From Curtobacterium herbarum (lineage in GTDB: Bacteria > Actinomycetota > Actinomycetes > Actinomycetales > Microbacteriaceae): a DNA stretch of 64,000 nt. Below are positions 1-64,000 of this stretch, in pieces; the stretch's first letter is position 1; each line of letters begins with the position of its first letter. Where the stretch lies: contig NZ_JAFBBT010000001.1 in NCBI RefSeq assembly GCF_016907335.1, positions 2,356,001 to 2,420,000 on the forward strand. The letters are read 5' to 3'. Position numbers and translations under genes: made by a program. The notes beneath the pieces are model-generated. The model saw only the letters and a program-made list of their open reading frames with translations. It did not search any database and was not told the DNA's origin.

Positions 1-1105
1 CCTTCGCGTTGCCCTTGTGCACGACCTTGGCGCCGAGCTTCGTCAGCCCGTCGATGACCCGGTACACGGCGTTCTCGTTGCCCGGGATCAGCGACGAGGC
101 GAGGATGACGGTGTCGCCCTCGCCGATCTCGATCTGGTGCTCGAGGTTCGCCATGCGCGCGAGGACGGCCATCGGCTCGCCCTGGGACCCGGTCGACATG
201 TAGACGATCTGGTCGTCGGGGACGTTCTTCGCCTTCTTCGTGTCGATGAGCACGTTCTCCGGCACCCGGAGGTACCCGAGCTCGGCGGCGATCGTCATGT
301 TGCGGATCATCGAGCGGCCCATGAACGCGACCTTGCGGTTCGCGGCGGCGGCGGCGTCGAGGACCTGCTGCACGCGGTGCACGTGCGACGAGAAGCTCGC
401 CACGACGACCTTCTTGCGGGCCTTCGTGATGATGTTCTCGAGCACCGGGCCGATGTCGCGCTCCGGAGCGGTGAAGCCCGGCACGTCGGCGTTCGTCGAG
501 TCCGGCAGGAACAGGTCGACACCGAGCTCGCCGAGACGGGCGAAGGCGCGGAGGTCGGTGATCCGGTCGTCCAGCGGCAGCTGGTCCATCTTGAAGTCAC
601 CGGTGTGCAGCACGCGGCCGGCCGGGGTGGTGATGGCGACGGCGAGGGCGTCCGGGATCGAGTGGTTCACGGCGACGAACTCGAGGTGGAACGGACCGAT
701 CTGCTCGGTCTGGTCCTCGGCCACGTTCAGCGTGTACGGCTTGATCCGGTGTTCCTTGAGCTTCGCCTCGACGAGCGCGAGGGTCAGCGTGGAGCCGATC
801 AGGGGGATGTCGCCGCGGAGCTTCAGCAGGTACGGGACGGCGCCGATGTGGTCCTCGTGGCCGTGCGTGAGCACGACACCGAGGACGTCGTCGAGGCGGT
901 CGCGGATCGGCGTGAAGTCCGGCAGGATCAGGTCGACCCCGGGCTGGTGCTCCTCGGGGAAGAGCACGCCGGCGTCGACGATGAGGATCTTGCCCTCGAA
1001 CTCGTACACGGTCATGTTGCGACCGATCTCGCCGAGTCCCCCGACGGGGATGACTCGGAGGGTTCCGGGTTCGAGCGGCTGGGGAGTCGAGATCTGTGTG
1101 GGCAT
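1..1105 (-). CDS. rnj: Ribonuclease J, N-terminal part (cut by window edge)
   Basis: The visible 368 residues are the N-terminal two thirds of a metallo-beta-lactamase/beta-CASP ribonuclease, a family with 5'-exo- and endonuclease activity in mRNA decay and rRNA processing. The zinc-binding signature HGHEDHIG lies at residues 81-88, preceded by the family's GGLGEIGRN and DAGVLFPEE segments; an SxTGSQGEP segment follows near residue 330. The C-terminal end is beyond position 1. ATG at 1105 has AGGA a few bases upstream. It lies 47 nt downstream of dapA on the same strand, the order seen in many actinobacteria. Identification is firm; only the truncation by the window is unusual. Confidence 0.96.
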   Translation of the reverse strand, partial: MPTQISTPQPLEPGTLRVIPVGGLGEIGRNMTVYEFEGKILIVDAGVLFPEEHQPGVDLILPDFTPIRDRLDDVLGVVLTHGHEDHIGAVPYLLKLRGDIPLIGSTLTLALVEAKLKEHRIKPYTLNVAEDQTEQIGPFHLEFVAVNHSIPDALAVAITTPAGRVLHTGDFKMDQLPLDDRITDLRAFARLGELGVDLFLPDSTNADVPGFTAPERDIGPVLENIITKARKKVVVASFSSHVHRVQQVLDAAAAANRKVAFMGRSMIRNMTIAAELGYLRVPENVLIDTKKAKNVPDDQIVYMSTGSQGEPMAVLARMANLEHQIEIGEGDTVILASSLIPGNENAVYRVIDGLTKLGAKVVHKGNAK

Positions 1106-1152
1106 TCGGTCCTACGGATTCGGGCGACGCACGGTGAGCGCGTCGCAGTTCG

Positions 1153-2130
1153 TCAACGGGTGGTGCCTGGCACCTTCGGTAGTGCGCCGCCGGCCGCTGC
1201 GTTGCGGTCGGGGCGGAAGTTGGAGAAGTCGGCGCCCGGGACGTCACGGACGGCTTCGAGCGAGGTCTCGATGGCGTACGCCTCGCTGTCCTCCGGCCCG
1301 ACGAGGGGCAGCCGGACGCGCGGGCTGCCGATGCGGCCGAGTCCGTGCAGCACGTACTTCGCGGCCACGGTGCCGGGCACGTGGGTCATGATCGCGCGGA
1401 CGAGCGGCTCGAGGCGCTTGTGCTCGGCGGTCGCGGTCGCCAGGTCGCCGCGGTTCACGGCGTCGACGATGGTCCGGTACGGGGCGCTCGTGATGTTCGC
1501 GGTGACGCCGATGAGCCCGGTGGCGCCGATCGACAGGTGCGGGAGCACGTTCGTGTCGTCGCCCGAGAAGTACATGAGGTCGGTGTTGTTGAGCACGCGG
1601 GACACCTCGGCGAAGTCGCCCTTGGCGTCCTTCACGGCGAGGATGTTCGGGTGCTTCGACGCCCGGAGGATCGTGTCGTACGTGATCGGGATGCCGGTAC
1701 GGCCCGGGATGTCGTACAGGATCACCGGCAGGTCGGTCGCGTCGGCGATCATCCGGAAGTGCGTGAGGACACCGGCCTGGGTCGGCTTGTTGTAGTACGG
1801 CGTGACGATCATGACGCCGTCGGCACCCGCGCGCTCGCTCTGCTTGTACAGGTGGATCGCGTGGGCGGTCTCGTTCGAGCCACCGCCGGTGATGATCTTC
1901 GCGCGGCCCGCGGCGACGGACTTGCCGACCTCGACCAACCGGAGCTTCTCCGGGTCGGTGAGGGTCGACGTCTCACCGGTGGTGCCGGTGACGACGATGC
2001 CGTCGGCCCCCGCGGTGATGCAGTCGTCGATGTGCTGCTCGACGCCCGGCCAGTCCACCTCGCCGTCGGCGGTGAACGGGGTCACGAGCGCGACGAGGAC
2101 CTGGCCGAAGGGATTCTCACGCGTGGACAC
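1153..2130 (-). CDS. dapA: 4-hydroxy-tetrahydrodipicolinate synthase
   Basis: This 325-residue enzyme condenses pyruvate with aspartate semialdehyde, the first committed step to diaminopimelate and lysine. Visible family marks are the GTTGE(T) substrate loop (residues 49-54), the catalytic tyrosine in YDIPGRT (Tyr139) and the Schiff-base lysine in AVKDAKGD (Lys167). The C-terminal ~25 residues are a variable tail. The start is GTG at 2130; a TACGCT -10-like box lies exactly 7 nt upstream (2138-2143), which suggests a leaderless transcript independent of folA 51 nt upstream. RNase J follows on the same strand. dapB is encoded separately at 5.0-5.8 kb. Confidence 0.97.
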   Translation of the reverse strand: MSTRENPFGQVLVALVTPFTADGEVDWPGVEQHIDDCITAGADGIVVTGTTGETSTLTDPEKLRLVEVGKSVAAGRAKIITGGGSNETAHAIHLYKQSERAGADGVMIVTPYYNKPTQAGVLTHFRMIADATDLPVILYDIPGRTGIPITYDTILRASKHPNILAVKDAKGDFAEVSRVLNNTDLMYFSGDDTNVLPHLSIGATGLIGVTANITSAPYRTIVDAVNRGDLATATAEHKRLEPLVRAIMTHVPGTVAAKYVLHGLGRIGSPRVRLPLVGPEDSEAYAIETSLEAVRDVPGADFSNFRPDRNAAAGGALPKVPGTTR

Positions 2131-2181
2131 GGGGACCAGCGTACCGGCCCGAGCACACGCGGCGTCCGTCCGCCCGGACGG

Positions 2182-2733
2182 TCAGCGGCGGCGCCACTCC
2201 AGGAAGCGGTAGCGGGTACCGGTCCGGGACTCCTGCCACGGACCGTCCTCGACGAGCTCCCACGCGTCGTCGATCGTCGGTGCATCGGTGTCGCCGGGGA
2301 CCTCGACGTCGATGACCGTCTCCGAGACCCGGTCGGCCAGGGCCAGGGCGTCGCGGTAGACGGCTCCGCCGCCGATCACCCAGACCGCTTCGTCGGCAGC
2401 CCGTGCCGCGCCGATCGCCGCGCGGAGGTCGTGCACGACGTCGGCCCCGTCGGCGCGGAGGTCCGGGTCGCGCGTGAGCACGACGTTGCGTCGGCCGGGC
2501 AGCGGTCGGAACCGTTCCGGCAGGGACTCCCAGGTGCGCCGACCCATCAGGACGGTGCCGGTGCCGGTGACCGTGCGGAAGTGCGCGAGGTCCTCGGGGA
2601 CGTGCCACGGGATCCCACCGTCCGCCCCGATGACGCCGTTCGTGGACCGGGCCCACACGAGACCGACCGTGCCGGGACCGACCGTGCCGAGACCGACAGC
2701 GCCCAGCCCGACGGTGCCCGCCTCGTCCGCCAT
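2182..2733 (-). CDS. folA: Dihydrofolate reductase
   Basis: This 183-residue protein reduces dihydrofolate with NADPH, recycling the folate consumed by ThyA. The DHFR core begins at VGLVWARSTNGVIG and shows IPWHVPEDLAHFR, GRRTWESLP and WVIGGGAVY. The ATG at 2733 overlaps the thyA stop by one base (TGATG), so translation is probably coupled. The first ~23 residues are unusual: they come from four copies of a 15-nt repeat (2659-2718) coding a GLGTV-like pentapeptide placed before the normal DHFR N-terminus. Whether this extension is kept in the mature protein is unknown; no better in-frame start is apparent before the core. Confidence 0.95.
   Translation of the reverse strand: MADEAGTVGLGAVGLGTVGPGTVGLVWARSTNGVIGADGGIPWHVPEDLAHFRTVTGTGTVLMGRRTWESLPERFRPLPGRRNVVLTRDPDLRADGADVVHDLRAAIGAARAADEAVWVIGGGAVYRDALALADRVSETVIDVEVPGDTDAPTIDDAWELVEDGPWQESRTGTRYRFLEWRRR
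2659..2718. repeat. 15-nt tandem repeat x4 at the folA start
   Basis: Four consecutive 15-nt units (2659-2673, 2674-2688, 2689-2703, 2704-2718), of form GAGACCGACCGTGCC on the + strand and drifting slightly from copy to copy. They are in phase with folA and encode its Gly/Val-rich N-terminal extension directly after the thyA stop. Confidence 0.85.
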
Positions 2734-3536
2734 CAGACCGCGACCTTGCCCGAGATCGCCGGGTGGTGCTCGTAGCCGACGACGGTGATGTCCTCGTACT
2801 CGTAGTCGTCGATCGAGTCCCGCGGGGCGAGCTCGAGCGTCGGCAGCGGGAACGCGGTGCGGGACAGCTGCTCCCGGACCTGCTCGACGTGGTTGTCGTA
2901 GACGTGGCAGTCGCCGCCGGTCCAGATGAAGTCGCCGACCTCGAGCCCGGTCTGTGCCGCGACCATGTGGGTGAGCAGCGCGTACGAGGCGATGTTGAAC
3001 GGGACGCCGAGGAACATGTCCGCGCTCCGCTGGTACAGCTGGCAGGACAGCTTGCCGTCGTTGACGTAGAACTGGAAGAACGCGTGGCAGGGGGCGAGCG
3101 CCATGCTCGGGATGTCCGCCACGTTCCACGCCGACACGATGAGCCGACGGGAGTCCGGGTTGGTCCGGATCTGCTCGATCACCTGGGCGATCTGGTCGAC
3201 GTGCTCGCCGGACGGGGTCGGCCACGAGCGCCACTGCACGCCGTAGACCGGTCCGAGGTCGCCGTCCTCGCCCGCCCACTCGTTCCAGATCCGGACGCCG
3301 TGCTCCTGCAGCCAGCCCACGTTCGAGTCGCCGCGGAGGAACCAGAGCAGCTCGTACGCGATCGACTTCATGTGCACGCGCTTGGTCGTGATGAGCGGGA
3401 AGCCCTGCGACAGGTCGTAGCGCAGCTGGGCGCCGAACAGGCTGCGGGTCCCGGTGCCGGTCCGGTCGCCCTTCGGCGAACCCTCCTCGAGCACTCGGCG
3501 CAGCAGGTCTTCGTACGGCGTGGGGTTCTCGGTCAC
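2733..3536 (-). CDS. thyA: Thymidylate synthase (ThyA type)
   Basis: This 267-residue enzyme methylates dUMP to dTMP using methylene-tetrahydrofolate. The catalytic cysteine is Cys150 in [11 protein letters not shown]; other signatures are [35 protein letters not shown] and DCHVYDNH. Length matches the usual ~264 residues when the start is GTG at 3536 ([12 protein letters not shown]). A longer open frame to 3638 would overlap the divergent gene at 3599 and adds residues not typical of ThyA, so I reject it. folA overlaps its stop by one base, making a two-gene thymidylate operon. Confidence 0.97.
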
Positions 3537-3598
3537 GACGTCGAGCCTAAGCGACGCGCTGCCGGGCTCACGGTCAGCAGACTGGGTACCGTGGCGGC

Positions 3599-4501
3599 AT
3601 GACGCAACAGCCGCTCTCGATCCTGGTCGCCGGCGCATCCGGCTTCATCGGGACGCCCCTGGTCCGTGCCCTCCGTGACGCCGGCCACCACGTCTCGACG
3701 CTCGTGCGCCGGGAACCGCGCACGCCGACCGAGTTCCGCTGGGCGCCCGGCGAACGGCCGCTCGACCCGGCGGTCCTGGACGGCGCGGACGTCGTCGTCA
3801 ACCTGGCCGGTGCGAGCCTCGGCAAGCTGCCGTGGACGGCGTCGTACCGTCGCGAGATCCGGTCCTCCCGGATCGACGCCACGACGACGCTCGTCGAGGC
3901 GATGCGGGCCGCGACCACGCCGCCGCGGGTCTTCCTCTCCGGCTCGGCGTCCGGCGTCTACGGCGACCGACCGGTCGACGTGCTCGGTGACGACGCGGCC
4001 GTCGGCACCGGGTTCCTCGCCGACGTCTGCCGCGCGTGGGAAGCGGCGGCCGAGCGTGCCCCCGAGGGCGTCCGCGTCGTCCTGCTCCGCACCGGCATCG
4101 TCGTCGGCCAGGGCGGTGGCGCCCTGGCACCGCTCGTCCCCCTGACGAAGCTCGGCGTCGGCAGCCGACTCGGCACCGGCGGGCAGTACTGGCCGTGGAT
4201 CGCGCTCGAGGACGAGGTCGGTGCGATCGTGCACCTCGCCACCGCCGACGACGTGTCCGGCCCGGTGAACCTGGCCGGCCCCGAGCCCGCCGTCGCCGAG
4301 CGGATCACCCGGCGGGTGGCCGAGGACCTGCACCGTCCGTACCTGTTCCGCGTGCCGGCGTTCGCGCTCCGGGCAGTGCTCAAGGACGCGGCCGACGAGA
4401 TGCTGCTGTCGAACCAGCGGATGGAGCCGACGAAGCTGCTCGAGTCGGGCTACACCTTCGCGTACACCCACGCCGAGGACGCCGTCGACGCCGCGTTCTG
4501 A
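3599..4501 (+). CDS. TIGR01777-type NAD(P)-dependent epimerase
   Basis: A 300-residue Rossmann-fold protein of the extended short-chain dehydrogenase type. The dinucleotide-binding motif [10 protein letters not shown] starts at residue 12, and the family shows NLAGASL, an [10 protein letters not shown] segment at the catalytic region, and a C-terminal domain ending [16 protein letters not shown] that is typical of the TIGR01777/SDR39U1 family. The physiological substrate of this family is not established. ATG at 3599 is preceded by TACCGT (3587-3592) with a 6-nt gap, a leaderless-type start. It is divergent from thyA and converges on the gene ending at 4565. Confidence 0.88.
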
Positions 4502-4564
4502 GCGCGAGCGACGCCCGGTGGCACCGTTCGACGCTGAGAGTCGGCCAAGGAGCCGGACCTCGGT

Positions 4565-5011
4565 TCAGCGGGCGTGCGTGAGCGCGGTCCGCATCGCTGC
4601 CCGAGCCCGCTTCCGGTCCCCCGCCGTGTCGTAGACCACACCGAGCCGGTACCAGGCACGCCAGTCGTCCGGGGCCGCCTCGACCGCGGCCCGGTACGCG
4701 GGGAACAGCTCGTCGGCTGCGGCGCGGGCCGGGCGGCCGGAGGGTCGGACGTCGACGACGTCGTCGGGCGCGCCGCCCTCGCGTTCGAGTCGGGCGCCGA
4801 GCCGGGTGATCCGCAGGCCGAAGCGGAGCTCCAGCACGAGCAGCAGCGCACCGATGACGGCGATCACGACGAGCGCGACACCGATCCCGACGCCGACCGG
4901 GATCCCCGTCGACAGGAACGCGACCGCCCGCTGCCCGACCAGCACGATGTAGACGACGAGCAGGACGGTCATCAGCAGCACGCCCCAGAGCGGCGACCGG
5001 AGGCCTCGCAC
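4565..5011 (-). CDS. Membrane protein with a TPR-like C-terminus
   Basis: A 148-residue protein with two hydrophobic segments (about residues 9-30 and 39-62) followed by a soluble tail. The tail contains one tetratricopeptide-like helix pair (AYRAAVEAAPDDWRAWYRLGVVYDTAGDRKRARAAMRTAL). It is likely anchored in the inner membrane with the TPR-like part in the cytoplasm. GTG at 5011 has an AGGGGG ribosome-binding site formed by the dapB stop region, 9 nt from dapB, so the two form an operon. Function is unknown. Confidence 0.75.
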   Translation of the reverse strand: MRGLRSPLWGVLLMTVLLVVYIVLVGQRAVAFLSTGIPVGVGIGVALVVIAVIGALLLVLELRFGLRITRLGARLEREGGAPDDVVDVRPSGRPARAAADELFPAYRAAVEAAPDDWRAWYRLGVVYDTAGDRKRARAAMRTALTHAR

Positions 5012-5020
5012 GGCCGCCCC

Positions 5021-5767
5021 CTAGCCGATGCCGAGCACGGAGCCGAGCCCGACCGTCAGCCCGCGCATCGACCCGACGGCCTGCAGCGCCGCCCGGATGC
5101 CGGGCAGGTACGCGGCGTCGTCGCCGGTGTCGTGGCGGATCGTCAGCGTCTCGCCCGGGCCGCTCAGCACGACGTCCTGCACGGCCTTCACGCCGGGCAG
5201 CCGCAGCGAGTGGATCGGCACGCTCGCGACCTGCTGCCCACGGGCACGCTGGTCCACGTGCGGCGCGTCGACCGGTCCGACGTCACGACGGGCGTCGGCG
5301 ATCAACTCGGCGGTGCGGACCGCGGTGCCGGACGGTGAGTCGATCTTGCCGGCGTGGTGGCTCTCGACGATCTCGACCGAGGGGAACCACGGCGCCGCGA
5401 TCGTGGCCAGGTGCGTGCCGAGGACGGAGCCGATCGAGAAGTTCGGGACGACGAAGGCGCCCTGCTCCGGCCGTGGCTCCAACGAGGCGCGGAGCGTGCC
5501 GAGCCGCTCCCCCGACCAGCCGGACGTCCCGACCAGGACGTTCGCTCCGGTCGCCAGGGCGTTCTCGACGATCGCAGGGCTGAGTGCCGGCACCGTGACG
5601 TCGACGACGATCCGTGCGCCGGCGAAGACCGAGCCGTCGGCCTCGTGCGCGCGGTCCCGTGACGACAGCCGGGCGACCAGGTCGAAGTCGGGCAGTTCCT
5701 CGACGACGGCCGCCACGAGGGCACCGAGCCGACCGGAGGCGCCGACGACGGCGACGGGAGTGACCAT
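5021..5767 (-). CDS. dapB: 4-hydroxy-tetrahydrodipicolinate reductase
   Basis: This 248-residue enzyme performs the NAD(P)H-dependent second step of the diaminopimelate pathway, after DapA. The N-terminal nucleotide-binding motif is VVGASGRLG; the substrate-binding signature is SHHAGKIDSPSGTA, a slight variant of the usual E-x-HHxxKxDxPSGTA. ATG at 5767 sits 7 nt after a TAGGAT box on the minus strand that is shared, as a palindrome, with the divergent acetyltransferase gene. The 148-residue membrane protein follows in the same operon. Confidence 0.95.
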   Translation of the reverse strand: MVTPVAVVGASGRLGALVAAVVEELPDFDLVARLSSRDRAHEADGSVFAGARIVVDVTVPALSPAIVENALATGANVLVGTSGWSGERLGTLRASLEPRPEQGAFVVPNFSIGSVLGTHLATIAAPWFPSVEIVESHHAGKIDSPSGTAVRTAELIADARRDVGPVDAPHVDQRARGQQVASVPIHSLRLPGVKAVQDVVLSGPGETLTIRHDTGDDAAYLPGIRAALQAVGSMRGLTVGLGSVLGIG

Positions 5768-5789
5768 GCCCCCATCCTAGGATCGGGGC
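5768..5789. promoter_or_regulatory. Palindromic divergent leaderless promoter
   Basis: The two divergent ATG codons (dapB at 5767, acetyltransferase at 5790) are only 22 nt apart. Between them lies the perfect palindrome ATCCTAGGAT (5774-5783). Read on either strand it gives TAGGAT, a good -10 hexamer, followed by exactly 6 nt (CGGGGC on +, GGGGGC on -) and then ATG. Both transcripts would start at or next to the initiation codon. No clear -35 is seen for either side. Confidence 0.65.
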
Positions 5790-6281
5790 ATGCCCGAGGA
5801 TCGCAGCCAGGTCACCGTCCGCACCGTGCCCGCCGACGCGCCGGAGGTCGACGACCTGCTCGACCGGTACCTCGACGAGCGGGCGGCGAGCTTCCCGAGC
5901 GCGCAGGGCACCTACACCCGGAAGCGCACACCGACACCAGAGCTCACCCCGCCGGACGGCGTCTTCGTCGTCGCGTACGCCGGCGATGCGGCCGTCGGTT
6001 GCGGTGGGCTCCGCCGCATCGCGCCCGACGGCGACGACGTGCGCTTCGAGGTGAAGCACGTCTTCGTCCGGCCCGAGGGCCGCGGTCGCGGTGTCGCGAC
6101 CGCGGTGATGGACGTCCTCGAGCAGGCCGCGGCGGACCTCGGTGCGACGAGCATCGTCCTCGACACGAACGACGCGCTGGTCGCGGCCGGCGCGATGTAC
6201 CGCGGTCGCGGCTACGACCGCGTGCCGGCATTCAACGACAACCCGAACGCGACCGCCTGGTACCGCAAGCCGGTCCGCTGA
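5790..6281 (+). CDS. GNAT family N-acetyltransferase
   Basis: A 163-residue protein with the GNAT fold. The acetyl-CoA pyrophosphate-binding signature is VFVRPEGRGRGVATAVMDVLE (R/Q-x-x-G-x-G/A type), preceded by the beta-strand GGLRRI and followed by LDTNDALVAAGAMYRGRGYD, typical of the C-terminal half of the fold. The acceptor substrate cannot be told from sequence. It starts from the shared leaderless promoter with dapB and converges on the phosphatase gene ending at 6337. Confidence 0.88.
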   Translation: MPEDRSQVTVRTVPADAPEVDDLLDRYLDERAASFPSAQGTYTRKRTPTPELTPPDGVFVVAYAGDAAVGCGGLRRIAPDGDDVRFEVKHVFVRPEGRGRGVATAVMDVLEQAAADLGATSIVLDTNDALVAAGAMYRGRGYDRVPAFNDNPNATAWYRKPVR

Positions 6282-6291
6282 CGCACCACGG

Positions 6292-6330
6292 GCCTCCCGG
6301 GAGGCACGGTGCCGGTCCGTCCCGCCGGGA
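6292..6330. terminator. Hairpin pair between convergent genes, with element-B-like core
   Basis: Between the convergent acetyltransferase and phosphatase genes lie a perfect 14-nt palindrome GCCTCCCGGGAGGC (6292-6305) and a second stem CGGTCC/GGGACCG (about 6313-6332). The first matches the core of the dispersed GACGGGAGGC element with its arms in reversed order. There is no T-tract; a terminator role is inferred from position only. Confidence 0.45.
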
Positions 6331-6336
6331 CCGACG

Positions 6337-6939
6337 CTAGAGCGGCTGCGGCACCGGCAGGCCGGTGCGGAGCTCGACCGGCAGGTGCGCCAGGTCGTTC
6401 AGCGTGACGAGCTCGGCGGGCTTCGCCGAGCGGATCCGGATGATCGTCAGCGAGCTGTGGGCGACGTTCGTGCCCATCCAGCGCCACTCGGGTGCCTGGA
6501 AGACCTCGCGCACGAACCAGCCGATGACGGCGTTGTGCGTGATGAGCAGGTCGTGGCGGTCCTCCATCGCGGGGGTGAACCACTCCGCGACGGCGTCGCC
6601 CATCTGCGCCTGACCGGCGACGATCTCCTCTTCCGTGATCCCGCCGTACCAGCCCTTGTAGGCGTGCGGCATGTCGGGTGTCGGGCCGGAGGGGATGCAG
6701 TCGAAGAGCAGCGTGGAGGGCTCGGGCTGGATCGCCGGCAGTCGCTGCTGCAGGAAGGACGCGGTCTCGCTCGGCGCTTCGAGCGGGGAGTGCCAGACGC
6801 CGTCGAACGGCACGCCGCCGAGACGGTCGGCGATGAGCATGGCCTGGCGCTTGCCGCGCTCCGACAGCTTGCCGTCACGGAGGCCGTGTTCGGCGTCCTG
6901 GTGTTCGCCGTGGCGCACGAGGTAGAGGTAGTGCGACAT
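6337..6939 (-). CDS. Histidine phosphatase (phosphoglycerate mutase-like)
   Basis: A 200-residue member of the histidine phosphatase superfamily. The phosphohistidine motif LVRHGEHQD (RHG) is at residues 7-15, the second-half catalytic histidine is in LLITHNAVIGW, and SERGKRQAMLIADRL is the usual motif after the first strand. Function could be phosphoglycerate mutase-like or a broad phosphatase; this type in actinobacteria is usually not the glycolytic enzyme. ATG at 6939 follows the M16 protease stop by 8 nt, so the two are co-transcribed. A longer frame upstream merely runs through the M16 gene. Confidence 0.88.
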   Translation of the reverse strand: MSHYLYLVRHGEHQDAEHGLRDGKLSERGKRQAMLIADRLGGVPFDGVWHSPLEAPSETASFLQQRLPAIQPEPSTLLFDCIPSGPTPDMPHAYKGWYGGITEEEIVAGQAQMGDAVAEWFTPAMEDRHDLLITHNAVIGWFVREVFQAPEWRWMGTNVAHSSLTIIRIRSAKPAELVTLNDLAHLPVELRTGLPVPQPL

Positions 6940-6947
6940 GGTGGAGG

Positions 6948-8282
6948 TCAACCGTCGATCCCGAGCGCCGCTGCCAGACGCTCGCGGTGGACGTCCCCGA
7001 CGACCGCGGTCACGGTCGGTCGGGTCAGCAGGTCGCGGGACAGCTCGAGCACGTCGGCGGCGGTCACGCGGTCGACGCGCTCGAGTGCGGTGGCGAGGTC
7101 GGTGAACTCGCCTGTGCCGAGCTCGGCGCGGCCGAGGCGGGTCATCCGGGCGTCGGAGTCCTCGAGCGAGAGCGTCAGGGCACCCTCGATCTGGCCCTTG
7201 GCGCGCCGGAGCTCCCCGTCCGTGATGCCGTCGTCGGCCATCCGGCGGAACTCGCCGTCGATGATGTCGATGACGCCGGCGACGTTGTCCGGTGCGCACC
7301 CGGCGTAGACCCCGAAGGCGCCGTTGTCGAGGTAGGCCGGAGCGAAGGACGACACCGCGTACGCCAGGCCGCGGCGCTCGCGGACCTCTTGGAAGAGGCG
7401 GGAGCTCATGCCGCCGCCGAGCACGGCGTTGAGCACGCTGAGCACGGGCCGGCGGTCATCGCGGAGGTCCAGCCCCTGCGAGCCGCGGAGCATGCTGACC
7501 TGTTCGGTCGGTCGGTGCACGACGCTGACCGACGACTCGACGGGGTCGGCGGCGGGACGGGCCTGGCGGCGTGCGAGCGGGTCGGCATCGGCCGCGTCGG
7601 CGAAGACGGCCTGCACCAGGGCGCAGAAGTGGTCGTGGTCGACCGCACCGGCAGCGGTCACGACGATGCCGTTCGGCTCGTAGTGCTCGGCGTAGTGGGC
7701 CATCACCTCGTCGCGGTGGACCTCGCGGATGCTCTCCGGGGTGCCGCCGATCGGGCGGCCGAGGGCGTGCCCGTCGAACGTGGCGGCGAAGAACGCCTCA
7801 CCCGCGACGTCGGCCGGGTCGTCCGCGGCCATCGCGAGTTCCTCGAGGATGACGCCGCGCTCGATGTCGAAGGCCGAGGTGTCGAGCGTCGAGTTCGTCA
7901 CCATGTCGCCGATGACGCCCACGGCCATCGGGACGTCGGTGTCCCGGACCCGGGCGTAGTAGCAGGTGTACTCCTTGGCGGTCGCGGCGTTGTGCTCGCC
8001 ACCGACGGAGTCGAACGCGACGGCGATGTCCAGCGCGCTGCGCTCGGCCGTGCCCTTGAAGAGGAGGTGCTCGAGGAAGTGCGTCGACCCGTACTGCCCG
8101 GCCCGTTCGTCGCGGGACCCGACGCCGACCCAGTAGCCGATGCTCGTGGAGTGGACGGAGGGGACGGCTTCGGTGAGCACACGGACGCCCGAGGCGAGAA
8201 CGGTGCGTCGGACGAGGGCTCCACCGGACGTCACGAAGGACGTTTCCGGAGCCTCGAGCGGCAGCGGCACTGGGCGGTTCAT
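6948..8282 (-). CDS. M16 family metallopeptidase
   Basis: This 444-residue protein belongs to the pitrilysin/mitochondrial-processing-peptidase family. The inverted zinc motif HxxEH is present as HFLEH in THFLEHLLFKGT, with the downstream glutamate region GGEHNAATAKEYTCYY, and the C-terminal R/Y region GGGMSSRLFQEVRERRGLAY is intact, so it looks active. In related genomes this gene usually follows pnp directly; here a TetR/YbhB pair lies between. ATG at 8282 is preceded by TAGAGT (8290-8295, minus strand) at 7 nt, a leaderless-type start. The histidine phosphatase is 8 nt downstream. Confidence 0.93.
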   Translation of the reverse strand: MNRPVPLPLEAPETSFVTSGGALVRRTVLASGVRVLTEAVPSVHSTSIGYWVGVGSRDERAGQYGSTHFLEHLLFKGTAERSALDIAVAFDSVGGEHNAATAKEYTCYYARVRDTDVPMAVGVIGDMVTNSTLDTSAFDIERGVILEELAMAADDPADVAGEAFFAATFDGHALGRPIGGTPESIREVHRDEVMAHYAEHYEPNGIVVTAAGAVDHDHFCALVQAVFADAADADPLARRQARPAADPVESSVSVVHRPTEQVSMLRGSQGLDLRDDRRPVLSVLNAVLGGGMSSRLFQEVRERRGLAYAVSSFAPAYLDNGAFGVYAGCAPDNVAGVIDIIDGEFRRMADDGITDGELRRAKGQIEGALTLSLEDSDARMTRLGRAELGTGEFTDLATALERVDRVTAADVLELSRDLLTRPTVTAVVGDVHRERLAAALGIDG

Positions 8283-8371
8283 CGTCACGACTCTACTGAA
8301 GCGCGGACACCCGTCGCCCAGTTTGGCGGGCTGGCCGGGCCCGTCACTCGGATTGGGGTACAAAAAGTGTG

Positions 8372-8391
8372 GACAGACGGACTTGTCTGTC
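8372..8391. promoter_or_regulatory. Inverted-repeat operator, likely for the TetR regulator
   Basis: Perfect palindrome GACAGAC-N6-GTCTGTC lying over the -35 hexamer of the promoter that reads into the TetR gene. Size, symmetry and placement fit autorepression by a TetR-family protein. Binding itself is inferred. Confidence 0.65.
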
Positions 8392-8412
8392 TGTCCTCAC
8401 CCGTGGTACAGT
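8383..8412 (+). promoter_or_regulatory. Sigma70-like promoter of the TetR gene
   Basis: TTGTCT (8383-8388) and TACAGT (8407-8412) are separated by 18 nt. Predicted transcription start is about 8419, giving a ~110-nt leader before the GTG at 8530. Confidence 0.6.
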
Positions 8413-8417
8413 GGTGT

Positions 8418-8454
8418 CACCGGATCGGGAGCCCCCCTAGATCTCGATCCGGTG
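8418..8454 (+). promoter_or_regulatory. Inverted repeat in the tetR leader
   Basis: Perfect 10-bp arms CACCGGATCG (8418-8427) and CGATCCGGTG (8445-8454) with a 17-nt loop, at the very start of the predicted transcript. It may be an mRNA hairpin or a second protein site. Confidence 0.5.
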
Positions 8455-8529
8455 GCTCGGGACATCAGTCCGCGCGGCATGAGTCCCCCCACTCCGCCGC
8501 GGAGCCGATGAACCGAGGAGAGCCACGCT

Positions 8530-9201
8530 GTGACGGTCGATTCCCCCCAACCGACCGTCCAGCGTCTCCAGGGTCAGCGGCTGCAAGGACCCGTCCCGAG
8601 CACCCAGAACCTTCCGTCGCCGGACGGGTCGAGCGTCCCCCCGGCTCCCCGCTCCGGCGGCGCGAAGGTCCGCATCCTCGAGACGGCCCTCCGGCTGTTC
8701 TACGAAGAGGGCATCCGCGGCGTCGGCGTCGACCGCCTCATCTCCGAGGCGAGTGTCACGAAGGCGACGTTCTACAAGCACTACGGCTCGAAGGACAACC
8801 TGATCCTCGCCTACATGCACGAGCAGCACGCCCGCGTACAGGCCCGCATGGACAGCATCGTCGCCGGAGCGGACGCCCCGGAGACAGCGGTCCGCGCCTG
8901 GGTCGACGCCCTCGCGGCCGAGGTGAACCAGGCCGAGTTCCGCGGCTGCGCGTTCCTCAACGCCGCGGCCGAGTACCACGACCCGCGCGACCCGGTCCGG
9001 CAGGTCGTCGCGATGCACCGCGACTGGTACACCGAACGCCTCGGTGACCTGCTGCAGGACTCCGGTCACCCGCTGCCCGGCGACGGCGCCGACGAGCTCA
9101 TGCTCGCGCGCGACGGTGCGATGAGCGGTGCCTACGCCGGCGACGCCATCGCCGCGACCGCAGCACTCGGTCGCGTGGCCGAGCGCGTGCTCGCCGCCTG
9201 A
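8530..9201 (+). CDS. TetR family transcriptional regulator
   Basis: A 223-residue one-component repressor. After ~45 low-complexity residues (QRLQGQRLQG, proline-rich) the TetR DNA-binding domain begins: KVRILETALRLFYEEGIRGVGVDRLISEASVTKATFYKHYGSKDNLI, with the helix-turn-helix at about residues 70-92. The C-terminal ligand domain contains FRGCAFLNAAAEY, seen in the AcrR/YezE-like subgroup. GTG at 8530 has GAGGAGAG upstream. A perfect palindrome overlapping its promoter suggests autoregulation. The likely neighbour target is the downstream YbhB-like gene, though the ligand is unknown. Confidence 0.9.
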   Translation: MTVDSPQPTVQRLQGQRLQGPVPSTQNLPSPDGSSVPPAPRSGGAKVRILETALRLFYEEGIRGVGVDRLISEASVTKATFYKHYGSKDNLILAYMHEQHARVQARMDSIVAGADAPETAVRAWVDALAAEVNQAEFRGCAFLNAAAEYHDPRDPVRQVVAMHRDWYTERLGDLLQDSGHPLPGDGADELMLARDGAMSGAYAGDAIAATAALGRVAERVLAA

Positions 9202-9271
9202 CCGCAGCTGCCTGAGCACTCCCCCTGGTCGTTCCCCGCTTCCGCCGGGGCAGCGGGTGTTGGCTCGGAGC

Positions 9272-9799
9272 ATGACCAACGACCCCAACTGGAACCTGCC
9301 GGACGTCCCCACCTTCGCGCTCACCAGCCCCGAGTTCACCGACGGCGGCACGCTGCCGCAGGAGGCCCGTGGCAGCGACGCCGGCGGTGCCGACCGCTCC
9401 CCCGAACTGACCTGGTCCGGCGCTCCCGAGGGCACGCAGAGCTTCGTCCTCACCGTCTACGACCCCGACGCCCCCACCGGCTCCGGCTTCTGGCACTGGA
9501 GCCTGTCGGACATCCCCGCCTCGGCCACCTCGCTGCCCCAGGGTGCCGGCACGGACGACGCGCTGCTGCCCGCCGGTGCCACGCGTCGCCGCAACGAGTT
9601 CGGCACCGACACCTTCCTCGGTGCCGCTCCGCCCGCCGGCCACGGCCCGCACCGCTACGTCTTCACGCTGAGCGCGCTCGACGTCCCGACACTCGAGGTC
9701 CCGGTCGAGGCGACCCCGGCCGTCGTCGGGTTCATGTTCCGCGAGCACCTGCTCGGTCGCGCGCAGCTCGTCGGCATCCAGGAGACCCCCGCCTCCTGA
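9272..9799 (+). CDS. YbhB/YbcL family (PEBP-like) protein
   Basis: A 175-residue phosphatidylethanolamine-binding-protein-like protein. Family marks are DGGTLPQEARG near the N-terminus, the ligand-pocket segments SPELTWSGAPEGTQSFVLTVYDPDAPTGSGFWHW and GPHRYVFTLSALD, and the C-terminal GRAQLVGIQ. No signal peptide is seen, so it is cytoplasmic. The role of this family in bacteria is not settled. ATG at 9272 with CGGAG just upstream was chosen; a longer open frame starting at 9128 overlaps the TetR gene and lacks family similarity. It lies 70 nt after the TetR gene and may be co-transcribed. Confidence 0.88.
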   Translation: MTNDPNWNLPDVPTFALTSPEFTDGGTLPQEARGSDAGGADRSPELTWSGAPEGTQSFVLTVYDPDAPTGSGFWHWSLSDIPASATSLPQGAGTDDALLPAGATRRRNEFGTDTFLGAAPPAGHGPHRYVFTLSALDVPTLEVPVEATPAVVGFMFREHLLGRAQLVGIQETPAS

Positions 9800-9826
9800 C
9801 CGCTCGGCATCGCTCCCGACCGCACG

Positions 9827-9862
9827 ACAACGGCCGCCGTCCAGCAGGACGGCGGCCGTTGT
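9827..9862. terminator. Bidirectional hairpin between ybhB-like gene and pnp
   Basis: Perfect 16-bp stem (9827-9842 with 9847-9862) and a 4-nt AGCA loop, located between the convergent YbhB-like gene (ends 9799) and pnp (ends 9909). Confidence 0.85.
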
Positions 9863-9908
9863 GGCGCTGGAACCGATCAGGGATCAGCTCCGGACGGATC
9901 GTCGGGGA

Positions 9909-12197
9909 TCAGCCCTCGGCGGGGACCTCGGCGTGGGAGCCGTGGTCGTCGCGACCCTCGGTGTCGACCTCGTCGGCCACGACCGGCGCGAGCGAGAGCT
10001 TGCCGCGGTCGTCCACCTTGGTGACCTCGACCAGGATCTTCTGGCCGACGCCCAGGACGTCCTCGACGTTCTCGACACGCTTGCCACCGGCGAGCTTGCG
10101 GACCTCGGAGACGTGGAGCAGACCGTCACGGCCCGGCATCAGCGACACGAAGGCACCGAACGTCGCGATCTTGACGACCGTGCCGAGGAACTGGTCCCCG
10201 ATCTCCGGGTTCGTCGGGTTCGCGATCGCGTTGACCTGCGCACGCGCGGCCTCGGCGGACGGACCGTCGACGGCACCGATGTAGACCGTGCCGTCGTCCT
10301 CGATCGAGATGTCGGCGCCCGTGGTGTCCTGGATGCCGTTGATCGTCTTGCCCTTGGGGCCGATCAGCTCACCGATCTTGTCGACCGGGATGTTGACCGA
10401 GATCACGCGCGGGGCGGTGTCGGCCATCTCGTCGGGTCCGTCGATGGCCTCGTTCAGCACGCCGAGGATGGCCGAGCGGGCCTCCTTGGCCTGCTTCAGC
10501 GCGGCGTCGAGCACCGACGACGGGATGCCGTCGAGCTTCGTGTCGAGCTGGATGGCCGTGACGAACTCGGAGGTACCGGCGACCTTGAAGTCCATGTCAC
10601 CGAGCGCGTCCTCGGCACCGAGGATGTCGGTCAGCGCCGCGTAGCGGGTCTGGCCGTCGACGGTGTCGGAGACCAGGCCCATCGCGATACCCGCGACCGG
10701 CGCCTTGAGGGGCACACCGGCGTTGAGGAGCGACAGGGTCGAGGCACAGACGGAACCCATCGAGGTGGAACCGTTGGAGCTGAGCGCCTCGGAGACCTGA
10801 CGGATGGCGTACGGGAACTCCTCGCGCGACGGCAGCACCGGCACGAGGGCGCGCTCGGCGAGGAAGCCGTGCCCGATCTCGCGACGCTTCGGCGAACCGA
10901 CGCGGCCGGTCTCACCGGTCGAGTACGGCGGGAAGTTGTAGTGGTGCAGGTAGCGCTTCTTCGTGATGGGCGACAGCGAGTCGATCTGCTGCTCCATCTT
11001 GAGCATGTTCAGCGTGGTGACGCCGAGGATCTGCGTCTCACCGCGCTGGAACACCGCGGAACCGTGGACGCGCGGGATCACGGCGACCTCGGCGTCGAGC
11101 GGACGGATGTCGGCGAGGCCGCGACCGTCCATGCGGATCTGCTCGGTCAGGATGTGGCCGCGGACGACCTTCTTCGTGACCGACTTGTAGGCGGCGCCGA
11201 CCTGGCTGTTCGCGACCTCGGGCAGCGTGCCCGCGGCGACCTGCTCGGCGATGGCGGCCTTGACGCGCGACTTGAGCGCGTCGTCGGCGTCCTGACGCTC
11301 GGTCTTGGCGGCGATCTTGTAGACGTCACCGAGCTCGGAGAGCGCGAGGGACTCGACGGCCGCGTAGACCTCGTCCGCGTAGGGCGGGAAGACCGGGAAG
11401 TCCTGGATCTCCTTGGCCGACTGCGCGGCGAGCTTGGCCTGCGCCTCGACGAGGGCCTTGAGGAACGGCTTGGCCGCTTCGAGGCCCTGCGCGACGACGG
11501 ACTCGTCGGGCTTGGTGGCGCCGCCCTGGATGAGGTTCCAGCTGTGCTCGGTGGCCTCGGCTTCGACCATCATGATCGCGACGTCTTCGTTGCCCGCTTC
11601 GTCGGTGACGACACGGCCCGCGACGGTGAGGTCGAAGACGGCCTCGGCCAGCTGCGACGCCTTCGGGAACGCGACCCACTGGTCGGTGCCGTTCGCGCCC
11701 GGGATGAGCGCGAGACGCACGCCGGCGATCGGGCCGGAGAACGGCAGACCGGAGATCTGCGTCGACGCGGACGCGGCGTTGATGGCCAGCGCGTCGTAGA
11801 ACTCGTCCGGAGCGATGCTCAGGACGGTGATGACGATCTGGACCTCGTTGCGGAGGCCGTCGACGAACGACGGGCGCAGCGGCCGGTCGATCAGGCGGCA
11901 GACGAGGATCGCCTCGGTGCTGGGGCGGCCTTCGCGGCGGAAGAACGAGCCGGGGATCTTGCCGGCGGCGTACGAACGCTCTTCGACGTCGACCGTCAGC
12001 GGGAAGAAGTCGAAGCCCTCACGCGGGTGCTTGCCGGCGCTGGTGGCCGAGAGCAGCATGGTCTCTTCGTCGAGGTACGCGGCGACGGCACCCTGTGCCT
12101 GCTGCGCGAGACGACCGGTCTCGAACCGGACCGTCCTGGTGCCGAAGCGACCGTTGTCGATGGTCGCTTCCGCGAACTTGATCTCGGGACCCTCCAT
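9909..12197 (-). CDS. pnp: Polyribonucleotide nucleotidyltransferase (PNPase)
   Basis: A 762-residue 3'-to-5' phosphorolytic exoribonuclease of the mRNA decay machinery. Two RNase PH-like domains are evident (first: [14 protein letters not shown]...[10 protein letters not shown]; second: [14 protein letters not shown]...[11 protein letters not shown]), then a KH domain ([16 protein letters not shown]) and a C-terminal S1 domain ([30 protein letters not shown]). ATG at 12197 has a strong AAGGAGG 8 nt upstream. rpsO is nearby on the same strand but separated by two inserted genes. PNPase likely works with the RNase J of this window in RNA decay. Confidence 0.98.
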
Positions 12198-12477
12198 AGA
12201 GGATGCCTCCTTGCGTTTTTCGTGCAGCAGACCAGGCCTCGGGCACACTCGTGCACGTGCGCTCCACGACGCGGAACGCATGTCTGGCCAGCAGTAGAAG
12301 CACACGGGACGGATCCGGCCCGGACGCCACCACCGATGACCAGCTTCGTGCCGGTCTGCGTGCGATGTCATGGTTCGTCTCGGGGAACGGTCCCCAGACC
12401 AGCCGACCTTAGCATTCCGCGGTGGACGAGCGGCGGTGCTCCAGGAGAACGGGCGTGTCCTCACCTAGCCTGCTGGC
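12198..12477. other. Divergent intergenic region, pnp leader
   Basis: 280 nt between divergent pnp and the secreted lytic protein gene. It contains the strong pnp ribosome-binding site and, on the minus strand, an extended -10-like TGCTAAGGT near 12407-12415; the pnp leader would then be about 200 nt. On the + side TAGCCT (12466-12471) sits 6 nt before the next gene's ATG. No known riboswitch is recognisable. Confidence 0.4.
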
Positions 12478-13689
12478 ATGCGTCGGAACCCTGCCCTCGT
12501 CCGTCGTCCGCGCGGACGACACGTCCTCTTCGCCGTCACCGTGCTCGTCGGCGCGCTCGTCGTCCCGGTGGTCACCGCCGCCCCGGCGTCCGCCACCGAC
12601 TACCCGACGTGGCAGGACGTGCAGCGCGCGAAGGGGAACGAGCAGGCCAAGCAGTCCGAGGTCACGAAGGTCCAGGCGGCCCTGAAGTCGGTGCAGGCGG
12701 ACGCCGCTGCGAAGTCACAGATCGCCCTCGACCGTTCCGCGGCGGCGACGCAGGCCGAGGCGGAGCTGGCCCAGGCCACGCAGACCGCCACGAGCCTCCA
12801 GTCCCACGCCGACCAGGCCGCAGCGACCGCGAAGCGCGCCCAGACGCGGGCCGGACGGCTGGCCGCGGACCTGTACCGCGACGGCTCGACCGACCAGATG
12901 ACGACGCGGATCGCGACGGCCGGCAACCCGGACGCCCTGCTCTACCAGCTCGGCGCACTCGACCAGCTGTCCACGACGTGGGCCGGCGTACTGGACGACG
13001 CCTCGGTGTCCGCGAAGACGGCGTCCTCGCTGCACGACCAGGCCGCCCGGGCCGAGGACGAGCGCGCCTCGCTCGCGGCCGCAGCCGAGGCGAAGGCGGC
13101 GACCGCGAAGGCGGCGCAGCAGCGTGCGGACGCGGCGGTCGCCTCGACCGAGTCGCACAGTGACGAGCTGTACAAGCAGCTCGCGACACTCCGGGACTCG
13201 ACCGCCGAGACGCAGCGTCGCTACGAAGTCGGACAGGCAGTGGCCGCCCAGGCCGCGGCGCAGGCCGCAGCAGCACAGGCCGCCGCCCAGGCCGCGGCGG
13301 CAGCAGCAGCCGCACCCACCCCGTCGGGCGGGGCGTCATCGGGCAACGCCTACCCGAGCACCGACGGCGTCGCGGTCGACCCGGCCGCCGCGCAGGCCTA
13401 CGCGCGGAGCGTGCTCGGCAGCTACGGCTGGGGCGACGACCAGTTCGGCTGCCTGGTGTCCCTGTGGACGCAGGAGTCCGGCTGGCGCGCGAACGCCCTG
13501 AACTCGTCGAGCGGCGCCTACGGGATCCCGCAGGCACTGCCCGCGTCGAAGCTCGCCGCCGCCGGAGCGGACTGGCGGACGAACGCGCAGACCCAGGTGA
13601 ACTGGGGCCTCGCCTACATCAAGAGCAGCTACGGGACGCCGTGCGGCGCCTGGAACCACGAGATGAGCGTCAACCCGCACTGGTACTGA
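12478..13689 (+). CDS. Secreted coiled-coil protein with lytic-transglycosylase-like domain
   Basis: A 403-residue exported protein. Residues 1-40 form a signal peptide ending APASA. Residues ~45-270 are an Ala/Gln-rich coiled coil with an alanine-glutamine-rich end (AAQAAAQAAAAQAAA). After a short PTPSGGASSG linker, the last ~100 residues resemble the lysozyme/transglycosylase fold: FGCLVSLWTQESGWRANALNSSSGAYGIPQALP, with the glutamate in TQESGW as the likely catalytic acid, and NWGLAYIKSSYGTPCGAW. It probably cleaves peptidoglycan outside the membrane, with the coiled coil as regulator or spacer. ATG at 12478 follows TAGCCT by 6 nt (leaderless type). Confidence 0.85.
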   Translation: MRRNPALVRRPRGRHVLFAVTVLVGALVVPVVTAAPASATDYPTWQDVQRAKGNEQAKQSEVTKVQAALKSVQADAAAKSQIALDRSAAATQAEAELAQATQTATSLQSHADQAAATAKRAQTRAGRLAADLYRDGSTDQMTTRIATAGNPDALLYQLGALDQLSTTWAGVLDDASVSAKTASSLHDQAARAEDERASLAAAAEAKAATAKAAQQRADAAVASTESHSDELYKQLATLRDSTAETQRRYEVGQAVAAQAAAQAAAAQAAAQAAAAAAAAPTPSGGASSGNAYPSTDGVAVDPAAAQAYARSVLGSYGWGDDQFGCLVSLWTQESGWRANALNSSSGAYGIPQALPASKLAAAGADWRTNAQTQVNWGLAYIKSSYGTPCGAWNHEMSVNPHWY

Positions 13690-13695
13690 GTGCCG

Positions 13696-13713
13696 GCACC
13701 GCGCTGGCGGTGC
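13696..13713. terminator. Hairpin between convergent genes
   Basis: Stem GCACCGC (13696-13702) with GCGGTGC (13707-13713) and a GCTG loop, directly after the stop of the lytic protein gene and before the stop of the convergent FMN reductase gene. Confidence 0.6.
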
Positions 13714-13715
13714 GG

Positions 13716-14339
13716 CTAGCGCTGCACCCCGCCGAGGAGGGACGCGAAGTCCACGACCTCCGGCAGGGCGTCCGCCTGCTGCGGCTGCCGACGGGAGGCC
13801 CGCATCATCCACGCCAGGTCGGCTCCGGCCCGGCGGATGCGTGCGTCGAGCGTGCCCGCGTCGTCACTCCCCCAGTCGTCGGTCGCCGCGAAGACCCCGG
13901 TGGGGACGACCGCCGCGCGCAGGTACGCGAAGACCGGACGGATGCCGTGCTCGAGGGCGAGCGAGTGACGCGCGGTACCGCCGGTGGCACCGAGCAGCAC
14001 GGGCATGTCGGTGAGGGCGTCCTTGTCGAGGACGTCGAGGAACGACTTCGCCAGGCCGCTCATGCCGGCGGTGAAGACCGGGGTGACGAACACCACGGCG
14101 TCCGCCTCGACGACCGTCGCCGTGGCAGCAGCGAGGGCCGGGGCGGCGAATCGGGTGAGCATGGCGTCGGTGATCTCGTGCGCCAGCGGGCGGAGGTCGA
14201 CGTTTCGGAGCTCGACCGGGCCGCCTGCGGTGCCCTCGGCCGACAGGGCCTCGAGGGTCGCGGCGCCGAGCCGGTCGGCGAGCAGGCGGGTCGAGCTGGG
14301 CTCGGAGAGACCGGCGGAGACGACGGCGATGGTGGTCAT
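13716..14339 (-). CDS. NAD(P)H-dependent FMN reductase
   Basis: A 207-residue flavodoxin-like reductase. The N-terminal phosphate-binding segment is AVVSAGLSEPSSTRLLADRL and the second flavin loop is VVFVTPVFTAGMSGLAKSFLDVLD, as in the SsuE/MsuE and CE1759-like group that supplies reduced FMN to monooxygenases. Its partner is not in the window. ATG at 14339 with GGGAG upstream fits the family start; the longer open frame to 14405 runs into the rpsO terminator and is rejected. It is inserted between rpsO and pnp. Confidence 0.85.
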   Translation of the reverse strand: MTTIAVVSAGLSEPSSTRLLADRLGAATLEALSAEGTAGGPVELRNVDLRPLAHEITDAMLTRFAAPALAAATATVVEADAVVFVTPVFTAGMSGLAKSFLDVLDKDALTDMPVLLGATGGTARHSLALEHGIRPVFAYLRAAVVPTGVFAATDDWGSDDAGTLDARIRRAGADLAWMMRASRRQPQQADALPEVVDFASLLGGVQR

Positions 14340-14434
14340 GGGGACTCCCGACTTTCGATGCGTTTGCATGAACAGTAGCAGGAACCCGGACCGACGGGCA
14401 CGCATTCCCGCGACGCGCGTGCCCGGGAACGGCA

Positions 14435-14469
14435 GAAGCCCCGTTCCTCTCGACGAGGAACGGGGCTTC
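14435..14469 (-). terminator. rpsO terminator hairpin
   Basis: Perfect 15-bp stem GAAGCCCCGTTCCTC (14435-14449) with its complement (14455-14469) and a TCGAC loop, about 40 nt after the rpsO stop on the minus strand. Confidence 0.85.
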
Positions 14470-14509
14470 CGATCAGCAGGACTGCGCGGTGGCAGTGCTC
14501 CGGATCTGA

Positions 14510-14779
14510 CTAGCGGCGCAGGCCGAGACGCTCGATGAGCGTGCGGTAGCGGGCGATGTCGACGTCGGAGAGGTACCCGAGGAGACGGCGGCGCTGACCG
14601 ACCATGAGGAGCAGACCACGACGCGAGTGGTGGTCGTGCTTGTGCTCCTTGAGGTGCTCGTTCAGGTCGTTGATACGACGCGTCAGAACGGCGACCTGGA
14701 CCTCGGGGGATCCGGTGTCGCCCGGGTGGGTCGCGTACTCTTCGATGATCTCCTGCTTGATCTTCGCGTCAAGTGCCAT
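14510..14779 (-). CDS. rpsO: 30S ribosomal protein S15
   Basis: An 89-residue primary 16S-rRNA-binding protein of the small subunit platform. The sequence is fully typical: [34 protein letters not shown] and the C-terminal [15 protein letters not shown] at 14779 has AAAGGGGAT upstream. An extended -10 (TG-N-TATGCT, minus strand, near 14886-14894) would give a ~100-nt leader, and a strong hairpin terminator follows. In many bacteria rpsO is directly followed by pnp; here an FMN reductase and a secreted protein gene intervene. Confidence 0.98.
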
Positions 14780-14885
14780 GGAGGATCCCCTTTCCTGCTC
14801 TGCGTGAGAGCTGTGTCCGTTGCGCGGTGCCCACACCTGATGCGTGAGCGCTCTTGATCCGCGGCCGTTCGACGGCAACCGCACG

Positions 14886-14894
14886 AGCATACCA
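14886..14894 (-). promoter_or_regulatory. Likely rpsO extended -10
   Basis: On the minus strand TGGTATGCT gives an extended -10 (TGn plus TATGCT) about 100 nt upstream of the rpsO ATG. No convincing -35 is visible, as is common for extended -10 promoters. Confidence 0.45.
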
Positions 14895-14925
14895 GAGCAG
14901 GGCCGCGCCGAGGGGCTGCGACCGC

Positions 14926-15378
14926 TCAGACGGTCCGTGCCCGCAGGGGCCGGCGCCGCCGACGCCGGTCGGGCAACAGGCTCCGCACGAACCCGACGAG
15001 CGTCGCGCCGAGCAGGCCGCCCAGGCCGTTCGACAGCACGTCGCGAGGGTCGGCGACGCGGTACGGCAGGTACTCGGCCTGCGCGAACTCGATCCCGACC
15101 GACAGCCCGACGGCGATCAGCGCGCCGAGGAACCACCAGCTCCGGGGCAGCCACAGCGCCGCGATCAGTCCGACCGGGACGAACATCGCGACGTTCGCCA
15201 GGAACTCGGTGCGGTCGTACGTGAACCAGGCGCCGTGCGGCAGGTGCTGGATCCAGGCGACGGCGTGCAGCACGAGGGAGTTCTCGGCCGAGGTGAACAC
15301 GTGCGGGGTCAGCGTCATCCGCCAGATCACCCAGGCGTAGCCGCCCGTCAGGGCCAGGAGGAGGAGTTTCCGCAACAT
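14926..15378 (-). CDS. VanZ family membrane protein
   Basis: A 150-residue integral membrane protein with about four to five hydrophobic helices. The family pattern is visible: an early MTLTPHVF segment, [17 protein letters not shown], a helix with [11 protein letters not shown] and [19 protein letters not shown]. VanZ-like proteins are linked to teicoplanin resistance in enterococci, but most family members have no known role. ATG at 15378 begins the hydrophobic N-terminus ([13 protein letters not shown]). It is divergent from the GH6 gene. Confidence 0.85.
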
Positions 15379-15417
15379 CCGCTCAGTCTGGGGCACGGCT
15401 GCTGGGCAGGACCCTGG

Positions 15418-15437
15418 CATCCCATGGCGATGGGATG
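15418..15437. promoter_or_regulatory. Palindrome in the vanZ/GH6 divergent region
   Basis: Perfect inverted repeat CATCCCAT-GGCG-ATGGGATG, located 40 nt from the VanZ start and 62 nt from the GH6 start. It could be an operator controlling one or both genes, or an mRNA hairpin in the GH6 leader. Confidence 0.45.
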
Positions 15438-15498
15438 GGAACATGGCGGCACCAGCGGACGCAGGCCGGGGGCGCCGCGCGACAGGGAGGAACGGCCG

Positions 15499-16521
15499 AT
15501 GCCGAGACCGCAACGGACCTCGTCTCCACGCCAGTGGGTGTGGATCGGGATCGTCGGCGCACTCCTCGTGGCCGTCGTCGTGGCGGTGAGCGTGGTGCTG
15601 CCGCACGCCGGTGAGCGACCGGTCGCCCATCGCCGGACCGTCGCCGAGGCCTTCCCCGGCGGCATCGCCCGCCAGCCGTCGACGGCGAACCAACCACGCC
15701 GGCACGAGACGACCGCGCGGGAGGCGGGTCGGGCCTCCACCGCGGACCGTCTCGCCGTGATCGCCGACCAGCCGATCGCCACCTGGCTGACCAGCGCCTC
15801 CGTGCCGGAGACGGTCGCGACCGTGCGGAGCGTCCTGGCGTCCGCACGCGAGCAGCGGAAGACCCCGGTCTTCGTGCTCTACGCCATCCCCCACCGCGAC
15901 TGCGGCCACTGGTCGCGCGGCGGCACCACCGAGGACGGCTACCTGCCGTGGGTGCACGCCGTCGTCCGGGCGCTCGCCGGCTCGCACGCGGTGGTCCTGG
16001 TCGAGCCGGACTCGATCGCGCAGATCGCCGTGTGCGAACGCCTGCGGGACACGCGGCTGCCGCTCCTCCGCAAGGCCGTGACCGCGCTCACCGGGCACGG
16101 ACTGACCGTGTACCTGGACGGTGGCAACGAGAACCGGGTAGCGGTCCGGACGATGGCCGACTGGCTGCGGCAAGCGGGCGTCGACCGGGTGCAGGGCTTC
16201 GCCACGAACGTGTCGAACTTCTACCGCGTCGACCAGGAGCGCGCCTACGCCGACGAGCTGGCCGACGCGATCGGCGGGGATCCGCACTTCGTCATCGACG
16301 TCTCGCGGAACGGACGGGGCTGGCTCGGCGACTGGTGCAACCCCGAGGGTGCCGGGCTCGGACAGCTCCCCCACGTCACCCGCGGCACGAGTCGGCTCGA
16401 CGCGCTGCTCTGGGTGAAGACGCCCGGCCTGAGCGACGGCAGCTGCAACGGCGGGCCGGCGGCCGGACAGTGGTGGGAGTCGTACGCACTCGCCCTCGTC
16501 GAGAACCGCAAGCGCGACTGA
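15499..16521 (+). CDS. Exported glycosyl hydrolase family 6 (beta-1,4-glucanase)
   Basis: A 340-residue protein with an N-terminal membrane anchor or uncleaved signal (residues ~12-34: VWIGIVGALLVAVVVAVSVV) and a GH6 catalytic domain. GH6 marks are YAIPHRDCGHW with the proposed catalytic acid Asp134, VVLVEPDSIAQ (Asp171), YLDGGNENR, and the C-terminal GRGWLGDWCNPEGAGLG and LLWVKTPGLSDGSCNGGP. GH6 enzymes hydrolyse cellulose and related beta-1,4-glucans by inversion; a plant-associated lifestyle is consistent but not shown. ATG at 15499 has an AGGGAGG ribosome-binding site 8 nt upstream. No carbohydrate-binding module is present. Confidence 0.9.
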   Translation: MPRPQRTSSPRQWVWIGIVGALLVAVVVAVSVVLPHAGERPVAHRRTVAEAFPGGIARQPSTANQPRRHETTAREAGRASTADRLAVIADQPIATWLTSASVPETVATVRSVLASAREQRKTPVFVLYAIPHRDCGHWSRGGTTEDGYLPWVHAVVRALAGSHAVVLVEPDSIAQIAVCERLRDTRLPLLRKAVTALTGHGLTVYLDGGNENRVAVRTMADWLRQAGVDRVQGFATNVSNFYRVDQERAYADELADAIGGDPHFVIDVSRNGRGWLGDWCNPEGAGLGQLPHVTRGTSRLDALLWVKTPGLSDGSCNGGPAAGQWWESYALALVENRKRD

Positions 16522-16629
16522 CGCGCGCCCACCGGCCTGGAGGCCCGTCACCGGTCCGCCGGTCGGCCGCCGGTTGGACGGGCCGTGGGCGAGGCTCGTG
16601 GCCGAGGTGCGGGACCAGGGCGAGCCGGC

Positions 16630-16660
16630 CTGACGGACGGGTGTCGGGCCTCCCGTCAGG
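16630..16660. repeat. Degenerate copy of dispersed palindrome B at the helD 3' end
   Basis: CCTGACGG (16629-16636) pairs with CCGTCAGG (16653-16660), enclosing GGGCCTCC of the element core. It overlaps the helicase stop codon and lies between convergent GH6 and helicase genes. Confidence 0.5.
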
Positions 16661-18914
16661 CGACGTCGATGACCGTCAGGCGGCGGGTGGGGCGGGTCAT
16701 CGCGACGTAGACCGCCGCAGCCGCGCGGGCCGCGTCGGCCCCGACCCGGTCCGGGTCGACGAGCAGCACGCCGTCGAACTCCAGGCCCTTCGCGTCGGCA
16801 CCGGTCAGCACCGTCACCGACCCCGGACGCGGTGAGCCGAGCCCGCGGACGTCCGCCTCGGTGCGGGCCAGGCGTTCCCGGACGGCCGTGACGTCGGCCT
16901 CGGGCACGATCACGCCGATCGTCCCCGCCCCGATCAGGTCCCGCTCGCTGTCCACCCGGCGGACGACGGTGTCGAGCAGGTCGGCGCGGTCGACGCGCAG
17001 CCGCTCGACGGGGTCACCGTCACGGACCGCCTCGTTCGCGGTCACCGTGAGCCCGGCCGCGGCGGCGAACGCCCCGGCGGCCTCGACGATCGAACGCGGC
17101 GTGCGGTAGTTGACGGTCAGCTCCTCCAGCCGGGAGTCCAGCGGCACCTGCGGTGCACGACCGCGACGACGGCGGGAGAGCGCCCCACGGACGTCGTCCC
17201 AGGTGCGCGCGGCACCGGGCGAGGAACCCTGCGCCATGTCGCCGACGATCGTGAAGGACCGCAGCGGGTTCCGGCGCGCGAGGATCCGCCACTGCATCGG
17301 CGAGAGCTCCTGCGCCTCGTCGACCACGATGTGCCCGTAGGTCCACTCGCGGTCCTCGGCGGCGCGCTCGGCCGTGGAGCGGGGATCGCCGGCCTCGGCG
17401 AAGGCCCCGGCGACCTGCTCGGCGCTGACGATGCCCTCGACACCCATGTTCTCGATGGCCTGCCGGGCGTTCTCGATGTCGCGGTTCCGGCTCGCCTTCG
17501 CCTGCCGCTTCGCCGCACCACCGGTCGGGTCGAACTCGCCGAGGAGCTCGGCTGCCTCGTCGAGGAGCGGGACGTCCTCGACGGTGAAGGCGGCGCCACG
17601 CTCGCGGCGGAGCAGTTCCCGGCGCTCGGGGCTCCAGTTCGGGGTCAGCGACGCCAGCCAGTTCGGGCGGGCGTAGAGGTCCTCGAGGAACTTCTCGGCC
17701 GGCAGCGGCAGCCACGCGGTGTTCAGCAGGACGCGGGCGTCGTACGAGCTGCGGATGTCCTCGCGCAGGACCTTCTCGTCGGCCTCGTCCACCGCCGTGC
17801 CACGCTGTCGCAGCTGATCGGCGAGCAGGCGGGTCATGGCGTCGAGCGCGTTCTTGTTGAACGACACCCGGGCGACGTTGTGCGGTTTGCCGCGGTCCTG
17901 GGCGCGGCGCATCGCCTCGGCCACGAGCTGCGGCGGGACGATCAGTCGCTCGCCCTCGACGTCGAGCGTGACCGACTCGGTCGGCACCACCTGGCGCGAG
18001 CGGACGGCCCGGCGCAGCAGGTCGGCCATCTCACCGGACCCCTTCACGGCGGCGACGTCCCGCCGGTCGTGGACCGTGGTGTGCAGCCCCGGGTAGAGCG
18101 AGCCGAGGGACGCCATCACGACGCCGGTCTCGCCGAGGGACGGCAGCACCTGCTCGATGTAGGTCAGGAACGCCGGCGAGGGGCCGACGACCAGGACCCC
18201 GGAGCCCCGGAGGCGCTCACGGTACGAGTAGAGCAGGTACGCGGCACGGTGCAGCGCGACCGCCGTCTTGCCGGTGCCGGGGCCGCCCTGCACGATGAGC
18301 ACACCCTCGAGCGGGGAGCGGATGATGCGGTCCTGCTCACCCTGGATGGTGGCGACGATGTCGGTCATCCGACCGGTCCGCTCGGCGGTGACTGCCGCGA
18401 GCAGCGCGCCCTCGCCCTGCAGGTGGGTGCGCTCGTCGTCGTAGAGGGTGGCGTCGAAGACCTCGTCCTCGACCCCGACGACCGTGCGGCCCTCGAGCGT
18501 CAGGTGCCGGCGGGCGCGCATGCCCATCGGGTGCGCCGCGGTGGCCTGGTAGAACGCACTCGCACCGGGGACGCGCCAGTCGAGCAGCAGCGGCCGGTGG
18601 TCGGCGTCGCGGAGGCCCACGCGACCGATGTAGCGGAAGGCGTCCTCGTCGGCCGGCGGGTCCTGGACCTCGAGCCGGCCGAAGACCAGCCGGTCGCCGA
18701 CGCGTTCGAGCGTGGCGACGGTGTCCTCGTAGAGCCGGGCGAAGGCGTCGCGCTCGCTGCGGCTCTGGTGGTTGCCGCCGACGGCCTGTCGGCGGGTCTC
18801 GGCGAGTCGCTGGGCGGCCTCGGCCGTTAGTTCGTCGAGTCGGTGGAAGAGACCGTCGACGTAGCCGCGTTCACGGTCGATCTCGGTGGGTTCGGAAACA
18901 CGCGCTTCGGACAC
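16656..18914 (-). CDS. helD: HelD-like RNA-polymerase-associated helicase (UvrD/Rep superfamily 1)
   Basis: A 752-residue superfamily 1 ATPase. An N-terminal coiled-coil arm (REDVDGLFHRLDELTAEAAQ-like region, residues ~13-75) is followed by the Walker A QGGPGTGKTAVALHRAAYLLY near residue 210, Walker B HIVVDEAQELSPMQW, motif III TIVGDMAQGS and the C-terminal AVYVAMTRPTRRLTVID. This layout matches actinobacterial HelD, which strips stalled RNA polymerase and dissociates complexes; some relatives confer rifampicin tolerance. GTG at 18914 has GAAGGG 6 nt upstream and is preferred to the TTG at 18920. Confidence 0.88.
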   Translation of the reverse strand: MSEARVSEPTEIDRERGYVDGLFHRLDELTAEAAQRLAETRRQAVGGNHQSRSERDAFARLYEDTVATLERVGDRLVFGRLEVQDPPADEDAFRYIGRVGLRDADHRPLLLDWRVPGASAFYQATAAHPMGMRARRHLTLEGRTVVGVEDEVFDATLYDDERTHLQGEGALLAAVTAERTGRMTDIVATIQGEQDRIIRSPLEGVLIVQGGPGTGKTAVALHRAAYLLYSYRERLRGSGVLVVGPSPAFLTYIEQVLPSLGETGVVMASLGSLYPGLHTTVHDRRDVAAVKGSGEMADLLRRAVRSRQVVPTESVTLDVEGERLIVPPQLVAEAMRRAQDRGKPHNVARVSFNKNALDAMTRLLADQLRQRGTAVDEADEKVLREDIRSSYDARVLLNTAWLPLPAEKFLEDLYARPNWLASLTPNWSPERRELLRRERGAAFTVEDVPLLDEAAELLGEFDPTGGAAKRQAKASRNRDIENARQAIENMGVEGIVSAEQVAGAFAEAGDPRSTAERAAEDREWTYGHIVVDEAQELSPMQWRILARRNPLRSFTIVGDMAQGSSPGAARTWDDVRGALSRRRRGRAPQVPLDSRLEELTVNYRTPRSIVEAAGAFAAAAGLTVTANEAVRDGDPVERLRVDRADLLDTVVRRVDSERDLIGAGTIGVIVPEADVTAVRERLARTEADVRGLGSPRPGSVTVLTGADAKGLEFDGVLLVDPDRVGADAARAAAAVYVAMTRPTRRLTVIDVA

Positions 18915-18998
18915 TCGCAACCCTTCGGGACAGGGGGACCAATCGTATCCCCCCGCCCCGGTCGGGCTCGACGCGATCGCCGCTGCGACCGCGCGCGA

Positions 18999-19841
18999 CT
19001 ACATCTCTTCGTGCGTGTCCGGGTCGCCGTCCCAGAGCCGACCGCGCTCGAGCGCGGAGATGGCCTGGACCTCGTCGTCGGTCAGCGTGAAGCCGAACAC
19101 GTCGAGGTTCTCGCGCTGCCGGTCCGCGTCGCCCGACTTCGGCACCGGGACGGCGCCGAGCTGGACGTGCCAGCGGAGCACGACCTGGCCGGCCGACACC
19201 CCGTGCGCGGCGGCCGCGGCAGTGACGGGTTCCTCGGTGAGGAGCTCGGACTGCTTCGCGAGCGGGCTCCAGCTCTCGGTGACGATGCCGAGCCGCTGGT
19301 GCACGGCGCGGAGCTCGGCCTGCGGGAAGTACGGGTGCAGCTCGACCTGGTTGACGGCCGGGGCGACCCCGGTGGCGTCGATGATCCGGTCGAGGTGCTC
19401 CGGCGTGAAGTTCGAGACACCGATCGAGCGGACCTTGCCGCTGTCCCGGAGGTCGACGAACGCCTTCCAGGTCTCCACGAACTTGCCGACGGACGGGTTC
19501 GGCCAGTGGATCAGGTACAGGTCCAGGTGGTCGAGCCCCAGGTTCGCCAGGGTCTCGTCCACCGAACGGTGCGCCTCGTCGTAGCCGTGGTGGCGTCCCG
19601 GCAGCTTCGACGTCACGACGAACTCGTCACGCGGCACGTCGGCGCGGCGGACCGCTTCGCCGACCGCGTCCTCGTTGCCGTAGTTCAGCGCGGTGTCGAG
19701 CAGGCGGTACCCGCTCGTGATCGCCGCACCGACGGCGGCGACCCCCTCGTCCCCGTCGAGCGAGTACGTGCCGAGGCCGAGCGCCGGGATCCGGTGCCCG
19801 TCGTTCAGCTCGAGGGTCGGGACCTCCGGGACGCCCGCCAT
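18999..19841 (-). CDS. Aldo/keto reductase
   Basis: A 280-residue NADPH-dependent oxidoreductase with the (beta/alpha)8 aldo/keto reductase fold. The catalytic tetrad is Asp49, Tyr54, Lys79 and His112, in LLDTALNYGNE, VVTSKL and LYLIHWPNP. The NADPH-binding end VPVPKSGDADRQREN is present. It resembles the 2,5-diketo-gluconate reductase group, but the substrate cannot be assigned. ATG at 19841 overlaps the stop of the upstream FKBP gene by one base (TGATG), so the pair is translationally coupled. Confidence 0.93.
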   Translation of the reverse strand: MAGVPEVPTLELNDGHRIPALGLGTYSLDGDEGVAAVGAAITSGYRLLDTALNYGNEDAVGEAVRRADVPRDEFVVTSKLPGRHHGYDEAHRSVDETLANLGLDHLDLYLIHWPNPSVGKFVETWKAFVDLRDSGKVRSIGVSNFTPEHLDRIIDATGVAPAVNQVELHPYFPQAELRAVHQRLGIVTESWSPLAKQSELLTEEPVTAAAAAHGVSAGQVVLRWHVQLGAVPVPKSGDADRQRENLDVFGFTLTDDEVQAISALERGRLWDGDPDTHEEM

Positions 19842-20212
19842 CAGCGGACGCCGAGCAGGTCGATGACGAAGATCAGGGTCTTGCCGGACAGGAAGTGTCC
19901 GCCACCGGCCGGGCCGTAGGCGAGCTCCGGCGGGACGACGAGCTTGCGACGGCCGCCGACCTTCATGCCGGGGATGCCCTCCTGCCAGCCGCGGACGAGG
20001 GCCGCGAGGGGGAAGTCGATCGGTTCGCCACGGCCCCAGGAGCTGTCGAACTCCTCGCCGGACTCGTACTCGACGCCGGCGTAGTGGACCTTGACGGTCG
20101 AGCCGGACTCGGCGACGGCGCCGTCACCCTCGACGATGTCGCTGATGACGAGGTCGGTGGGGGCCGGGCCCTCGGGAGCGTCGAACTCGGGCTTGCTGTT
20201 CAGGTCAGTCAT
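19841..20212 (-). CDS. FKBP-type peptidyl-prolyl cis-trans isomerase
   Basis: A 123-residue single-domain FKBP. Core motifs are VKVHYAGVEYESGEEFDSSWGRGEPIDFPL, VRGWQEGIPGMKVGGRRKLVVPPELAYG and the terminal LIFVIDLLGV. The aromatic active-site residues (Tyr in HYAGV, Phe in EEFDSS, Trp in GWQEG, Tyr in LAYG) are kept, so it should be active. No signal peptide: cytoplasmic folding helper. The aldo/keto reductase start overlaps its stop. Confidence 0.95.
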   Translation of the reverse strand: MTDLNSKPEFDAPEGPAPTDLVISDIVEGDGAVAESGSTVKVHYAGVEYESGEEFDSSWGRGEPIDFPLAALVRGWQEGIPGMKVGGRRKLVVPPELAYGPAGGGHFLSGKTLIFVIDLLGVR

Positions 20213-20281
20213 GCTCGTCAGTCAACCAGAGAACGAAACCGCGCCCCGCAGGCGGCCTCCAGGCCACAGAATGGTTCCACC

Positions 20282-21601
20282 GTGACACCAGACGCCCCCG
20301 CGAAGCCCCGCCGCTCCCTGTTCGCCGACCTCACCCCGCTCCGCCGCTCCCCCGCCTTCGCCCGGCTCTGGATCGGCAGCTCGATCGCCGGCATCGGCAC
20401 GATGATGACGAGCGTCACCGTCGGGCTCGAGGTGTACGAGATCACCCGCTCGACCTTCATGGTGTCGCTCGTCGGCGTGATCTCCCTGGTGCCGATGATC
20501 CTGGCCGGTCTGTACGGCGGGATGCTCGCGGACGCGTTCGACCGCCGCACCGTCGCCCTCGTCTCGGCCGTCCTGGCGTGGGTGTCGACCGCGATGATCG
20601 CCGCGCACGCCTGGCTCGGCCTCGACAGCGTCGCCCTGCTCTACGTCCTGGTCACCGTGAACGCCGTCGCCGGCACCGTCATCGGGGCGTCCCGCGCGGC
20701 GATCGTGCCGCGCCTGGTCGGCATCGAGCTGCTGCCCGCGGCGAGCGCCCTCAACAGCATCAGCGCCGGCTTCTCGGTGACGGTCGGACCAGCGGTCGGC
20801 GGGGTGCTCGTCGCTGCGTTCGGCTTCGCGCCCACCTACACGGTCGACGTGGTGCTGTTCACCGCGGCGTTCCTCGGGGTGATCACGCTGCCCCGGATGG
20901 CACCGGAGCACGACGCGCTGCGCCCCGGGCTGTCGTCGCTGATCGAGGGGGCGAAGTTCCTGCGGCACTCCCGGAACATCACGATGACGTTCGTGCTCGA
21001 CATCATCGCGATGACGTTCGGGCAGCCCCGCGTGCTGTTCCCCGCCATCGGCGCGCTGGTCGTCGGCGGCGGGTCGATCACCGTCGGCGCACTCACCGCG
21101 GCGTACGCGATCGGTGCGCTGCTGTCCGGGATCTTCTCCGGGCCGCTCGGTCACGTGCGACGCCAGGGCGAGGCCGTCGGCTGGGCGATCACGGTCTACG
21201 GCGGGGCGATCGCCGCGTTCGGTGTCGTCGTCGCCTGCGCGCACCTCCTGGGCGGGCGTCCGTCCGAGACCTTCTCGACCGGCATCCTGCCGGCGCTGGT
21301 GCTCTGCGCGCTGTTCCTCGCGGTGGCCGGCGGCGCGGACAACGTGAGCAGCGTGTTCCGCGGGACGATCCTCCAGGCCGCCGCGCCCGACGGCATGCGC
21401 GGTCGACTGCAGGGCATCTTCATCGTCGTCGTCACCGGCGGTCCCCGTGTCGGTGACCTGTACGCCGGGCTCGTCGTCGCGGCCGGGTTCGCCTACCCGC
21501 CCGTGATCGGCGGCGTCCTCATCATCGCGCTGGTCGCCCTGCTGCTCCGGCTGGTCCCGTCGTTCCGTCGGTACGACGCCCTGCACCCCGACGCGAACTG
21601 A
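20282..21601 (+). CDS. Major facilitator superfamily exporter
   Basis: A 439-residue membrane protein with about ten to twelve hydrophobic helices. The N-terminal SPAFARLWIGSSIAGIGTMMTSVTVGLEVYEITRS and the DRRTVAL loop after helix 2 (GGMLADAFDRR, MFS motif A variant) place it in the MFS_3/enterobactin-exporter-like group. Substrate unknown. GTG at 20282 gives the family-typical N-terminus; the open frame upstream to 19895 lies over the FKBP gene. The YihY-like gene follows after 22 nt. Confidence 0.88.
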   Translation: MTPDAPAKPRRSLFADLTPLRRSPAFARLWIGSSIAGIGTMMTSVTVGLEVYEITRSTFMVSLVGVISLVPMILAGLYGGMLADAFDRRTVALVSAVLAWVSTAMIAAHAWLGLDSVALLYVLVTVNAVAGTVIGASRAAIVPRLVGIELLPAASALNSISAGFSVTVGPAVGGVLVAAFGFAPTYTVDVVLFTAAFLGVITLPRMAPEHDALRPGLSSLIEGAKFLRHSRNITMTFVLDIIAMTFGQPRVLFPAIGALVVGGGSITVGALTAAYAIGALLSGIFSGPLGHVRRQGEAVGWAITVYGGAIAAFGVVVACAHLLGGRPSETFSTGILPALVLCALFLAVAGGADNVSSVFRGTILQAAAPDGMRGRLQGIFIVVVTGGPRVGDLYAGLVVAAGFAYPPVIGGVLIIALVALLLRLVPSFRRYDALHPDAN

Positions 21602-21623
21602 CGGAGCCGGTACGGTCGATCCC

Positions 21624-22697
21624 ATGTCGGCCAGCCGAGAACGGGACCTGCGCCGCTCGGGTACCCGGGCGGTGGTGCGTCGGACGTACCACTCGGTCAT
21701 CCGGCACCGGGTCGTCGACTCGGCGGCGTCGCTGACGTTCTTCGCGCTGCTCACGGTGTTCCCGACCGCCCTGACCGTGGTGTCGCTGCTGGCCGTCGTC
21801 GACCAGAGCGGCGACAGCGTCGCGGACATCATCGGCATCCTCGGTGTCCTGGTGCGCCCGGACACGGCTCGACACCTCGAGACCCCGCTCCGGCAGCTGC
21901 TGACGCTCGACAACCCGTGGCTCGGTGCGACCGTCGGACTCGTCCTGACGCTGTGGTCGCTGTCCGGGTACGCGACCGCGTTCGGCCGGGCGATGAACAC
22001 CGCCTACGAGGTCGAGGAGGGCCGGCGGATCTGGAAGTTCCGCGGCATGATGCTCCTCGTCACGCTGCTCATCATGGTCGGCGGCGCCGTCGCGATCGTC
22101 ATCCTGCTCGGCACCCCGATGATCTCCGCCGCGATCGTGCAGCAGGTCGGCTGGCCGTCCTGGGTCGACGAGCTCTGGAACGTCGCGAAGTGGCCGGTGC
22201 TCGCCGCGGACCTGGTCGTCATGGTCGCCGTGCTCTACACCGCCACCCCCAACGTGAAGACGCCACAGCTGCGGTGGGTCTCGGCCGGGGCCGCGTTCGC
22301 GATCGGCACCTGGGCCATCGCCACGGTCGGCTTCGCGGTCTACGTCGAGACGATCGGCGGCGGCAACCGTGCCTACGGCTGGCTCGGTGGCGCACTGCTG
22401 CTGCTCGTGTACCTGTACATCTCGAACTTCGTCCTGGTGGTCGGCGGGGAACTCGACTCCGAGGTGATCCGGATGCGGCAGCTCCTCGCCGGCATCGAGG
22501 CCGACGAGACCATCCGGTTGCCGCTCCGCGACGTCACCCGGAACTTCACGCTCGCCCGGTGGCGGGACCAGGACATCGCGGCGGCGGCGCGGGTGCGGGC
22601 CGCGGCGGCGGAGCTGCCCGACGACGACGGTCCGCAGGGCGAGGAGCTCCGGCGGGTGGCGGGGCAGGTGCGCGCGGGCGAGCGACCGATGCCCTGA
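21624..22697 (+). CDS. YihY/BrkB family membrane protein
   Basis: A 357-residue protein with about six membrane helices. Typical marks are DSAASLTFFALLTVFPTALTVVSL near residue 35, LWSLSGYATAFGRAMNTAYEVEEGRRIWKFRGMM, and YGWLGGALLLLVYLYISNFVLVVGGELDSE near the end of the domain. The family was once called ribonuclease BN, wrongly; its function is unclear. The charged tail after residue 300 is cytoplasmic. ATG at 21624 lies 7 nt after TACGGT (21611-21616), a leaderless-type promoter inside the MFS gene tail region. Confidence 0.9.
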   Translation: MSASRERDLRRSGTRAVVRRTYHSVIRHRVVDSAASLTFFALLTVFPTALTVVSLLAVVDQSGDSVADIIGILGVLVRPDTARHLETPLRQLLTLDNPWLGATVGLVLTLWSLSGYATAFGRAMNTAYEVEEGRRIWKFRGMMLLVTLLIMVGGAVAIVILLGTPMISAAIVQQVGWPSWVDELWNVAKWPVLAADLVVMVAVLYTATPNVKTPQLRWVSAGAAFAIGTWAIATVGFAVYVETIGGGNRAYGWLGGALLLLVYLYISNFVLVVGGELDSEVIRMRQLLAGIEADETIRLPLRDVTRNFTLARWRDQDIAAAARVRAAAAELPDDDGPQGEELRRVAGQVRAGERPMP

Positions 22698-22745
22698 CGG
22701 ACGGGAGGCGCGTGGCGGGGCCGCCACGGGCCTCCAGTCCGTCAG
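22694..22745. terminator. Long element-B hairpin between convergent yihY-like gene and aspA
   Basis: A 25-bp stem with two mismatches and a 2-nt loop, built on the dispersed core (GACGGGAGGC left, GCCTCCAGTC right). It starts in the stop region of the YihY-like gene and faces the convergent aspA gene, so it can terminate both. Confidence 0.75.
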
Positions 22746-22802
22746 GGGGTCCGGCCGGTTCGCCTGCGGGGCGCGTCAGCCCCGCTGCGGACGCGGGCCG
22801 CG

Positions 22803-24287
22803 TCAGCCCTGCGGCGGACGCGGGGCCGCGTCGCGGGCGCCCTGCTCGAGCATCGCCTCGGTGATCACCGGGATCGCCCCCGTGGCCAGCTCGATGCCGG
22901 ACAGTCGCGCCGGGCTGAGGACGCGGTGCACCTGGTGCTCGTCCATCAGACCCGCCGCGATCACCAGCGTGGAGATCGGCGTCGAGGTCGTCAGCGCCGT
23001 GTGCGCGATCGACGCCGCCGCCGCGTAGCCGATGTACGGCGTCAGTGCGGTGACGACGCCGACGTTCGTGTCGACCTGGGCGGCGAGCTTGGCCTCGTTC
23101 GCCTCGATCCCGATGACGCAGTGCTCGCGGAGGGTCGCACAGCCGCGGGCCATCCACTGCAGCGACTGCAGGATCGAGTGCGCGATGATCGGCTCGAACG
23201 CGTTCAGCTGGAGCTGGCCGCCCTCGGCCGCCATCGTCACCGTGGTGTCCGCCCCGGCGACGGCGAACGCGATCTGGTTCACGACCTCCGGGATCACCGG
23301 GTTCACCTTGCCAGGCATGATCGAGGAGCCCGCCTGCCGGGGCGGCAGCGTGATCTCGCCGAGGCCCGCCTGCGGCCCCGACGCCAGCAGCCGCAGGTCG
23401 TTGCAGATCTTCGACAGCTTCGCGGCGCTGCGCTTCACCGTGCCGGACAGGGTCATGAACGAACCGGCGTCACTCGTCGCCTCGATCAGGTCCGGCGCCG
23501 TGACGACGTCGATGCCGCTCGCCTCCTGCAGCTGCCGGCGCACCTCGTCGCGGTAGAGCGGGTCGGCGGTGATGCCCGTGCCGATCGCCGTCGCGCCGAG
23601 GTTCATCTCCGCCAGCAGCGGCACCACCCGGCGGAGCTGGACGACGTCCTCCTGGATGGTGTGCGCGAAGCCCGTGAACTCCTGGCCGAGGGTCATCGGC
23701 ACCGCGTCCTGCAGCTGCGTCCGCCCGACCTTCAGGACGTCCGCGAACGCCCGGCCCCGCTCGGCGAACGCGGCGGAGAGTTGCTCCAGCTGGTCGGCCA
23801 GGCGGCGCACCCCGTAGATCATCGCGATCTTGATGCTCGTCGGGTACGTGTCGTTCGTCGACTGGCTACGGTTCACGTGGTCGATCGGGTGCAGGTACGC
23901 GTAGTCGCCCCGCTCGCGGCCGAGGAGCTCGAGAGCCCGGTTCGCCAGGACCTCGTTCGTGTTCATGTTCGTGCTCGTGCCCGCACCGCCCTGCACCACG
24001 TCGACGACGAACTGGTCGCGGAGGGCACCGTCGCGGACCTCCTGCGCGGCACGGTCGATGGCGTCGGCACGCTCGTCGTCGAGGACCCCGATCGCCCGGT
24101 TCGCCCGGGCAGCGGCCTGCTTCACCGTCACCAGTGCGGCGACCAGGTCCGGGTACACCGCGATCGGCACGGAGGCGATCGGGAAGTTCTCCATCGCCCG
24201 GAGGGTGTTGATGCCCCAGTACGAGTCGACGGGCACCTCCCTCGAGCCCAGGGAATCGGTCTCGGTGCGGGTGGCAGCGCTCGTCAC
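22803..24287 (-). CDS. aspA: Aspartate ammonia-lyase (aspartase)
   Basis: A 494-residue member of the fumarase/aspartase superfamily that interconverts aspartate with fumarate and ammonia. The superfamily signature is GSSIMPGKVNPVIPEVVNQ; other conserved segments are QGGAGTSTNMNTNEVLANRA, HVNRSQSTNDTYPTSI and VGRTQLQDAVPMTLGQEF. It begins TRTETDSLGSREVPVDSYWG, an aspartase-type N-terminus. GTG at 24287 has AGAGGAA upstream and is preferred to GTG 24314. The ~1 kb upstream is non-coding repeat DNA. Fumarate hydratase class II is the only serious alternative and is less likely. Confidence 0.9.
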   Translation of the reverse strand: MTSAATRTETDSLGSREVPVDSYWGINTLRAMENFPIASVPIAVYPDLVAALVTVKQAAARANRAIGVLDDERADAIDRAAQEVRDGALRDQFVVDVVQGGAGTSTNMNTNEVLANRALELLGRERGDYAYLHPIDHVNRSQSTNDTYPTSIKIAMIYGVRRLADQLEQLSAAFAERGRAFADVLKVGRTQLQDAVPMTLGQEFTGFAHTIQEDVVQLRRVVPLLAEMNLGATAIGTGITADPLYRDEVRRQLQEASGIDVVTAPDLIEATSDAGSFMTLSGTVKRSAAKLSKICNDLRLLASGPQAGLGEITLPPRQAGSSIMPGKVNPVIPEVVNQIAFAVAGADTTVTMAAEGGQLQLNAFEPIIAHSILQSLQWMARGCATLREHCVIGIEANEAKLAAQVDTNVGVVTALTPYIGYAAAASIAHTALTTSTPISTLVIAAGLMDEHQVHRVLSPARLSGIELATGAIPVITEAMLEQGARDAAPRPPQG

Positions 24288-24384
24288 GTGGTGTTCCTCT
24301 CCGTCGCGGGTCACGTGTCGAGGGTAGTCCGCGACCGTCCGGCCGGTGCGGGGTGGGGGTGTGGGTACGAGCGGGTGCGGAGCG

Positions 24385-24428
24385 CGGGCGGGCCTGCGCG
24401 GGCCGGGCGGGCCTGCGCGGGCCGGGCG
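24385..24428. repeat. 19-nt GC-rich tandem repeat upstream of aspA
   Basis: The unit GGGCGGGCCTGCGCGGGCC is repeated with a 19-nt period, about 2.4 copies, between the aspA start and the palindrome array. Confidence 0.7.
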
Positions 24429-24443
24429 GGTGAGGGTCAGAGG

Positions 24444-25213
24444 GCGAGCGGGCGGAACACCAGGGGCGCCTCGTCATGCACCACGGGATTCCGCCCACTC
24501 GCCTCCTGCGTGACGGGAGGCGCGTCGCCCTGCCGCCACGGGCCTCCCGTCCGCCGGGTGGCGAGCCGGGCGTGCGTCGAGCGGGCGAGAACGCGCGGTG
24601 CGGTCCTCACGTGGCCTGGCATTCCGCCCGCTCACCCCGAGGGCGGGCGGGAGGCACGCGACCGGCCCGCCACGCGCCTCCCGTCGCCAGCTGCCGGACG
24701 CGCGGTTGGCGAGCGGGCGGAAGCGCGCCGCGCTCGCGCCCGCCGCCCTGGTATTCCGCCCGCTCGCGGCCTCGTGCCAACGTCCGTGGGCTCCGCGCTC
24801 CGGCGAGCGGGCGCGAACGCGCGGTGCGGTCCTCACGTGTCCTGGCATTCCGCCCGCTCACGCCCAGGGCGGACGGGAGGCACGCGTCCGTGCCCGCCAC
24901 GCGCCTCCCGTCACCAGGTGGAGCGCGCGCTCGTGGCGAGCGGGCGCGAACGCGCCGCTCTGGCGCCTGCTGCCCTGGCATTTCGCCCGCTCGCGGCCGC
25001 GTGCTCGCCCTCCGCACTCCGCACTCCGCGCTCCGGCGAGCGGGCGCGAACGCGCGGTGCGTCCGCCAGCCACCCTGGCATCTCGCCCACTCGCGCTCAG
25101 GGCGGACGGGAGGCACGCGACCACCCCGCCCCGCGCCTCCCGACCGGCAGACGGCGAGCGGGCGCGAAAGCGCGGTGCGTCCGCCAGCCCACCCTGGCAT
25201 CTCGCCCGCTCGC
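24444..25213. repeat. Alternating array of two palindromic elements (7 A, 4 B)
   Basis: This 770-nt stretch has no gene. Element A (~55-60 nt) has arms GCGAGCGGGCG(G/CG)AA and its complement around a variable centre; copies at 24444-24502, 24579-24633, 24709-24767, 24805-24859, 24936-24994, 25036-25094 and 25154-25213. Element B (~40 nt) has arms GACGGGAGGC and GCCTCCCGTC; copies at 24512-24551, 24646-24684, 24872-24912 and 25105-25144. The order is A B A B A A B A A B A. A copies 2 and 4, and 6 and 7, are nearly identical in their centres, which suggests growth by duplication. Almost every copy could fold as a hairpin in RNA or as a cruciform in DNA. Confidence 0.85.
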
Positions 25214-25238
25214 GCCCGGGCGGGCGGCCCCGCAACGC

Positions 25239-25270
25239 GGCAGCGGCCGGCCCGAGGGCCGGCCGCTGCC
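25239..25270 (-). terminator. Terminator hairpin after the pit operon
   Basis: Perfect 15-bp stem (25239-25253 with 25256-25270) and a GA loop, 20 nt downstream of the stop of the 98-residue membrane protein gene. Confidence 0.8.
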
Positions 25271-25290
25271 GGAAGGGACGTGCGCGCGTC

Positions 25291-25586
25291 TCAGTGGAAG
25301 GCGGGCACGATCAGGTAGATGCCGTAGAGCACCGCCGCGGCGCAGAGCACGAAGCAGACCACGGCGAGCGCCCGGAGCACCCGGACGGCCCCGGCGGCGG
25401 CGTTCGGGTCGGGGAAGCCGGCGGTCGCCGGGCCGATCGTGCCGTCGTCCTTCACGGTGTACTTGCCGGCGCGGGTGTCGGCGGCGCTCCAGAAGCGCAG
25501 GCCGACGGAGTACACGGACACGACGAAGCACGCCGAGACGACGGCGACGAGTGCCACGAGCAGGAACGCTGCCCAGTCGATGCCCA

Positions 25587-25587
<1 letters not shown>
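25291..25587 (-). CDS. Small two-helix membrane protein coupled to the PiT transporter
   Basis: A 98-residue protein with two hydrophobic helices (about residues 5-30 and 70-93) separated by a short polar stretch (SAADTRAGKYTVKDDGTIGPATAG). Its ATG overlaps the stop of the phosphate transporter by one base (TGATG), so it is made together with it. The family is unknown to me; a role as a small partner of the transporter is inferred from coupling only. Confidence 0.75.
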
Positions 25588-26837
<1,250 letters not shown>

Positions 26838-26892
26838 CGCGGGCAAGTGTCCCAGGCGGGAGCACATCGAGCAAGCCGAACGGACACCTGTT

Positions 26893-26914
26893 GTTCATCT
26901 GCCCTTCACGTCTG
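26893..26914 (+). promoter_or_regulatory. Candidate PHO box (PhoP direct repeat)
   Basis: Two adjacent 11-nt units, GTTCATCTGCC and CTTCACGTCTG, resemble the GTTCACC-type direct repeats bound by PhoP in actinobacteria. It lies 56 nt upstream of the pit start and 37 nt upstream of the antiporter start. One pair only; binding is inferred. Confidence 0.4.
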
Positions 26915-26950
26915 CTCAGGTCCACACCACCGGGATGGGAAGATGGACCC

Positions 26951-28639
26951 GTGGACATCGCCGAGTTGCTCATCCTGCTGGTCGGATCGCTCGCCGTCAC
27001 CGGGTTCGCCCGAGCATGGGGACTCCCCGCACCGCTCCTCGTCACCGCGGTCGCACTCGCCGTGTCGTTCATCCCCGGTCTGCCCCACATCGAGATCGAC
27101 TCGGAGGTCATCCTCACGGTGGTCCTGCCGCCGCTGCTCTACTCGGCGGCGCTCGACGTGTCGTGGCAGAGCTTCCGCGGGTCCATCAAGCAGATCCGAC
27201 GCCTCGGCATCTTCCTGGTCATCATCACGGCGCTCGCCGTGGGCCTGGCCGCCTACCTGATCATCCCCGACATGACGTGGCCGGCCGCGATCCTCCTGGG
27301 CGCGATCGTGGCACCGCCGGACGCGGTGTCCGCAGCGGCGATCGGCCGCAAGCTCGGCCTGCCCCGCCGGGTGATGACGGTCCTGTCCGGCGAGAGCCTG
27401 ATCAACGACGCCGCGTCGCTGACGCTGGTCCGCGTGTTCACGCTCATCATCGCCGGCGCGTCGCTGACGGTCTGGCAGGACCTCGGGATCTTCGGGTTGG
27501 CGATCGGCGTCGGCCTGGTCGTCGGCGGTGTCCTCGGCGTGGTCGTGCACTGGATCCGGATGCGGATCAACGACCCGGTGGTCGAGACGATCATGAGCAT
27601 CCTGCTGCCGTTCGTGGCGTACATCCTGGCCGAGGAGCTCTCCGGCTCGGGCGTCATCGCGGTCGTCACGGCGGGCCTGTACATCGGGTACAACTCCCCC
27701 AAGGAGGGCTACGCGACCCGACTGCAGGAGCGCCCGCTCTGGACGAGCGTCGATGTGATCCTCGAGGGCTTCGTCTTCGCGCTCATCGGGCTGCAGCTCA
27801 ACACGGTCGTGCAGGACCTGGTCGAGAGCGAGCGGAGCCTCGGACAGACGCTGACCGCCGCGGCCGTCGTCCTGGTGGTCGTGATCGTGGTCCGCCCGCT
27901 CTTCATCTTCGAGTCGTACGCACGCAACCGCCTGCACGGCCGGTTCATCCGTCCGTTGCGGATCCGTGCCTCCCGAGGGCACCGCTCCCTGCGCTGGATC
28001 CGTGGCACGGCCGAACCGAAGCTCAACTGGCGGGAACTGACGGTCATCTCGTGGACCGGCATGCGCGGTGTGGTGACGCTGGCGGCCGCGGTCTCGGTCG
28101 TCGCGAGCCCGACGAAGATCCCGGCGCAGGACACGATCTTCGTGATCGCCTTCATCGTCACGGTCGGCACCCTGCTGCTGCAGGGGCTGACACTGCCGTT
28201 CGTGATCCGCGCACTCAAGGTGCAGGACCCGGGCGAGGACGACATGGACCGCCGCAGCGAGATGCTGCTCAACCAGCGGACGACCGTCGCCGCGATCGAA
28301 CTGCTCGACAAGCGGCGGCCGGAGTGGGGGTCGCGGTACGGCTCGGACGCGGTCGACTCCGTGGTCTCCCGTCTGAAGGCCCGGCTCGAGCGCCAGGCCG
28401 AGACGTTCCGACAGGACGCCGAGGAAGAGGAGACGGAGGACCGCATGGCCCCGATGCGCCTCCGCGGCGCGCAGATCCAGGACATCCGCCGCGAGCTGCT
28501 CGACCGTCGGCGCGAGATCGTCCTGGAGGAACGCGAGAAGGGCAACCTCGACGAGGAGGTCATGCGCCGTGTGCTCGTGACCCTCGACGCCGAAGAGCTC
28601 GCGATGGACTCGGCGCAGGCCTCCCGCAGTCGTTCCTGA
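26951..28639 (+). CDS. Na+/H+ antiporter (CPA1/NhaP-like)
   Basis: A 562-residue membrane protein of the monovalent cation/proton antiporter-1 family. Conserved segments are LPPLLYSAALDVSWQSFR, APPDAVSAAAIGRKLGLPRRVMTVLSGESLINDA (with the ND cation-site pair), GFVFALIGLQL and TWTGMRGVVTLAAA. About twelve helices are followed by a ~130-residue charged cytoplasmic tail, probably regulatory. GTG at 26951 follows GAAGAT by 6 nt. It is divergent from the phosphate transporter and probably serves pH and sodium homeostasis. Confidence 0.92.
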   Translation: MDIAELLILLVGSLAVTGFARAWGLPAPLLVTAVALAVSFIPGLPHIEIDSEVILTVVLPPLLYSAALDVSWQSFRGSIKQIRRLGIFLVIITALAVGLAAYLIIPDMTWPAAILLGAIVAPPDAVSAAAIGRKLGLPRRVMTVLSGESLINDAASLTLVRVFTLIIAGASLTVWQDLGIFGLAIGVGLVVGGVLGVVVHWIRMRINDPVVETIMSILLPFVAYILAEELSGSGVIAVVTAGLYIGYNSPKEGYATRLQERPLWTSVDVILEGFVFALIGLQLNTVVQDLVESERSLGQTLTAAAVVLVVVIVVRPLFIFESYARNRLHGRFIRPLRIRASRGHRSLRWIRGTAEPKLNWRELTVISWTGMRGVVTLAAAVSVVASPTKIPAQDTIFVIAFIVTVGTLLLQGLTLPFVIRALKVQDPGEDDMDRRSEMLLNQRTTVAAIELLDKRRPEWGSRYGSDAVDSVVSRLKARLERQAETFRQDAEEEETEDRMAPMRLRGAQIQDIRRELLDRRREIVLEEREKGNLDEEVMRRVLVTLDAEELAMDSAQASRSRS

Positions 28640-28707
28640 TCGGTCCTCACCCTGGTGCTCCGGCGTACCCTGGAACGCCAGACGACAGGACAGGAGCGCA
28701 CCGCCGA

Positions 28708-30063
28708 GTGAGCACGCCGCGGAACGAAGCACGCAGGAACAACGACCTCCCGACGCGGAGCGCCGACGACACGGCGCAGGTCGCCGAGGACCGGTCACGC
28801 CCGGCACGCCACCCCGGCCGGGAGGCACGCCCCACGCCGCCGCCGAAGCAACACATCGGCCGCTACCGCCGTTGGTACGCCACGCTCCACCCGTCCCTGC
28901 AGCTCATCGGGCTCCAGCTGTGGATGCCGCTGTTCTTCATCGTCGGGTTCTGTCTCTGCTACGTCTTCGCCTTCCACGCCCCGCACCCGCACGACGTGCC
29001 GATCGGCATCGTCGGCAGTGACCGGAGCCTGGTCGACGCCGTGCAGAAGGCGCTGCCCGGCGAGTACCTGTTCTCCTCCTACGACTCGCTCGCCAGCGCG
29101 AAGCACGACGTGCTCGCCGGGACGATCGCGGTCGCATACGACCCGTCGGCGAACGAGATGTTCAAGGCCAGCGCGCACCAGTTCCAGGTCGCGAGCCTGG
29201 TCCCCGCCACGCTGAGTGCCGTCCTGACCGGCGCCGGGCTGACCGCTCCCCGGGTGACCGAACTCGCTCCCCTGCCGGCGTACGACGAGTACGGCACGGT
29301 CGGCATGTACGTGATGCTCGCGTGGTGCATCGGCGGGTACATGGTCGCGATGTTCATCGGCATCATGGGCGGCCCGCTCCGCCACCGGACCCGCATGACG
29401 GTCATCGTCACCGGCGGTCTGGTCATCTCGCTCATCACGAACACCCTGGCCGGTCCGGTCGTCGGTGCGATCCACGGCCACTTCGTGCCGCTCGTCCTCA
29501 TCGCGTGGGGCTGGATCGTCGCCATCGGCCTGGCGGTGAACGGACTCAGCTACTTCGTCGGCCGGTTCATCGCCGCTCCCGCGATGATCTGCTTCGTCTT
29601 CCTGTCGATGCCGTCCTCCGGTGGTGCCTACCCGAAGTGGTTCATGCCGGAGCCCTTCGCGTGGCTCAACAACGTCGTGGTCGGCTCGAGCATGGTCGAC
29701 ATGATCAAGCACCAGCTCTACGGCGTCGGCCCCGGCCCGGAGCGCGGCCTGATCACGATGGCGTGCTACGCCGGCGCCGGCCTCGTCCTGATGTTCCTCG
29801 GCAAGAAGTGGTGGGAGCGCCGTCGGATCCGCGCGATCGTCACCGGTCGGACCACGATGTTCCAGGACGCGAACACCGCGAACCGCGAGTTCCTCGGCCG
29901 CGAGCGGGACGCCGAGCTCGAGCGGAACGGCCTCATCTCGACCGCCACCGGCACCCTGCAGGTCCTGCGCGACGACGACTGGGAGGACGAACGGGCTGCC
30001 GGGGACGTCTTCACGGGCGGACGCGACGGCCTGGAGAACGAGCCGCTGAACCCCCGTCGATGA
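28708..30063 (+). CDS. Large membrane protein, SNG1/YhgE-like
   Basis: A 451-residue protein. A disordered ~60-residue cytoplasmic N-terminus leads to one helix (WMPLFFIVGFCLCYVFAF), an external domain of ~150 residues starting HAPHPHDVPIGIVG, then five or six helices (YVMLAWCIGGYMVAMFIGIMGG, VIVTGGLVISLITNTLAG and others) and a polar tail. This one-helix, external loop, multi-helix layout is that of SNG1/YhgE/ABC-2-permease-like proteins involved in export or stress resistance; the exact family is uncertain. GTG at 28708 has AGGAG upstream; a TACCCT -10 lies near 28666. Confidence 0.65.
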   Translation: MSTPRNEARRNNDLPTRSADDTAQVAEDRSRPARHPGREARPTPPPKQHIGRYRRWYATLHPSLQLIGLQLWMPLFFIVGFCLCYVFAFHAPHPHDVPIGIVGSDRSLVDAVQKALPGEYLFSSYDSLASAKHDVLAGTIAVAYDPSANEMFKASAHQFQVASLVPATLSAVLTGAGLTAPRVTELAPLPAYDEYGTVGMYVMLAWCIGGYMVAMFIGIMGGPLRHRTRMTVIVTGGLVISLITNTLAGPVVGAIHGHFVPLVLIAWGWIVAIGLAVNGLSYFVGRFIAAPAMICFVFLSMPSSGGAYPKWFMPEPFAWLNNVVVGSSMVDMIKHQLYGVGPGPERGLITMACYAGAGLVLMFLGKKWWERRRIRAIVTGRTTMFQDANTANREFLGRERDAELERNGLISTATGTLQVLRDDDWEDERAAGDVFTGGRDGLENEPLNPRR

Positions 30064-30094
30064 GCGCCCCGGCGGCGGCTATCCTGGTCGGATC

Positions 30095-30379
30095 ATGACC
30101 CGAACCGCCTGGCACCGCCTGCTCATGACGATCGTCGTCGTCTTCCTCGTCATCGCGGCGCTGTCCTACGTCACGAGCATCGTGCTCGCGCCGAGCGGTG
30201 GCCGCAGCGTCGCCGGACTCTGGGACGGCTGGGCGATGTTCGCGCTCGTCGCCGCGATCGCGTTCGGCGTCGTCGACTTCTTCGTCCGGCCGCTCGGCGG
30301 ACAGAGCGGGGACGCGGACGTCATGGCCGAGGCCGAAGCCGCCCGCACCGGCAACACCCCGACGCAGCGCTCACGCTGA
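30095..30379 (+). CDS. Small two-helix membrane protein
   Basis: A 94-residue protein with helices at about residues 8-32 and 44-66, then a polar C-terminus (GGQSGDADVMAEAEAARTGN). ATG at 30095 lies 9 nt after TATCCT (30080-30085) and 31 nt after the previous membrane gene, so it may be read together with it or alone. Family not recognised. Confidence 0.7.
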   Translation: MTRTAWHRLLMTIVVVFLVIAALSYVTSIVLAPSGGRSVAGLWDGWAMFALVAAIAFGVVDFFVRPLGGQSGDADVMAEAEAARTGNTPTQRSR

Positions 30380-30404
30380 CGCGATCCGCGATCCGCGATC
30401 CGCG
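30380..30404. repeat. 7-nt tandem repeat
   Basis: CGCGATC repeated 3.6 times immediately after the stop of the 94-residue membrane protein gene and before the convergent Nudix gene. Confidence 0.8.
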
Positions 30405-30420
30405 GGCAGGCGGTCAGCGG

Positions 30421-30939
30421 TCAGGCCGGCTCGCCGATCCCCGACCCGGTGAACCCGGCGACGGAGGCGTTGTCCTCCGCGAACACCACCCGGGCGTCGA
30501 CCTGCCCACCGGCGAGCACCGCGGGCAGCCAGTAGCGCGCGTCGTCCCACATCGCGTCGTACGGCACGGCATCGACCGGCACCCACCGCGGCTCCAGTTC
30601 GTCACCGCCCGACGGGTCACCCTGCCAGCGGCGGCAGACGAACACGTCCGAGACCTGGGACCAGGACGGACGGAACGGGAACCGGTAGTCCAACGTGCCA
30701 CGGGCCTCCAGGTCGGCCGGGTCGACGCGCAGGCCGACCTCTTCCGCCACCTCACGCACGGCGGTCTCGACCGCCGTCTCGGCACCCTCGCGCTTGCCGC
30801 CGGGGCCGACCACCCGGCCCGTGCCGAGGCCGCGGCGTTTCTCACCGAGCAGCACCTCCGGCCCGCCAGTGCCGTCCCGCAGCAGGTACACGACGACCAC
30901 GGCCGGGTGCTGGGACTTGCTCTCGTCGCGCTCGGTCAT
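30421..30939 (-). CDS. Nudix hydrolase (MutT-like)
   Basis: A 172-residue pyrophosphohydrolase. The Nudix box G-x5-E-x7-REVAEEVG is complete in GPGGKREGAETAVETAVREVAEEVGL. The protein resembles oxidised-nucleotide (8-oxo-dGTP, MTH1-like) sanitising enzymes, for example VVYLLRDG and EVLLGEKRRGLGTGRVVGPGGK, but substrate cannot be fixed from sequence. ATG at 30939 (MTERDESKSQHPAVVVVYLL) is chosen over the upstream ATG at 30981. It is divergent from the 116-residue gene. Confidence 0.9.
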   Translation of the reverse strand: MTERDESKSQHPAVVVVYLLRDGTGGPEVLLGEKRRGLGTGRVVGPGGKREGAETAVETAVREVAEEVGLRVDPADLEARGTLDYRFPFRPSWSQVSDVFVCRRWQGDPSGGDELEPRWVPVDAVPYDAMWDDARYWLPAVLAGGQVDARVVFAEDNASVAGFTGSGIGEPA

Positions 30940-31004
30940 GTGGTCCAGTGTGGCCGATCCGATGACGTACGCTCGTTCCATGGCAGGCGTGCTGTGGGGG
31001 CGTC

Positions 31005-31355
31005 ATGGCTGAGTCTCGCAGGACGGGGCGCAGCCTCGAGGTGCTGCGCGCCGAAGCCGCCGAGGAGATCTCGGTCATCGTCGAACACCGGTGTCGCCAG
31101 GGCGACGATCCGTGGGAGTTCATGCACACGCTGCCGAGCGTGGACGAGCAGGTCGTCCTCATCCTGCGGGCCGAGGCGATGGAGATCGACGTCCGCATCG
31201 GTCAGCGCAGCGCACAGTGGTCGTCGCACCCCGCGTCGGGGCAGCGCACCGAGCACGGCGAGGAGTACCACCGCCTGCGGCGCATCGCCCTCCAGCACCC
31301 GGAACTCACCGAGGCGGTCTGGAAGCTGATGGACGCGCTGCCGGGTGCTCGCTGA
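31005..31355 (+). CDS. Small soluble protein of unknown function
   Basis: A 116-residue, mostly charged and helical protein (SLEVLRAEAAEEISVIVEHRC, LRRIALQHPELTEAVWKLMDAL). No transmembrane segment, no known motif. ATG at 31005 is the only reasonable start; ribosome-binding site is GGGGGC-like. It lies between a Nudix gene and pabC. Coding is supported by the GC-rich third positions of its frame, but the function is unknown. Confidence 0.6.
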   Translation: MAESRRTGRSLEVLRAEAAEEISVIVEHRCRQGDDPWEFMHTLPSVDEQVVLILRAEAMEIDVRIGQRSAQWSSHPASGQRTEHGEEYHRLRRIALQHPELTEAVWKLMDALPGAR

Positions 31356-31386
31356 GATCCGCGCTCGCTGGAACCCGCGCTCGCTG
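31347..31386. repeat. 16-nt period repeat at the unknown-gene/pabC junction
   Basis: GCTCGCTG occurs three times at 31347-31354, 31363-31370 and 31379-31386, each 16 nt apart, spanning the stop codon of the 116-residue gene. Confidence 0.75.
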
Positions 31387-31412
31387 ACACCGGTCTGGGG
31401 TTGGATGGGGGC

Positions 31413-32303
31413 ATGACCGACACCGTCCTCGCCGTCCTGAACCAGCCCTCCCGAGCCGCAGCGCCGCACGACCCGGAGGCCGACGCGTTCATCTGGGCGA
31501 AGCCGCTCGAGGAGCACATCCAGGTGATGGACCTCGGTCTCACCCGGGGTGACGGCGTCTTCGAGACGATCACGGTGATCGACGGCCGCCCGCAGGCACT
31601 CGAGGCACACCTCGCGCGGTTCGGCCGCTCCGCCGCGAAGCTCGACCTGCCCGAGCCGGACCTGGACGCCTGGCGGCAGGCCATCGAGGCGGCCTGCGCG
31701 CGGCTCGACCCGGTGCGTGAGGCGTACGCGAAGACCGTCCTGACCCGCGGCGTCGAGGGGCTCGGCCGTCCGACCGGCTGGGTCTACGCCGCGCCGTCCG
31801 CCGACCAGACCCGCGACCGCACCGAGGGTATCGGGGTCGTCACGCTCGACCGCGGCTACCGGCACGACGTCGAACGAACCTCGCCGTGGCTGCTGCAGGG
31901 GGCGAAGACGCTGTCCTACGCGGTCAACATGGCGGGCCTCCGCGAGGCAGTCCGCCGCGGCGCAGACGACGCCCTGTTCGTCTCGACCGACGGCTACGTC
32001 CTCGAGGGCACCCGCGCGAACCTCATCATGTCGGTCGGGGGCCGCTTCGTCACCCCGCGCACCGACATCGGGATCCTCGACGGCACCACCCAGGCCGACG
32101 TCTTCCGCTTCGCCGAGCAGGAGGGCATCGAGACCGCCTACGAACTCGTCACCCTCGACGACCTGCGGGCCGCGGACGCTTTGTGGCTGGTCTCGAGCAT
32201 CCGGCAGGCGGCACCGATCCACACCGTGAACGGCGTGCCGCAGGAGATGGACCTCGGCATGACCGAGCGGATCAACGACTTCCTGCTGTCGCGCCAGGAC
32301 TGA
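31413..32303 (+). CDS. pabC: Aminodeoxychorismate lyase (class IV aminotransferase)
   Basis: A 296-residue PLP-fold type IV enzyme. Key marks are GLTRGDGVFETITV near the N-terminus, the PLP lysine in LLQGAKTLSYAVNMAGLREA, the cofactor loop DDALFVSTDGYVLEGTRANLIM and LDGTTQADVFRFAEQEGIE. It most likely cleaves aminodeoxychorismate to p-aminobenzoate, completing with PabB (53.4 kb) the supply of folate precursor. A branched-chain or D-amino acid aminotransferase is the alternative. ATG at 31413 after GGGGGC. Confidence 0.85.
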   Translation: MTDTVLAVLNQPSRAAAPHDPEADAFIWAKPLEEHIQVMDLGLTRGDGVFETITVIDGRPQALEAHLARFGRSAAKLDLPEPDLDAWRQAIEAACARLDPVREAYAKTVLTRGVEGLGRPTGWVYAAPSADQTRDRTEGIGVVTLDRGYRHDVERTSPWLLQGAKTLSYAVNMAGLREAVRRGADDALFVSTDGYVLEGTRANLIMSVGGRFVTPRTDIGILDGTTQADVFRFAEQEGIETAYELVTLDDLRAADALWLVSSIRQAAPIHTVNGVPQEMDLGMTERINDFLLSRQD

Positions 32304-32316
32304 ACGGGCCCGGCCC

Positions 32317-32369
32317 GACGACGGACGGGAGGCGCGGTGCGGGCCGCACCGCGCCTCCCGTCCGTCGTC
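32317..32369. terminator. Perfect 53-nt element-B hairpin between convergent genes
   Basis: 26-bp perfect stem around a single central base, carrying the core GACGGGAGGC and GCCTCCCGTC. It separates pabC (+) and the amidohydrolase (-), both ending here, and should act as a bidirectional terminator. Confidence 0.8.
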
Positions 32370-32383
32370 TGGTCACGTCTCGG

Positions 32384-32427
32384 GCCGCGTGGTCACCAGC
32401 GCCGCGTGGTCACCAGCGCGGCGTGGT
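32384..32427. repeat. 17-nt tandem repeat over the amidohydrolase 3' end
   Basis: GCCGCGTGGTCACCAGC at 32384-32400 and 32401-32417, followed by a partial third copy to 32427. The stop codon of the amidohydrolase falls inside the second copy. Confidence 0.75.
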
Positions 32428-33612
32428 GACGCCCTGCCCGTCGACGTAGGCGAAGACCTGCTTGCCCTCGATCCAGACGCGCTGCGCACGGCTGGTGGCG
32501 TCGAGCGGGTCGCCGTCCCAGAGGACGAGGTCGGCGTCGAGCCCCTCGGCGATGCGACCGACGCGGTCCCCGAAGCCGAGGATGTCGGCCGGGGCGGAGG
32601 TGATCGCCTCGAGCGCGGTCTGTCGCGGCAGGCCGTCGCGGACCGCCATCGTCGCCTGGGTGACGAGCATGTTGATGGGGACGACGGGTGCGTCGGTGGT
32701 GATCGCGACACGGACGCCGGCGGCGGCGATCGTGGTGAGGTTCGGGATGCCGCGGTCGCGCAGCTCGACCTTTGAGCGGCTGGTGAACAGCGGGCCGTAG
32801 ATCACCGGGATCCCCTTCTCGGCGAGCAGGTCCGCGATCTTGTGGGCCTCGGTGCCGTGGTTGACGACCAGGCGGTAGCCGAACTCCTCGGCGAGACGGA
32901 CGGCGGTGGCGATGTCGTCGTGGCGGTGGGTGTGCTGGTCCCAGGCGAGTTCGCCGTCGAGGACGCGGACCAGTGCTTCCTTCGTGAGGTCGCGGGTGAA
33001 CGGTTCGCCCTTCGTGGCCGCTGCGTCGCGGGCCGCACGGTAGTCCTGCGCGGCGACGAAGGCTTCGCGGATGACCTTGGCGACGCCGAGCCGGGTGGAC
33101 GGGGTCTGCCCCTTCTCGCCGTAGACGCGCTTCGGGTTCTCGCCGAGGGCGCTCTTGATGCTCACCGCGTCCGAGATGAGCTGCTCGTCGATGGTCCGGC
33201 CACCCCAGGTCTTGATCGCGACGGTCTGGCCGCCGATCGGGTTGCCGGAGCCGGGCTTCACCACGATGCTCGTGATCCCGCCGGACAGGGCGTCGCGGAA
33301 GCCCTCGTCGTCGATGTCGACCGCGTCGATCGCCCGGACGGCGGCCATGTTCGGACCGGTCATCTCGTTCGTGTCGTTGCCTGCCGAGCCGTTCGCCTCT
33401 TCGTGGATGCCGACGTGGCCGTGCGCCTCGACGAAGCCGGGCAGGAGCCACGCGCCGGCTGCGTCGACGACCGGCAGGCCGTCGGGCGGCGTGACGTCGG
33501 GCCCGACCGCCGTGATGCGACCGTCCTGCACGACGACCGCGCCGCCGTCGAACGCCGCGCCGTCGACGGGGACGACGTGGGCACCGGTGATCACGAACGA
33601 GTTGTCAGTCAT
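32410..33612 (-). CDS. Amidohydrolase (imidazolonepropionase-like)
   Basis: A 400-residue metal-dependent hydrolase with the amidohydrolase fold. The first metal site is LLPGFVEAHGHVGIHEE (HxH), the following histidines are in ELAWDQHTHRHDD and VVNHGTEAHKI, and the aspartate is in VRVAITTDAPVVP. The C-terminal ADLVLWDGDPLDATSRAQRVWIEGKQVF is typical. Such proteins cleave cyclic amides or act on peptides; substrate unknown. ATG at 33612 lies 6 nt after TACCGT (33619-33624, minus strand), a leaderless-type start. Confidence 0.88.
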   Translation of the reverse strand: MTDNSFVITGAHVVPVDGAAFDGGAVVVQDGRITAVGPDVTPPDGLPVVDAAGAWLLPGFVEAHGHVGIHEEANGSAGNDTNEMTGPNMAAVRAIDAVDIDDEGFRDALSGGITSIVVKPGSGNPIGGQTVAIKTWGGRTIDEQLISDAVSIKSALGENPKRVYGEKGQTPSTRLGVAKVIREAFVAAQDYRAARDAAATKGEPFTRDLTKEALVRVLDGELAWDQHTHRHDDIATAVRLAEEFGYRLVVNHGTEAHKIADLLAEKGIPVIYGPLFTSRSKVELRDRGIPNLTTIAAAGVRVAITTDAPVVPINMLVTQATMAVRDGLPRQTALEAITSAPADILGFGDRVGRIAEGLDADLVLWDGDPLDATSRAQRVWIEGKQVFAYVDGQGVTTPRW

Positions 33613-33730
33613 CCCACAACGGTACCGATGCCGCCGCCGGACGCCATGGTCTTCGTGTACGACATACGGATTCTTCGTGCTGCGCGGCCGGTGGTCGGTA
33701 CCGTCTCGGGACCCGACGAGCGGAGGCACC

Positions 33731-35044
33731 ATGCACCCTGACGACACCCGGTCCGGCTGGCCGGCGCACCGGACGACGACCCGACCGTGGCGCAGCAGCG
33801 GACGGCCACCGCGGGCCGATCGGACGGTCCGCTCGGTCCGGTGTTCCCTGCCGCCACGGATCGCCCACCGGACCTGGACCGCTCCCCCGCGCACCGCACA
33901 CCTGGTGGCGCGGGCGTCCGAGCGTCTGCGCGACCTCGACCGGCGACTCGGCGACCGGACCGCGACGTTCGACCTGCTGCTCGCCCGGACCGAAGCCGTC
34001 TCGTCCTCCCGGATCGAGGACGAGCACGCCACCCTCGACGACTACGCCCGAGCCCTGGTGGGCATCCGCGCGAACGGCAGCGCCACCGCGATGGTCGGCG
34101 CGACCGCGGCGCTCCGGGCGATGATCGACGACGCCGGGCGCGGCAGCATCACCGAACGCTCGGTGCTCGACGCGCACGCCGTGCTGATGCGGGACGACCC
34201 GGTCGACGGGCCCGTCGCCGGGCGGTGGCGGCAGGTGCAGAACTGGATCGGCGGCGGGGCGTCACCGCGCGACGCAGCGTACGTCCCGCCGCCGGCGGAC
34301 GACGTCGCCGACGCGATGGACGACCTGTTCGCGTTCCTGGCCCGGGACGACCTCGACCCGGTCGTGCAGGCAGCGATCGCCCATGCCCAGTTCGAGTCGG
34401 TGCACCCGTTCACCGACGGCAACGGGCGGATCGGCCGTGCCCTGGTCAACGCGGTCCTCCGTCACCGTGGGCTGACGACCTCGCTCGTGGTCCCCGTGGC
34501 GGCGGCCCTCGTCGCGGACCGGGCCGGGTACTTCGCCGAGCTGGTCCGCTACCGGGACGGCCACGTCGAGGGTGTCGTGAGCCTGGTCGCCGCGGCGGTC
34601 GGCACCGTGTGCGACGAGGTCGAGTACGCCGCACTCCGGCTGGACGAACTCGAGCAGGACCGTGCGGCGGTGCACAGGACGGGCCACGGGGACCCGGTGA
34701 CACACGACTCGACGGTGCTGCGGGTCCTGCTCGCGGACCCGGTGCTGACGGAAGCGGCGGTCTCGGCCGCACTGCCGCCGGACCTGCCCTGGACGGACGC
34801 GGTGATCGACGACCTGGTCGACGCGGGGGTGCTGCGGCCGGTCACCGAGCGGCGAAGCGACCGGGCGTGGGTGGCGCCGGACGTGCTGGCGGAGCTCGAT
34901 GGTCTGGCGGAGCGGATCCGAGCGGCGGCGGCGCCGGATGCGGTTGCGGCGGCGGCGGTTGCTGCGCCGGCTCCGGCTCCGGCTGCGGTTGCTGCGCCGG
35001 CGCCGGCGTCGGAGTCGGGCCGCGCCCCCATGCCGAGCGCATAG
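33731..35044 (+). CDS. Fic/DOC family protein
   Basis: A 437-residue protein with a Fic domain. The catalytic loop HPFTDGNGRIGR begins at His225, so AMP-transferase (or related) activity is expected. Upstream is the Fic_N-type segment SSRIEDEHATLDD whose Glu96 matches the (S/T)xxxE(G/N) inhibitory helix, here with Asp in the last place. IGGGASPRDAAYVPPP is the usual flap. After residue ~330 comes a winged-helix-like region and an Ala/Pro-rich tail with repeats of AAPAPAP. No antitoxin gene is adjacent. ATG at 33731 with GGAGG. The S9 peptidase follows by 9 nt. Confidence 0.9.
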   Translation: MHPDDTRSGWPAHRTTTRPWRSSGRPPRADRTVRSVRCSLPPRIAHRTWTAPPRTAHLVARASERLRDLDRRLGDRTATFDLLLARTEAVSSSRIEDEHATLDDYARALVGIRANGSATAMVGATAALRAMIDDAGRGSITERSVLDAHAVLMRDDPVDGPVAGRWRQVQNWIGGGASPRDAAYVPPPADDVADAMDDLFAFLARDDLDPVVQAAIAHAQFESVHPFTDGNGRIGRALVNAVLRHRGLTTSLVVPVAAALVADRAGYFAELVRYRDGHVEGVVSLVAAAVGTVCDEVEYAALRLDELEQDRAAVHRTGHGDPVTHDSTVLRVLLADPVLTEAAVSAALPPDLPWTDAVIDDLVDAGVLRPVTERRSDRAWVAPDVLAELDGLAERIRAAAAPDAVAAAAVAAPAPAPAAVAAPAPASESGRAPMPSA

Positions 35045-35053
35045 GGTGGGCCG

Positions 35054-37243
35054 GTGACCAGCGAGCACGACGTGACCACCCCGCCGACCGCCGCCAAGCG
35101 GCCCCAGACGCGGACCCACCACGGCATCGACTTCGTCGACGACTACGAGTGGCTGCGCGACAAGGAGTCCCCGGACACCCTCGCGTACCTCGAAGCCGAG
35201 AACCGGTACACCGAGGCGCAGACCGAACACCTCGGTGCGCTCCGGGAGCGGCTCTTCGACGAGGTCCGGACCCGTGTGCAGGAGACCGACCTCTCGGTGC
35301 CGGTCCGCATGGGCCAGTGGTGGTACTTCACCCGGACCAGCGAGGGCAGCCAGTACGGCGTGCAGTGCCGTGCGCCGATCAGCGGGCCGGACGACTGGAC
35401 CCCGCCGTCGCTCGAGGCGGACGCCACGGGGTCGGCGAGCGCCGGCACCCTGCCCGGTGAAGAGGTCGTCCTCGACGGCAACGCACTGGCCGAGGGACAC
35501 GACTTCTTCTCGCTCGGCACCTACGACATCAGCGACGACGGTCGTCGGCTGGTCTACGGCGTCGACGTCGAGGGCGACGAGCGCTACACCCTGACCGTCC
35601 GCGACCTCGAGACCGGCCAGGACCTCGGCGACACGATCCCGAACACCGGGGCCGGCGCCACGTTCGACCCCTCGGGCCGGTACGTCTTCTACCCGACCGT
35701 GGACGATGCCTGGCGCCCGGACCGGATCTGGCGCCACACCGTCGGCACCTCGGCGGACGCCGACGTCGTGGTGTTCGAGGAGCCGGACGACCGCTACTGG
35801 GTCGGCGTCGGCGTGACCCGGTCGTCGCAGTACATCGTCATCGAGCTCGGGTCGAAGATCACCTCCGAGGCACTCGTCCTCGACGCGTCCGACCCGACCG
35901 GCGAGTTCCGTGCGGTGTGGCCGCGTCGCGAGGGCGTCGAGTACGAGATCGAGCACGCCATCGTCGGCGGCAGCGACCGCTTCCTGATCCTGCACAACGA
36001 CGGCGCCGAGAACTTCGAGCTGGTCGACGTCCCCGCGGACGACCCGACGTCCACGTCCGACCGCCGCGTCGTCGTCGCGCACGACACCGAGCGACGCATC
36101 GAGTCCGTGGACGCCTTCGCCGGGCACCTCGCGGTCGAGTACCGGTCCGAGGCGCTGCCCCGGATCGCGATCATCCCGATCGAGGGCGACGGCTTCGGTG
36201 ACGCACACGAGGTCCCCTTCGACGAGACGCTGTTCTCGGCCGGACTCGGCGGCAACCCCGAGTGGGACCAGCCGACCCTCCGGCTCGGGTACACGTCCTT
36301 CGTGACCCCGTCCGAGGTCAGCGACCTGGACCTGGCGACCGGCCAGGTCACGGTCCTGAAGCGGCAGCCGGTGCTCGGTGGCTACGACCCGGCCGACTAC
36401 GTGCAGGAGCGCGACTGGGCAACCGCCTCCGACGGCACACGCATCCCGATCTCCCTCGTCTGGCGTCGCGACGCCGTCGACCCCGCTGTCCCGGCCCCGC
36501 TGCAGCTGTACGGCTACGGCTCGTACGAGCACTCCATCGACCCGGGCTTCAGCGTGATGCGTCTGTCGATGCTCGACCGCGGTGTCGTCCTGGCGATCGC
36601 CCACGTCCGCGGTGGCGGTGAGCTGGGCCGGCACTGGTACGAGGACGGCAAGACGCTGACGAAGAAGAACACGTTCACCGACTTCGTCGCCGTGGCCGAG
36701 CACCTCATCGACACCGGCCGCACGGCACCCGATCGTCTGGTGGCCGAGGGCGGCAGCGCCGGTGGTCTGCTGATGGGTGCCGTCGCGAACCTGGCACCCG
36801 AGCGCTTCGCGGGCATCCTGGCCGCGGTGCCGTTCGTCGATGCACTGACGACCATCCTCGACCCGGACCTGCCGCTGACCGTGATCGAGTGGGACGAGTG
36901 GGGCGACCCGCTGCACGACCCCGAGGTCTACCGGTACATGAGCGAGTACTCGCCGTACGAGAACGTCCGGTCGGACGTGCAGTACCCGAAGATCCTCGCC
37001 GTCACCTCGATCAACGACACCCGCGTGCTCTACGTCGAGCCGGCGAAGTGGACCGCGAAGCTCCGTGAGGTCGGTGCACCGGTGCTCCTGAAGACCGAGA
37101 TGTCCGCCGGCCACGGTGGCGTCAGCGGTCGGTACGACTCGTGGCGGGAGCGCGCGTCCGAGCTGGCGTGGATGCTCGACGTGCTCGGCCTGGCCGACGT
37201 CTCCCCCGCAGCGGCCAGCGCCGACCCGATCGCGGCCGGCTGA
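35054..37243 (+). CDS. S9 family peptidase (oligopeptidase B-like)
   Basis: A 729-residue serine peptidase with an N-terminal beta-propeller (residues ~80-410) and a C-terminal alpha/beta-hydrolase domain. The nucleophile Ser568 is in VAEGGSAGGLLMGAV, the histidine is in SAGHGGVSGRYD, and YGSYEHSIDPGFS and RGGGELGRHWYEDGK are classic prolyl oligopeptidase/oligopeptidase B segments. It degrades short peptides in the cytoplasm. The opening HHGIDFVDDYEWLRDKESPDTLAYLEAEN is also characteristic. GTG at 35054 lies 6 nt after TAGGGT (35042-35047), so it may have its own leaderless promoter. Confidence 0.93.
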   Translation: MTSEHDVTTPPTAAKRPQTRTHHGIDFVDDYEWLRDKESPDTLAYLEAENRYTEAQTEHLGALRERLFDEVRTRVQETDLSVPVRMGQWWYFTRTSEGSQYGVQCRAPISGPDDWTPPSLEADATGSASAGTLPGEEVVLDGNALAEGHDFFSLGTYDISDDGRRLVYGVDVEGDERYTLTVRDLETGQDLGDTIPNTGAGATFDPSGRYVFYPTVDDAWRPDRIWRHTVGTSADADVVVFEEPDDRYWVGVGVTRSSQYIVIELGSKITSEALVLDASDPTGEFRAVWPRREGVEYEIEHAIVGGSDRFLILHNDGAENFELVDVPADDPTSTSDRRVVVAHDTERRIESVDAFAGHLAVEYRSEALPRIAIIPIEGDGFGDAHEVPFDETLFSAGLGGNPEWDQPTLRLGYTSFVTPSEVSDLDLATGQVTVLKRQPVLGGYDPADYVQERDWATASDGTRIPISLVWRRDAVDPAVPAPLQLYGYGSYEHSIDPGFSVMRLSMLDRGVVLAIAHVRGGGELGRHWYEDGKTLTKKNTFTDFVAVAEHLIDTGRTAPDRLVAEGGSAGGLLMGAVANLAPERFAGILAAVPFVDALTTILDPDLPLTVIEWDEWGDPLHDPEVYRYMSEYSPYENVRSDVQYPKILAVTSINDTRVLYVEPAKWTAKLREVGAPVLLKTEMSAGHGGVSGRYDSWRERASELAWMLDVLGLADVSPAAASADPIAAG

Positions 37244-37263
37244 AACGCAGCACGAGAAACGCC

Positions 37264-37296
37264 GACGGCGCGCGCCCTGCTCGGGTGCGCGCCGTC
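37264..37296 (+). terminator. Hairpin after the S9 peptidase gene
   Basis: Stem GACGGCGCGC (37264-37273) with GCGCGCCGTC (37287-37296), 13-nt loop, between the convergent S9 peptidase and CYTH-CHAD genes. Confidence 0.65.
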
Positions 37297-37318
37297 GTCG
37301 TTCCGGAGGGATCACCCC

Positions 37319-38833
37319 TCACACGCGGTTGAGTGCGTGCACCGCCTCGTCGTACGACTCCTCGGCCACGCGGACCCGGTCGCCCGCCAGGACGCCGTAC
37401 CCGAACGTGCCCTCGCCGGCGCGTTCAGCGATCCCGGCCTGCACGCGCAGCTGCTCGAGGGCGTGCAGGGACCGGACACGTTCGGTGAGCACGTCGGCGG
37501 CGGTGCCGATCCGCTTCCACAGTGCGTGCGGGAAGGCGTCGTCGCCGAGGACGTCCATCGCCATCCGGGCGCGCAGGGTGGCGTGCCAGGCGCGCTGGGT
37601 CGCCTCACGGTCACCAGCTTCGTCGGCGGGGTCGTCCCCGACGGCTTCCCGGACGAGGTCGCGGATGCGCGGCTTCTCGATCGCCGAGACGTCCTGCGCG
37701 ACACGCTTCGGGTCGCGGAGTGCCCACGCGGTCGGCTGCGGACGCTCGACGGCGTCGTCGAGGGCGTCGAGCAGTTCGAGGAACGACTCCTCGTGCAAGG
37801 AGAGCAGGACCTCGCGGGCGGCGTCGTCGCGGCGCTGGCGGGTGGAGGCCAGGATGCGCTCGCGGGTGACCGAGTCGATGAGCGCTTCCTGCGCCGGGCT
37901 GGAGGCATGCGGCAGCCGGTCGACGAGGTACTCGGCGAGTGCCGCGCGTGCGGTGACGGCGGCCAGGGCGTCGGCCGCGGCGGCGGCACGGTCGATCTCG
38001 TCGCCGTCGGCGAACGCCGGCCGGTAGGTGCCGAGGACCGCGGCGATGCCGAGTGCGGTCGCAGCCGTCTCGGCGAGGTCGGTCGACGCACCGGACCGGA
38101 GTCCGGCCTCCAGGCGGAGCAGCGTGCTGCGCAGTTTCCGCAACCGCTTGGTGAGGGCACGGGCCGCGGTGCCCTTGTGCGGCTTCTCCTCGGTCTGGAG
38201 GCGCGGTGCCGGTGCCCCCGCCAGCCCCCGTGCCAGCTTGGACGCGACTGCGGCGGGGCCGGCGCCGACGGCGGCGAACCGGCCGTCCAGGGCGGCGAAG
38301 AGCTCGTGTGCGATCTGCGGGTCGACGCCCTCGACGGCTTCGACCTCGACCTCCCGCCAGGTGTTCGGATCGACCGGCGCGTCGTCGTCGAGGCGTTCGG
38401 CGACGACCTGGTCGTCGGCGAGTTCGCCGACCTGGTCGCCGTCCTCGTCGAGCAGCCGGGTGACGGTTCGCGTGGTGGTGATGCGGACGACGGGGCGGAG
38501 TCCGCGGCCGCGGCGTTCGGTGAAGAGTGCGGCGAGGACCTCGACGGGCACGGTGTCCGGGTCCTCGGTGAGCGGGAAGTGCTGCTCGTGGCGGACGGTG
38601 TCGGACTCGGCGCGCTTGATGTGCCAGCCGGCGTCGTGTCCGCCGGTGCGCCGTCGGACGGTGACGTGGGCGGCGACGAGGTCGTACCGCTGGGTGTCCC
38701 AGTAGGTGGCGTCGAGCTCGAACGGCTCCTGGGTGTCGGTCTGCATGATCCCGCCGGCGCCGACCAGGTCGGGCAGTGGAGCGTCGGCGGGCAGGTCGTA
38801 GGTGCGCTCGATCTCGAGGTGCGTGTCGCTCAC
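37319..38833 (-). CDS. CYTH and CHAD domain protein
   Basis: A 504-residue protein. Residues 1-~200 form a CYTH (triphosphate tunnel) domain; its opening EIERTYDL is the ExExK signature with Arg in place of Lys. Later tunnel residues include HIKRAESD, RPVVRI and TWREVEVEAVEG. Residues ~225-500 are a CHAD helical domain with many histidines and basic residues (ARALTKRLRKLRSTLLRLEAG, LLSLHEESFLELL). CYTH-CHAD proteins are tied to polyphosphate binding or short-chain polyphosphate hydrolysis. GTG at 38833; TAGACA lies 7 nt upstream. Confidence 0.9.
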   Translation of the reverse strand: MSDTHLEIERTYDLPADAPLPDLVGAGGIMQTDTQEPFELDATYWDTQRYDLVAAHVTVRRRTGGHDAGWHIKRAESDTVRHEQHFPLTEDPDTVPVEVLAALFTERRGRGLRPVVRITTTRTVTRLLDEDGDQVGELADDQVVAERLDDDAPVDPNTWREVEVEAVEGVDPQIAHELFAALDGRFAAVGAGPAAVASKLARGLAGAPAPRLQTEEKPHKGTAARALTKRLRKLRSTLLRLEAGLRSGASTDLAETAATALGIAAVLGTYRPAFADGDEIDRAAAAADALAAVTARAALAEYLVDRLPHASSPAQEALIDSVTRERILASTRQRRDDAAREVLLSLHEESFLELLDALDDAVERPQPTAWALRDPKRVAQDVSAIEKPRIRDLVREAVGDDPADEAGDREATQRAWHATLRARMAMDVLGDDAFPHALWKRIGTAADVLTERVRSLHALEQLRVQAGIAERAGEGTFGYGVLAGDRVRVAEESYDEAVHALNRV

Positions 38834-38972
38834 ACGGTCTTGTCTACCAGGGTGGCGGCTCGGTCCTCGCCACGGGTGCGTCGGCGGAGGGGTGCACCGT
38901 GCCCCGTCGCCGTGCCCGGACGCGGAGGCCGTGTCGGACGCACCTCCCGGGAACCGGGGTTACCGTGAGCAC

Positions 38973-39245
38973 ATGAGCGAGACGATCACCCGTGACGCGT
39001 TCGTGCCCGAGGCCGGCGGCGTCACCATGTTCACGACCACCTGGTGCGGCTACTGCGCCCGCCTGAAGAACCAGATGACCAAGGCGGGCGTGCCCTTCCG
39101 CGAGGTCGACATCGAGACCACGCCCGGCACGGCCGAGCTCGTCGCCGAGGTCAACGGCGGAAACCAGACCGTGCCGACGCTGGTCTTCCCCGACGGCAGC
39201 ACGGCGACGAACCCGTCCCTGGCCGAGGTGCAGTCCCGCGTCTGA
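38973..39245 (+). CDS. mrx1: Mycoredoxin (glutaredoxin-like)
   Basis: A 90-residue thioredoxin-fold reductase. The active site CxxC is Cys25-Gly-Tyr-Cys28 in TTTWCGYCARLKNQM, and the cis-proline is in NQTVPTLVFPDGS. The sequence pattern matches Mrx1, which uses mycothiol in Actinobacteria to reduce mixed disulfides. ATG at 38973 lies 6 nt after TACCGT (38961-38966), leaderless type. It is divergent from the CYTH-CHAD gene. Confidence 0.92.
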   Translation: MSETITRDAFVPEAGGVTMFTTTWCGYCARLKNQMTKAGVPFREVDIETTPGTAELVAEVNGGNQTVPTLVFPDGSTATNPSLAEVQSRV

Positions 39246-39328
39246 CCCGGCTCCCGGCGCGAGCCAGACCCGGCGCCCGGCGCGAGCCGGACCCGGCGCC
39301 CGGCTCCCAGCTCCCGGCGCGAGCCGGA
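39246..39328. repeat. 23-nt tandem repeat after the mycoredoxin gene
   Basis: Copies at 39246-39268 and 39269-39291 differ at two positions; a third, with an internal duplication, runs to 39328. It begins one base after the mycoredoxin stop codon. Confidence 0.8.
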
Positions 39329-39331
39329 CCC

Positions 39332-39391
39332 GCACAACAGGAACCCGCTCGAACCACGGGAGACCGTGGTTCGAGCGGGTTCTTGTTGTGC
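39332..39391. terminator. Very long bidirectional terminator
   Basis: 28-bp stem with a single G-T mismatch and a GAGA loop (39360-39363), between the convergent mycoredoxin and SNF2 helicase genes. Confidence 0.85.
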
Positions 39392-39455
39392 GCAGCCGAA
39401 CGGCGCCAGCCAGCCGGCCCGCCCGCCCGAACGGCGCCAGCCCGCCGGCCGGCCG

Positions 39456-41582
39456 CTACCGCAACAGCGCGTCGAGCAGCAGCGCCGCCATCGCGTCGAG
39501 CTGGATGTCGCCGGAGTCGACGACCTCCTCGTCCGAGCCGTCGAGCGCCCGGGCGGCCAGACCGGCCTTCGAGTCGATGAGCTCCGCGATCTTGGTGTCG
39601 ATCGTCTGCGCGGCGATGATGCGCCACGCGGTGACGGGCTCTTCCTGACCGATGCGGTGCACGCGGTCGATCGCCTGCGTCTGCTCGGCGCTCGTCCACG
39701 ACAGCTCGGCGAGGACGACGTTGGACGCCACCTGCAGGTTGAGCCCGACGCCCGCCGCGGTGAGCGAGCAGACGATGACGGCCACGTCCGGGTCGTTCAC
39801 GAACGAGTCGATCTCGGCCGTGCGCTGCGCCGGGGTCTGGTCGCCGCGGATCGTCGCGGTGCGCAGGTGCCGGCGGGCGAAGACCTCTTCGGCCTGGTCC
39901 ATCACGTCGAGGTGCTTGGCGAAGAACACGACCTTGCCGACGTTCGACGCCAGCTGCGCCGCGTAGTCCGCCGCGAGCTGCGCCTTGGCACGGCCGATGC
40001 GACGCACCATCGAGAACACGTTCTCGCCGGTGGACGAGGCGTCCTGGTCCTCGAGCTCCCAGCGGGCGACCTGGCGGACGAGCTTCTCGTCGATGCCCTC
40101 GACCGGTGCCTGGCCGGTGCGGGCGGCGAGTGCCTGGTGGTACCGCTTGACGAGCTTCGCGGTGAGCTCGCGCTCGGCGTCGCGGATGGAGCGGCCCTCG
40201 TCGCCGTCGAGCTCGACGGGGATGTCGGCGATCCGGCGTGCCGGGATGTCCGCAGCGACGTCGACCTTGCGGCGACGGACGATGCCGAGGTCGATCACGG
40301 CCTTCCGCGCCTCGCTGAAGAAGCCCTGGTCGGCCGGGGTCAGCCCGATCTCCTCGAGCTCGTTCATGAGCTGCGCGCGGGGCTTCTTGTCGTCGATCCA
40401 GCCGAGGAACTCCCAGATGGTGCGGAAGTCCTCGACCGAGTTGATGAGCGGGGTACCGGTCAGGGCCATGAGCAGCGGGTTTGCCGTGCGCTCGCGGATC
40501 TTGTCGGCGAGCTGCAGCACGAACCGGGACCGCTGCGAGTCCTTGTTCTTGATGAAGTGCGCCTCGTCGACGACCATGCCCTTGAACCCGAAGGTCCCGA
40601 GCCAGCCGACGTGCCGGTCGAGGATCTCGTAGTTGACGATGATGATGTCGGCGAAGCCGTCGAGGTCCTGGCCGTCGCCGTGGATGACCGTGGCGCGGTG
40701 GTTCGGCACCCAGCGCTCGGCCTCACGTGCCCAGTTCGTCTTGACGACGTTCGGGACGACGACGAGCAGCGGGAACGCCTTGGCCGCGTCGGCGGCGATC
40801 AGCGACTGCGCGGTCTTGCCGAGGCCCGGCTCGTCGGCGAGCAGGAAGGTGCGGTGGCCCTGCGCTGCCGAGGTGACGAGTTCCGCCTGGTGCTTCATCA
40901 GCGAAGCACCGGCCGGGGTCTGCAGGCTGGTCGGCTCGGGCAGCGGCATCGACGCTGCTCCCCCGCCGGCGCCGTACTCGAACGACTTGAACAGCGGACC
41001 GAAGAGCTCCCAGTTCGCCAGGCGACGCGGGTGGGCGACGGGCTGGTCGGCGAGCGCGAAGTCCGGCGGCAGGAACGGGTTGGCGAGCTGGCGTCGCACG
41101 ACCGACTGCGGCACGACGGCACGCTCGGGTGCCTCGACCGCCGCCGTGGGCTCGGCCGCGATGACCAGGTCCTCCGGCTGCAGCTCGAGGCCGGCGGCGA
41201 TCATCATGTCGCGCTTCACGGTGCGGGTCGCCTCGGAGACCGAGGCCTCTTCGGTGAGGAGCTGGATGACGCTGGTGTCCCGCGCCGCCGTCTTGGCGAG
41301 GATCGTCGCGACACCGTCGAGACGCTTCAGCTGCTCCGCCCGCTGCGAGTCGGTGAGCGTCGCGTCCGCCTTGACGCGGGCACGCTCCTCGCGCATGAGC
41401 AGGGCGACCGCCTGGAACTTCGTGCGGTTCGTCGCTTTGAGGGCACCGCGCTGTGCTGCGGCTTCGACCTCGCGGACCGCGCGGGCGAGGACGGGGATGA
41501 GGCCGTCGTTGTCGAGCGGCCGGGTCCGGCGCGCAGCCGTCCGCGTGCCACCGGCAGCGCGACGGGTACCTGATCGAGCCAA
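39456..41582 (-). CDS. SNF2-family DEAD/DEAH-box helicase
   Basis: A 708-residue superfamily 2 ATPase. Motifs: LLADEPGLGKTAQSLIAADA (Walker A, residues ~254-273), VVDEAHFIKN (II), ALTGTPLINS (III), and in the second core domain VVFFAKHLDVM, CSLTAAGVGLNLQVASNVVLAELSWTSAEQTQAIDRVHRIGQ (V-VI). It likely remodels DNA-protein complexes; the ~230-residue N-terminal region is specific to this actinobacterial group. The start is TTG at 41582 with GGAGGA 6 nt upstream; an open frame further upstream to 41879 has no support. A long leader region precedes it. Confidence 0.9.
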   Translation of the reverse strand: MARSGTRRAAGGTRTAARRTRPLDNDGLIPVLARAVREVEAAAQRGALKATNRTKFQAVALLMREERARVKADATLTDSQRAEQLKRLDGVATILAKTAARDTSVIQLLTEEASVSEATRTVKRDMMIAAGLELQPEDLVIAAEPTAAVEAPERAVVPQSVVRRQLANPFLPPDFALADQPVAHPRRLANWELFGPLFKSFEYGAGGGAASMPLPEPTSLQTPAGASLMKHQAELVTSAAQGHRTFLLADEPGLGKTAQSLIAADAAKAFPLLVVVPNVVKTNWAREAERWVPNHRATVIHGDGQDLDGFADIIIVNYEILDRHVGWLGTFGFKGMVVDEAHFIKNKDSQRSRFVLQLADKIRERTANPLLMALTGTPLINSVEDFRTIWEFLGWIDDKKPRAQLMNELEEIGLTPADQGFFSEARKAVIDLGIVRRRKVDVAADIPARRIADIPVELDGDEGRSIRDAERELTAKLVKRYHQALAARTGQAPVEGIDEKLVRQVARWELEDQDASSTGENVFSMVRRIGRAKAQLAADYAAQLASNVGKVVFFAKHLDVMDQAEEVFARRHLRTATIRGDQTPAQRTAEIDSFVNDPDVAVIVCSLTAAGVGLNLQVASNVVLAELSWTSAEQTQAIDRVHRIGQEEPVTAWRIIAAQTIDTKIAELIDSKAGLAARALDGSDEEVVDSGDIQLDAMAALLLDALLR

Positions 41583-42050
41583 GGCTCCTCCTGTTCCGCC
41601 CTCGTCGGGGCGAGCCACCCGGTACGGGCGGAAGTCGTGTGGTGCGGCTGCCGTGTGTCGTGGCCGTCGCGCCGGGATCCACCACGGGCCGCCGTGGCCC
41701 GCAGCACGCCGGATCGGTCCGGCAGACCGCATCGGGGGCCCAGGTACGGGCCGGTGGTCGATGTCACGGTCTGCGCGGGAGTCCGGCGGCGTCTCACGCA
41801 CGCCACCCATCCCGAGGGAGGTCCCCCGGAGAACGTCCTGGAGGTCCAGCCTGCCAGGCGACGCGGCTGCGGCACGCACCGGCCAACGACCGGTCGTCGC
41901 GGCAGGGATCGACGCGACATGCGAGCACGCCGTGCGTGCGCGGTCAGTTTACTCCCCAGGCGCCGACGGAGGCGACTCTCCACACCCCGCGCGTGGCGGG
42001 CCTCCCGGCCGGGTCGCGACGCGACCGACGGGACGGCGCTGACGACGGGG
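41583..42050. other. 468-nt intergenic region upstream of the SNF2 helicase
   Basis: No gene seen. Notable content: a TAAACT -10-like hexamer on the minus strand (41946-41951), which would give a ~360-nt helicase leader; a hairpin CCACGG-GCCG-CCGTGG (41682-41697); a 15-nt palindrome GGTCGCGACGCGACC (42012-42026) just after the phosphotransferase stop that may be its terminator; and element-B-like GGGCCTCCCGG near 41998-42008. Confidence 0.5.
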
Positions 42051-43304
42051 TCAGACGCGCGGTGCGGACCGCGGGCGGCCGCCGGCGGACGGGAGGCTCG
42101 GGGCCGGTTCCGCCAGGGCGGCCCGCGTCGCCGCGAGCAGCTGTTCCGCCGTCGCGATCCCGTTCGCCGACCCGGTGGTCGCCTGCCCGCCGGCGTGGGC
42201 GAGCAGCTGCGCACCGATCGCCGGGCCGAGGCGCTCGGCCTCCTGCGGGTTCCGGGCGGCCCAGTCGCGGGCGACGGCGTCGGCGAGGCGTTCGGCGGCG
42301 GCTCCGCGGTCGGCGTCGCCCCGGGAGCGGTGCCACAACCCGGTGACGACGAGGTGCGCGACGACCGCGCCGACGTCCCGCACCGGGTAGCCCCACCCGG
42401 CGGTGTCGATGTCGAGCAGGCCGGAGATGCGCCACGGCTCGTCCTCGTCGACGAACACCTGCTCGAGGTGCAGGTCGCCGTGCACCACCTGCTTCTGCGC
42501 CGCGGTCCAGCCGATCGACCGCCGCCCGATCGCGTCGTACAGGCGGTCGATCTCCTCGGCATCCCCGGGCAGCGCCGTCGTCAGCGTCCGACGGTGCCAG
42601 TCGGCGTGGTCCATCGCGTCCGCGCGGGCCTGCTGGGTCATCGGCACGGCGGCGATGCGGCCGGTGAGCGCCGCGAGGGACGCCACGAAGCGCGGGTCGT
42701 CCGCGATCTCGACGATCCGGCTGCCGGCCGGTACGCCCCGGACGAGTTCGAGGACGAGCAGTCCGTCGCCGCGGCTCGACAGCACGCGGGGCACCGGCAG
42801 GCCGGCGGCGGCGAACTGCTCGTGGGTGCGGACGATCGGCGCGACCCGGTGCGGGCGGACGATCTTGATGAACAGGGTGCGCTCGGGGGCGTCGACGCGG
42901 ACCACGGCCCGCTTGCCGGGTCGGTAGGCGGCGACCGTCAGGGTCGGGTCCGTGACCGGCATGCCCAGGGTCGTCAGGAGTTCCGCGACCGCGTCCCGGT
43001 AGGTCACCTGCGGCAGGACCGGTAGGCCCGGGTCGTTCGGGTAGGCCCACACCGACACCGGCTCCCCCGTCGCGGGATCGGTGACGATCGCACTGTTCTG
43101 GTCGTGTGTGCCACCCGTGTCGACGTACGTCAGGACCGTGGCGCGCTGTCCGTTCCGGTCGACGGTGTCCACCTCGTAGCCGTAGAGGTAGCCGTTCCCC
43201 GACGGTTCGACCGAGTGCGCGCGGGCAGCGACGACGGTCGTCCCCGACCCGGCGAAGGCCGCGGGGATGACGCGCTCATGGTTCGGCCACACGGCGACAG
43301 TCAA
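42051..43304 (-). CDS. Phosphotransferase with aminoglycoside-kinase fold and extra N-terminal domain
   Basis: A 417-residue protein. Residues ~1-105 are a beta-rich region without known motif. The rest is an APH/choline-kinase-like domain: FIKIVRP holds the ATP lysine, the catalytic loop is VVHGDLHLEQVFVD and the metal aspartate loop is LLDIDTAGWG. It is not similar enough to known resistance enzymes to call an antibiotic kinase; a metabolite or maltose/fructosamine-type kinase is as likely. TTG at 43304 gives the longest frame; the start is uncertain. Confidence 0.8.
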   Translation of the reverse strand: MTVAVWPNHERVIPAAFAGSGTTVVAARAHSVEPSGNGYLYGYEVDTVDRNGQRATVLTYVDTGGTHDQNSAIVTDPATGEPVSVWAYPNDPGLPVLPQVTYRDAVAELLTTLGMPVTDPTLTVAAYRPGKRAVVRVDAPERTLFIKIVRPHRVAPIVRTHEQFAAAGLPVPRVLSSRGDGLLVLELVRGVPAGSRIVEIADDPRFVASLAALTGRIAAVPMTQQARADAMDHADWHRRTLTTALPGDAEEIDRLYDAIGRRSIGWTAAQKQVVHGDLHLEQVFVDEDEPWRISGLLDIDTAGWGYPVRDVGAVVAHLVVTGLWHRSRGDADRGAAAERLADAVARDWAARNPQEAERLGPAIGAQLLAHAGGQATTGSANGIATAEQLLAATRAALAEPAPSLPSAGGRPRSAPRV

Positions 43305-43371
43305 CCGTGTGTGCCCCGATTCGTCGTGTTGCCGACCGGCTCGGCGTGCGGGTCCTGGCTAGCGTGGAGGG

Positions 43372-44433
43372 GTGAACCCGGTCAGGCGCCTCCGCAGCTC
43401 GAGCCGCACCCCGTTCCTGCAGGTCGTGAAGACCGCGGTGGCGGTGGTCGCGGCGGTCCTGCTGTGCGAACTCCTCATCCGCGGACCGTTCCCCACCTTC
43501 GCCGCGATCGCCGCCCTGCTCGTCGTGCAGCCGAGCATCAACCAGTCGTTCGTGAAGGGACTGGAGCGCAGCGCCGGGGTCCTGCTCGGTGTGGTCCTGG
43601 CGACCGGGGTGCACGTGCTGCTCGGCGACGCGGTGTGGATCGTGCTGCTCGTCGTCGTCCTGGCGATCCTGCTCGCCTGGGCCCTGCGCCTCACCCCGAC
43701 CTCGGCGACCCAGGTCGGCATCAGCGGGATGCTCGTGCTCACCACCGGGGTCGTCACCCCGAACTACTCGGCGGACCGGATCCTCGAGACCCTGGTCGGC
43801 GCGGTCGTCGCCCTCGTGGTGAACGCCGTCATCGTGCCGCCGGTCCTCCTCGAACCCGCGCACCTCGCCGTCGCCCGTCTGGCACGGGACACCGCGGCCG
43901 CGTTCGAGCGCATCGCCGTCGGGCTCACCGAGGGGTGGGACCACGAGCAGTGGCACCAGGCACTGCTGCAGGCACGGGCGCTCCGGCAGCAGCACGGGCG
44001 GACCGAGGCCGCGCTCACCTCGGCCCGGGACTCGCTCGCCATGAACCCGCGCGGTGGTCGGCACCGGACGATCCTCGACCGGGACGTCGCCGTCGCCGAA
44101 CACCTGCGCGTCCTGGTCACCCGGGTCACCGGCATGACCCGGGCCGTGCGGGACAACACCGCACCGGACCTCCGCGCCGACCCGATGGTGGGGCGGATCG
44201 CCACCGAGGTCGCGCGCATCGGCTCCGACGTCCGACGCCTCGGCGCCCAGATCGAATCGGAGCGGTTGACGCCGGGCGAGCTCGCCGAGGGGCCCGAGGA
44301 CACCGCGCTCGAGCACGCGCTGACGGCGCCGCTCGCCGTCGTCCGGCCGAACTCCCGGCACTGGGTGCTCATCGGCGCGCTGCTCGAGGATGTCCGGCGC
44401 GTGCGCGAAGAACTGCTCGGCGAGGACGACTGA
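43372..44433 (+). CDS. FUSC / aromatic-acid-exporter-like membrane protein
   Basis: A 353-residue protein with six hydrophobic helices in residues ~20-155, in three hairpins (VVKTAVAVVAAVLLCELLI, FAAIAALLVVQPSINQSF, GVLLGVVLATGVHVLL, WIVLLVVVLAILLAWAL and others), followed by a ~200-residue helical cytoplasmic domain (AFERIAVGLTEGWDHEQWHQALLQARALRQQ). This is the FUSC/ArAE layout; transport of aromatic or fusaric-acid-like compounds is family knowledge, not shown here. GTG at 43372 lies 6 nt after TAGCGT (43360-43365). Confidence 0.8.
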   Translation: MNPVRRLRSSSRTPFLQVVKTAVAVVAAVLLCELLIRGPFPTFAAIAALLVVQPSINQSFVKGLERSAGVLLGVVLATGVHVLLGDAVWIVLLVVVLAILLAWALRLTPTSATQVGISGMLVLTTGVVTPNYSADRILETLVGAVVALVVNAVIVPPVLLEPAHLAVARLARDTAAAFERIAVGLTEGWDHEQWHQALLQARALRQQHGRTEAALTSARDSLAMNPRGGRHRTILDRDVAVAEHLRVLVTRVTGMTRAVRDNTAPDLRADPMVGRIATEVARIGSDVRRLGAQIESERLTPGELAEGPEDTALEHALTAPLAVVRPNSRHWVLIGALLEDVRRVREELLGEDD

Positions 44434-44461
44434 TCGCCAGCGCGGGCTGCCGCGCCTTCGG

Positions 44462-44779
44462 TCAGTGGACCGGTTCGTCCATGCCGCACGCCGCCTGGTG
44501 GGCCGCCTCGAGGACGTCCGCCCACACGCCGGCAGCCGGCCACGACGGGTCGGAGGTGACCACCTCGACGTCGGCGAACCGACGGATCTCGGCGACCACG
44601 GCCTCCCGGCCGGCGGCCCGCGCAGCGCGCCCCGCCGCATCCGGCACGGCGGTGTGCAGATCGGCGACGACGCGGTCGCGATGTGGTCCGTCGAGCGAAC
44701 CGAGGTCGACGACGCCCTTCCAGGCGGAGTCGAGTTCGGCGCGCAGTCGGACGATCTCCGGATGGTCCGGGTCGTACAT
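44462..44779 (-). CDS. Small soluble protein of unknown function
   Basis: A 105-residue acidic, helical protein (EIVRLRAELDSAWKGVVDLG, AAREAVVAEIRRFADVEVV). No motif recognised. ATG at 44779. It sits alone between the FUSC-like gene (+, converging) and the response regulator (+, diverging). Confidence 0.6.
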   Translation of the reverse strand: MYDPDHPEIVRLRAELDSAWKGVVDLGSLDGPHRDRVVADLHTAVPDAAGRAARAAGREAVVAEIRRFADVEVVTSDPSWPAAGVWADVLEAAHQAACGMDEPVH

Positions 44780-44986
44780 GATGCCCCCAAGTACAGGACG
44801 GTCTGTCGGGTACAGCGTCCGGGCCGGAGCATAGCAACGCGACGGGATCGGCCAGTACCGGCGGGTCTCGGCTTGTCCACAGGGCGCAGCGGAGGCCCGG
44901 ACCTGCTGTGACGGTGTTCAGCCCTGTCGGGTGGCGATCCGCCCGCGCGACCCGGTTCGGTGCCACGATGGTGGCGGGAGGTCCAG

Positions 44987-45664
44987 ATGCGCTTGTTGGT
45001 GGTCGAGGACGATGACGAGATGCGCGCGCTCATGGAGCGCGGGCTCGCCGCAGAGGGATACCGCGTCACCGCGGTCGAGAACGGCGTCGAGGCGCTGATC
45101 GCGCTCGGTGAGCAGGCGTACGACATCGCCGTGGTCGACGTGATGATGCCCGGCATGTCCGGGTTCGAGCTGGCCCGACGCGTCCGCGAGCGAGAGGACC
45201 CGGTCCGGATCCTGCTCGTCACCGCACGGGACGCCGTCGACGACCGGGTCTTCGGGCTCGACGCCGGCGCCGACGACTACCTCACCAAGCCGTTCGCGTT
45301 CGCCGAACTGACCGCTCGCCTGCGGGCGCTCGGTCGTCGCGAGCCGGTCGGTGCACCCCGCACCATCGAGGTCGGTGACGTCTCGATCGACTCCGAGGCC
45401 CGTCGCGTCTCCATCAAGGGCCAGCGGGTCGCGATGAGCCCCACCGAGTTCGCGCTGCTCCGGCTGCTCGCCCGCTCGGTCGGGACGGTCGTCGACCGGC
45501 CGAAGATCCTCGAAGAGGTCTGGGACGGCTCGCAGCACGTCGACCCGAACGTCGTCGAGCAGTACATCTCGTACCTGCGGAAGAAGCTCGTCGCGCAGGA
45601 GGCGACGGTCGCCATCAGCACGGTGCGCGGCCGCGGCTACCGGCTCGACCTCATCGGCGCGTGA
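44987..45664 (+). CDS. OmpR/PhoB-family response regulator
   Basis: A 225-residue two-component regulator. The receiver domain has acidic residues in VVEDDDEM, the phosphoacceptor Asp51 in VVDVMMPGMSG, Thr in LLVTARD and Lys in YLTKPFAF. The C-terminal winged helix (PTEFALLRLLARSVGTVVDRPKILEEVWDG...VVEQYISYLRKKL) is of the OmpR/PhoB type, close to MprA/CutR-like regulators. ATG at 44987 has GGGAGG 5 nt upstream; an upstream ATG at 44960 is rejected. The cognate kinase follows after 7 nt. Confidence 0.95.
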   Translation: MRLLVVEDDDEMRALMERGLAAEGYRVTAVENGVEALIALGEQAYDIAVVDVMMPGMSGFELARRVREREDPVRILLVTARDAVDDRVFGLDAGADDYLTKPFAFAELTARLRALGRREPVGAPRTIEVGDVSIDSEARRVSIKGQRVAMSPTEFALLRLLARSVGTVVDRPKILEEVWDGSQHVDPNVVEQYISYLRKKLVAQEATVAISTVRGRGYRLDLIGA

Positions 45665-45671
45665 CGACCGC

Positions 45672-47189
45672 GTGACGCGGTCGGACGGGGCGGCACCCGC
45701 GCGGCGGACCCGGTGGACGCTGCGCTCGCTCTCCCTGCGCTCCCGCATCACGATCGGGTCGACGGTCATCGCGGCCGTCGTCATCGCGCTGCTCGTGGTC
45801 GTGATGCGGCTACAGGTCGTCAGCGTCGTCGCGCGGGCCACCGAGACGCTGCTCGACGCCGACACCGACCCGTACGTCGCCACGCTCGAGGTCGACAGCA
45901 ACCCGAACCTGTCGCCGCCCGGCAACGCCCAGTTCGTCGCCGTGGTGTCGCCGACGGGTGAGATCACCCTGTCGTCGATGCCCGGCAGTCTTGAACAGGC
46001 ACTCGGCAGTCTCCGCACCGCCCCCGCCGGCACCTCGGTCATCGACGTCGGCAAATCCGAGTACCGCGTCGTCATCGAGCACCCGGTGAACCAGGCGGGA
46101 CGCTGGACGGTGGTCGCCGCCCGCAACTCGCAGGCCGAGGCGATCGTCGTCGACGACCTCACCACGACGCTGTCCTTCACGGGGCTGGCGATCCTGGTGG
46201 CCTTCGGCGTCGCGTCCTGGGTGCTCGCGACCACCACGCTGCGTCCCGTCAACCGGATGCGCCGCGAGGCCGAACGGCTCTCCGTCGCCCCGGAACGCGC
46301 CGAACTGCCGGTCGGTCCGGCACAGGACGAACTGGCGTCCCTCGCCACGACGCTGAACGCCTTCCTCGCCCGCACCCGCCAGGCCACCGAGCGGGAACGC
46401 CAGATGGTCTCCGACGCCAGCCACGAACTGCGGACCCCGCTGGCGATCCTCACCACCCAGCTCGACCTGGCCTCGCTCGACGGCGACGACGCCCAGGCCC
46501 TGGCCGCCCACATCGAACGGGCGAAGAACAGCGTCGCGCGGCTCTCGCGCCTGGCCAACGACCTGCTCACCCTGTCCCGCATCGAGGAGTCCGAACGCCG
46601 CTCGGCCGACGGCGCCACGGAGACGGCGACCGCCTGGTCGGACCTCGGCGACGAGGTGATGGCCGCCGTCGACCGCGTCCGGCTCATCGCGAGTGCCAAG
46701 GACGTCACCGTCGACTTCGAGCTCGACCCGCCCGTCGCGGTCGGCGGCTCGGGCCCCGGCATCGGCGGCGGCACGACGGAACCGCAGTACCGGCTCGACA
46801 CCGGCGGGATGGCACAGCTCGTCACCAACACCGCCGGGAACGCCGTCGCCGCACTCCCCCGCGGCGGCAGCGTCCTGGTCACCTGGCGCACCACCCCCGG
46901 CGAGGGCGTGCTCCAGATCACCGACGACGGGCCCGGCGTCCCCGAGTCGTTCGTCCCCGTCGCGTTCGACCGCTTCACCCGCCCGGACGAGGCCCGCACG
47001 TCACGACGCGCCCCGGACGCAGCACCCGGCATCCCGATGCCCGGCGGCTCCGGCCTGGGACTGGCGATCGTCCGCGCGGTCGCCGAACGGGCTGGAGGCT
47101 CGGCCACCCTCCGCAATGTGCCCGCCGGCGGGCTCGAGGTCACCATCCGCGTCCCGGAGGTGCGGACCACGCCGAGCCAGGCGCGCTGA
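45672..47189 (+). CDS. Sensor histidine kinase
   Basis: A 505-residue membrane kinase. Two helices (residues ~27-47 and ~163-187) flank an external sensor region of ~115 residues (with VSPTGEITLSSMPGS), then HAMP, then the dimerisation helix with His251 in SDASHELRTPLAILTTQ. The ATPase domain has GGMAQLVTNTAGNAV (N box, somewhat divergent), ITDDGPGVP (G1) and GGSGLGLAIVRAVAE (G2). The signal sensed is not known. It pairs with the response regulator 7 nt upstream. Confidence 0.95.
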   Translation: MTRSDGAAPARRTRWTLRSLSLRSRITIGSTVIAAVVIALLVVVMRLQVVSVVARATETLLDADTDPYVATLEVDSNPNLSPPGNAQFVAVVSPTGEITLSSMPGSLEQALGSLRTAPAGTSVIDVGKSEYRVVIEHPVNQAGRWTVVAARNSQAEAIVVDDLTTTLSFTGLAILVAFGVASWVLATTTLRPVNRMRREAERLSVAPERAELPVGPAQDELASLATTLNAFLARTRQATERERQMVSDASHELRTPLAILTTQLDLASLDGDDAQALAAHIERAKNSVARLSRLANDLLTLSRIEESERRSADGATETATAWSDLGDEVMAAVDRVRLIASAKDVTVDFELDPPVAVGGSGPGIGGGTTEPQYRLDTGGMAQLVTNTAGNAVAALPRGGSVLVTWRTTPGEGVLQITDDGPGVPESFVPVAFDRFTRPDEARTSRRAPDAAPGIPMPGGSGLGLAIVRAVAERAGGSATLRNVPAGGLEVTIRVPEVRTTPSQAR

Positions 47190-47213
47190 CGGGCTGACGC
47201 GAACCGGGCCACT

Positions 47214-47287
47214 GGACGGCCGGTCGTGGGACGGCCGGTCGTGAGCCGGCCGGTCGTGAGCCGGCCGGTCGTGTGCCGACCGGTCAC
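47214..47287. repeat. 15-nt tandem repeat x5 between the histidine kinase and dnaE2
   Basis: Units at 47214-47228, 47229-47243, 47244-47258 and 47259-47273 (form GGACGGCCGGTCGTG or AGCCGGCCGGTCGTG) and a degenerate fifth to 47287 that includes the dnaE2 stop codon. The two genes converge here. Confidence 0.85.
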
Positions 47288-50200
47288 TGGAAGTCCCGAG
47301 ACCGGGTCCGGACCGCGAGGGGCAGGTGCTCGATCCGGTCCGCGACCAGGTTCACCACACCGTCCGGCGACCGCTCGAGAATCCCCCGCACGACGACCGC
47401 CGGCGACTCACGGGCCACCCGCCGGTACTTCCCCCAGACACCGACGCTGCAGATGACGTTCACCAGGCCGGACTCGTCCTCGACGTTGAGGAACGTGATC
47501 CCCGACGCCGTCGCCGGACGCTGCCGGTGCGTGACGATGCCGCCGACCTCGACCCGCCGGCCGGTCTCCGCGGTCCGGGTGTCCCCGACGCTGAGCACCC
47601 CGCGGTCCGACAGTCGCTGCCGCAGGTGTGCCATCGGGTGGTCGTCGGTCGACATGCCCGTCGACCACATGTCCGCGATGAGGACGTCCCCGCTGGTCAT
47701 CTGTCCGAACAGCGGCGGCTGCACGACGACCTGGGTGTCCGGCAGCTGGTCGGCCCGCTCGGCCGCCGCCTGCGCCGCGGACCACATGCCGGCCCGACGG
47801 TCGATGCCCAGGGACTCGAACGCGTCGGCGGCGGCGAGTGCTTCGAGCTGCGCCGTGGTGAGGCCGACCCGTCGTGCCAGGTCGGACATGTCGGTGAAGG
47901 GCCCGTTCGCCCGCCGCTCGGCCACGATGCGCTCGGCACTGCGTCGGCCGAGCGAGGCGACCTCGGCCAACCCGAGCCGTACGGCGAACGCGCCGTCCCG
48001 ACGGTGCGCGGCGGTGTCGTCCGCGGCGTCCCGGTCGAAGGGCAACACCGGCGGCTGCTCCGTCGCCAGGCACGCGTCCCCCAGGCCACCGGGCGCGGCG
48101 GTCCCCGCGGCACGGTCGGGGTCCTCGACCGGCTCGAGGGTCGCATCGACGTCCGAGCGCAGGATGTCCGGCCGCAGCACGCGGACCCCGTGCCTGCGGG
48201 CGTCGGCCACGAGGGTCTGCGGTGAGTAGAAGCCCATCGGCTGCGCCCGGAGCAGTGCCGCCAGGAAGGCGCCCGGGTAGTGCAGGCGCATCCACGCGCT
48301 GGCGTAGACGATGAGCGCGAAGCTGATCGAGTGGCTCTCCGCGAAGCCGAAGTTCGCGAACGCCTGGATCTTGGCGTAGATGGTGTCGGCGTCCTCGCCG
48401 TGGATGCCGTTCTCCGCCATCCCCCGGTAGAGCTTGTCCCGCAGCCGGTCGATCTTCTCGAGGCCCCGCTTGGACCCCATCGCCCGACGGAGCAGGTCGG
48501 CGTCGTCCCCGGAGCAGTTGCCGACCGCGATCGCCATCTGCATGAGCTGCTCCTGGAACAGCGGCACGCCGAGGGTCCGTTCCAGCACCGGTTCGAGGGC
48601 CGGGTGCAGGTACGTCACCGGCTCCTCACCGGTCCGGCGTCGGATGTACGGGTGGACCGCGCCGCCCTGGATCGGCCCGGGACGGACCAGGGCGACCTCG
48701 ATGACCAGGTCGTAGAACCGCCGGGGCAGCAGCCGGGGCAGCGTGCCCATCTGCGCGCGGGACTCCACCTGGAACACCCCGATGGTGTCCGCACGGCAGA
48801 GCTGGTCGTAGACGCCCTGCTCCTCCTTCGGGATGGAGTGCATGTCCCACCGCTCGCCGCAGTGGTCGGCCGCCAGGTCGAACGAGTACTGCAGCGCGGC
48901 GAGCATGCCGAGACCGAGCATGTCGAATTTCACGAGCCCCATGTAGGCGCAGTCGTCCTTGTCCCACTGCAGCACGGTCCGGCCGTCCATCCGGGCGTGC
49001 TCGATCGGCACCACCTCACCCACGGGCCGGTCGGTCAGGACCATGCCGCCCGAGTGGATGCCGAGGTGCCGCGGGAACCCGAGGACCTGTTGGGCCAGGT
49101 CGACCACGGGCTCCGGGATGTCGTGGTCCTGGCTCTCGGTGACCGAACCCCACCGCTCGACCTGCTTCGACCAGGCGTCCTGCTGCCCGGGGCTGTGGCC
49201 GAGCGCCTTCGCCATGTCCCGCACCGCGCCCTTCGGTCGGTAGGTGATGACGTTGGCGACCTGTGCGGCGTTGAACCGGCCGTACTTGTCGTAGACGTAC
49301 TGGATCACCTCTTCTCGCCGGTCGGAGTCGAAGTCCACGTCGATGTCGGGCTCCTCGTCGCGCATCGACGACAGGAAGCGTTCGAACGGCAGGCCGTACC
49401 GGATCGAGTCGACGGCGGTGATCTCGAGCAGGAAGCAGACCGCCGAGTTCGCCGCGGACCCGCGTCCCTGGCAGAGGATCCCCCGACCGCGGGCGAACTG
49501 CACCATGTCCCGGACGATCAGGAAGTAGCCGGGGAAGCCCTTGTCCTCGATGACGGACAGTTCGCGTTCGATGCGCTCCCGCTTGTGCGCGTCCACCCCG
49601 TCGGCGTCCCCCGGGTAGAACCGGCGGGCCCCCTGCCAGGTGAGGTCGCGCAGCCAGCTCATCGGCGTGTGGCCGTCCGGCACGTCGAGGTCGGGCAGCC
49701 CGGGCTTCGCCGTCCGCAGTGCGAACCCGAGTTCGTCGGCGAGCTCCACGCTCCGCTCGACCGCACCCGGCCACCGTTCGAACCGCCGTGCCATCTCGGC
49801 GCCGGAGCGCAGGTGCGCGGTGTCCGCGGCGGGCAACCACCCGTCGATCTCGTCGAGGCTGCGGCGGGCCCGGACCGCGGCGAGGGCGGTCGCGACCGGG
49901 AACCGGTCCGGGGTGGCGTAGTGGACGTTCCCGGTCGCCACGACGGGCAGCGCGTGCCGGTCGGCCAGGAGGGCCAGGACGTCGTTCCGGGCGCTGTCGA
50001 GCGGGTCGCCGTGGTCGGAGAGCTCGACCACCACGTTGCCGGTGCCGAACCGGTCCAGCAGCGCCCGCAGTGCCTGCTCCGCCGCGCTCTCGCCGCCGCG
50101 CTCGAGGGCCTGGCGGACGCTGCCCTTGCGACAGCCGGTGAGCACCCGCCACCGCCCGCCCGAGCGTTCCGCGAGGTCGTCGAGGTCGTACCGCGGCCGC

Positions 50201-50718
50201 CCCTTCTCGGAGCCCGCGGCGAGGTGCGCGGCGGTCACCGCGCCGGCCATCCGGTGGTACCCGTCCTGCCCGTCGGCCAGGAGCAGCAGGTGCGAGCCCT
50301 CGGGATCGGGGACGCCGTTCTGCGGCTCGGTGAGCCCGAGCGACAGTTCGGCGCCGTAGACCGTGGTGATGCTCGGGTACGTCTCGGCGACCTCGGCCAT
50401 CCGGGCAGCCCCGTAGAAGCCGTCGTGATCCGTGATCGCCAGCCCGCAGAGGCCCAGGCGTGCCGCTTCTTCCAGCAGGTGCTCCGGTGGGCTCGCCCCG
50501 TCCAGGAAGCTGAAGGTCGAGTGCGCGTGGAGTTCGGCGTACGGGACGACCGGGGCAGCGTCCGGCGTGGCGACGTCCGCCGGCCGGTACGGTGCACGCT
50601 TCCGCGACCAGGCCGGGCTGTCACCACCGTCGCCCTCGGGGGTCGTGCCCGGGCTGCGCTTGTCCGAGAGGGCACGCTCGAACTGCGACCACGGGATCGG
50701 CGGGTTGTTGTACCCCAT
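47284..50718 (-). CDS. dnaE2: Error-prone DNA polymerase III alpha (DnaE2)
   Basis: A 1144-residue C-family polymerase for mutagenic translesion synthesis. The PHP domain begins YAELHAHSTFSFLDGASPPEHLLEEAARLGLCGLAITDHDGFYG. The catalytic aspartate motif is PDIDVDFDSDRREEV and QFARGRGILCQGRGSAANSAVCFLL marks the palm. C-terminal OB domain: VEVGGIVTHRQRPATASGITFLNVEDESGLVNV. ATG at 50718 (MGYNNPPIPWSQFERALSDK, a DnaE2-type N-terminus) is 13 nt after the imuB stop. Together with ImuA and ImuB it forms the mutasome, induced by DNA damage. Confidence 0.97.
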   Translation of the reverse strand: MGYNNPPIPWSQFERALSDKRSPGTTPEGDGGDSPAWSRKRAPYRPADVATPDAAPVVPYAELHAHSTFSFLDGASPPEHLLEEAARLGLCGLAITDHDGFYGAARMAEVAETYPSITTVYGAELSLGLTEPQNGVPDPEGSHLLLLADGQDGYHRMAGAVTAAHLAAGSEKGRPRYDLDDLAERSGGRWRVLTGCRKGSVRQALERGGESAAEQALRALLDRFGTGNVVVELSDHGDPLDSARNDVLALLADRHALPVVATGNVHYATPDRFPVATALAAVRARRSLDEIDGWLPAADTAHLRSGAEMARRFERWPGAVERSVELADELGFALRTAKPGLPDLDVPDGHTPMSWLRDLTWQGARRFYPGDADGVDAHKRERIERELSVIEDKGFPGYFLIVRDMVQFARGRGILCQGRGSAANSAVCFLLEITAVDSIRYGLPFERFLSSMRDEEPDIDVDFDSDRREEVIQYVYDKYGRFNAAQVANVITYRPKGAVRDMAKALGHSPGQQDAWSKQVERWGSVTESQDHDIPEPVVDLAQQVLGFPRHLGIHSGGMVLTDRPVGEVVPIEHARMDGRTVLQWDKDDCAYMGLVKFDMLGLGMLAALQYSFDLAADHCGERWDMHSIPKEEQGVYDQLCRADTIGVFQVESRAQMGTLPRLLPRRFYDLVIEVALVRPGPIQGGAVHPYIRRRTGEEPVTYLHPALEPVLERTLGVPLFQEQLMQMAIAVGNCSGDDADLLRRAMGSKRGLEKIDRLRDKLYRGMAENGIHGEDADTIYAKIQAFANFGFAESHSISFALIVYASAWMRLHYPGAFLAALLRAQPMGFYSPQTLVADARRHGVRVLRPDILRSDVDATLEPVEDPDRAAGTAAPGGLGDACLATEQPPVLPFDRDAADDTAAHRRDGAFAVRLGLAEVASLGRRSAERIVAERRANGPFTDMSDLARRVGLTTAQLEALAAADAFESLGIDRRAGMWSAAQAAAERADQLPDTQVVVQPPLFGQMTSGDVLIADMWSTGMSTDDHPMAHLRQRLSDRGVLSVGDTRTAETGRRVEVGGIVTHRQRPATASGITFLNVEDESGLVNVICSVGVWGKYRRVARESPAVVVRGILERSPDGVVNLVADRIEHLPLAVRTRSRDFQ

Positions 50719-50731
50719 CAGGAACCGTCCT

Positions 50732-52474
50732 TCACGTCGCGATCGCCTCTGCCCACCAGCGGTGGTCGGCGAGGACCAGGTACCAGGCACGCCCGTCGTC
50801 GTCCACGAGCTGCAACCGGTGCAGTCGTCGTCCGCCGGACTCCCACCAGCGCACGACGAGCGGCCAGGGCCCGGCCCAGGCCGTGACGGCGGAGAACCGA
50901 CCCCCGCGGTCGCCGTCGGAGCGGAACCGTCCGGGCGCACCGGTCAGGGTGCCGCGCTCGTCGACGTCCACGGCCCCGCCGTCCGCCGTCACGACGTCCA
51001 CCGGTCGGGGGCGGTCGAGGACCGTCGCCGGCGGCGGCCCCGGCAGCTTGCCCGGCCACGGACGGTCCCGCACCACGGCCAGCGCACGCTCACCACCGGC
51101 CGGGGCGTCGCCCCAGGGCACGAGCACGATGCGTTCGGCCAGGGTGCGACCACCCCCGATCCGCGGCGTGACGACCCCGTCGTGCCCGACCATGCCCTGC
51201 ACGCGGGCCAACCCGTGGTGGACCCGTTCGTCCGGGCCGGAACCCCAGAGCCCACGCTCGTGGTTCGCCAGGTCGTCCACCGCGACCGGTTCGAGCACGA
51301 CCGTGGTCACCGGCGCCTCGAGCCCGGTCGGGTCGACCCCGCCCGCGAGCTGCCAGCGCACCCGGTCCACCACGTCGGCGGCGTCGAACCACCGCGGGTG
51401 CGCCCAGACCCGTTCGAGCAGGACGTCCCGCTCGTCGACGATGCCGACGCGGATCGTCGTCGCCACGAGCCCTGCGCTCCGGAGCTTCGCCGCGAACTCG
51501 TCGGCGGACCGGCGGAAGGCGAACGCGATCTGGTCAGCACGGTCGAGCGGCGGCTCGAAGGACGCCTGGACCTCGAGGTCGGGCGGGACGTCCCGCGCGG
51601 CGACCTCGCGCGGATCACGGCCGCCGGCGAGCCGGTGCAGGAACGCACCGGGCACGCCGAAGCGGTCGCGCACCTGTTCGTCGGTGAGCGCGGCGAAGTC
51701 ACCGAGCGTCGTCAGACCGAGGCGTCCGAGCACCATCGCGAGGTCGGGGTCGCCGAGCACCCCGAGCGGCAGCGGGGCGAGGAACGTGCCCGACCCGCCG
51801 ACCGGCACCATCCGGACGCGCTCCCCCGGCCGGGTCGGCCGTGCCCGGGCTGCCTGCTCCGCCGCGAACGGGGTGTCCGCCACACCCGCACGCACACCGG
51901 GAGCGCCGTGGTCGGCGGCGATGCCGGCCAGGATCGTCGCGGCTGCCCGCTCACCACCGTGGTACCGCGCCGGCCCGCGGGCACGGAGCGCGATCGTCCC
52001 CGGGCGCAGGACCTCGACCCCGGGCGCGGCCGCCTCGATCGCGCGGATGACCGGCTCGAAGGCCCGGTGGTCGAGGGCGTCGTCGTAGGGCTGCGTGACG
52101 AGCTCGGTGCAGCGGGCCTGTGCTTCGCGGACCCGCAGACCGCGCACGACCCCGACCTGTCGTGCCGAGGCGGAACTGGCGAAGACCATACCCTTCGCGA
52201 TGAGGGCGAACGGCTGCTCCGGCGGTGCCCCGGCAGCCCGGGCAGCCGCGATGACCGGCCAGTCCGGGCACCAGAGCACGATCGTCCGGGTCGGCGGGGG
52301 TTCCGGCAGACCGGCACCCCGGCTGAGTGCGTCGGCCCGGACGGCACCGGCACCCGGCAGCCCCACCCCGGGCAGCCCGGCTCCGGCAGCCCCCGCTCCG
52401 GCACGCCCGGCCCCCGGCAGCACGGCACCACCACGCGGTCCGGCGGCCGACGCCCGGCGCCCGCGCGGGCTCAC
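50732..52474 (-). CDS. imuB: ImuB, non-catalytic Y-family polymerase of the mutasome
   Basis: A 580-residue Y-family-like protein. It lacks the acidic catalytic triad: the first site reads IVLWCPDWPV, as usual in ImuB, instead of the DinB DxDxFF pattern, and the SAE/DE site is replaced. The fingers, thumb (LGLTTLGDFAALTDEQVRDRFG) and little-finger regions remain. It bridges DnaE2, ImuA and the beta clamp. The first ~60 residues are an Ala/Gly/Pro-rich repeat stretch (GAGRAGAGAAGAGLPGVGLPG). GTG at 52474 overlaps the imuA stop by 4 nt, so the genes are coupled. Confidence 0.92.
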   Translation of the reverse strand: MSPRGRRASAAGPRGGAVLPGAGRAGAGAAGAGLPGVGLPGAGAVRADALSRGAGLPEPPPTRTIVLWCPDWPVIAAARAAGAPPEQPFALIAKGMVFASSASARQVGVVRGLRVREAQARCTELVTQPYDDALDHRAFEPVIRAIEAAAPGVEVLRPGTIALRARGPARYHGGERAAATILAGIAADHGAPGVRAGVADTPFAAEQAARARPTRPGERVRMVPVGGSGTFLAPLPLGVLGDPDLAMVLGRLGLTTLGDFAALTDEQVRDRFGVPGAFLHRLAGGRDPREVAARDVPPDLEVQASFEPPLDRADQIAFAFRRSADEFAAKLRSAGLVATTIRVGIVDERDVLLERVWAHPRWFDAADVVDRVRWQLAGGVDPTGLEAPVTTVVLEPVAVDDLANHERGLWGSGPDERVHHGLARVQGMVGHDGVVTPRIGGGRTLAERIVLVPWGDAPAGGERALAVVRDRPWPGKLPGPPPATVLDRPRPVDVVTADGGAVDVDERGTLTGAPGRFRSDGDRGGRFSAVTAWAGPWPLVVRWWESGGRRLHRLQLVDDDGRAWYLVLADHRWWAEAIAT

Positions 52475-53310
52475 GAGGCCACCGCCACGGGACGCAGGAC
52501 CCGTCCACCGGTCACGGCAGCGGCCGGCGCCGCAGCACGCACCGAACCGTCCGCCGCGGGCAGCAGGAGCTCGGTGCTCGTCGGCCGGACGGCTCCGGCA
52601 CGGCCGGATGCCGTGACGGTCACCCGACGTTCGGTGAGGTACCCGTGCCCCTGGCCGATGCCGCTCCAGCGCGACTCGGTGACCCGCAGGGTGACGTCGG
52701 CACCCGGCCAGGCGCCGAGCGCGACGAGGGCGGCGCCGCGCTGTCGGAGCCGTGCGGAGAGCCGGGCGACGTCACCGGGCACCACCCGGCCGAGCGGTCG
52801 GGTGAGGACGATCTGTGCCACGTCGGCGAGGGCCGCGGTGACCGCGAGCCACTGGTCGCCCGGGTCCGGCACCAGCACGAGTCGTTCCAGGTCGATGCCG
52901 GCCGCGGCTGCGGCTTCGACGCCGAAGGACGGCACCCCGACCACGGCGCACCAGGCCCCGGACGCGGAGGCCGCCTGCAGCATGGTCTGGGCGAGCAGCA
53001 CCGACTCCGGCACCGAGTACGTACCCCCGGCGCGGATGGCACCGCCCGGCAGCAGCGGCGCGAGGGCGTCGGCGGTGGGCAGCCCCTCGGTGTCCACGCG
53101 GGTCGCTTCCATGTCGGCGACCCGGGAGCGCAGCGAGGTGATCCGGTCGAGCGCAGCCCGTGCCGCGCCGACGTGGTCGGAAGCGCGGGCACCGGCAGCA
53201 CCAGCACCAGAACTGGAACGGGCAGCACCGTTCCGCCCGATGTGCTCCCGGTCCCCGCGTCCGCGGTCGCCACGCTCATCGGACGACCGGAGTACCGCCG
53301 CCGTCTGCAT
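52471..53310 (-). CDS. imuA: ImuA-like RecA-related mutasome protein
   Basis: A 279-residue protein of the ImuA/ImuA' group, with a weak RecA-like fold and a degenerate P-loop region (LPGGAIRAGGTYSVPESVLLAQ), followed by GAWCAVVGVPSFGVEAAAAAGIDLERLVLVPDPGDQWLAVTAALAD. It works with ImuB and DnaE2 in damage tolerance. ATG at 53310 was chosen because TTGACA-N17-GAATAT-N6-ATG makes a complete leaderless promoter; an ATG at 53328 and a frame to 53427 would overlap the promoter and LexA box. Coding is followed directly by imuB. Confidence 0.88.
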   Translation of the reverse strand: MQTAAVLRSSDERGDRGRGDREHIGRNGAARSSSGAGAAGARASDHVGAARAALDRITSLRSRVADMEATRVDTEGLPTADALAPLLPGGAIRAGGTYSVPESVLLAQTMLQAASASGAWCAVVGVPSFGVEAAAAAGIDLERLVLVPDPGDQWLAVTAALADVAQIVLTRPLGRVVPGDVARLSARLRQRGAALVALGAWPGADVTLRVTESRWSGIGQGHGYLTERRVTVTASGRAGAVRPTSTELLLPAADGSVRAAAPAAAVTGGRVLRPVAVAS

Positions 53311-53316
53311 GCCCTC

Positions 53317-53345
53317 ATATTCGAACATGTGTTCGATCATGTCAA
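53317..53345 (-). promoter_or_regulatory. imuA promoter (leaderless)
   Basis: On the minus strand, -35 TTGACA (53345-53340), a 17-nt spacer and -10 GAATAT (53322-53317), then 6 nt to the ATG at 53310. This is the best consensus promoter in the window. Confidence 0.75.
53321..53336. promoter_or_regulatory. LexA (SOS) box 1
   Basis: Perfect palindrome TCGAACATGTGTTCGA matching the gram-positive/actinobacterial LexA consensus GAAC-N4-GTTC. It sits inside the imuA promoter spacer and overlaps the -10, an ideal repression site. Confidence 0.92.
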
Positions 53346-53373
53346 CCGGCACCGACATCCGGTGGACAACTGG

Positions 53374-53389
53374 TCGAACACCTGTTCGA
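53374..53389. promoter_or_regulatory. LexA (SOS) box 2
   Basis: Second perfect match, TCGAACACCTGTTCGA, 53 nt upstream of box 1 (centre to centre) and 19 nt before the pabB stop region on the same strand. Five helical turns of spacing may allow cooperative LexA binding. Confidence 0.85.
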
Positions 53390-53407
53390 CCGGTCAGGAA
53401 GCCTCGA

Positions 53408-55009
53408 CTACCAGTGCGCCGCGGCACCGATCCCGCCGAGCACCGACCGGGTCTTCGTCTCGACCTCGTCCGCCTCGTCCGCCGCCGTGGAGGCCCACGT
53501 CACCGCACCACCGGCCCCGAGCGACCGACGCCGGACGCTGCCGTCCGGGTGCAGCACCGTCACCAGTGTCCGGATCGCCACCGACAGATCGACCGCCCCA
53601 CTCGCCGAGAAGTAGCCGATCGCCCCCGAGTACACCCCGCGTGGCGCTCCCTCGAGACGGTCCGCGATCGCCGCCGCACTGCGCTTCGGCGCGCCGGTCA
53701 TCGACCCCGGCGGGAACGCGGCCCGCACCACCTCGGCCCGGGAGGCCCCCTCCGGCAGCACCCCGGCGACCGTCGACACCAGCTGGTGCACGCTGGCGTA
53801 CGATTCGACGTCGCAGAGCCGCTGCACGTGCACCGTGCCCGGGCGCGCCGTCCGCAGCAGGTCGTTCCGCAGCAGGTCGACGATCATCACGTTCTCGGCA
53901 CGGTCCTTCGCACTGTCGACGAGCTCCGCGCGTGTCGCGGCGTCCGCCGCCGGGTCCGGGTGGCGGGGACGGGTGCCCTTGATCGGTTCGGCGAGCACGC
54001 CCCCGTCGGCGTCGATGCGGAGGAACCGTTCCGGCGAGCGGCTGGCGATCCGCAGGTCGCCCCAGCGCAGGTAGGCGCCGAACGGCACCGGGTCACCCGC
54101 TCGCACGCGTCGGTACTCCGCCAGGTACCGGTCGCCGTCGCGGCCGAGCGGCCCGTCCGGCTCCGCCTCCGGCACCGCGAAGGCGGTCGTCAGGCACACC
54201 TGGAAGGCGTTGCCCTCGCGGATCTCGTGTCGGCACGCGTCCACGGCGTGTTCGTAGGCGGTGCGGCGGACGCGGCCACGGGCCTCCCGGGCGCGGCCAG
54301 GGGCCACCGGGACGCGGTCCGGGGCCTCCGAGACGCGCCCGGCGACGGACGTGCCGCCAGCCGGGAGGCCCGGGCGTGCCCCCGTCAGGTCGTCCGACGT
54401 CGTCGACGCGCGCACCTCCGCCAGCCACGCCCGGTTCGCCCGCGACTCCCTGGGCGCGTCGTCGTCCACGAGCGCGATCGCCCACGCGGGACCGTCCGCG
54501 TGCACCAGAACGGCCCGGTCGACGAAGCGGAGGTCGGCGTCGGCGTGTCCGTCGGCGGTGCGGTCGGGTCCGTCGACCTCGCGGCCGAGTTCGTAGCCGA
54601 GGAACCCCACCCAGCCGAGGGCGAACGCGCACCCCGGCACCGGCTCGTCGAGGGACGGGGTGGCACGCAGCAGGTCGTCGAGGACGGCGAAGGCCGGGCG
54701 GTCCTCGGTCCGGCTCGGTCCGAACCACCGGGCGGCCGGCCCGGACACGGTGACGTGGGCGACCCGGTCCTGGTGCCGGAGCCGGGCGGCGAAGGGGCCG
54801 TCCGACACCGCGAGGACCGACCACGCCGCACGACGCGCAGCCGTCGCAGGCGAGCCTGACGGCAGCGCGGAGTCGAGCCACACCAGGTCGGCGGACCGGC
54901 TGTGGGCGAGCTCGCCGAGGTCGCGGACGTCGGCGACCCGCTGGACCACGATCCGCGGTGAGCCCGCGGCACGGTCCGGCGTGACGCTCAGACCGCCGAG
55001 ATCGTCCAC
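53408..55009 (-). CDS. pabB: Aminodeoxychorismate synthase component I (PabB-like)
   Basis: A ~533-residue chorismate-utilising enzyme. The C-terminal domain has GNAFQVCLTTAF, AEPIKGTRPR, NVMIVDLLRNDL, SYASVHQLVSTV, FPPGSMTGAPKRSA and GAIGYFSASGAVDLSVAIRTLV. It makes aminodeoxychorismate for PabC. Between the N-terminal domain and the catalytic domain lies a ~30-residue linker (roughly residues 220-250) encoded by a 21-nt tandem repeat (54270-54343). The start is uncertain: GTG 55009 overlaps galM by 22 nt; GTG 54949 is an alternative. No glutamine amidotransferase partner is seen here. Confidence 0.85.
   Translation of the reverse strand: MDDLGGLSVTPDRAAGSPRIVVQRVADVRDLGELAHSRSADLVWLDSALPSGSPATAARRAAWSVLAVSDGPFAARLRHQDRVAHVTVSGPAARWFGPSRTEDRPAFAVLDDLLRATPSLDEPVPGCAFALGWVGFLGYELGREVDGPDRTADGHADADLRFVDRAVLVHADGPAWAIALVDDDAPRESRANRAWLAEVRASTTSDDLTGARPGLPAGGTSVAGRVSEAPDRVPVAPGRAREARGRVRRTAYEHAVDACRHEIREGNAFQVCLTTAFAVPEAEPDGPLGRDGDRYLAEYRRVRAGDPVPFGAYLRWGDLRIASRSPERFLRIDADGGVLAEPIKGTRPRHPDPAADAATRAELVDSAKDRAENVMIVDLLRNDLLRTARPGTVHVQRLCDVESYASVHQLVSTVAGVLPEGASRAEVVRAAFPPGSMTGAPKRSAAAIADRLEGAPRGVYSGAIGYFSASGAVDLSVAIRTLVTVLHPDGSVRRRSLGAGGAVTWASTAADEADEVETKTRSVLGGIGAAAHW
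54270..54372. repeat. 21-nt tandem repeat and inverted repeat within pabB
   Basis: In-phase 21-nt units at 54270-54290, 54291-54311, 54312-54332 and a partial fourth code for heptapeptides of GRVSEAP/DRVPVAP/GRAREAR type. A 12-nt perfect inverted repeat, CGGGCCTCCCGG (54279-54290) and CCGGGAGGCCCG (54361-54372), uses the same core as the dispersed element B. Confidence 0.75.
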
Positions 55010-55926
55010 GTGGCGGCGTGTGCGGCGCCGGGCTCGAGCACGACGAGGCCGGCGTCGACGTCGGCGGCGAAGGCGTCGGCGTTGAAGGCGTTCGGGGCGC
55101 ACGTCATCGGCTCGACGGCGAGGCCGGAGCGGTGGTACTCGGGGACGACGTGGTCGGCGGTGTGCACCTGCGCCCACCCGCAGTCGGTGCCGAAGGCGAC
55201 CCGGACGCCGTGCCCGTCGGCCGCGGTCACGGTGACGGCAGCGGTCCCGTCGGCGTCACGGTCGAAGCCGGTGAAGGCGTGGTCGATGAACCGGCTGCCG
55301 ATGGTCGTCGGCTGGCGGAGGTCGAACTCGTCGTGCACGGGCACCAGACCGGTCGGGATGAGCCGGTCCTCGGTGACCTCGAGCACCTCGGCCGCGGGGA
55401 GCGTCAGCGTCCAGTCGTCGACCGTGCCGGCGCCGGCGACGAGGTAGGGGTGCGGCCCGGTCCCCCACGGAGCACGGTCGTCCCCGGTGTTCGTGCCGGT
55501 GATGGTGGTGTGCAGGCCGTCGGCGTCCAGGCGGTACTCGACCCGGACCTCGACGCGGGCGGGGTAGCCCTCCTGCGGCTGCACGGTGGTGGTGAGGACG
55601 ACGCGGTCGGCGTCCTGCTCGAGCACGGTGAAGTCGGTCCAGGCCACGAGGCCGTGCAGGGCGTGCGACCGCTTCGGCTCGGTCAGCGCGAGCTCGTGCT
55701 CGACCCCGTCGAAGGTGTAGCGGCCGTCGACGACACGGTTCGGCCACGGGGCGAGGACGGCGCCGCGGAAGACCGGGCGGACCGCGTCGGCGTCGAACGT
55801 GGTGACGAGGTCCCGACCGTCGTGCCGCAGCGCCCGGAGGGTGGCTCCGACGCTCGCGATGTCGGCGGTGTACCCGCCGGCGGCGATGGACGTCTGGGTT
55901 CCGGACCGGGGTGCAGCGCTGCTCAT
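54988..55926 (-). CDS. galM: Aldose 1-epimerase (galactose mutarotase-like)
   Basis: A 312-residue enzyme of the galactose mutarotase superfamily, interconverting alpha and beta anomers. Marks: VLAPWPNRVVDGRYTFDGVEHEL, SHALHGLV (active-site His), GPHPYLV (second His), and DCGWAQVHTADHV and AVEPMTCAPNAFN with the general-base glutamate. ATG at 55926 follows TACGCT by 6 nt (55933-55938, minus strand; leaderless type); the frame upstream to 56019 is not needed. pabB overlaps its end. Confidence 0.9.
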   Translation of the reverse strand: MSSAAPRSGTQTSIAAGGYTADIASVGATLRALRHDGRDLVTTFDADAVRPVFRGAVLAPWPNRVVDGRYTFDGVEHELALTEPKRSHALHGLVAWTDFTVLEQDADRVVLTTTVQPQEGYPARVEVRVEYRLDADGLHTTITGTNTGDDRAPWGTGPHPYLVAGAGTVDDWTLTLPAAEVLEVTEDRLIPTGLVPVHDEFDLRQPTTIGSRFIDHAFTGFDRDADGTAAVTVTAADGHGVRVAFGTDCGWAQVHTADHVVPEYHRSGLAVEPMTCAPNAFNADAFAADVDAGLVVLEPGAAHAATWTISAV

Positions 55927-56385
55927 GCGCTCAGCGTATCGGGGAGCGATCCCTCGACGAGGCCGCTGCGGCATCCGAGCCGGAACAGTGGAACGACGAA
56001 AGCCCGCAGCCAGATGCACCGACGGTCATGCAGCGGCGGAAGGTGGGGTCTGCACCGAGCAGCGCGGACACCGCCTCAAGCTCCACCAAACAGAGGTTCG
56101 GCCGCCGATAAGCAAGCGAAAGAGCGCTCCAAAGAATGTGTCACGTCGCACCACACTTGAAAGTGATGGATTCAACCTGGCAATGTCAAACCTCGTATTC
56201 CTTCGTGCTTGCAAAGATTTCAACGTACCCAAACCCGTCCGCACTTGTGCTGACTAGTTCTGCCGGTCAGCACGGAGGAAAGTTCGGAGCGCGGGGGGAA
56301 CGAGGTTCGAGCGTCGGGCGCTCCCCTGCAGAAGATTGCCCGACACCGGGATGAAGTGTCGGGGCCTCAGATGGGTGGGAATCAA
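55927..56385. other. 459-nt lower-GC intergenic region upstream of the secreted-protein gene
   Basis: No reliable gene. From about 56090 to 56330 the base composition drops to near half GC, very unlike the rest of the window. It holds the galM promoter and small palindromes such as CACTT-GA-AAGTG near 56151-56162. No clear promoter for the downstream secreted protein is visible. The low GC suggests foreign origin. Confidence 0.5.
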
Positions 56386-57027
56386 ATGCGAAAGAAGTTC
56401 GTTCTGGCGGTCATGGCAAGTACCGCCGCCGCGCTGAGCGTGATGGGGATGGCCGCCCCAGCGACCGCCGCGGTGACCACGGACCCGGGTGCTGCGGTGG
56501 GGACCACCATCACGGTTCCCATGACGTTCGATGGGTACAACTCGGCTCGTGCCGCGAAGTACGGCTACGACGTGCGTACGACCTCGGATGGGTACCAGTA
56601 CGCCGTGCCGGCCGGAACCCCCGCGGGGAGCTTCACCGGGGCAACGCCGCTCTACAAGAAGGGCGCCCCGACCAAGACGATCACCGCTGCAGGCGGAGTT
56701 CACGTGGACGACACGGTGACGGGCGACTGTGGCACGTCGTACGTCGAGTGGCTGTCGAAGACCGAGTTCAAGACCGGCTACACGATCTATCCGTGGGACG
56801 GCCCCTCGCTCGGACACAAGTGGAACGTCGTCGTCGACGCGCCGCACGACATCCTCGCGTACAACCTCAACGGACTGCCGCGGACCCCGCTGACCTGGTA
56901 CGCCACCCGCACCACGGAGATCCAAGCGAGCAAGGGCCAGAAGGTCCACGCTCTCGCCGGTGGCACCGTCGAAACGCCACTGCTGGACTGCACATCGGGC
57001 CAGCCGCTGGCGACCTACACCAAGTAA
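56386..57027 (+). CDS. Secreted protein of unknown function
   Basis: A 213-residue exported protein. A signal peptide of ~30 residues (MRKKFVLAVMASTAAALSV, cleavage near APATAA) is followed by a beta-strand-rich domain (VGTTITVPMTFDGYNSARAAKYGYDVRT, CGTSYVEWLSKTEFKTGYTIYPWDGPSLGHKWNV) with two cysteines (in GDCGTSY and LLDCTSG) that could form one disulfide. I do not recognise the family. ATG at 56386 has GGGA upstream; ATG 56371 is possible. The downstream gene starts 12 nt later, so they form a pair. Confidence 0.8.
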   Translation: MRKKFVLAVMASTAAALSVMGMAAPATAAVTTDPGAAVGTTITVPMTFDGYNSARAAKYGYDVRTTSDGYQYAVPAGTPAGSFTGATPLYKKGAPTKTITAAGGVHVDDTVTGDCGTSYVEWLSKTEFKTGYTIYPWDGPSLGHKWNVVVDAPHDILAYNLNGLPRTPLTWYATRTTEIQASKGQKVHALAGGTVETPLLDCTSGQPLATYTK

Positions 57028-57039
57028 GGACCAACACCC

Positions 57040-57570
57040 ATGCACGCCAGCCGCAACAGCGCCCCGCGCACGACCATCCCGGACACCACCGCAGAGTTCA
57101 ACGCCTTCGGCGGCGCACTGATCCAGCGTGTCCCGGACGGACCCTACGAGACGGCCGGCTACGCATGGGAAGGGGGCGGTCGTGCCGGTGGCATCACCAC
57201 CGGCACGACCCTCTACTACGACGCACGCCACACCGACGGCATCGCACGACACTCCACCACGGACTCGGAAACAGCCGACCTCATCACCACGCTGCACGAC
57301 GCACTCGCCAACGCAGGCGATGGCGCCCCCGAACACACGCGCCAGGACGTCGCCGCAGCAGTCGCCGCCGCCACGTGGGCGGAAGGCACGATCGTCATCG
57401 ATGCAACCCCGCTCGCCGCACGGAACACGCACATCCTCGGACGCGAGGTACTGACCGCAGTGAGGCACGGGCACACGATCATCGCGATCGGCGATCCTGC
57501 GTTCGTGGCAGGACCCTACGAGACCATCACAGCATTGCCTGCGGTGGGCCTCGGTCAACGACACTGGTGA
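57040..57570 (+). CDS. Cytoplasmic partner protein of unknown function
   Basis: A 176-residue protein with no signal peptide. It contains the motif GPYET twice (near residues 34-38 and 157-161) in GPYETAGYAWEGGGRAGGI and FVAGPYETITALPA, and an Ala-rich middle part (TRQDVAAAVAAATWAEGTIVIDATPL). No known domain is apparent. ATG at 57040 has AAGGA upstream and follows the secreted protein by 12 nt. The pairing with a secreted protein suggests, but does not show, an immunity, chaperone or regulatory role. Confidence 0.7.
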   Translation: MHASRNSAPRTTIPDTTAEFNAFGGALIQRVPDGPYETAGYAWEGGGRAGGITTGTTLYYDARHTDGIARHSTTDSETADLITTLHDALANAGDGAPEHTRQDVAAAVAAATWAEGTIVIDATPLAARNTHILGREVLTAVRHGHTIIAIGDPAFVAGPYETITALPAVGLGQRHW

Positions 57571-57814
57571 TCCGGCACACCCCCGCGAGAGGGGACTGTG
57601 TGCAGCCTGGCGAGTCCGGACCGAACGATGACTTCGTGGGTGCTCTGGCTGTCCGTGCATCCCCCTGTGCGCTGCGTACCGAACACTGCACCACGGGCAC
57701 CGGAGGTTTCGTTCCGAGGCGCTGATGCCGCCGGCTGGTCCGACCGAGGCCAACTCCGGATGTTTCCGGTCGCGACCGGGGCATACATCGGCACTTTCTT
57801 GGTCGCACACGAAG
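57571..57814. other. Intergenic region between the accessory pair and the tRNA terminator
   Basis: No gene supported. An open frame here runs through the tRNA-Ala gene and is an artefact. Confidence 0.6.
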
Positions 57815-57848
57815 AAACCCCCGCGGTTCCGAGGAACTACGGGGGTTT
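57815..57848 (-). terminator. tRNA-Ala terminator
   Basis: On the minus strand, directly after the tRNA: stem AAACCCCCG/CGGGGGTTT with an inner GTTCC/GGAAC extension, followed by a T-rich end (TTTCTT). Confidence 0.85.
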
Positions 57849-57924
57849 TGGTGGATCTGAGGGGACTCGAACCCCTGACCCCCTGCATGCCATGCAGGTG
57901 CGCTACCAGCTGCGCCACAGACCC
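57849..57924 (-). tRNA. tRNA-Ala (anticodon GGC)
   Basis: 76 nt including an encoded CCA end. The acceptor stem GGGTCTG/CAGATCC contains the G3-U70 wobble that is the hallmark identity element of tRNA-Ala. The anticodon stem CCTGC/GCAGG encloses ATGGCAT, giving anticodon GGC. The T arm GGTTCGAGTC is normal. It lies between the accessory pair and rsfS. Confidence 0.98.
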
Positions 57925-58054
57925 AGAACGACCGACCCGGAGGCCAGATCGTGTTCCCCCGGTTCCCCGGAGGCACCAGTACAGCGTACACCACGCGAAC
58001 ACCGGGTGACGAAATCGTCACCGCCACCCGGGCGCGTCGCGCTGGTGGCCGGCG

Positions 58055-58447
58055 TCAGGCCGACTGTTCGGCGGCCTGCGTCTGGTCGGCCGGCAGTTCG
58101 AGCGGGATGACCGGGCAGTCCGACCAGAGGCGCTCGAGGGAGTAGTACTGGCGTTCTTCCTCGTGGAACACGTGCACGACGATGTCCCCGAAGTCGATGA
58201 GCGCCCAGCGGCCCTCGCTCCGGCCTTCGCGGCGCAGCGGCTTGGCGCCGACCTGGAGCAGGCGGTCTTCGATCTCGTCGGCGATGGCGAGCACGTTGCG
58301 CTCGTTGCGGCCGGTGGCGAGGAGGAAGACGTCGGTGAGCTGGAGCGGTCGGGTGACGTCGAGGGCGACGAGGTCCTCGGCCTGCTTGGAGTCAGCCGCT
58401 TGAGCGGCGATCTGCGTCAGTTCGAGTGCGCGAGCGGAGGCGGTCAC
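58055..58447 (-). CDS. rsfS: Ribosome silencing factor
   Basis: A 130-residue RsfS/Iojap protein, which binds ribosomal protein L14 and blocks subunit joining under nutrient limitation. Characteristic are DVTRPLQLTDVFLLATGRNERNVLAIADEIEDRL and SEGRWALIDFGDIVVHVFHEEERQYYSLERLW. GTG at 58447 has GGAAGGA 6 nt upstream; TATGAT on the minus strand (58505-58510) may be its own -10. It closes the nadD cluster. Confidence 0.96.
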   Translation of the reverse strand: MTASARALELTQIAAQAADSKQAEDLVALDVTRPLQLTDVFLLATGRNERNVLAIADEIEDRLLQVGAKPLRREGRSEGRWALIDFGDIVVHVFHEEERQYYSLERLWSDCPVIPLELPADQTQAAEQSA

Positions 58448-58568
58448 GGATTCCTTCCGGTGGTCATCCCGACGCGGTCGCCCGGATGTTCATGATGGGT
58501 CACGATCATAGGCCAGACCACTGACCCGGCGGCCAGTTCGTGGGGAGGCCGAAGTGCGCGGGGCTCGT

Positions 58569-60146
58569 TCAGGAGCCGAAGAAGTTCGTCGCGACCAGCG
58601 CCACGACGATGACACCGGCCGCGACCACGCCCACGGCACTCGCGGCGACGGCCAGCACGACCGGCGTCTTCGAGTCCTTCGGCTTGGCGGCGGCGAGCAC
58701 GACCTGACGCGTCGAGGTGTGGCTCGACACGGCACGGCTCGCGCGGACCGGGCTGGCGTCCGTGTCCGGCTGCTCGTCCTGCTGCTCGAGCAGGCGGTCG
58801 ACCTCGGCACCGTCGATCGGCCGGTGCGACCCGGTCGAGGACAGCGAGGCGGGCAGGTCGATCGACCCAGTGAGGATGACCTCGCCGGTGGCGTTCAGCG
58901 CACCGGTCGGGTCGGCCAGCGCCGAGTTCGGCAGGATCAGCGCGTTCGTGTGCGACTCGGCGACCCGGCGCGTGCCGGTCTCCTCGTCGTGCACCTCGGC
59001 GTCGTTCGAGTCGTGCGCGAAGGTCGACCAGTGGCCGGCCGGCGGCTGGAAGGCCGTCGTCACGGGCTTCGGCTCGCGCGGCGCGTCGGAGGACGCCTGG
59101 CTCGGAGACGACGCCGGGCTCGGGGACGACGCGGGCTGCGCAGCGGAGCCCGGACGCGAGACGGGTGCGTCCGCCGGGACGACGACCGGGACCTCGTTCG
59201 TGTCGTCGTCGTCCAGGTCGAGCGGGAACACGCCGGGAGTCGCCGCGGGCAGGTCGGTGGCCGGTGCGGCGACGTCGTCGTCCGCGGCCATGATCGCGTC
59301 GGGGTCGGCGTCGTGCGGCGCCCACGTCGTGCGGTGCTGGCGGGGCTCTTCGCCGTGCGCAGCGGCCTCTTCGAGGGGCTCGATGGCGTCCGGTGAACCG
59401 TCGGCCTCGGTGGCCTGCTCGACGGCGGCGGGCTCGAGGTGCGAGATCTCCGGGTTCGGGTCCTGCCAGTTCGAGGACTCGTCGTCGGTCGGTGCAGCAC
59501 CAGCCGCGGTGGCAGCAGCGTCCGGACCTGCAGCGTCGTCTCCGGGTGCATCGGTTCCGGGCGCATCGGTTCCGGGCGCATCGGTTCCCGGTGCACCCGC
59601 GTCGTCAGCGTCTGCGGACCGGTCGTCCGTGGGCCAGTCGACCCCGAGGGGCACGAGCGAGGACTGCGCACCGATGCCGGCCGCAGCGGCTTCCGCCGGC
59701 GTCGACAGCGGCGGCACCTGCGCGTCCGGAGCGGGCGTCGACGACGGTTCGGTCAGCGTGCCGAGGACGTCCTGCACGGTTCGGTCGGACGACTGCGGGG
59801 TCGGGTTCTGCAGCGGGACCGGACGGCCGCCCTGCTGCTGCGCCTCACGCAGCAGTCGCAGCTGCCGGCGGGACATGCCGCCGGTACCGGGGACGATCTC
59901 GGCCGCGGAGCCAGGAGGAACGTCGGACACACCGGTCGTCGAGCCGGCGGATCGTGGTGCCGCCTGTGCAGCCGGCGCCGCGCCGGGCGCGACGTGCGAG
60001 CCGGGGCGACGACGGGCCTCCGGCGTGGTGGAGGCAGCGGCGACGGTCGGCGGCGGCGTCGCGGGCTGGGCACCGCCAGAGGCGGCGCGCTCGCGCTCAC
60101 GCATCTGACGCCGCGACAGCGGCGGCTGCGCGTCGGACGGACTCAT
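58569..60146 (-). CDS. Large tail-anchored, mostly disordered protein
   Basis: A 525-residue protein that is low-complexity over most of its length, ending in one hydrophobic helix ([24 protein letters not shown]) at residues ~498-521 just before the C-terminus, so a tail-anchored membrane protein with a cytoplasmic body. It has two SRRQxRxxR(E)A basic motifs ([13 protein letters not shown] and [13 protein letters not shown]), an acidic centre and a four-fold PGTDA repeat. Function unknown, but a similar gene often lies between nadD and rsfS in Microbacteriaceae. ATG at 60146 overlaps the nadD stop (ATGA), so the two are coupled. Confidence 0.8.
59541..59600. repeat. 15-nt tandem repeat coding PGTDA
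   Basis: TCCGGGCGCATCGGT-type units at 59541-59555, 59556-59570 and 59571-59585, with a degenerate fourth to about 59600, in phase with the tail-anchored protein gene. Confidence 0.85.
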
Positions 60147-60742
60147 GCAACGCTCCGATACAGATGGTGCTTCGAGATGTACTGGACGACACCGTCGGGC
60201 ACGAGGTACCAGACGGGGAACCCGCTCCGTACCCGGTCACGGCAGTCGGTCGAGGAGATCGCCAGCGCGGGGACCTCGAGCACACTAACGTCCCGTTCTG
60301 GGAGTCCGGTGATGCTCAGCTGGTGGCCCGGTCGTGTCACGGCGACGAAGTGCGCCAGGTCCCAGAGACCGTCGTGGTCCTTCCAGTCGACGATCTGCTG
60401 GACCGCGTCCGCTCCGGAGATGAAGACGAGCTGGGCGTCGGGCCGCTGCTCGTGCAGGTCGCGGAGGGTGTCCACCGTGTAGGTGGGGCCGGGCCGGTCG
60501 ATGTCGACGCGGCTGACCGTGAACATCGGGTTCGCCGCGGTCGCGATCACGGTCATCAGGTACCGGTGTTCGGCGTCGGTGACGCCGGACTTCATGTACG
60601 GCTGGCCGGTCGGGACGAACACGACCTCGTCGAGGTCGAAGTGCTTGGCGACCTCGGACGCCGCCACGAGGTGACCGTGGTGGATCGGGTCGAACGTCCC
60701 GCCCATCACCCCGATGCGCGGCCGACCCGTGCTCTCGAGCAT
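60143..60742 (-). CDS. nadD: Nicotinate-nucleotide adenylyltransferase
   Basis: A 199-residue enzyme converting nicotinate mononucleotide and ATP to deamido-NAD. The nucleotidyl transferase motif [15 protein letters not shown] is at residues 14-28, VPTGQPYMK follows, and the second motif is [10 protein letters not shown] (SSTxxR). ATG at 60742 ([19 protein letters not shown]) is chosen over a longer frame to 60853 that overlaps the small gene upstream. Confidence 0.97.
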
Positions 60743-60753
60743 CGGGTGGCGGA

Positions 60754-60954
60754 TCAGATCTTCGAGTGGCCGAACTCGTCCACACCGGTCTCGTGCTGCC
60801 GGGTGGCCTGGAACTTGTGCGAGTGACGGTAGGCGACGTCGCGGAAGCTCCACGTGACGAAGCCCAGGAGGGTGAAGACGCAGGCCGCGACGATCGGGAA
60901 GACGATCGCAGGGACGCCGGCCGCGTGTTCTGCGGCCTCAGCGAGGAGTGACAT
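60754..60954 (-). CDS. Small single-helix membrane protein
   Basis: A 66-residue protein with one helix ([21 protein letters not shown], residues ~17-37) and a polar, His-rich C-terminus ([19 protein letters not shown]). ATG at 60954 has GGAG upstream, and a TAGGAT box in the proA stop region (60993-60998, minus strand) gives it a possible own promoter. It lies 11 nt before nadD. Function unknown; similar small genes occur at this position in relatives. Confidence 0.75.
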
Positions 60955-60995
60955 CTGGCAGGGCTCCGATCGATCGAGGAAGACTCCGGACCATC

Positions 60996-62276
60996 CTAGC
61001 CGCGGATGTGTCCCTGCCCGCGCACGAGCCACTTGGTGCTCGTGAGTTCGGGCAGCCCCATCGGGCCCCGCGCGTGCAGCTTCTGCGTGGAGATGCCGAC
61101 CTCGGCGCCGAACCCGAACTCCCCGCCGTCGGTGAAGCGCGTCGACGCGTTCACCATCACCACGGCGGAGTCGACGCCGGCCAGGAAGTGCTCGGCCGTG
61201 TCGACGTCGTTCGTGACGATCGACTCGGTGTGGTGGGTCGACCACCGGGCGATGTGCGCCATCGCCGCGTCGACGTCCGGCACGACCCGGATCGACAGGT
61301 CGAGGTCCATCGACTCGGTCGCCCAGTCGGCCTCGGTCGCCCGCAGCACCCCGGGGACGATGGTTCGGGTGGCGTCATCGCCCCGCAGGGTCACCCCGGC
61401 GGCGCGGAGACGGTCCGCCAGCACCGGCAGGAGGCGCTCGGCCGCCCGCTCGTGCACGAGCAGCGTCTCGAGGGCGTTGCACACGCTCGGCCGCTGGACC
61501 TTGCTGTTGAGGACGATGTCCACGGCACGGTCGATCGGTGCGGACTCGTCGAGGAAGACGTGCACGACGCCGGCACCGGTCTCGATGACGGGAACCTGCG
61601 ACTCGGTGACGACGGTCTGGATGAGCGAGGCGCTGCCCCGCGGGATGAGCACGTCGACCAGGCCGCGGGCACGCATGAGCTCGGTCGCCCCGGCCCGTCC
61701 GAGCGGGTCGATCGTCTGCACGAGCTCCCGCGGCAGTCCGACCGAGGCGATGGCGTCCTGGATCCGCCGGACGAGCACCGCGTTGGTGCGCTGTGCCGCC
61801 GACCCGCCGCGGAGGACCACCGCGTTGCCGGACTTCAGCGCCAGCGCGGCGATGTCGACCGTCACGTTCGGGCGTGCCTCGTAGATGGCCCCGACGACGC
61901 CGAACGGCACCCGGACCTGCGCCAGCTGCAGCCCGTTCGGCAGCACCGAGCCGCGGACGTGCTCCCCCACCGGGTCGGTCAGACCGACGACGTGCTCGAC
62001 GGCGTCCGCGAGCGCGTCCACCCGGTCGACGTCGAGCCGCAACCGGTCGATCAGACCCGAGCTGAGCCCGCTGTCCTCGCCGGCCACCAGGTCCTCGTGG
62101 TTCGCGGTGACGATCTCCGCCGTGCCGGCGCGCAGCTCGAGGGCGATCGCCCGCAGGGCGGCGTCCTTGACGGCCGTCGTCGTGGTCGCCAGCACCGTCG
62201 CGGCGGCCCGGGCAGCCGTCAGCGTGTCGACGAGGGGCATGGCCGCGGAGGCCTGCGCGGGAGCGGTGAGCGACAT
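60996..62276 (-). CDS. proA: Gamma-glutamyl phosphate reductase
   Basis: A 426-residue NADPH-dependent enzyme, second step of proline biosynthesis. The catalytic cysteine is Cys266 in KVQRPSVCNALETLLVHE; cofactor and substrate regions include VPFGVVGAIYEARPNVTVD and VVMVNASTRFTDGGEFGFGAEVGISTQKLHARGPMGL. ATG at 62276 lies 6 nt after TAGGAT (62283-62288, minus strand), a leaderless promoter, so proA is transcribed apart from proB. Confidence 0.97.
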   Translation of the reverse strand: MSLTAPAQASAAMPLVDTLTAARAAATVLATTTTAVKDAALRAIALELRAGTAEIVTANHEDLVAGEDSGLSSGLIDRLRLDVDRVDALADAVEHVVGLTDPVGEHVRGSVLPNGLQLAQVRVPFGVVGAIYEARPNVTVDIAALALKSGNAVVLRGGSAAQRTNAVLVRRIQDAIASVGLPRELVQTIDPLGRAGATELMRARGLVDVLIPRGSASLIQTVVTESQVPVIETGAGVVHVFLDESAPIDRAVDIVLNSKVQRPSVCNALETLLVHERAAERLLPVLADRLRAAGVTLRGDDATRTIVPGVLRATEADWATESMDLDLSIRVVPDVDAAMAHIARWSTHHTESIVTNDVDTAEHFLAGVDSAVVMVNASTRFTDGGEFGFGAEVGISTQKLHARGPMGLPELTSTKWLVRGQGHIRG

Positions 62277-62304
62277 GACCCGATCCTAGGTCAGCGGTGC
62301 GTGT

Positions 62305-62330
62305 CGGACGGGAGGCGTGCCTCCCGTCCG
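62305..62330. repeat. Perfect element-B palindrome between proB and proA
   Basis: CGGACGGGAGGC-GT-GCCTCCCGTCCG: 12-bp arms with a 2-nt loop, lying between the proB stop (62345) and the proA promoter (62283-62288). It likely ends proB transcription. Confidence 0.8.
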
Positions 62331-62344
62331 CCCGGCAGCCACCG

Positions 62345-63145
62345 TCAGGTGCGTGGTGCGGCCCGGAACCAGGTGCCGACGTGCTCGCCGCCGAGCGCGC
62401 GCTCGACGAGCGCGGTCGCCGTGACGAGCACGGACGTGCCGGCCTCGGCCGCGAGGCGGGCGGCCGCGACCTTGGTGCCCGCTCCCCCTGTCCCGACGCC
62501 GGCTGCGCCGATCGACCCGAAGGTCACACCGGCGAGCTCGTCGCCGAAGGGGACCTCGTCGATGCGGGTGGCGCCGGGCTGCTCCGGCGGCTTCGTGTAG
62601 AGGGCCTCGACGTCGGACAGCAACACCAGGGCGTCCGCCTCGACCTGTCGGGCGACGAGCGCCGCGAGCCGGTCGTTGTCGCCGAAGCGGATCTCGTGGG
62701 TGGCGACCGTGTCGTTCTCGTTGACGATCGGCAGCACCCGGAGTTCCAGCAGCCGGTTCATCGCCCGCCGGGCGTTCACCCGGTGCGTCGGGTTCTGCAG
62801 GTCGCCCGCGGTGAGCAGCACCTGCGCCGCGGTCACGCCGTGCCGGTCGAGCTCCTTCTGGTACCGGAAGACCAGCACGGCCTGCCCGGTCGCCGCGGCG
62901 GCCTGCTGGGTGGCGAGATCCTCCGGACGACCCTCGAGGCCCAGGAACGGGAACCCGGTGGCGATCGCGCCGGAGGACACCAGCACGACCTCGGTGCCGC
63001 GTCGGTAGGCGCCGACCAGCGCGTCGACGAGCGGGCCGATCTGCGCCGCGTTGTCGCCGCTCACGGAGGACGAGCCGACCTTGACCACGATCCGGCGGGC
63101 GCGCGGGATGTCCGCGCGCTCCACGACGGTGTTCGGCCCGACCAC
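62345..63145 (-). CDS. proB: Glutamate 5-kinase
   Basis: A 266-residue amino acid kinase catalysing the first step of proline biosynthesis. ATP/glutamate motifs: RIVVKVGSSSVSG, VVLVSSGAIATGFPFLGL, IVNENDTVATHEIRFGDND and GTGGAGTKVAAARLAAEAG. The usual C-terminal PUA domain (~100 residues) is absent; the protein stops after the kinase domain, as in some actinobacteria. GTG at 63145 is 5 nt after the obg stop and is the likely start; GTG 63124 is the alternative. Confidence 0.95.
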   Translation of the reverse strand: MVGPNTVVERADIPRARRIVVKVGSSSVSGDNAAQIGPLVDALVGAYRRGTEVVLVSSGAIATGFPFLGLEGRPEDLATQQAAAATGQAVLVFRYQKELDRHGVTAAQVLLTAGDLQNPTHRVNARRAMNRLLELRVLPIVNENDTVATHEIRFGDNDRLAALVARQVEADALVLLSDVEALYTKPPEQPGATRIDEVPFGDELAGVTFGSIGAAGVGTGGAGTKVAAARLAAEAGTSVLVTATALVERALGGEHVGTWFRAAPRT

Positions 63146-63150
63146 GGCGC

Positions 63151-64000
63151 TCAGTCGCGCTCGGGCGTCGTCTGCTCGACCGCGTCGGACCCGGCGGTGT
63201 CGTCGTCCGCCCACAGACCGGCGACGCGCTCCTGCTCGAGCTCGGCACGGGCTGCGGCCTTGGCGTCCATCCGCTCGAAGTAATCCGATCGACGCTCGTT
63301 GCGCGTCGGACGGGCGTTGAGGTCGAGTCGGGAGTCCGTGCCGCGCGCGCTCGTGATGAGTTCCGCGGTGGAGGTCAGGGTCGGCTCCCAGTCGAAGATC
63401 ATGCCGCCCTCGCCACCGATGACGACGGTGGACCCGGCGACGGCACCGGCCTTGAACAGACCGTCCTCGACCCCGAGCTTGGCGAGCCGGTCGGCCAGGT
63501 AGCCGATCGCCTCTTCGTTGGTGAAGTCGGTCTGCTGCACCCAGCGCTCCGGCTTGCCACCGCGGACGCGGTAGAAGCGGTGCTCCTCGCCGCCCTCGGC
63601 ACGCACCGTGAAGGGCTTCTCGTCGACGGCCTTCGGGCGGAGCACGATGCGCTCGACGGCGGGCTCGGCGGCACGGGCTGCGCGGGCCGTCTCGACCACG
63701 TCGGCCAGTGCGAAGGTGAGCTCACGCAGACCCTGGTGCGACGCGGTGGAGATCGGGAACACGCGGTAGCCGCGGGACTCGAACTCGGCGGTCACGAAGG
63801 CCGCGAGCTCGGCGGCGTCCGGCACGTCGATCTTGTTGAGGGCGATGAGCTGCGGGCGGTCGAGCAGTGGGACCTGGCCCTCGGGGACCGGGTACTGCTC
63901 GAGTTCGTGGAGGATCACGTCGAGGTCGCTGATCGGGTCGCGACCACCGTCGAGCGTGGCGCAGTCGATCACGTGCAGCAGGGCTTCGCAGCGCTCGACG
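63151..64000 (-). CDS. obg: Obg/CgtA GTPase, C-terminal part (cut by window edge)
   Basis: The last ~283 residues of the conserved ribosome-assembly and stringent-response GTPase. Visible are the end of the G domain (LLHVIDCATLDGG and the G4 motif LIALNKIDVPD) and the C-terminal Obg domain (FTVRAEGGEEHRFYRVRGGKPERWVQQTDFTNEEAIGYLADRLAKLGVEDGLFKAGAVAGSTVVIG) followed by a charged tail. The N-terminal glycine-rich part lies beyond 64000. proB follows 5 nt downstream. Confidence 0.97.
   Translation of the reverse strand, partial: VERCEALLHVIDCATLDGGRDPISDLDVILHELEQYPVPEGQVPLLDRPQLIALNKIDVPDAAELAAFVTAEFESRGYRVFPISTASHQGLRELTFALADVVETARAARAAEPAVERIVLRPKAVDEKPFTVRAEGGEEHRFYRVRGGKPERWVQQTDFTNEEAIGYLADRLAKLGVEDGLFKAGAVAGSTVVIGGEGGMIFDWEPTLTSTAELITSARGTDSRLDLNARPTRNERRSDYFERMDAKAAARAELEQERVAGLWADDDTAGSDAVEQTTPERD

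Follow-up and report, generated by a model that had tools for sequence, protein, structure and literature searches.

The window analysed here is a stretch of 64,000 nt from the genome of Curtobacterium herbarum. Positions 24444-25213 hold an array of two palindromic elements, A and B, which sits between aspA and a gene for a 98-amino-acid protein, the latter adjoining a phosphate transporter gene. Seven A units and four B units make up the array, and they follow one another as A B A B A A B A A B A:

22803..24314, minus strand: aspA, aspartate ammonia-lyase (longest open reading frame; the true start is possibly further in)
24444..24502, no strand: A unit 1, 59 nt, inverted half-site pair
24512..24551, no strand: B unit 1, terminator-like palindrome
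24577..24635, no strand: A unit 2
24646..24685, no strand: B unit 2
24709..24767, no strand: A unit 3
24803..24861, no strand: A unit 4
24872..24912, no strand: B unit 3
24936..24994, no strand: A unit 5
25036..25094, no strand: A unit 6
25105..25144, no strand: B unit 4
25154..25213, no strand: A unit 7, 60 nt
25238..25271, no strand: separate perfect 16-bp inverted repeat, directly behind the 98-amino-acid protein gene
25291..25587, minus strand: 98-amino-acid protein gene (no family found; orthologues of this gene identify the corresponding slot in relatives)
25587..26867, minus strand: PHO4-family phosphate transporter gene

The arms of the A units in the array are GAGCGGGCG and its complement, and the distance from arm start to arm start is 46 nt in units 1-6 and 47 nt in unit 7. 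The initial annotation, made from the sequence alone, had described this order of units at this place, with A units of 55-60 nt, B units of 40 nt, and A-to-A spacings of about 130 nt with a B in between and about 100 nt without. The measurements bear this out: A units are 59-60 nt and B units 40-41 nt long, and the four intervals that contain a B have spacings of 132-133 nt (three of them) and 118 nt (the remaining one), as against 94 and 100 nt where no B is present. The centres of A units 2 and 4, and those of units 6 and 7, are near-identical, as had also been noticed, which fits the stepwise duplication proposed at the time. The period of the array is 226-233 nt. The separate inverted repeat at 25238-25271 is perhaps the terminator of the 98-amino-acid protein gene, or of the phosphate transporter operon in this strain.

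The frequency of A was compared between the window together with four 20-kb stretches of the genome and 10 first-order random versions of the same sequences. Exact A arm pairs numbered 18 in the real sequences and zero in the random versions. At up to one mismatch the numbers were 36 and zero, the enrichment over background on which the initial annotation had made its claim depend, and at up to two mismatches they were 40 and 0-2. A is confined to the array within the window, as had been noticed, since no other copy was found there at up to two mismatches; B palindromes are dispersed, with further copies at 22692-22747, 32314-32372, and 62298-62337. The window also contains a 92-nt inverted repeat at 39316-39407, with 44-nt arms that are 82% complementary, which is neither A nor B.

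Element B is a common terminator-like hairpin of the Curtobacterium herbarum genome, which carries 158 exact copies of it (reversed control, 0). Among the first 30 of these copies, whose context was examined with simple gene calls of our own, all are intergenic, with flanking genes that are convergent for 15 copies, co-directional for 15, and divergent for none, and 32 of the 45 distances from B to a gene 3′ end are 40 bp or less. Of 30 orthologous loci, 28 included 747 bases or more of sequence behind the 98-amino-acid protein gene, which holds B arms, A arms, or neither. A pairs or several A arms are present in seven of the loci (L100-L103, L118, L127, and L128), and a lone arm in L115. The array in this slot belongs to the clade of the window only (G000, the genome of the window, and G044, G020, and G036), and G054, G014, and G055 have one to a few A arms there. 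Because several relatives hold B arms without A in the same spacer, B is probably the older occupant, to which A units were added and then duplicated together with B. The alternating layout noticed initially stands, but A and B are distinct elements whose alternation is incidental, and the array probably grew beside a B.

Element A, 59-60 nt long, consists of two inverted half-sites of about 22 nt; it occurs in intergenic arrays and is restricted to Curtobacterium. A search of named genomes with the half-site returned 21 stretches, of which 11 are from Curtobacterium; the other 10 are single matches in unrelated taxa and were taken as chance. Strict A pairs are present in 58 of 66 Curtobacterium genomes, three of which (G013, G060, and G064) are at control level; the strict pattern misses degenerate units. 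A narrower pattern, which misses G062 with its eight strict pairs, matched 16 of 398 genomes of the family: eight of the ten Curtobacterium genomes drawn, and eight others with one match each, fewer than the roughly 19 non-Curtobacterium genomes matched by the reversed control. The core length is equal to within 1 nt in 127 of 131 units (gaps of 34-40 allowed). The inner consensus differs between species; units were selected by their outer 9 nt, so the agreement of these positions is partly by construction.

In the genome of the window, strict A pairs lie at 2.380, 2.511-2.537, 2.625, and 2.894 Mb, and all 18 strict pairs of G005 lie within 143 kb. Several arrays occupy the same orthologous spacers in G000, G005, G027, and G028. 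The spacer between genes for an MFS transporter and an exonuclease has 5, 3, 3, and 7 A units in these genomes, respectively, and the spacers around the gene yceI also hold arrays in common; other arrays are present in only some of the four. No A was found in 180 kb of the array-bearing region in G040, where the spacers are short. According to genes called by a simple script of our own, which merged or trimmed some of them, the genes on either side of the arrays may be convergent, divergent, or co-directional, an argument against a simple regulon. The two arms of a unit were compared with the arms of other units in four Curtobacterium genomes and match each other no better; 1946, 1447, 1867, and 1655 of 2000 shuffles reached the observed match. 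In these genomes the A arms behave as independent half-sites. An A-like arm pair was also seen inside the coding sequence of orthologues of a DUF6716 gene (G005:C1:1210661 and G027:C1:1125611), with a very similar sequence at G006:C12:142821; it is either functional or a chance occurrence within conserved coding sequence.

Among the arrays lies a gene for a 304-amino-acid protein, flanked by an aldo/keto reductase gene and yceI (L047:6954-7868). In the genome of the window it occupies positions 2531954-2532868, 151 kb from the array of the window. Orthologues scoring above 250 bits are present in 49 of the 66 Curtobacterium genomes (fragmented in G021), compared with a score of 187 for the next best paralogue. 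The protein has its closest named relatives in Curtobacterium. The fold computed for a homologue predicts an N-terminal part like the AbiEi antitoxin fused to a C-terminal domain of the Vsr/EDxHD homing-endonuclease type. A Foldseek search with this fold returned no match at an E-value of 0.001 or better, and the assignment therefore rests on the fold computation together with weak profile hits (3hrl, 3e-4; 3r3p, 3e-3). Of the putative nuclease residues, D257 is invariant among 50 relatives, and E198, D230, E241, and H247 reach a conservation of 90% or more; the C-terminal domain matches PF18741 in 45 and PF04480 in 29 of the 50 relatives (E-values up to 1). The protein family has matches in 106 of 148 genomes drawn, with up to 14 per genome when at most 15 candidates were scored in each. 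No gene for the nucleotidyltransferase toxin that partners AbiE antitoxins was found beside the gene in the genome of the window, where the reductase gene and yceI are the direct neighbours. Carriage by plasmids or phages was considered as a clue to mobility and dropped: the protein was found in four plasmid records and one phage record, none of them more than 60% identical.

The gene and element A occur together. All 49 orthologue-bearing genomes have 6-31 strict A pairs, with 0-7 pairs per genome in the reversed control. All 11 genomes that lack the gene and in which its locus is visible have 0-2 pairs: zero in G001, G012, G023, G035, G040, G042, G043, and G045, one each in G013 and G060, and two in G064. 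In these 11 genomes yceI was found, and the stretch contains no trace of the 304-amino-acid protein gene. Eight of them have the reductase gene directly next to yceI, in the usual arrangement; the reductase gene is turned round in G042 and G043, and lies outside the stretch in G023. The locus exists with and without the gene. In comparison with the A-less spacers, the 3′ edge of the insert coincides with the stop codon of the nuclease gene, beside the yceI promoter region. Six draft genomes without an orthologue have 14 (G026), 6 (G056), 4 (G057), 7 (G059), 10 (G061), and 4 (G065) A pairs. They cannot be judged because yceI is also missing from them, so that the locus is either unassembled or deleted; if it is truly deleted, they are counter-examples. 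Fisher's exact test gives p = 3e-12, or 1e-8 with the six drafts counted against the association, for a correlation on a tree in which relatedness is ignored. Two marker trees require at least two changes of the label of gene and A, and the better-sampled one requires five. On the marker near the window, the clade of the window adjoins an A-less clade. The gene and the arrays are jointly absent in at least two separate lineages.

One A copy has a fixed position before the gene. In 25 of 30 orthologue loci, 97-106 bp separate its near edge from the aligned start codon; the distance is 127 bp in the genome of the window. An A occurs anywhere upstream within the stretch in 28, and downstream in 29, of the 30 loci. 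In the main Curtobacterium lineage there is no A directly behind the gene; the next one is 791-1045 bp away (29 of 30 loci), beyond yceI where this was looked at. When an upstream palindrome was defined by at least 16 of 20 paired arm positions, 18 of 29 orthologues had one, in comparison with 9 of 180 shuffled sequences and 0 of 30 coding windows. The count is 18 of 29 rather than 19 of 30 because masked bases in L213 gave a false match; this locus was also left out of the search behind the gene described below and kept among the 30 loci of the distance count.

The arrangement recurs in relatives of the gene, with palindromes private to each. Different palindromes of a similar size accompany the Curtobacterium paralogues, which are about 40% identical. 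An upstream palindrome was found in 15 of 20 paralogues, in comparison with few shuffled sequences (2 of 120) and coding windows (1 of 20). Ten of 20 is the fairer count, because five of the paralogues (L221, L222, L223, L225, and L233) owe it to one tight, GC-rich hairpin, 226-272 bp upstream, which resembles a terminator of the preceding gene. In other genera, 24 of 29 members have an upstream palindrome (shuffles, 1 of 174; coding windows, 0 of 29), although related members have related palindromes and are not independent. In the same stretches, windows before other genes gave 22 of 270, and 11 of 114 where the spacer was at least 150 bp long.

The 18 orthologues, 15 paralogues, and 24 members of other genera with such a palindrome were searched for a second copy within 300 bp behind the gene. 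It was present in 18 of the 24 members of other genera, against 30 of 548 comparisons with the palindrome of an unrelated member, and in 7 of the 15 paralogues, against 10 of 197; none of the 18 main-lineage orthologues had it. The copy behind the gene could also act as a terminator. The flanks, about 10 kb in each direction, were also searched for 20 members of other genera, for the most part genes of the upstream set. A clear upstream palindrome was present in 19, and 16 of these have a second copy just behind the gene; 28 further palindrome copies were found, in comparison with two for reversed arms. A second, independent array was observed in G001, which lacks both A and the main nuclease gene: upstream of a paralogue there (L216, G001:C1:3326212-3331039), another palindrome occurs in four copies at intervals of 144-148 nt, and more copies lie behind the paralogue.

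The palindrome of a Jiangella-type member was counted in eight genomes, six from the family of this member and two from others, which have 63, 51, 46, 19, 18, 10, 3, and 0 copies, with 0 in the reversed control. These repeats are spread over the genome. In G593, the arms of 32 distinct units among 51 covary, with 6.41 of 9 positions matched against 4.39 for shuffled partners, and none of 5000 shuffles was as high. Independent half-sites do not require such covariation, which could result from cruciform extrusion or from arm-to-arm gene conversion. A forecast based on the coupling of gene and repeat held for G543 and G472, which have 0 palindromes, and failed for G584, with 60, and for G574, with 15 of mixed interiors. 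Only remote family members were found in G584 (best E-value 4.6e-26, with 15 of 137 candidates scored), and its 60 copies without a close relative of the protein speak against strict coupling. G574 has a different 50-nt form of the palindrome, GATCATGGCG...CGCCATGATC, mixed with 55-nt forms.

Taken as a whole, the observations are probably best explained if A is the recognition site of the AbiEi-Vsr protein, the array arose by local duplication, and the system is selfish. That the 304-amino-acid protein binds A is the firmest part of this explanation, and we regard it as highly likely: the AbiEi-like N-terminal part would bind both inverted half-sites. The gene is also likely to be autoregulated through the upstream A, although with less certainty than the binding itself. 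The copy about 100 bp before the start codon would be an operator through which the protein represses its own promoter, as for AbiEi, and such binding and repression would explain the presence of the upstream site. Amplification would have placed extra A copies in intergenic arrays around the gene, including that of the window, which would have grown by local duplication beside an older B terminator, copying A and B together. The nuclease part may nick or cut at A, and repair would then copy A units into neighbouring spacers and keep the units alike within a genome. That the nuclease drives the spread of A is a tentative proposal, somewhat nearer to doubt than to belief. It would explain the private palindromes, the copies on both flanks of the gene, the clusters around it, and the joint absences; on its own it leaves the genome-wide scatter of the Jiangella-type repeats and the copies in G584 unexplained.

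It is also conceivable, with a rather low probability, that the same protein binds A in the service of the host, the arrays titrating the autoregulator or organizing a chromosome region while the nuclease is inactive or secondary. The presence of several arrays in the same slots of distant species suits a kept function, the independence of the half-sites is in agreement with it, and AbiEi-type proteins are described as autoregulators in PMC7319586. The joint absence of gene and arrays in at least two separate lineages argues against such a role, as does the conservation of the putative catalytic residues, which would be needless in a dead domain. The opposite extreme, a passive array produced by chance tandem duplication of spacer DNA and without a partner protein, is scarcely credible. 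The near-identical unit pairs and the regular period do record duplication, and close relatives differ by gain or loss of units, but the recurrence of the arms across the genus, the shared slots, and the coupling to one gene would be left unexplained. The surroundings of the gene were compared in eight pairs of close relatives, one with a partly masked stretch, and the insertions and deletions there resemble recombination between units or simple repeats. A MITE or insertion sequence would be marked by target-site duplications or clean empty sites of single units; no clean single-unit insertion with a target-site duplication was seen in these pairs.

The initial annotation had offered three identities for the array, a BIME-like protein-binding array, a structured non-coding RNA, and miniature elements mobilized by a transposase. 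A structured RNA or a terminator-like hairpin similar to B is very unlikely for A. The element is palindromic and intergenic, and the arms of the Jiangella-type repeat in G593 covary, but in the four Curtobacterium genomes no arm covariation beyond the consensus was found. The occurrence of the arrays in all gene orientations and the near-fixed core length also disagree with an RNA, and the only match in the window to Rfam at the gathering score is a tRNA at 57852-57924. The lack of within-unit matching and of an Rfam match led us to disfavour this identity. A REP/BIME family moved by a RAYT-type transposase is more improbable still. Such a family would account for the arrays of short palindromes between genes, for the nearby gene of a dedicated enzyme, and for the variable copy number. 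However, the search for a RAYT, which the initial annotation had suggested, gave no Y1_Tnp match in the genome of the window, whereas 5 of 14 control genomes were positive; A also exceeds the size of REP elements, and the edges of its consensus lack GTAG and CGTC. Because no RAYT-type transposase was found, A is not assigned to the REP/BIME elements. Of the three identities, the protein-binding array is thus the best supported, without its BIME label, and mobilization by a dedicated enzyme is possible, with the AbiEi-Vsr fusion rather than a transposase as the enzyme.

Recognition of A by the AbiEi-Vsr protein, the reading preferred here, invites comparison with several known systems. REP elements are hairpins of 20-40 bp with a GTAG or CGTC tag at one end, as described in PMC3733652. 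REP/REPIN elements and their RAYT enzymes resemble the system in Curtobacterium in having short intergenic palindromes in many copies and in arrays, and an enzyme gene with copies at its flanks; they would also work alike if the enzyme spreads the repeats. The differences are the AbiEi-Vsr fusion in place of a Y1 transposase, and a unit of 50-69 nt formed of two half-sites without GTAG or CGTC in the consensus of the 4-base flanks. AbiEi-type operators resemble A in site architecture. The Rv2827c promoter has pairs of inverted half-sites of about 23 nt, spanning 59 bp with a 13-bp gap, before a gene for a protein with the same N-terminal fold as predicted here. The AbiEi-like fold with an N-terminal DNA-binding domain (in the predicted structure) and the inverted repeats of about 23 bp in the putative promoter region (25 of 30 loci; 24 of 29 members of other genera) are both features of type IV AbiE systems. 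In contrast to AbiEi-type operators, A has tens of extra copies away from the gene, and in contrast to type IV AbiE the nuclease domain is fused rather than the toxin being encoded separately.

The C-terminal domain has the predicted fold of Vsr and of EDxHD homing endonucleases, with the catalytic arrangement of conserved acidic and histidine residues. The homing endonuclease I-Bth0305I is reported in PMC3943268 to dimerize on a target of nearly 60 bp, similar in length to A. Unlike EDxHD homing endonucleases, no intron or intein was seen here, and the site is present in many copies in the host genome. The domain belongs to the DUF559/MTES_1575 family, for which no repeat partner was found in searches of the open-access literature. 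By title and abstract, these searches yielded no paper describing a palindrome and nuclease system of the Curtobacterium type, and nothing that ties AbiEi-joined DUF559/MTES_1575 proteins to a repeat or a function. The pairing of palindrome and AbiEi-Vsr protein points to an undescribed repeat-and-enzyme system.

AbiEi-Vsr proteins are numerous in the class. It may be, and we offer this more guardedly than the role of the nuclease in Curtobacterium, that actinomycetes harbour a widespread family of selfish AbiEi-EDxHD nucleases, and that each member is flanked by a private palindrome of 50-69 nt, which it spreads. With equal caution, such proteins might represent a second, independent solution to the job of REP and RAYT, which joins an antitoxin-type reader to a homing-type nuclease. 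Many members of the family appear to have a palindrome of their own, so that the DNA target of a protein can be read from the genome. If the nuclease spreads the repeats, the family would be a new kind of repeat-and-enzyme system besides REP/RAYT; if it does not, the family would comprise a large number of autoregulated proteins that bind DNA at unusual arrays of sites.
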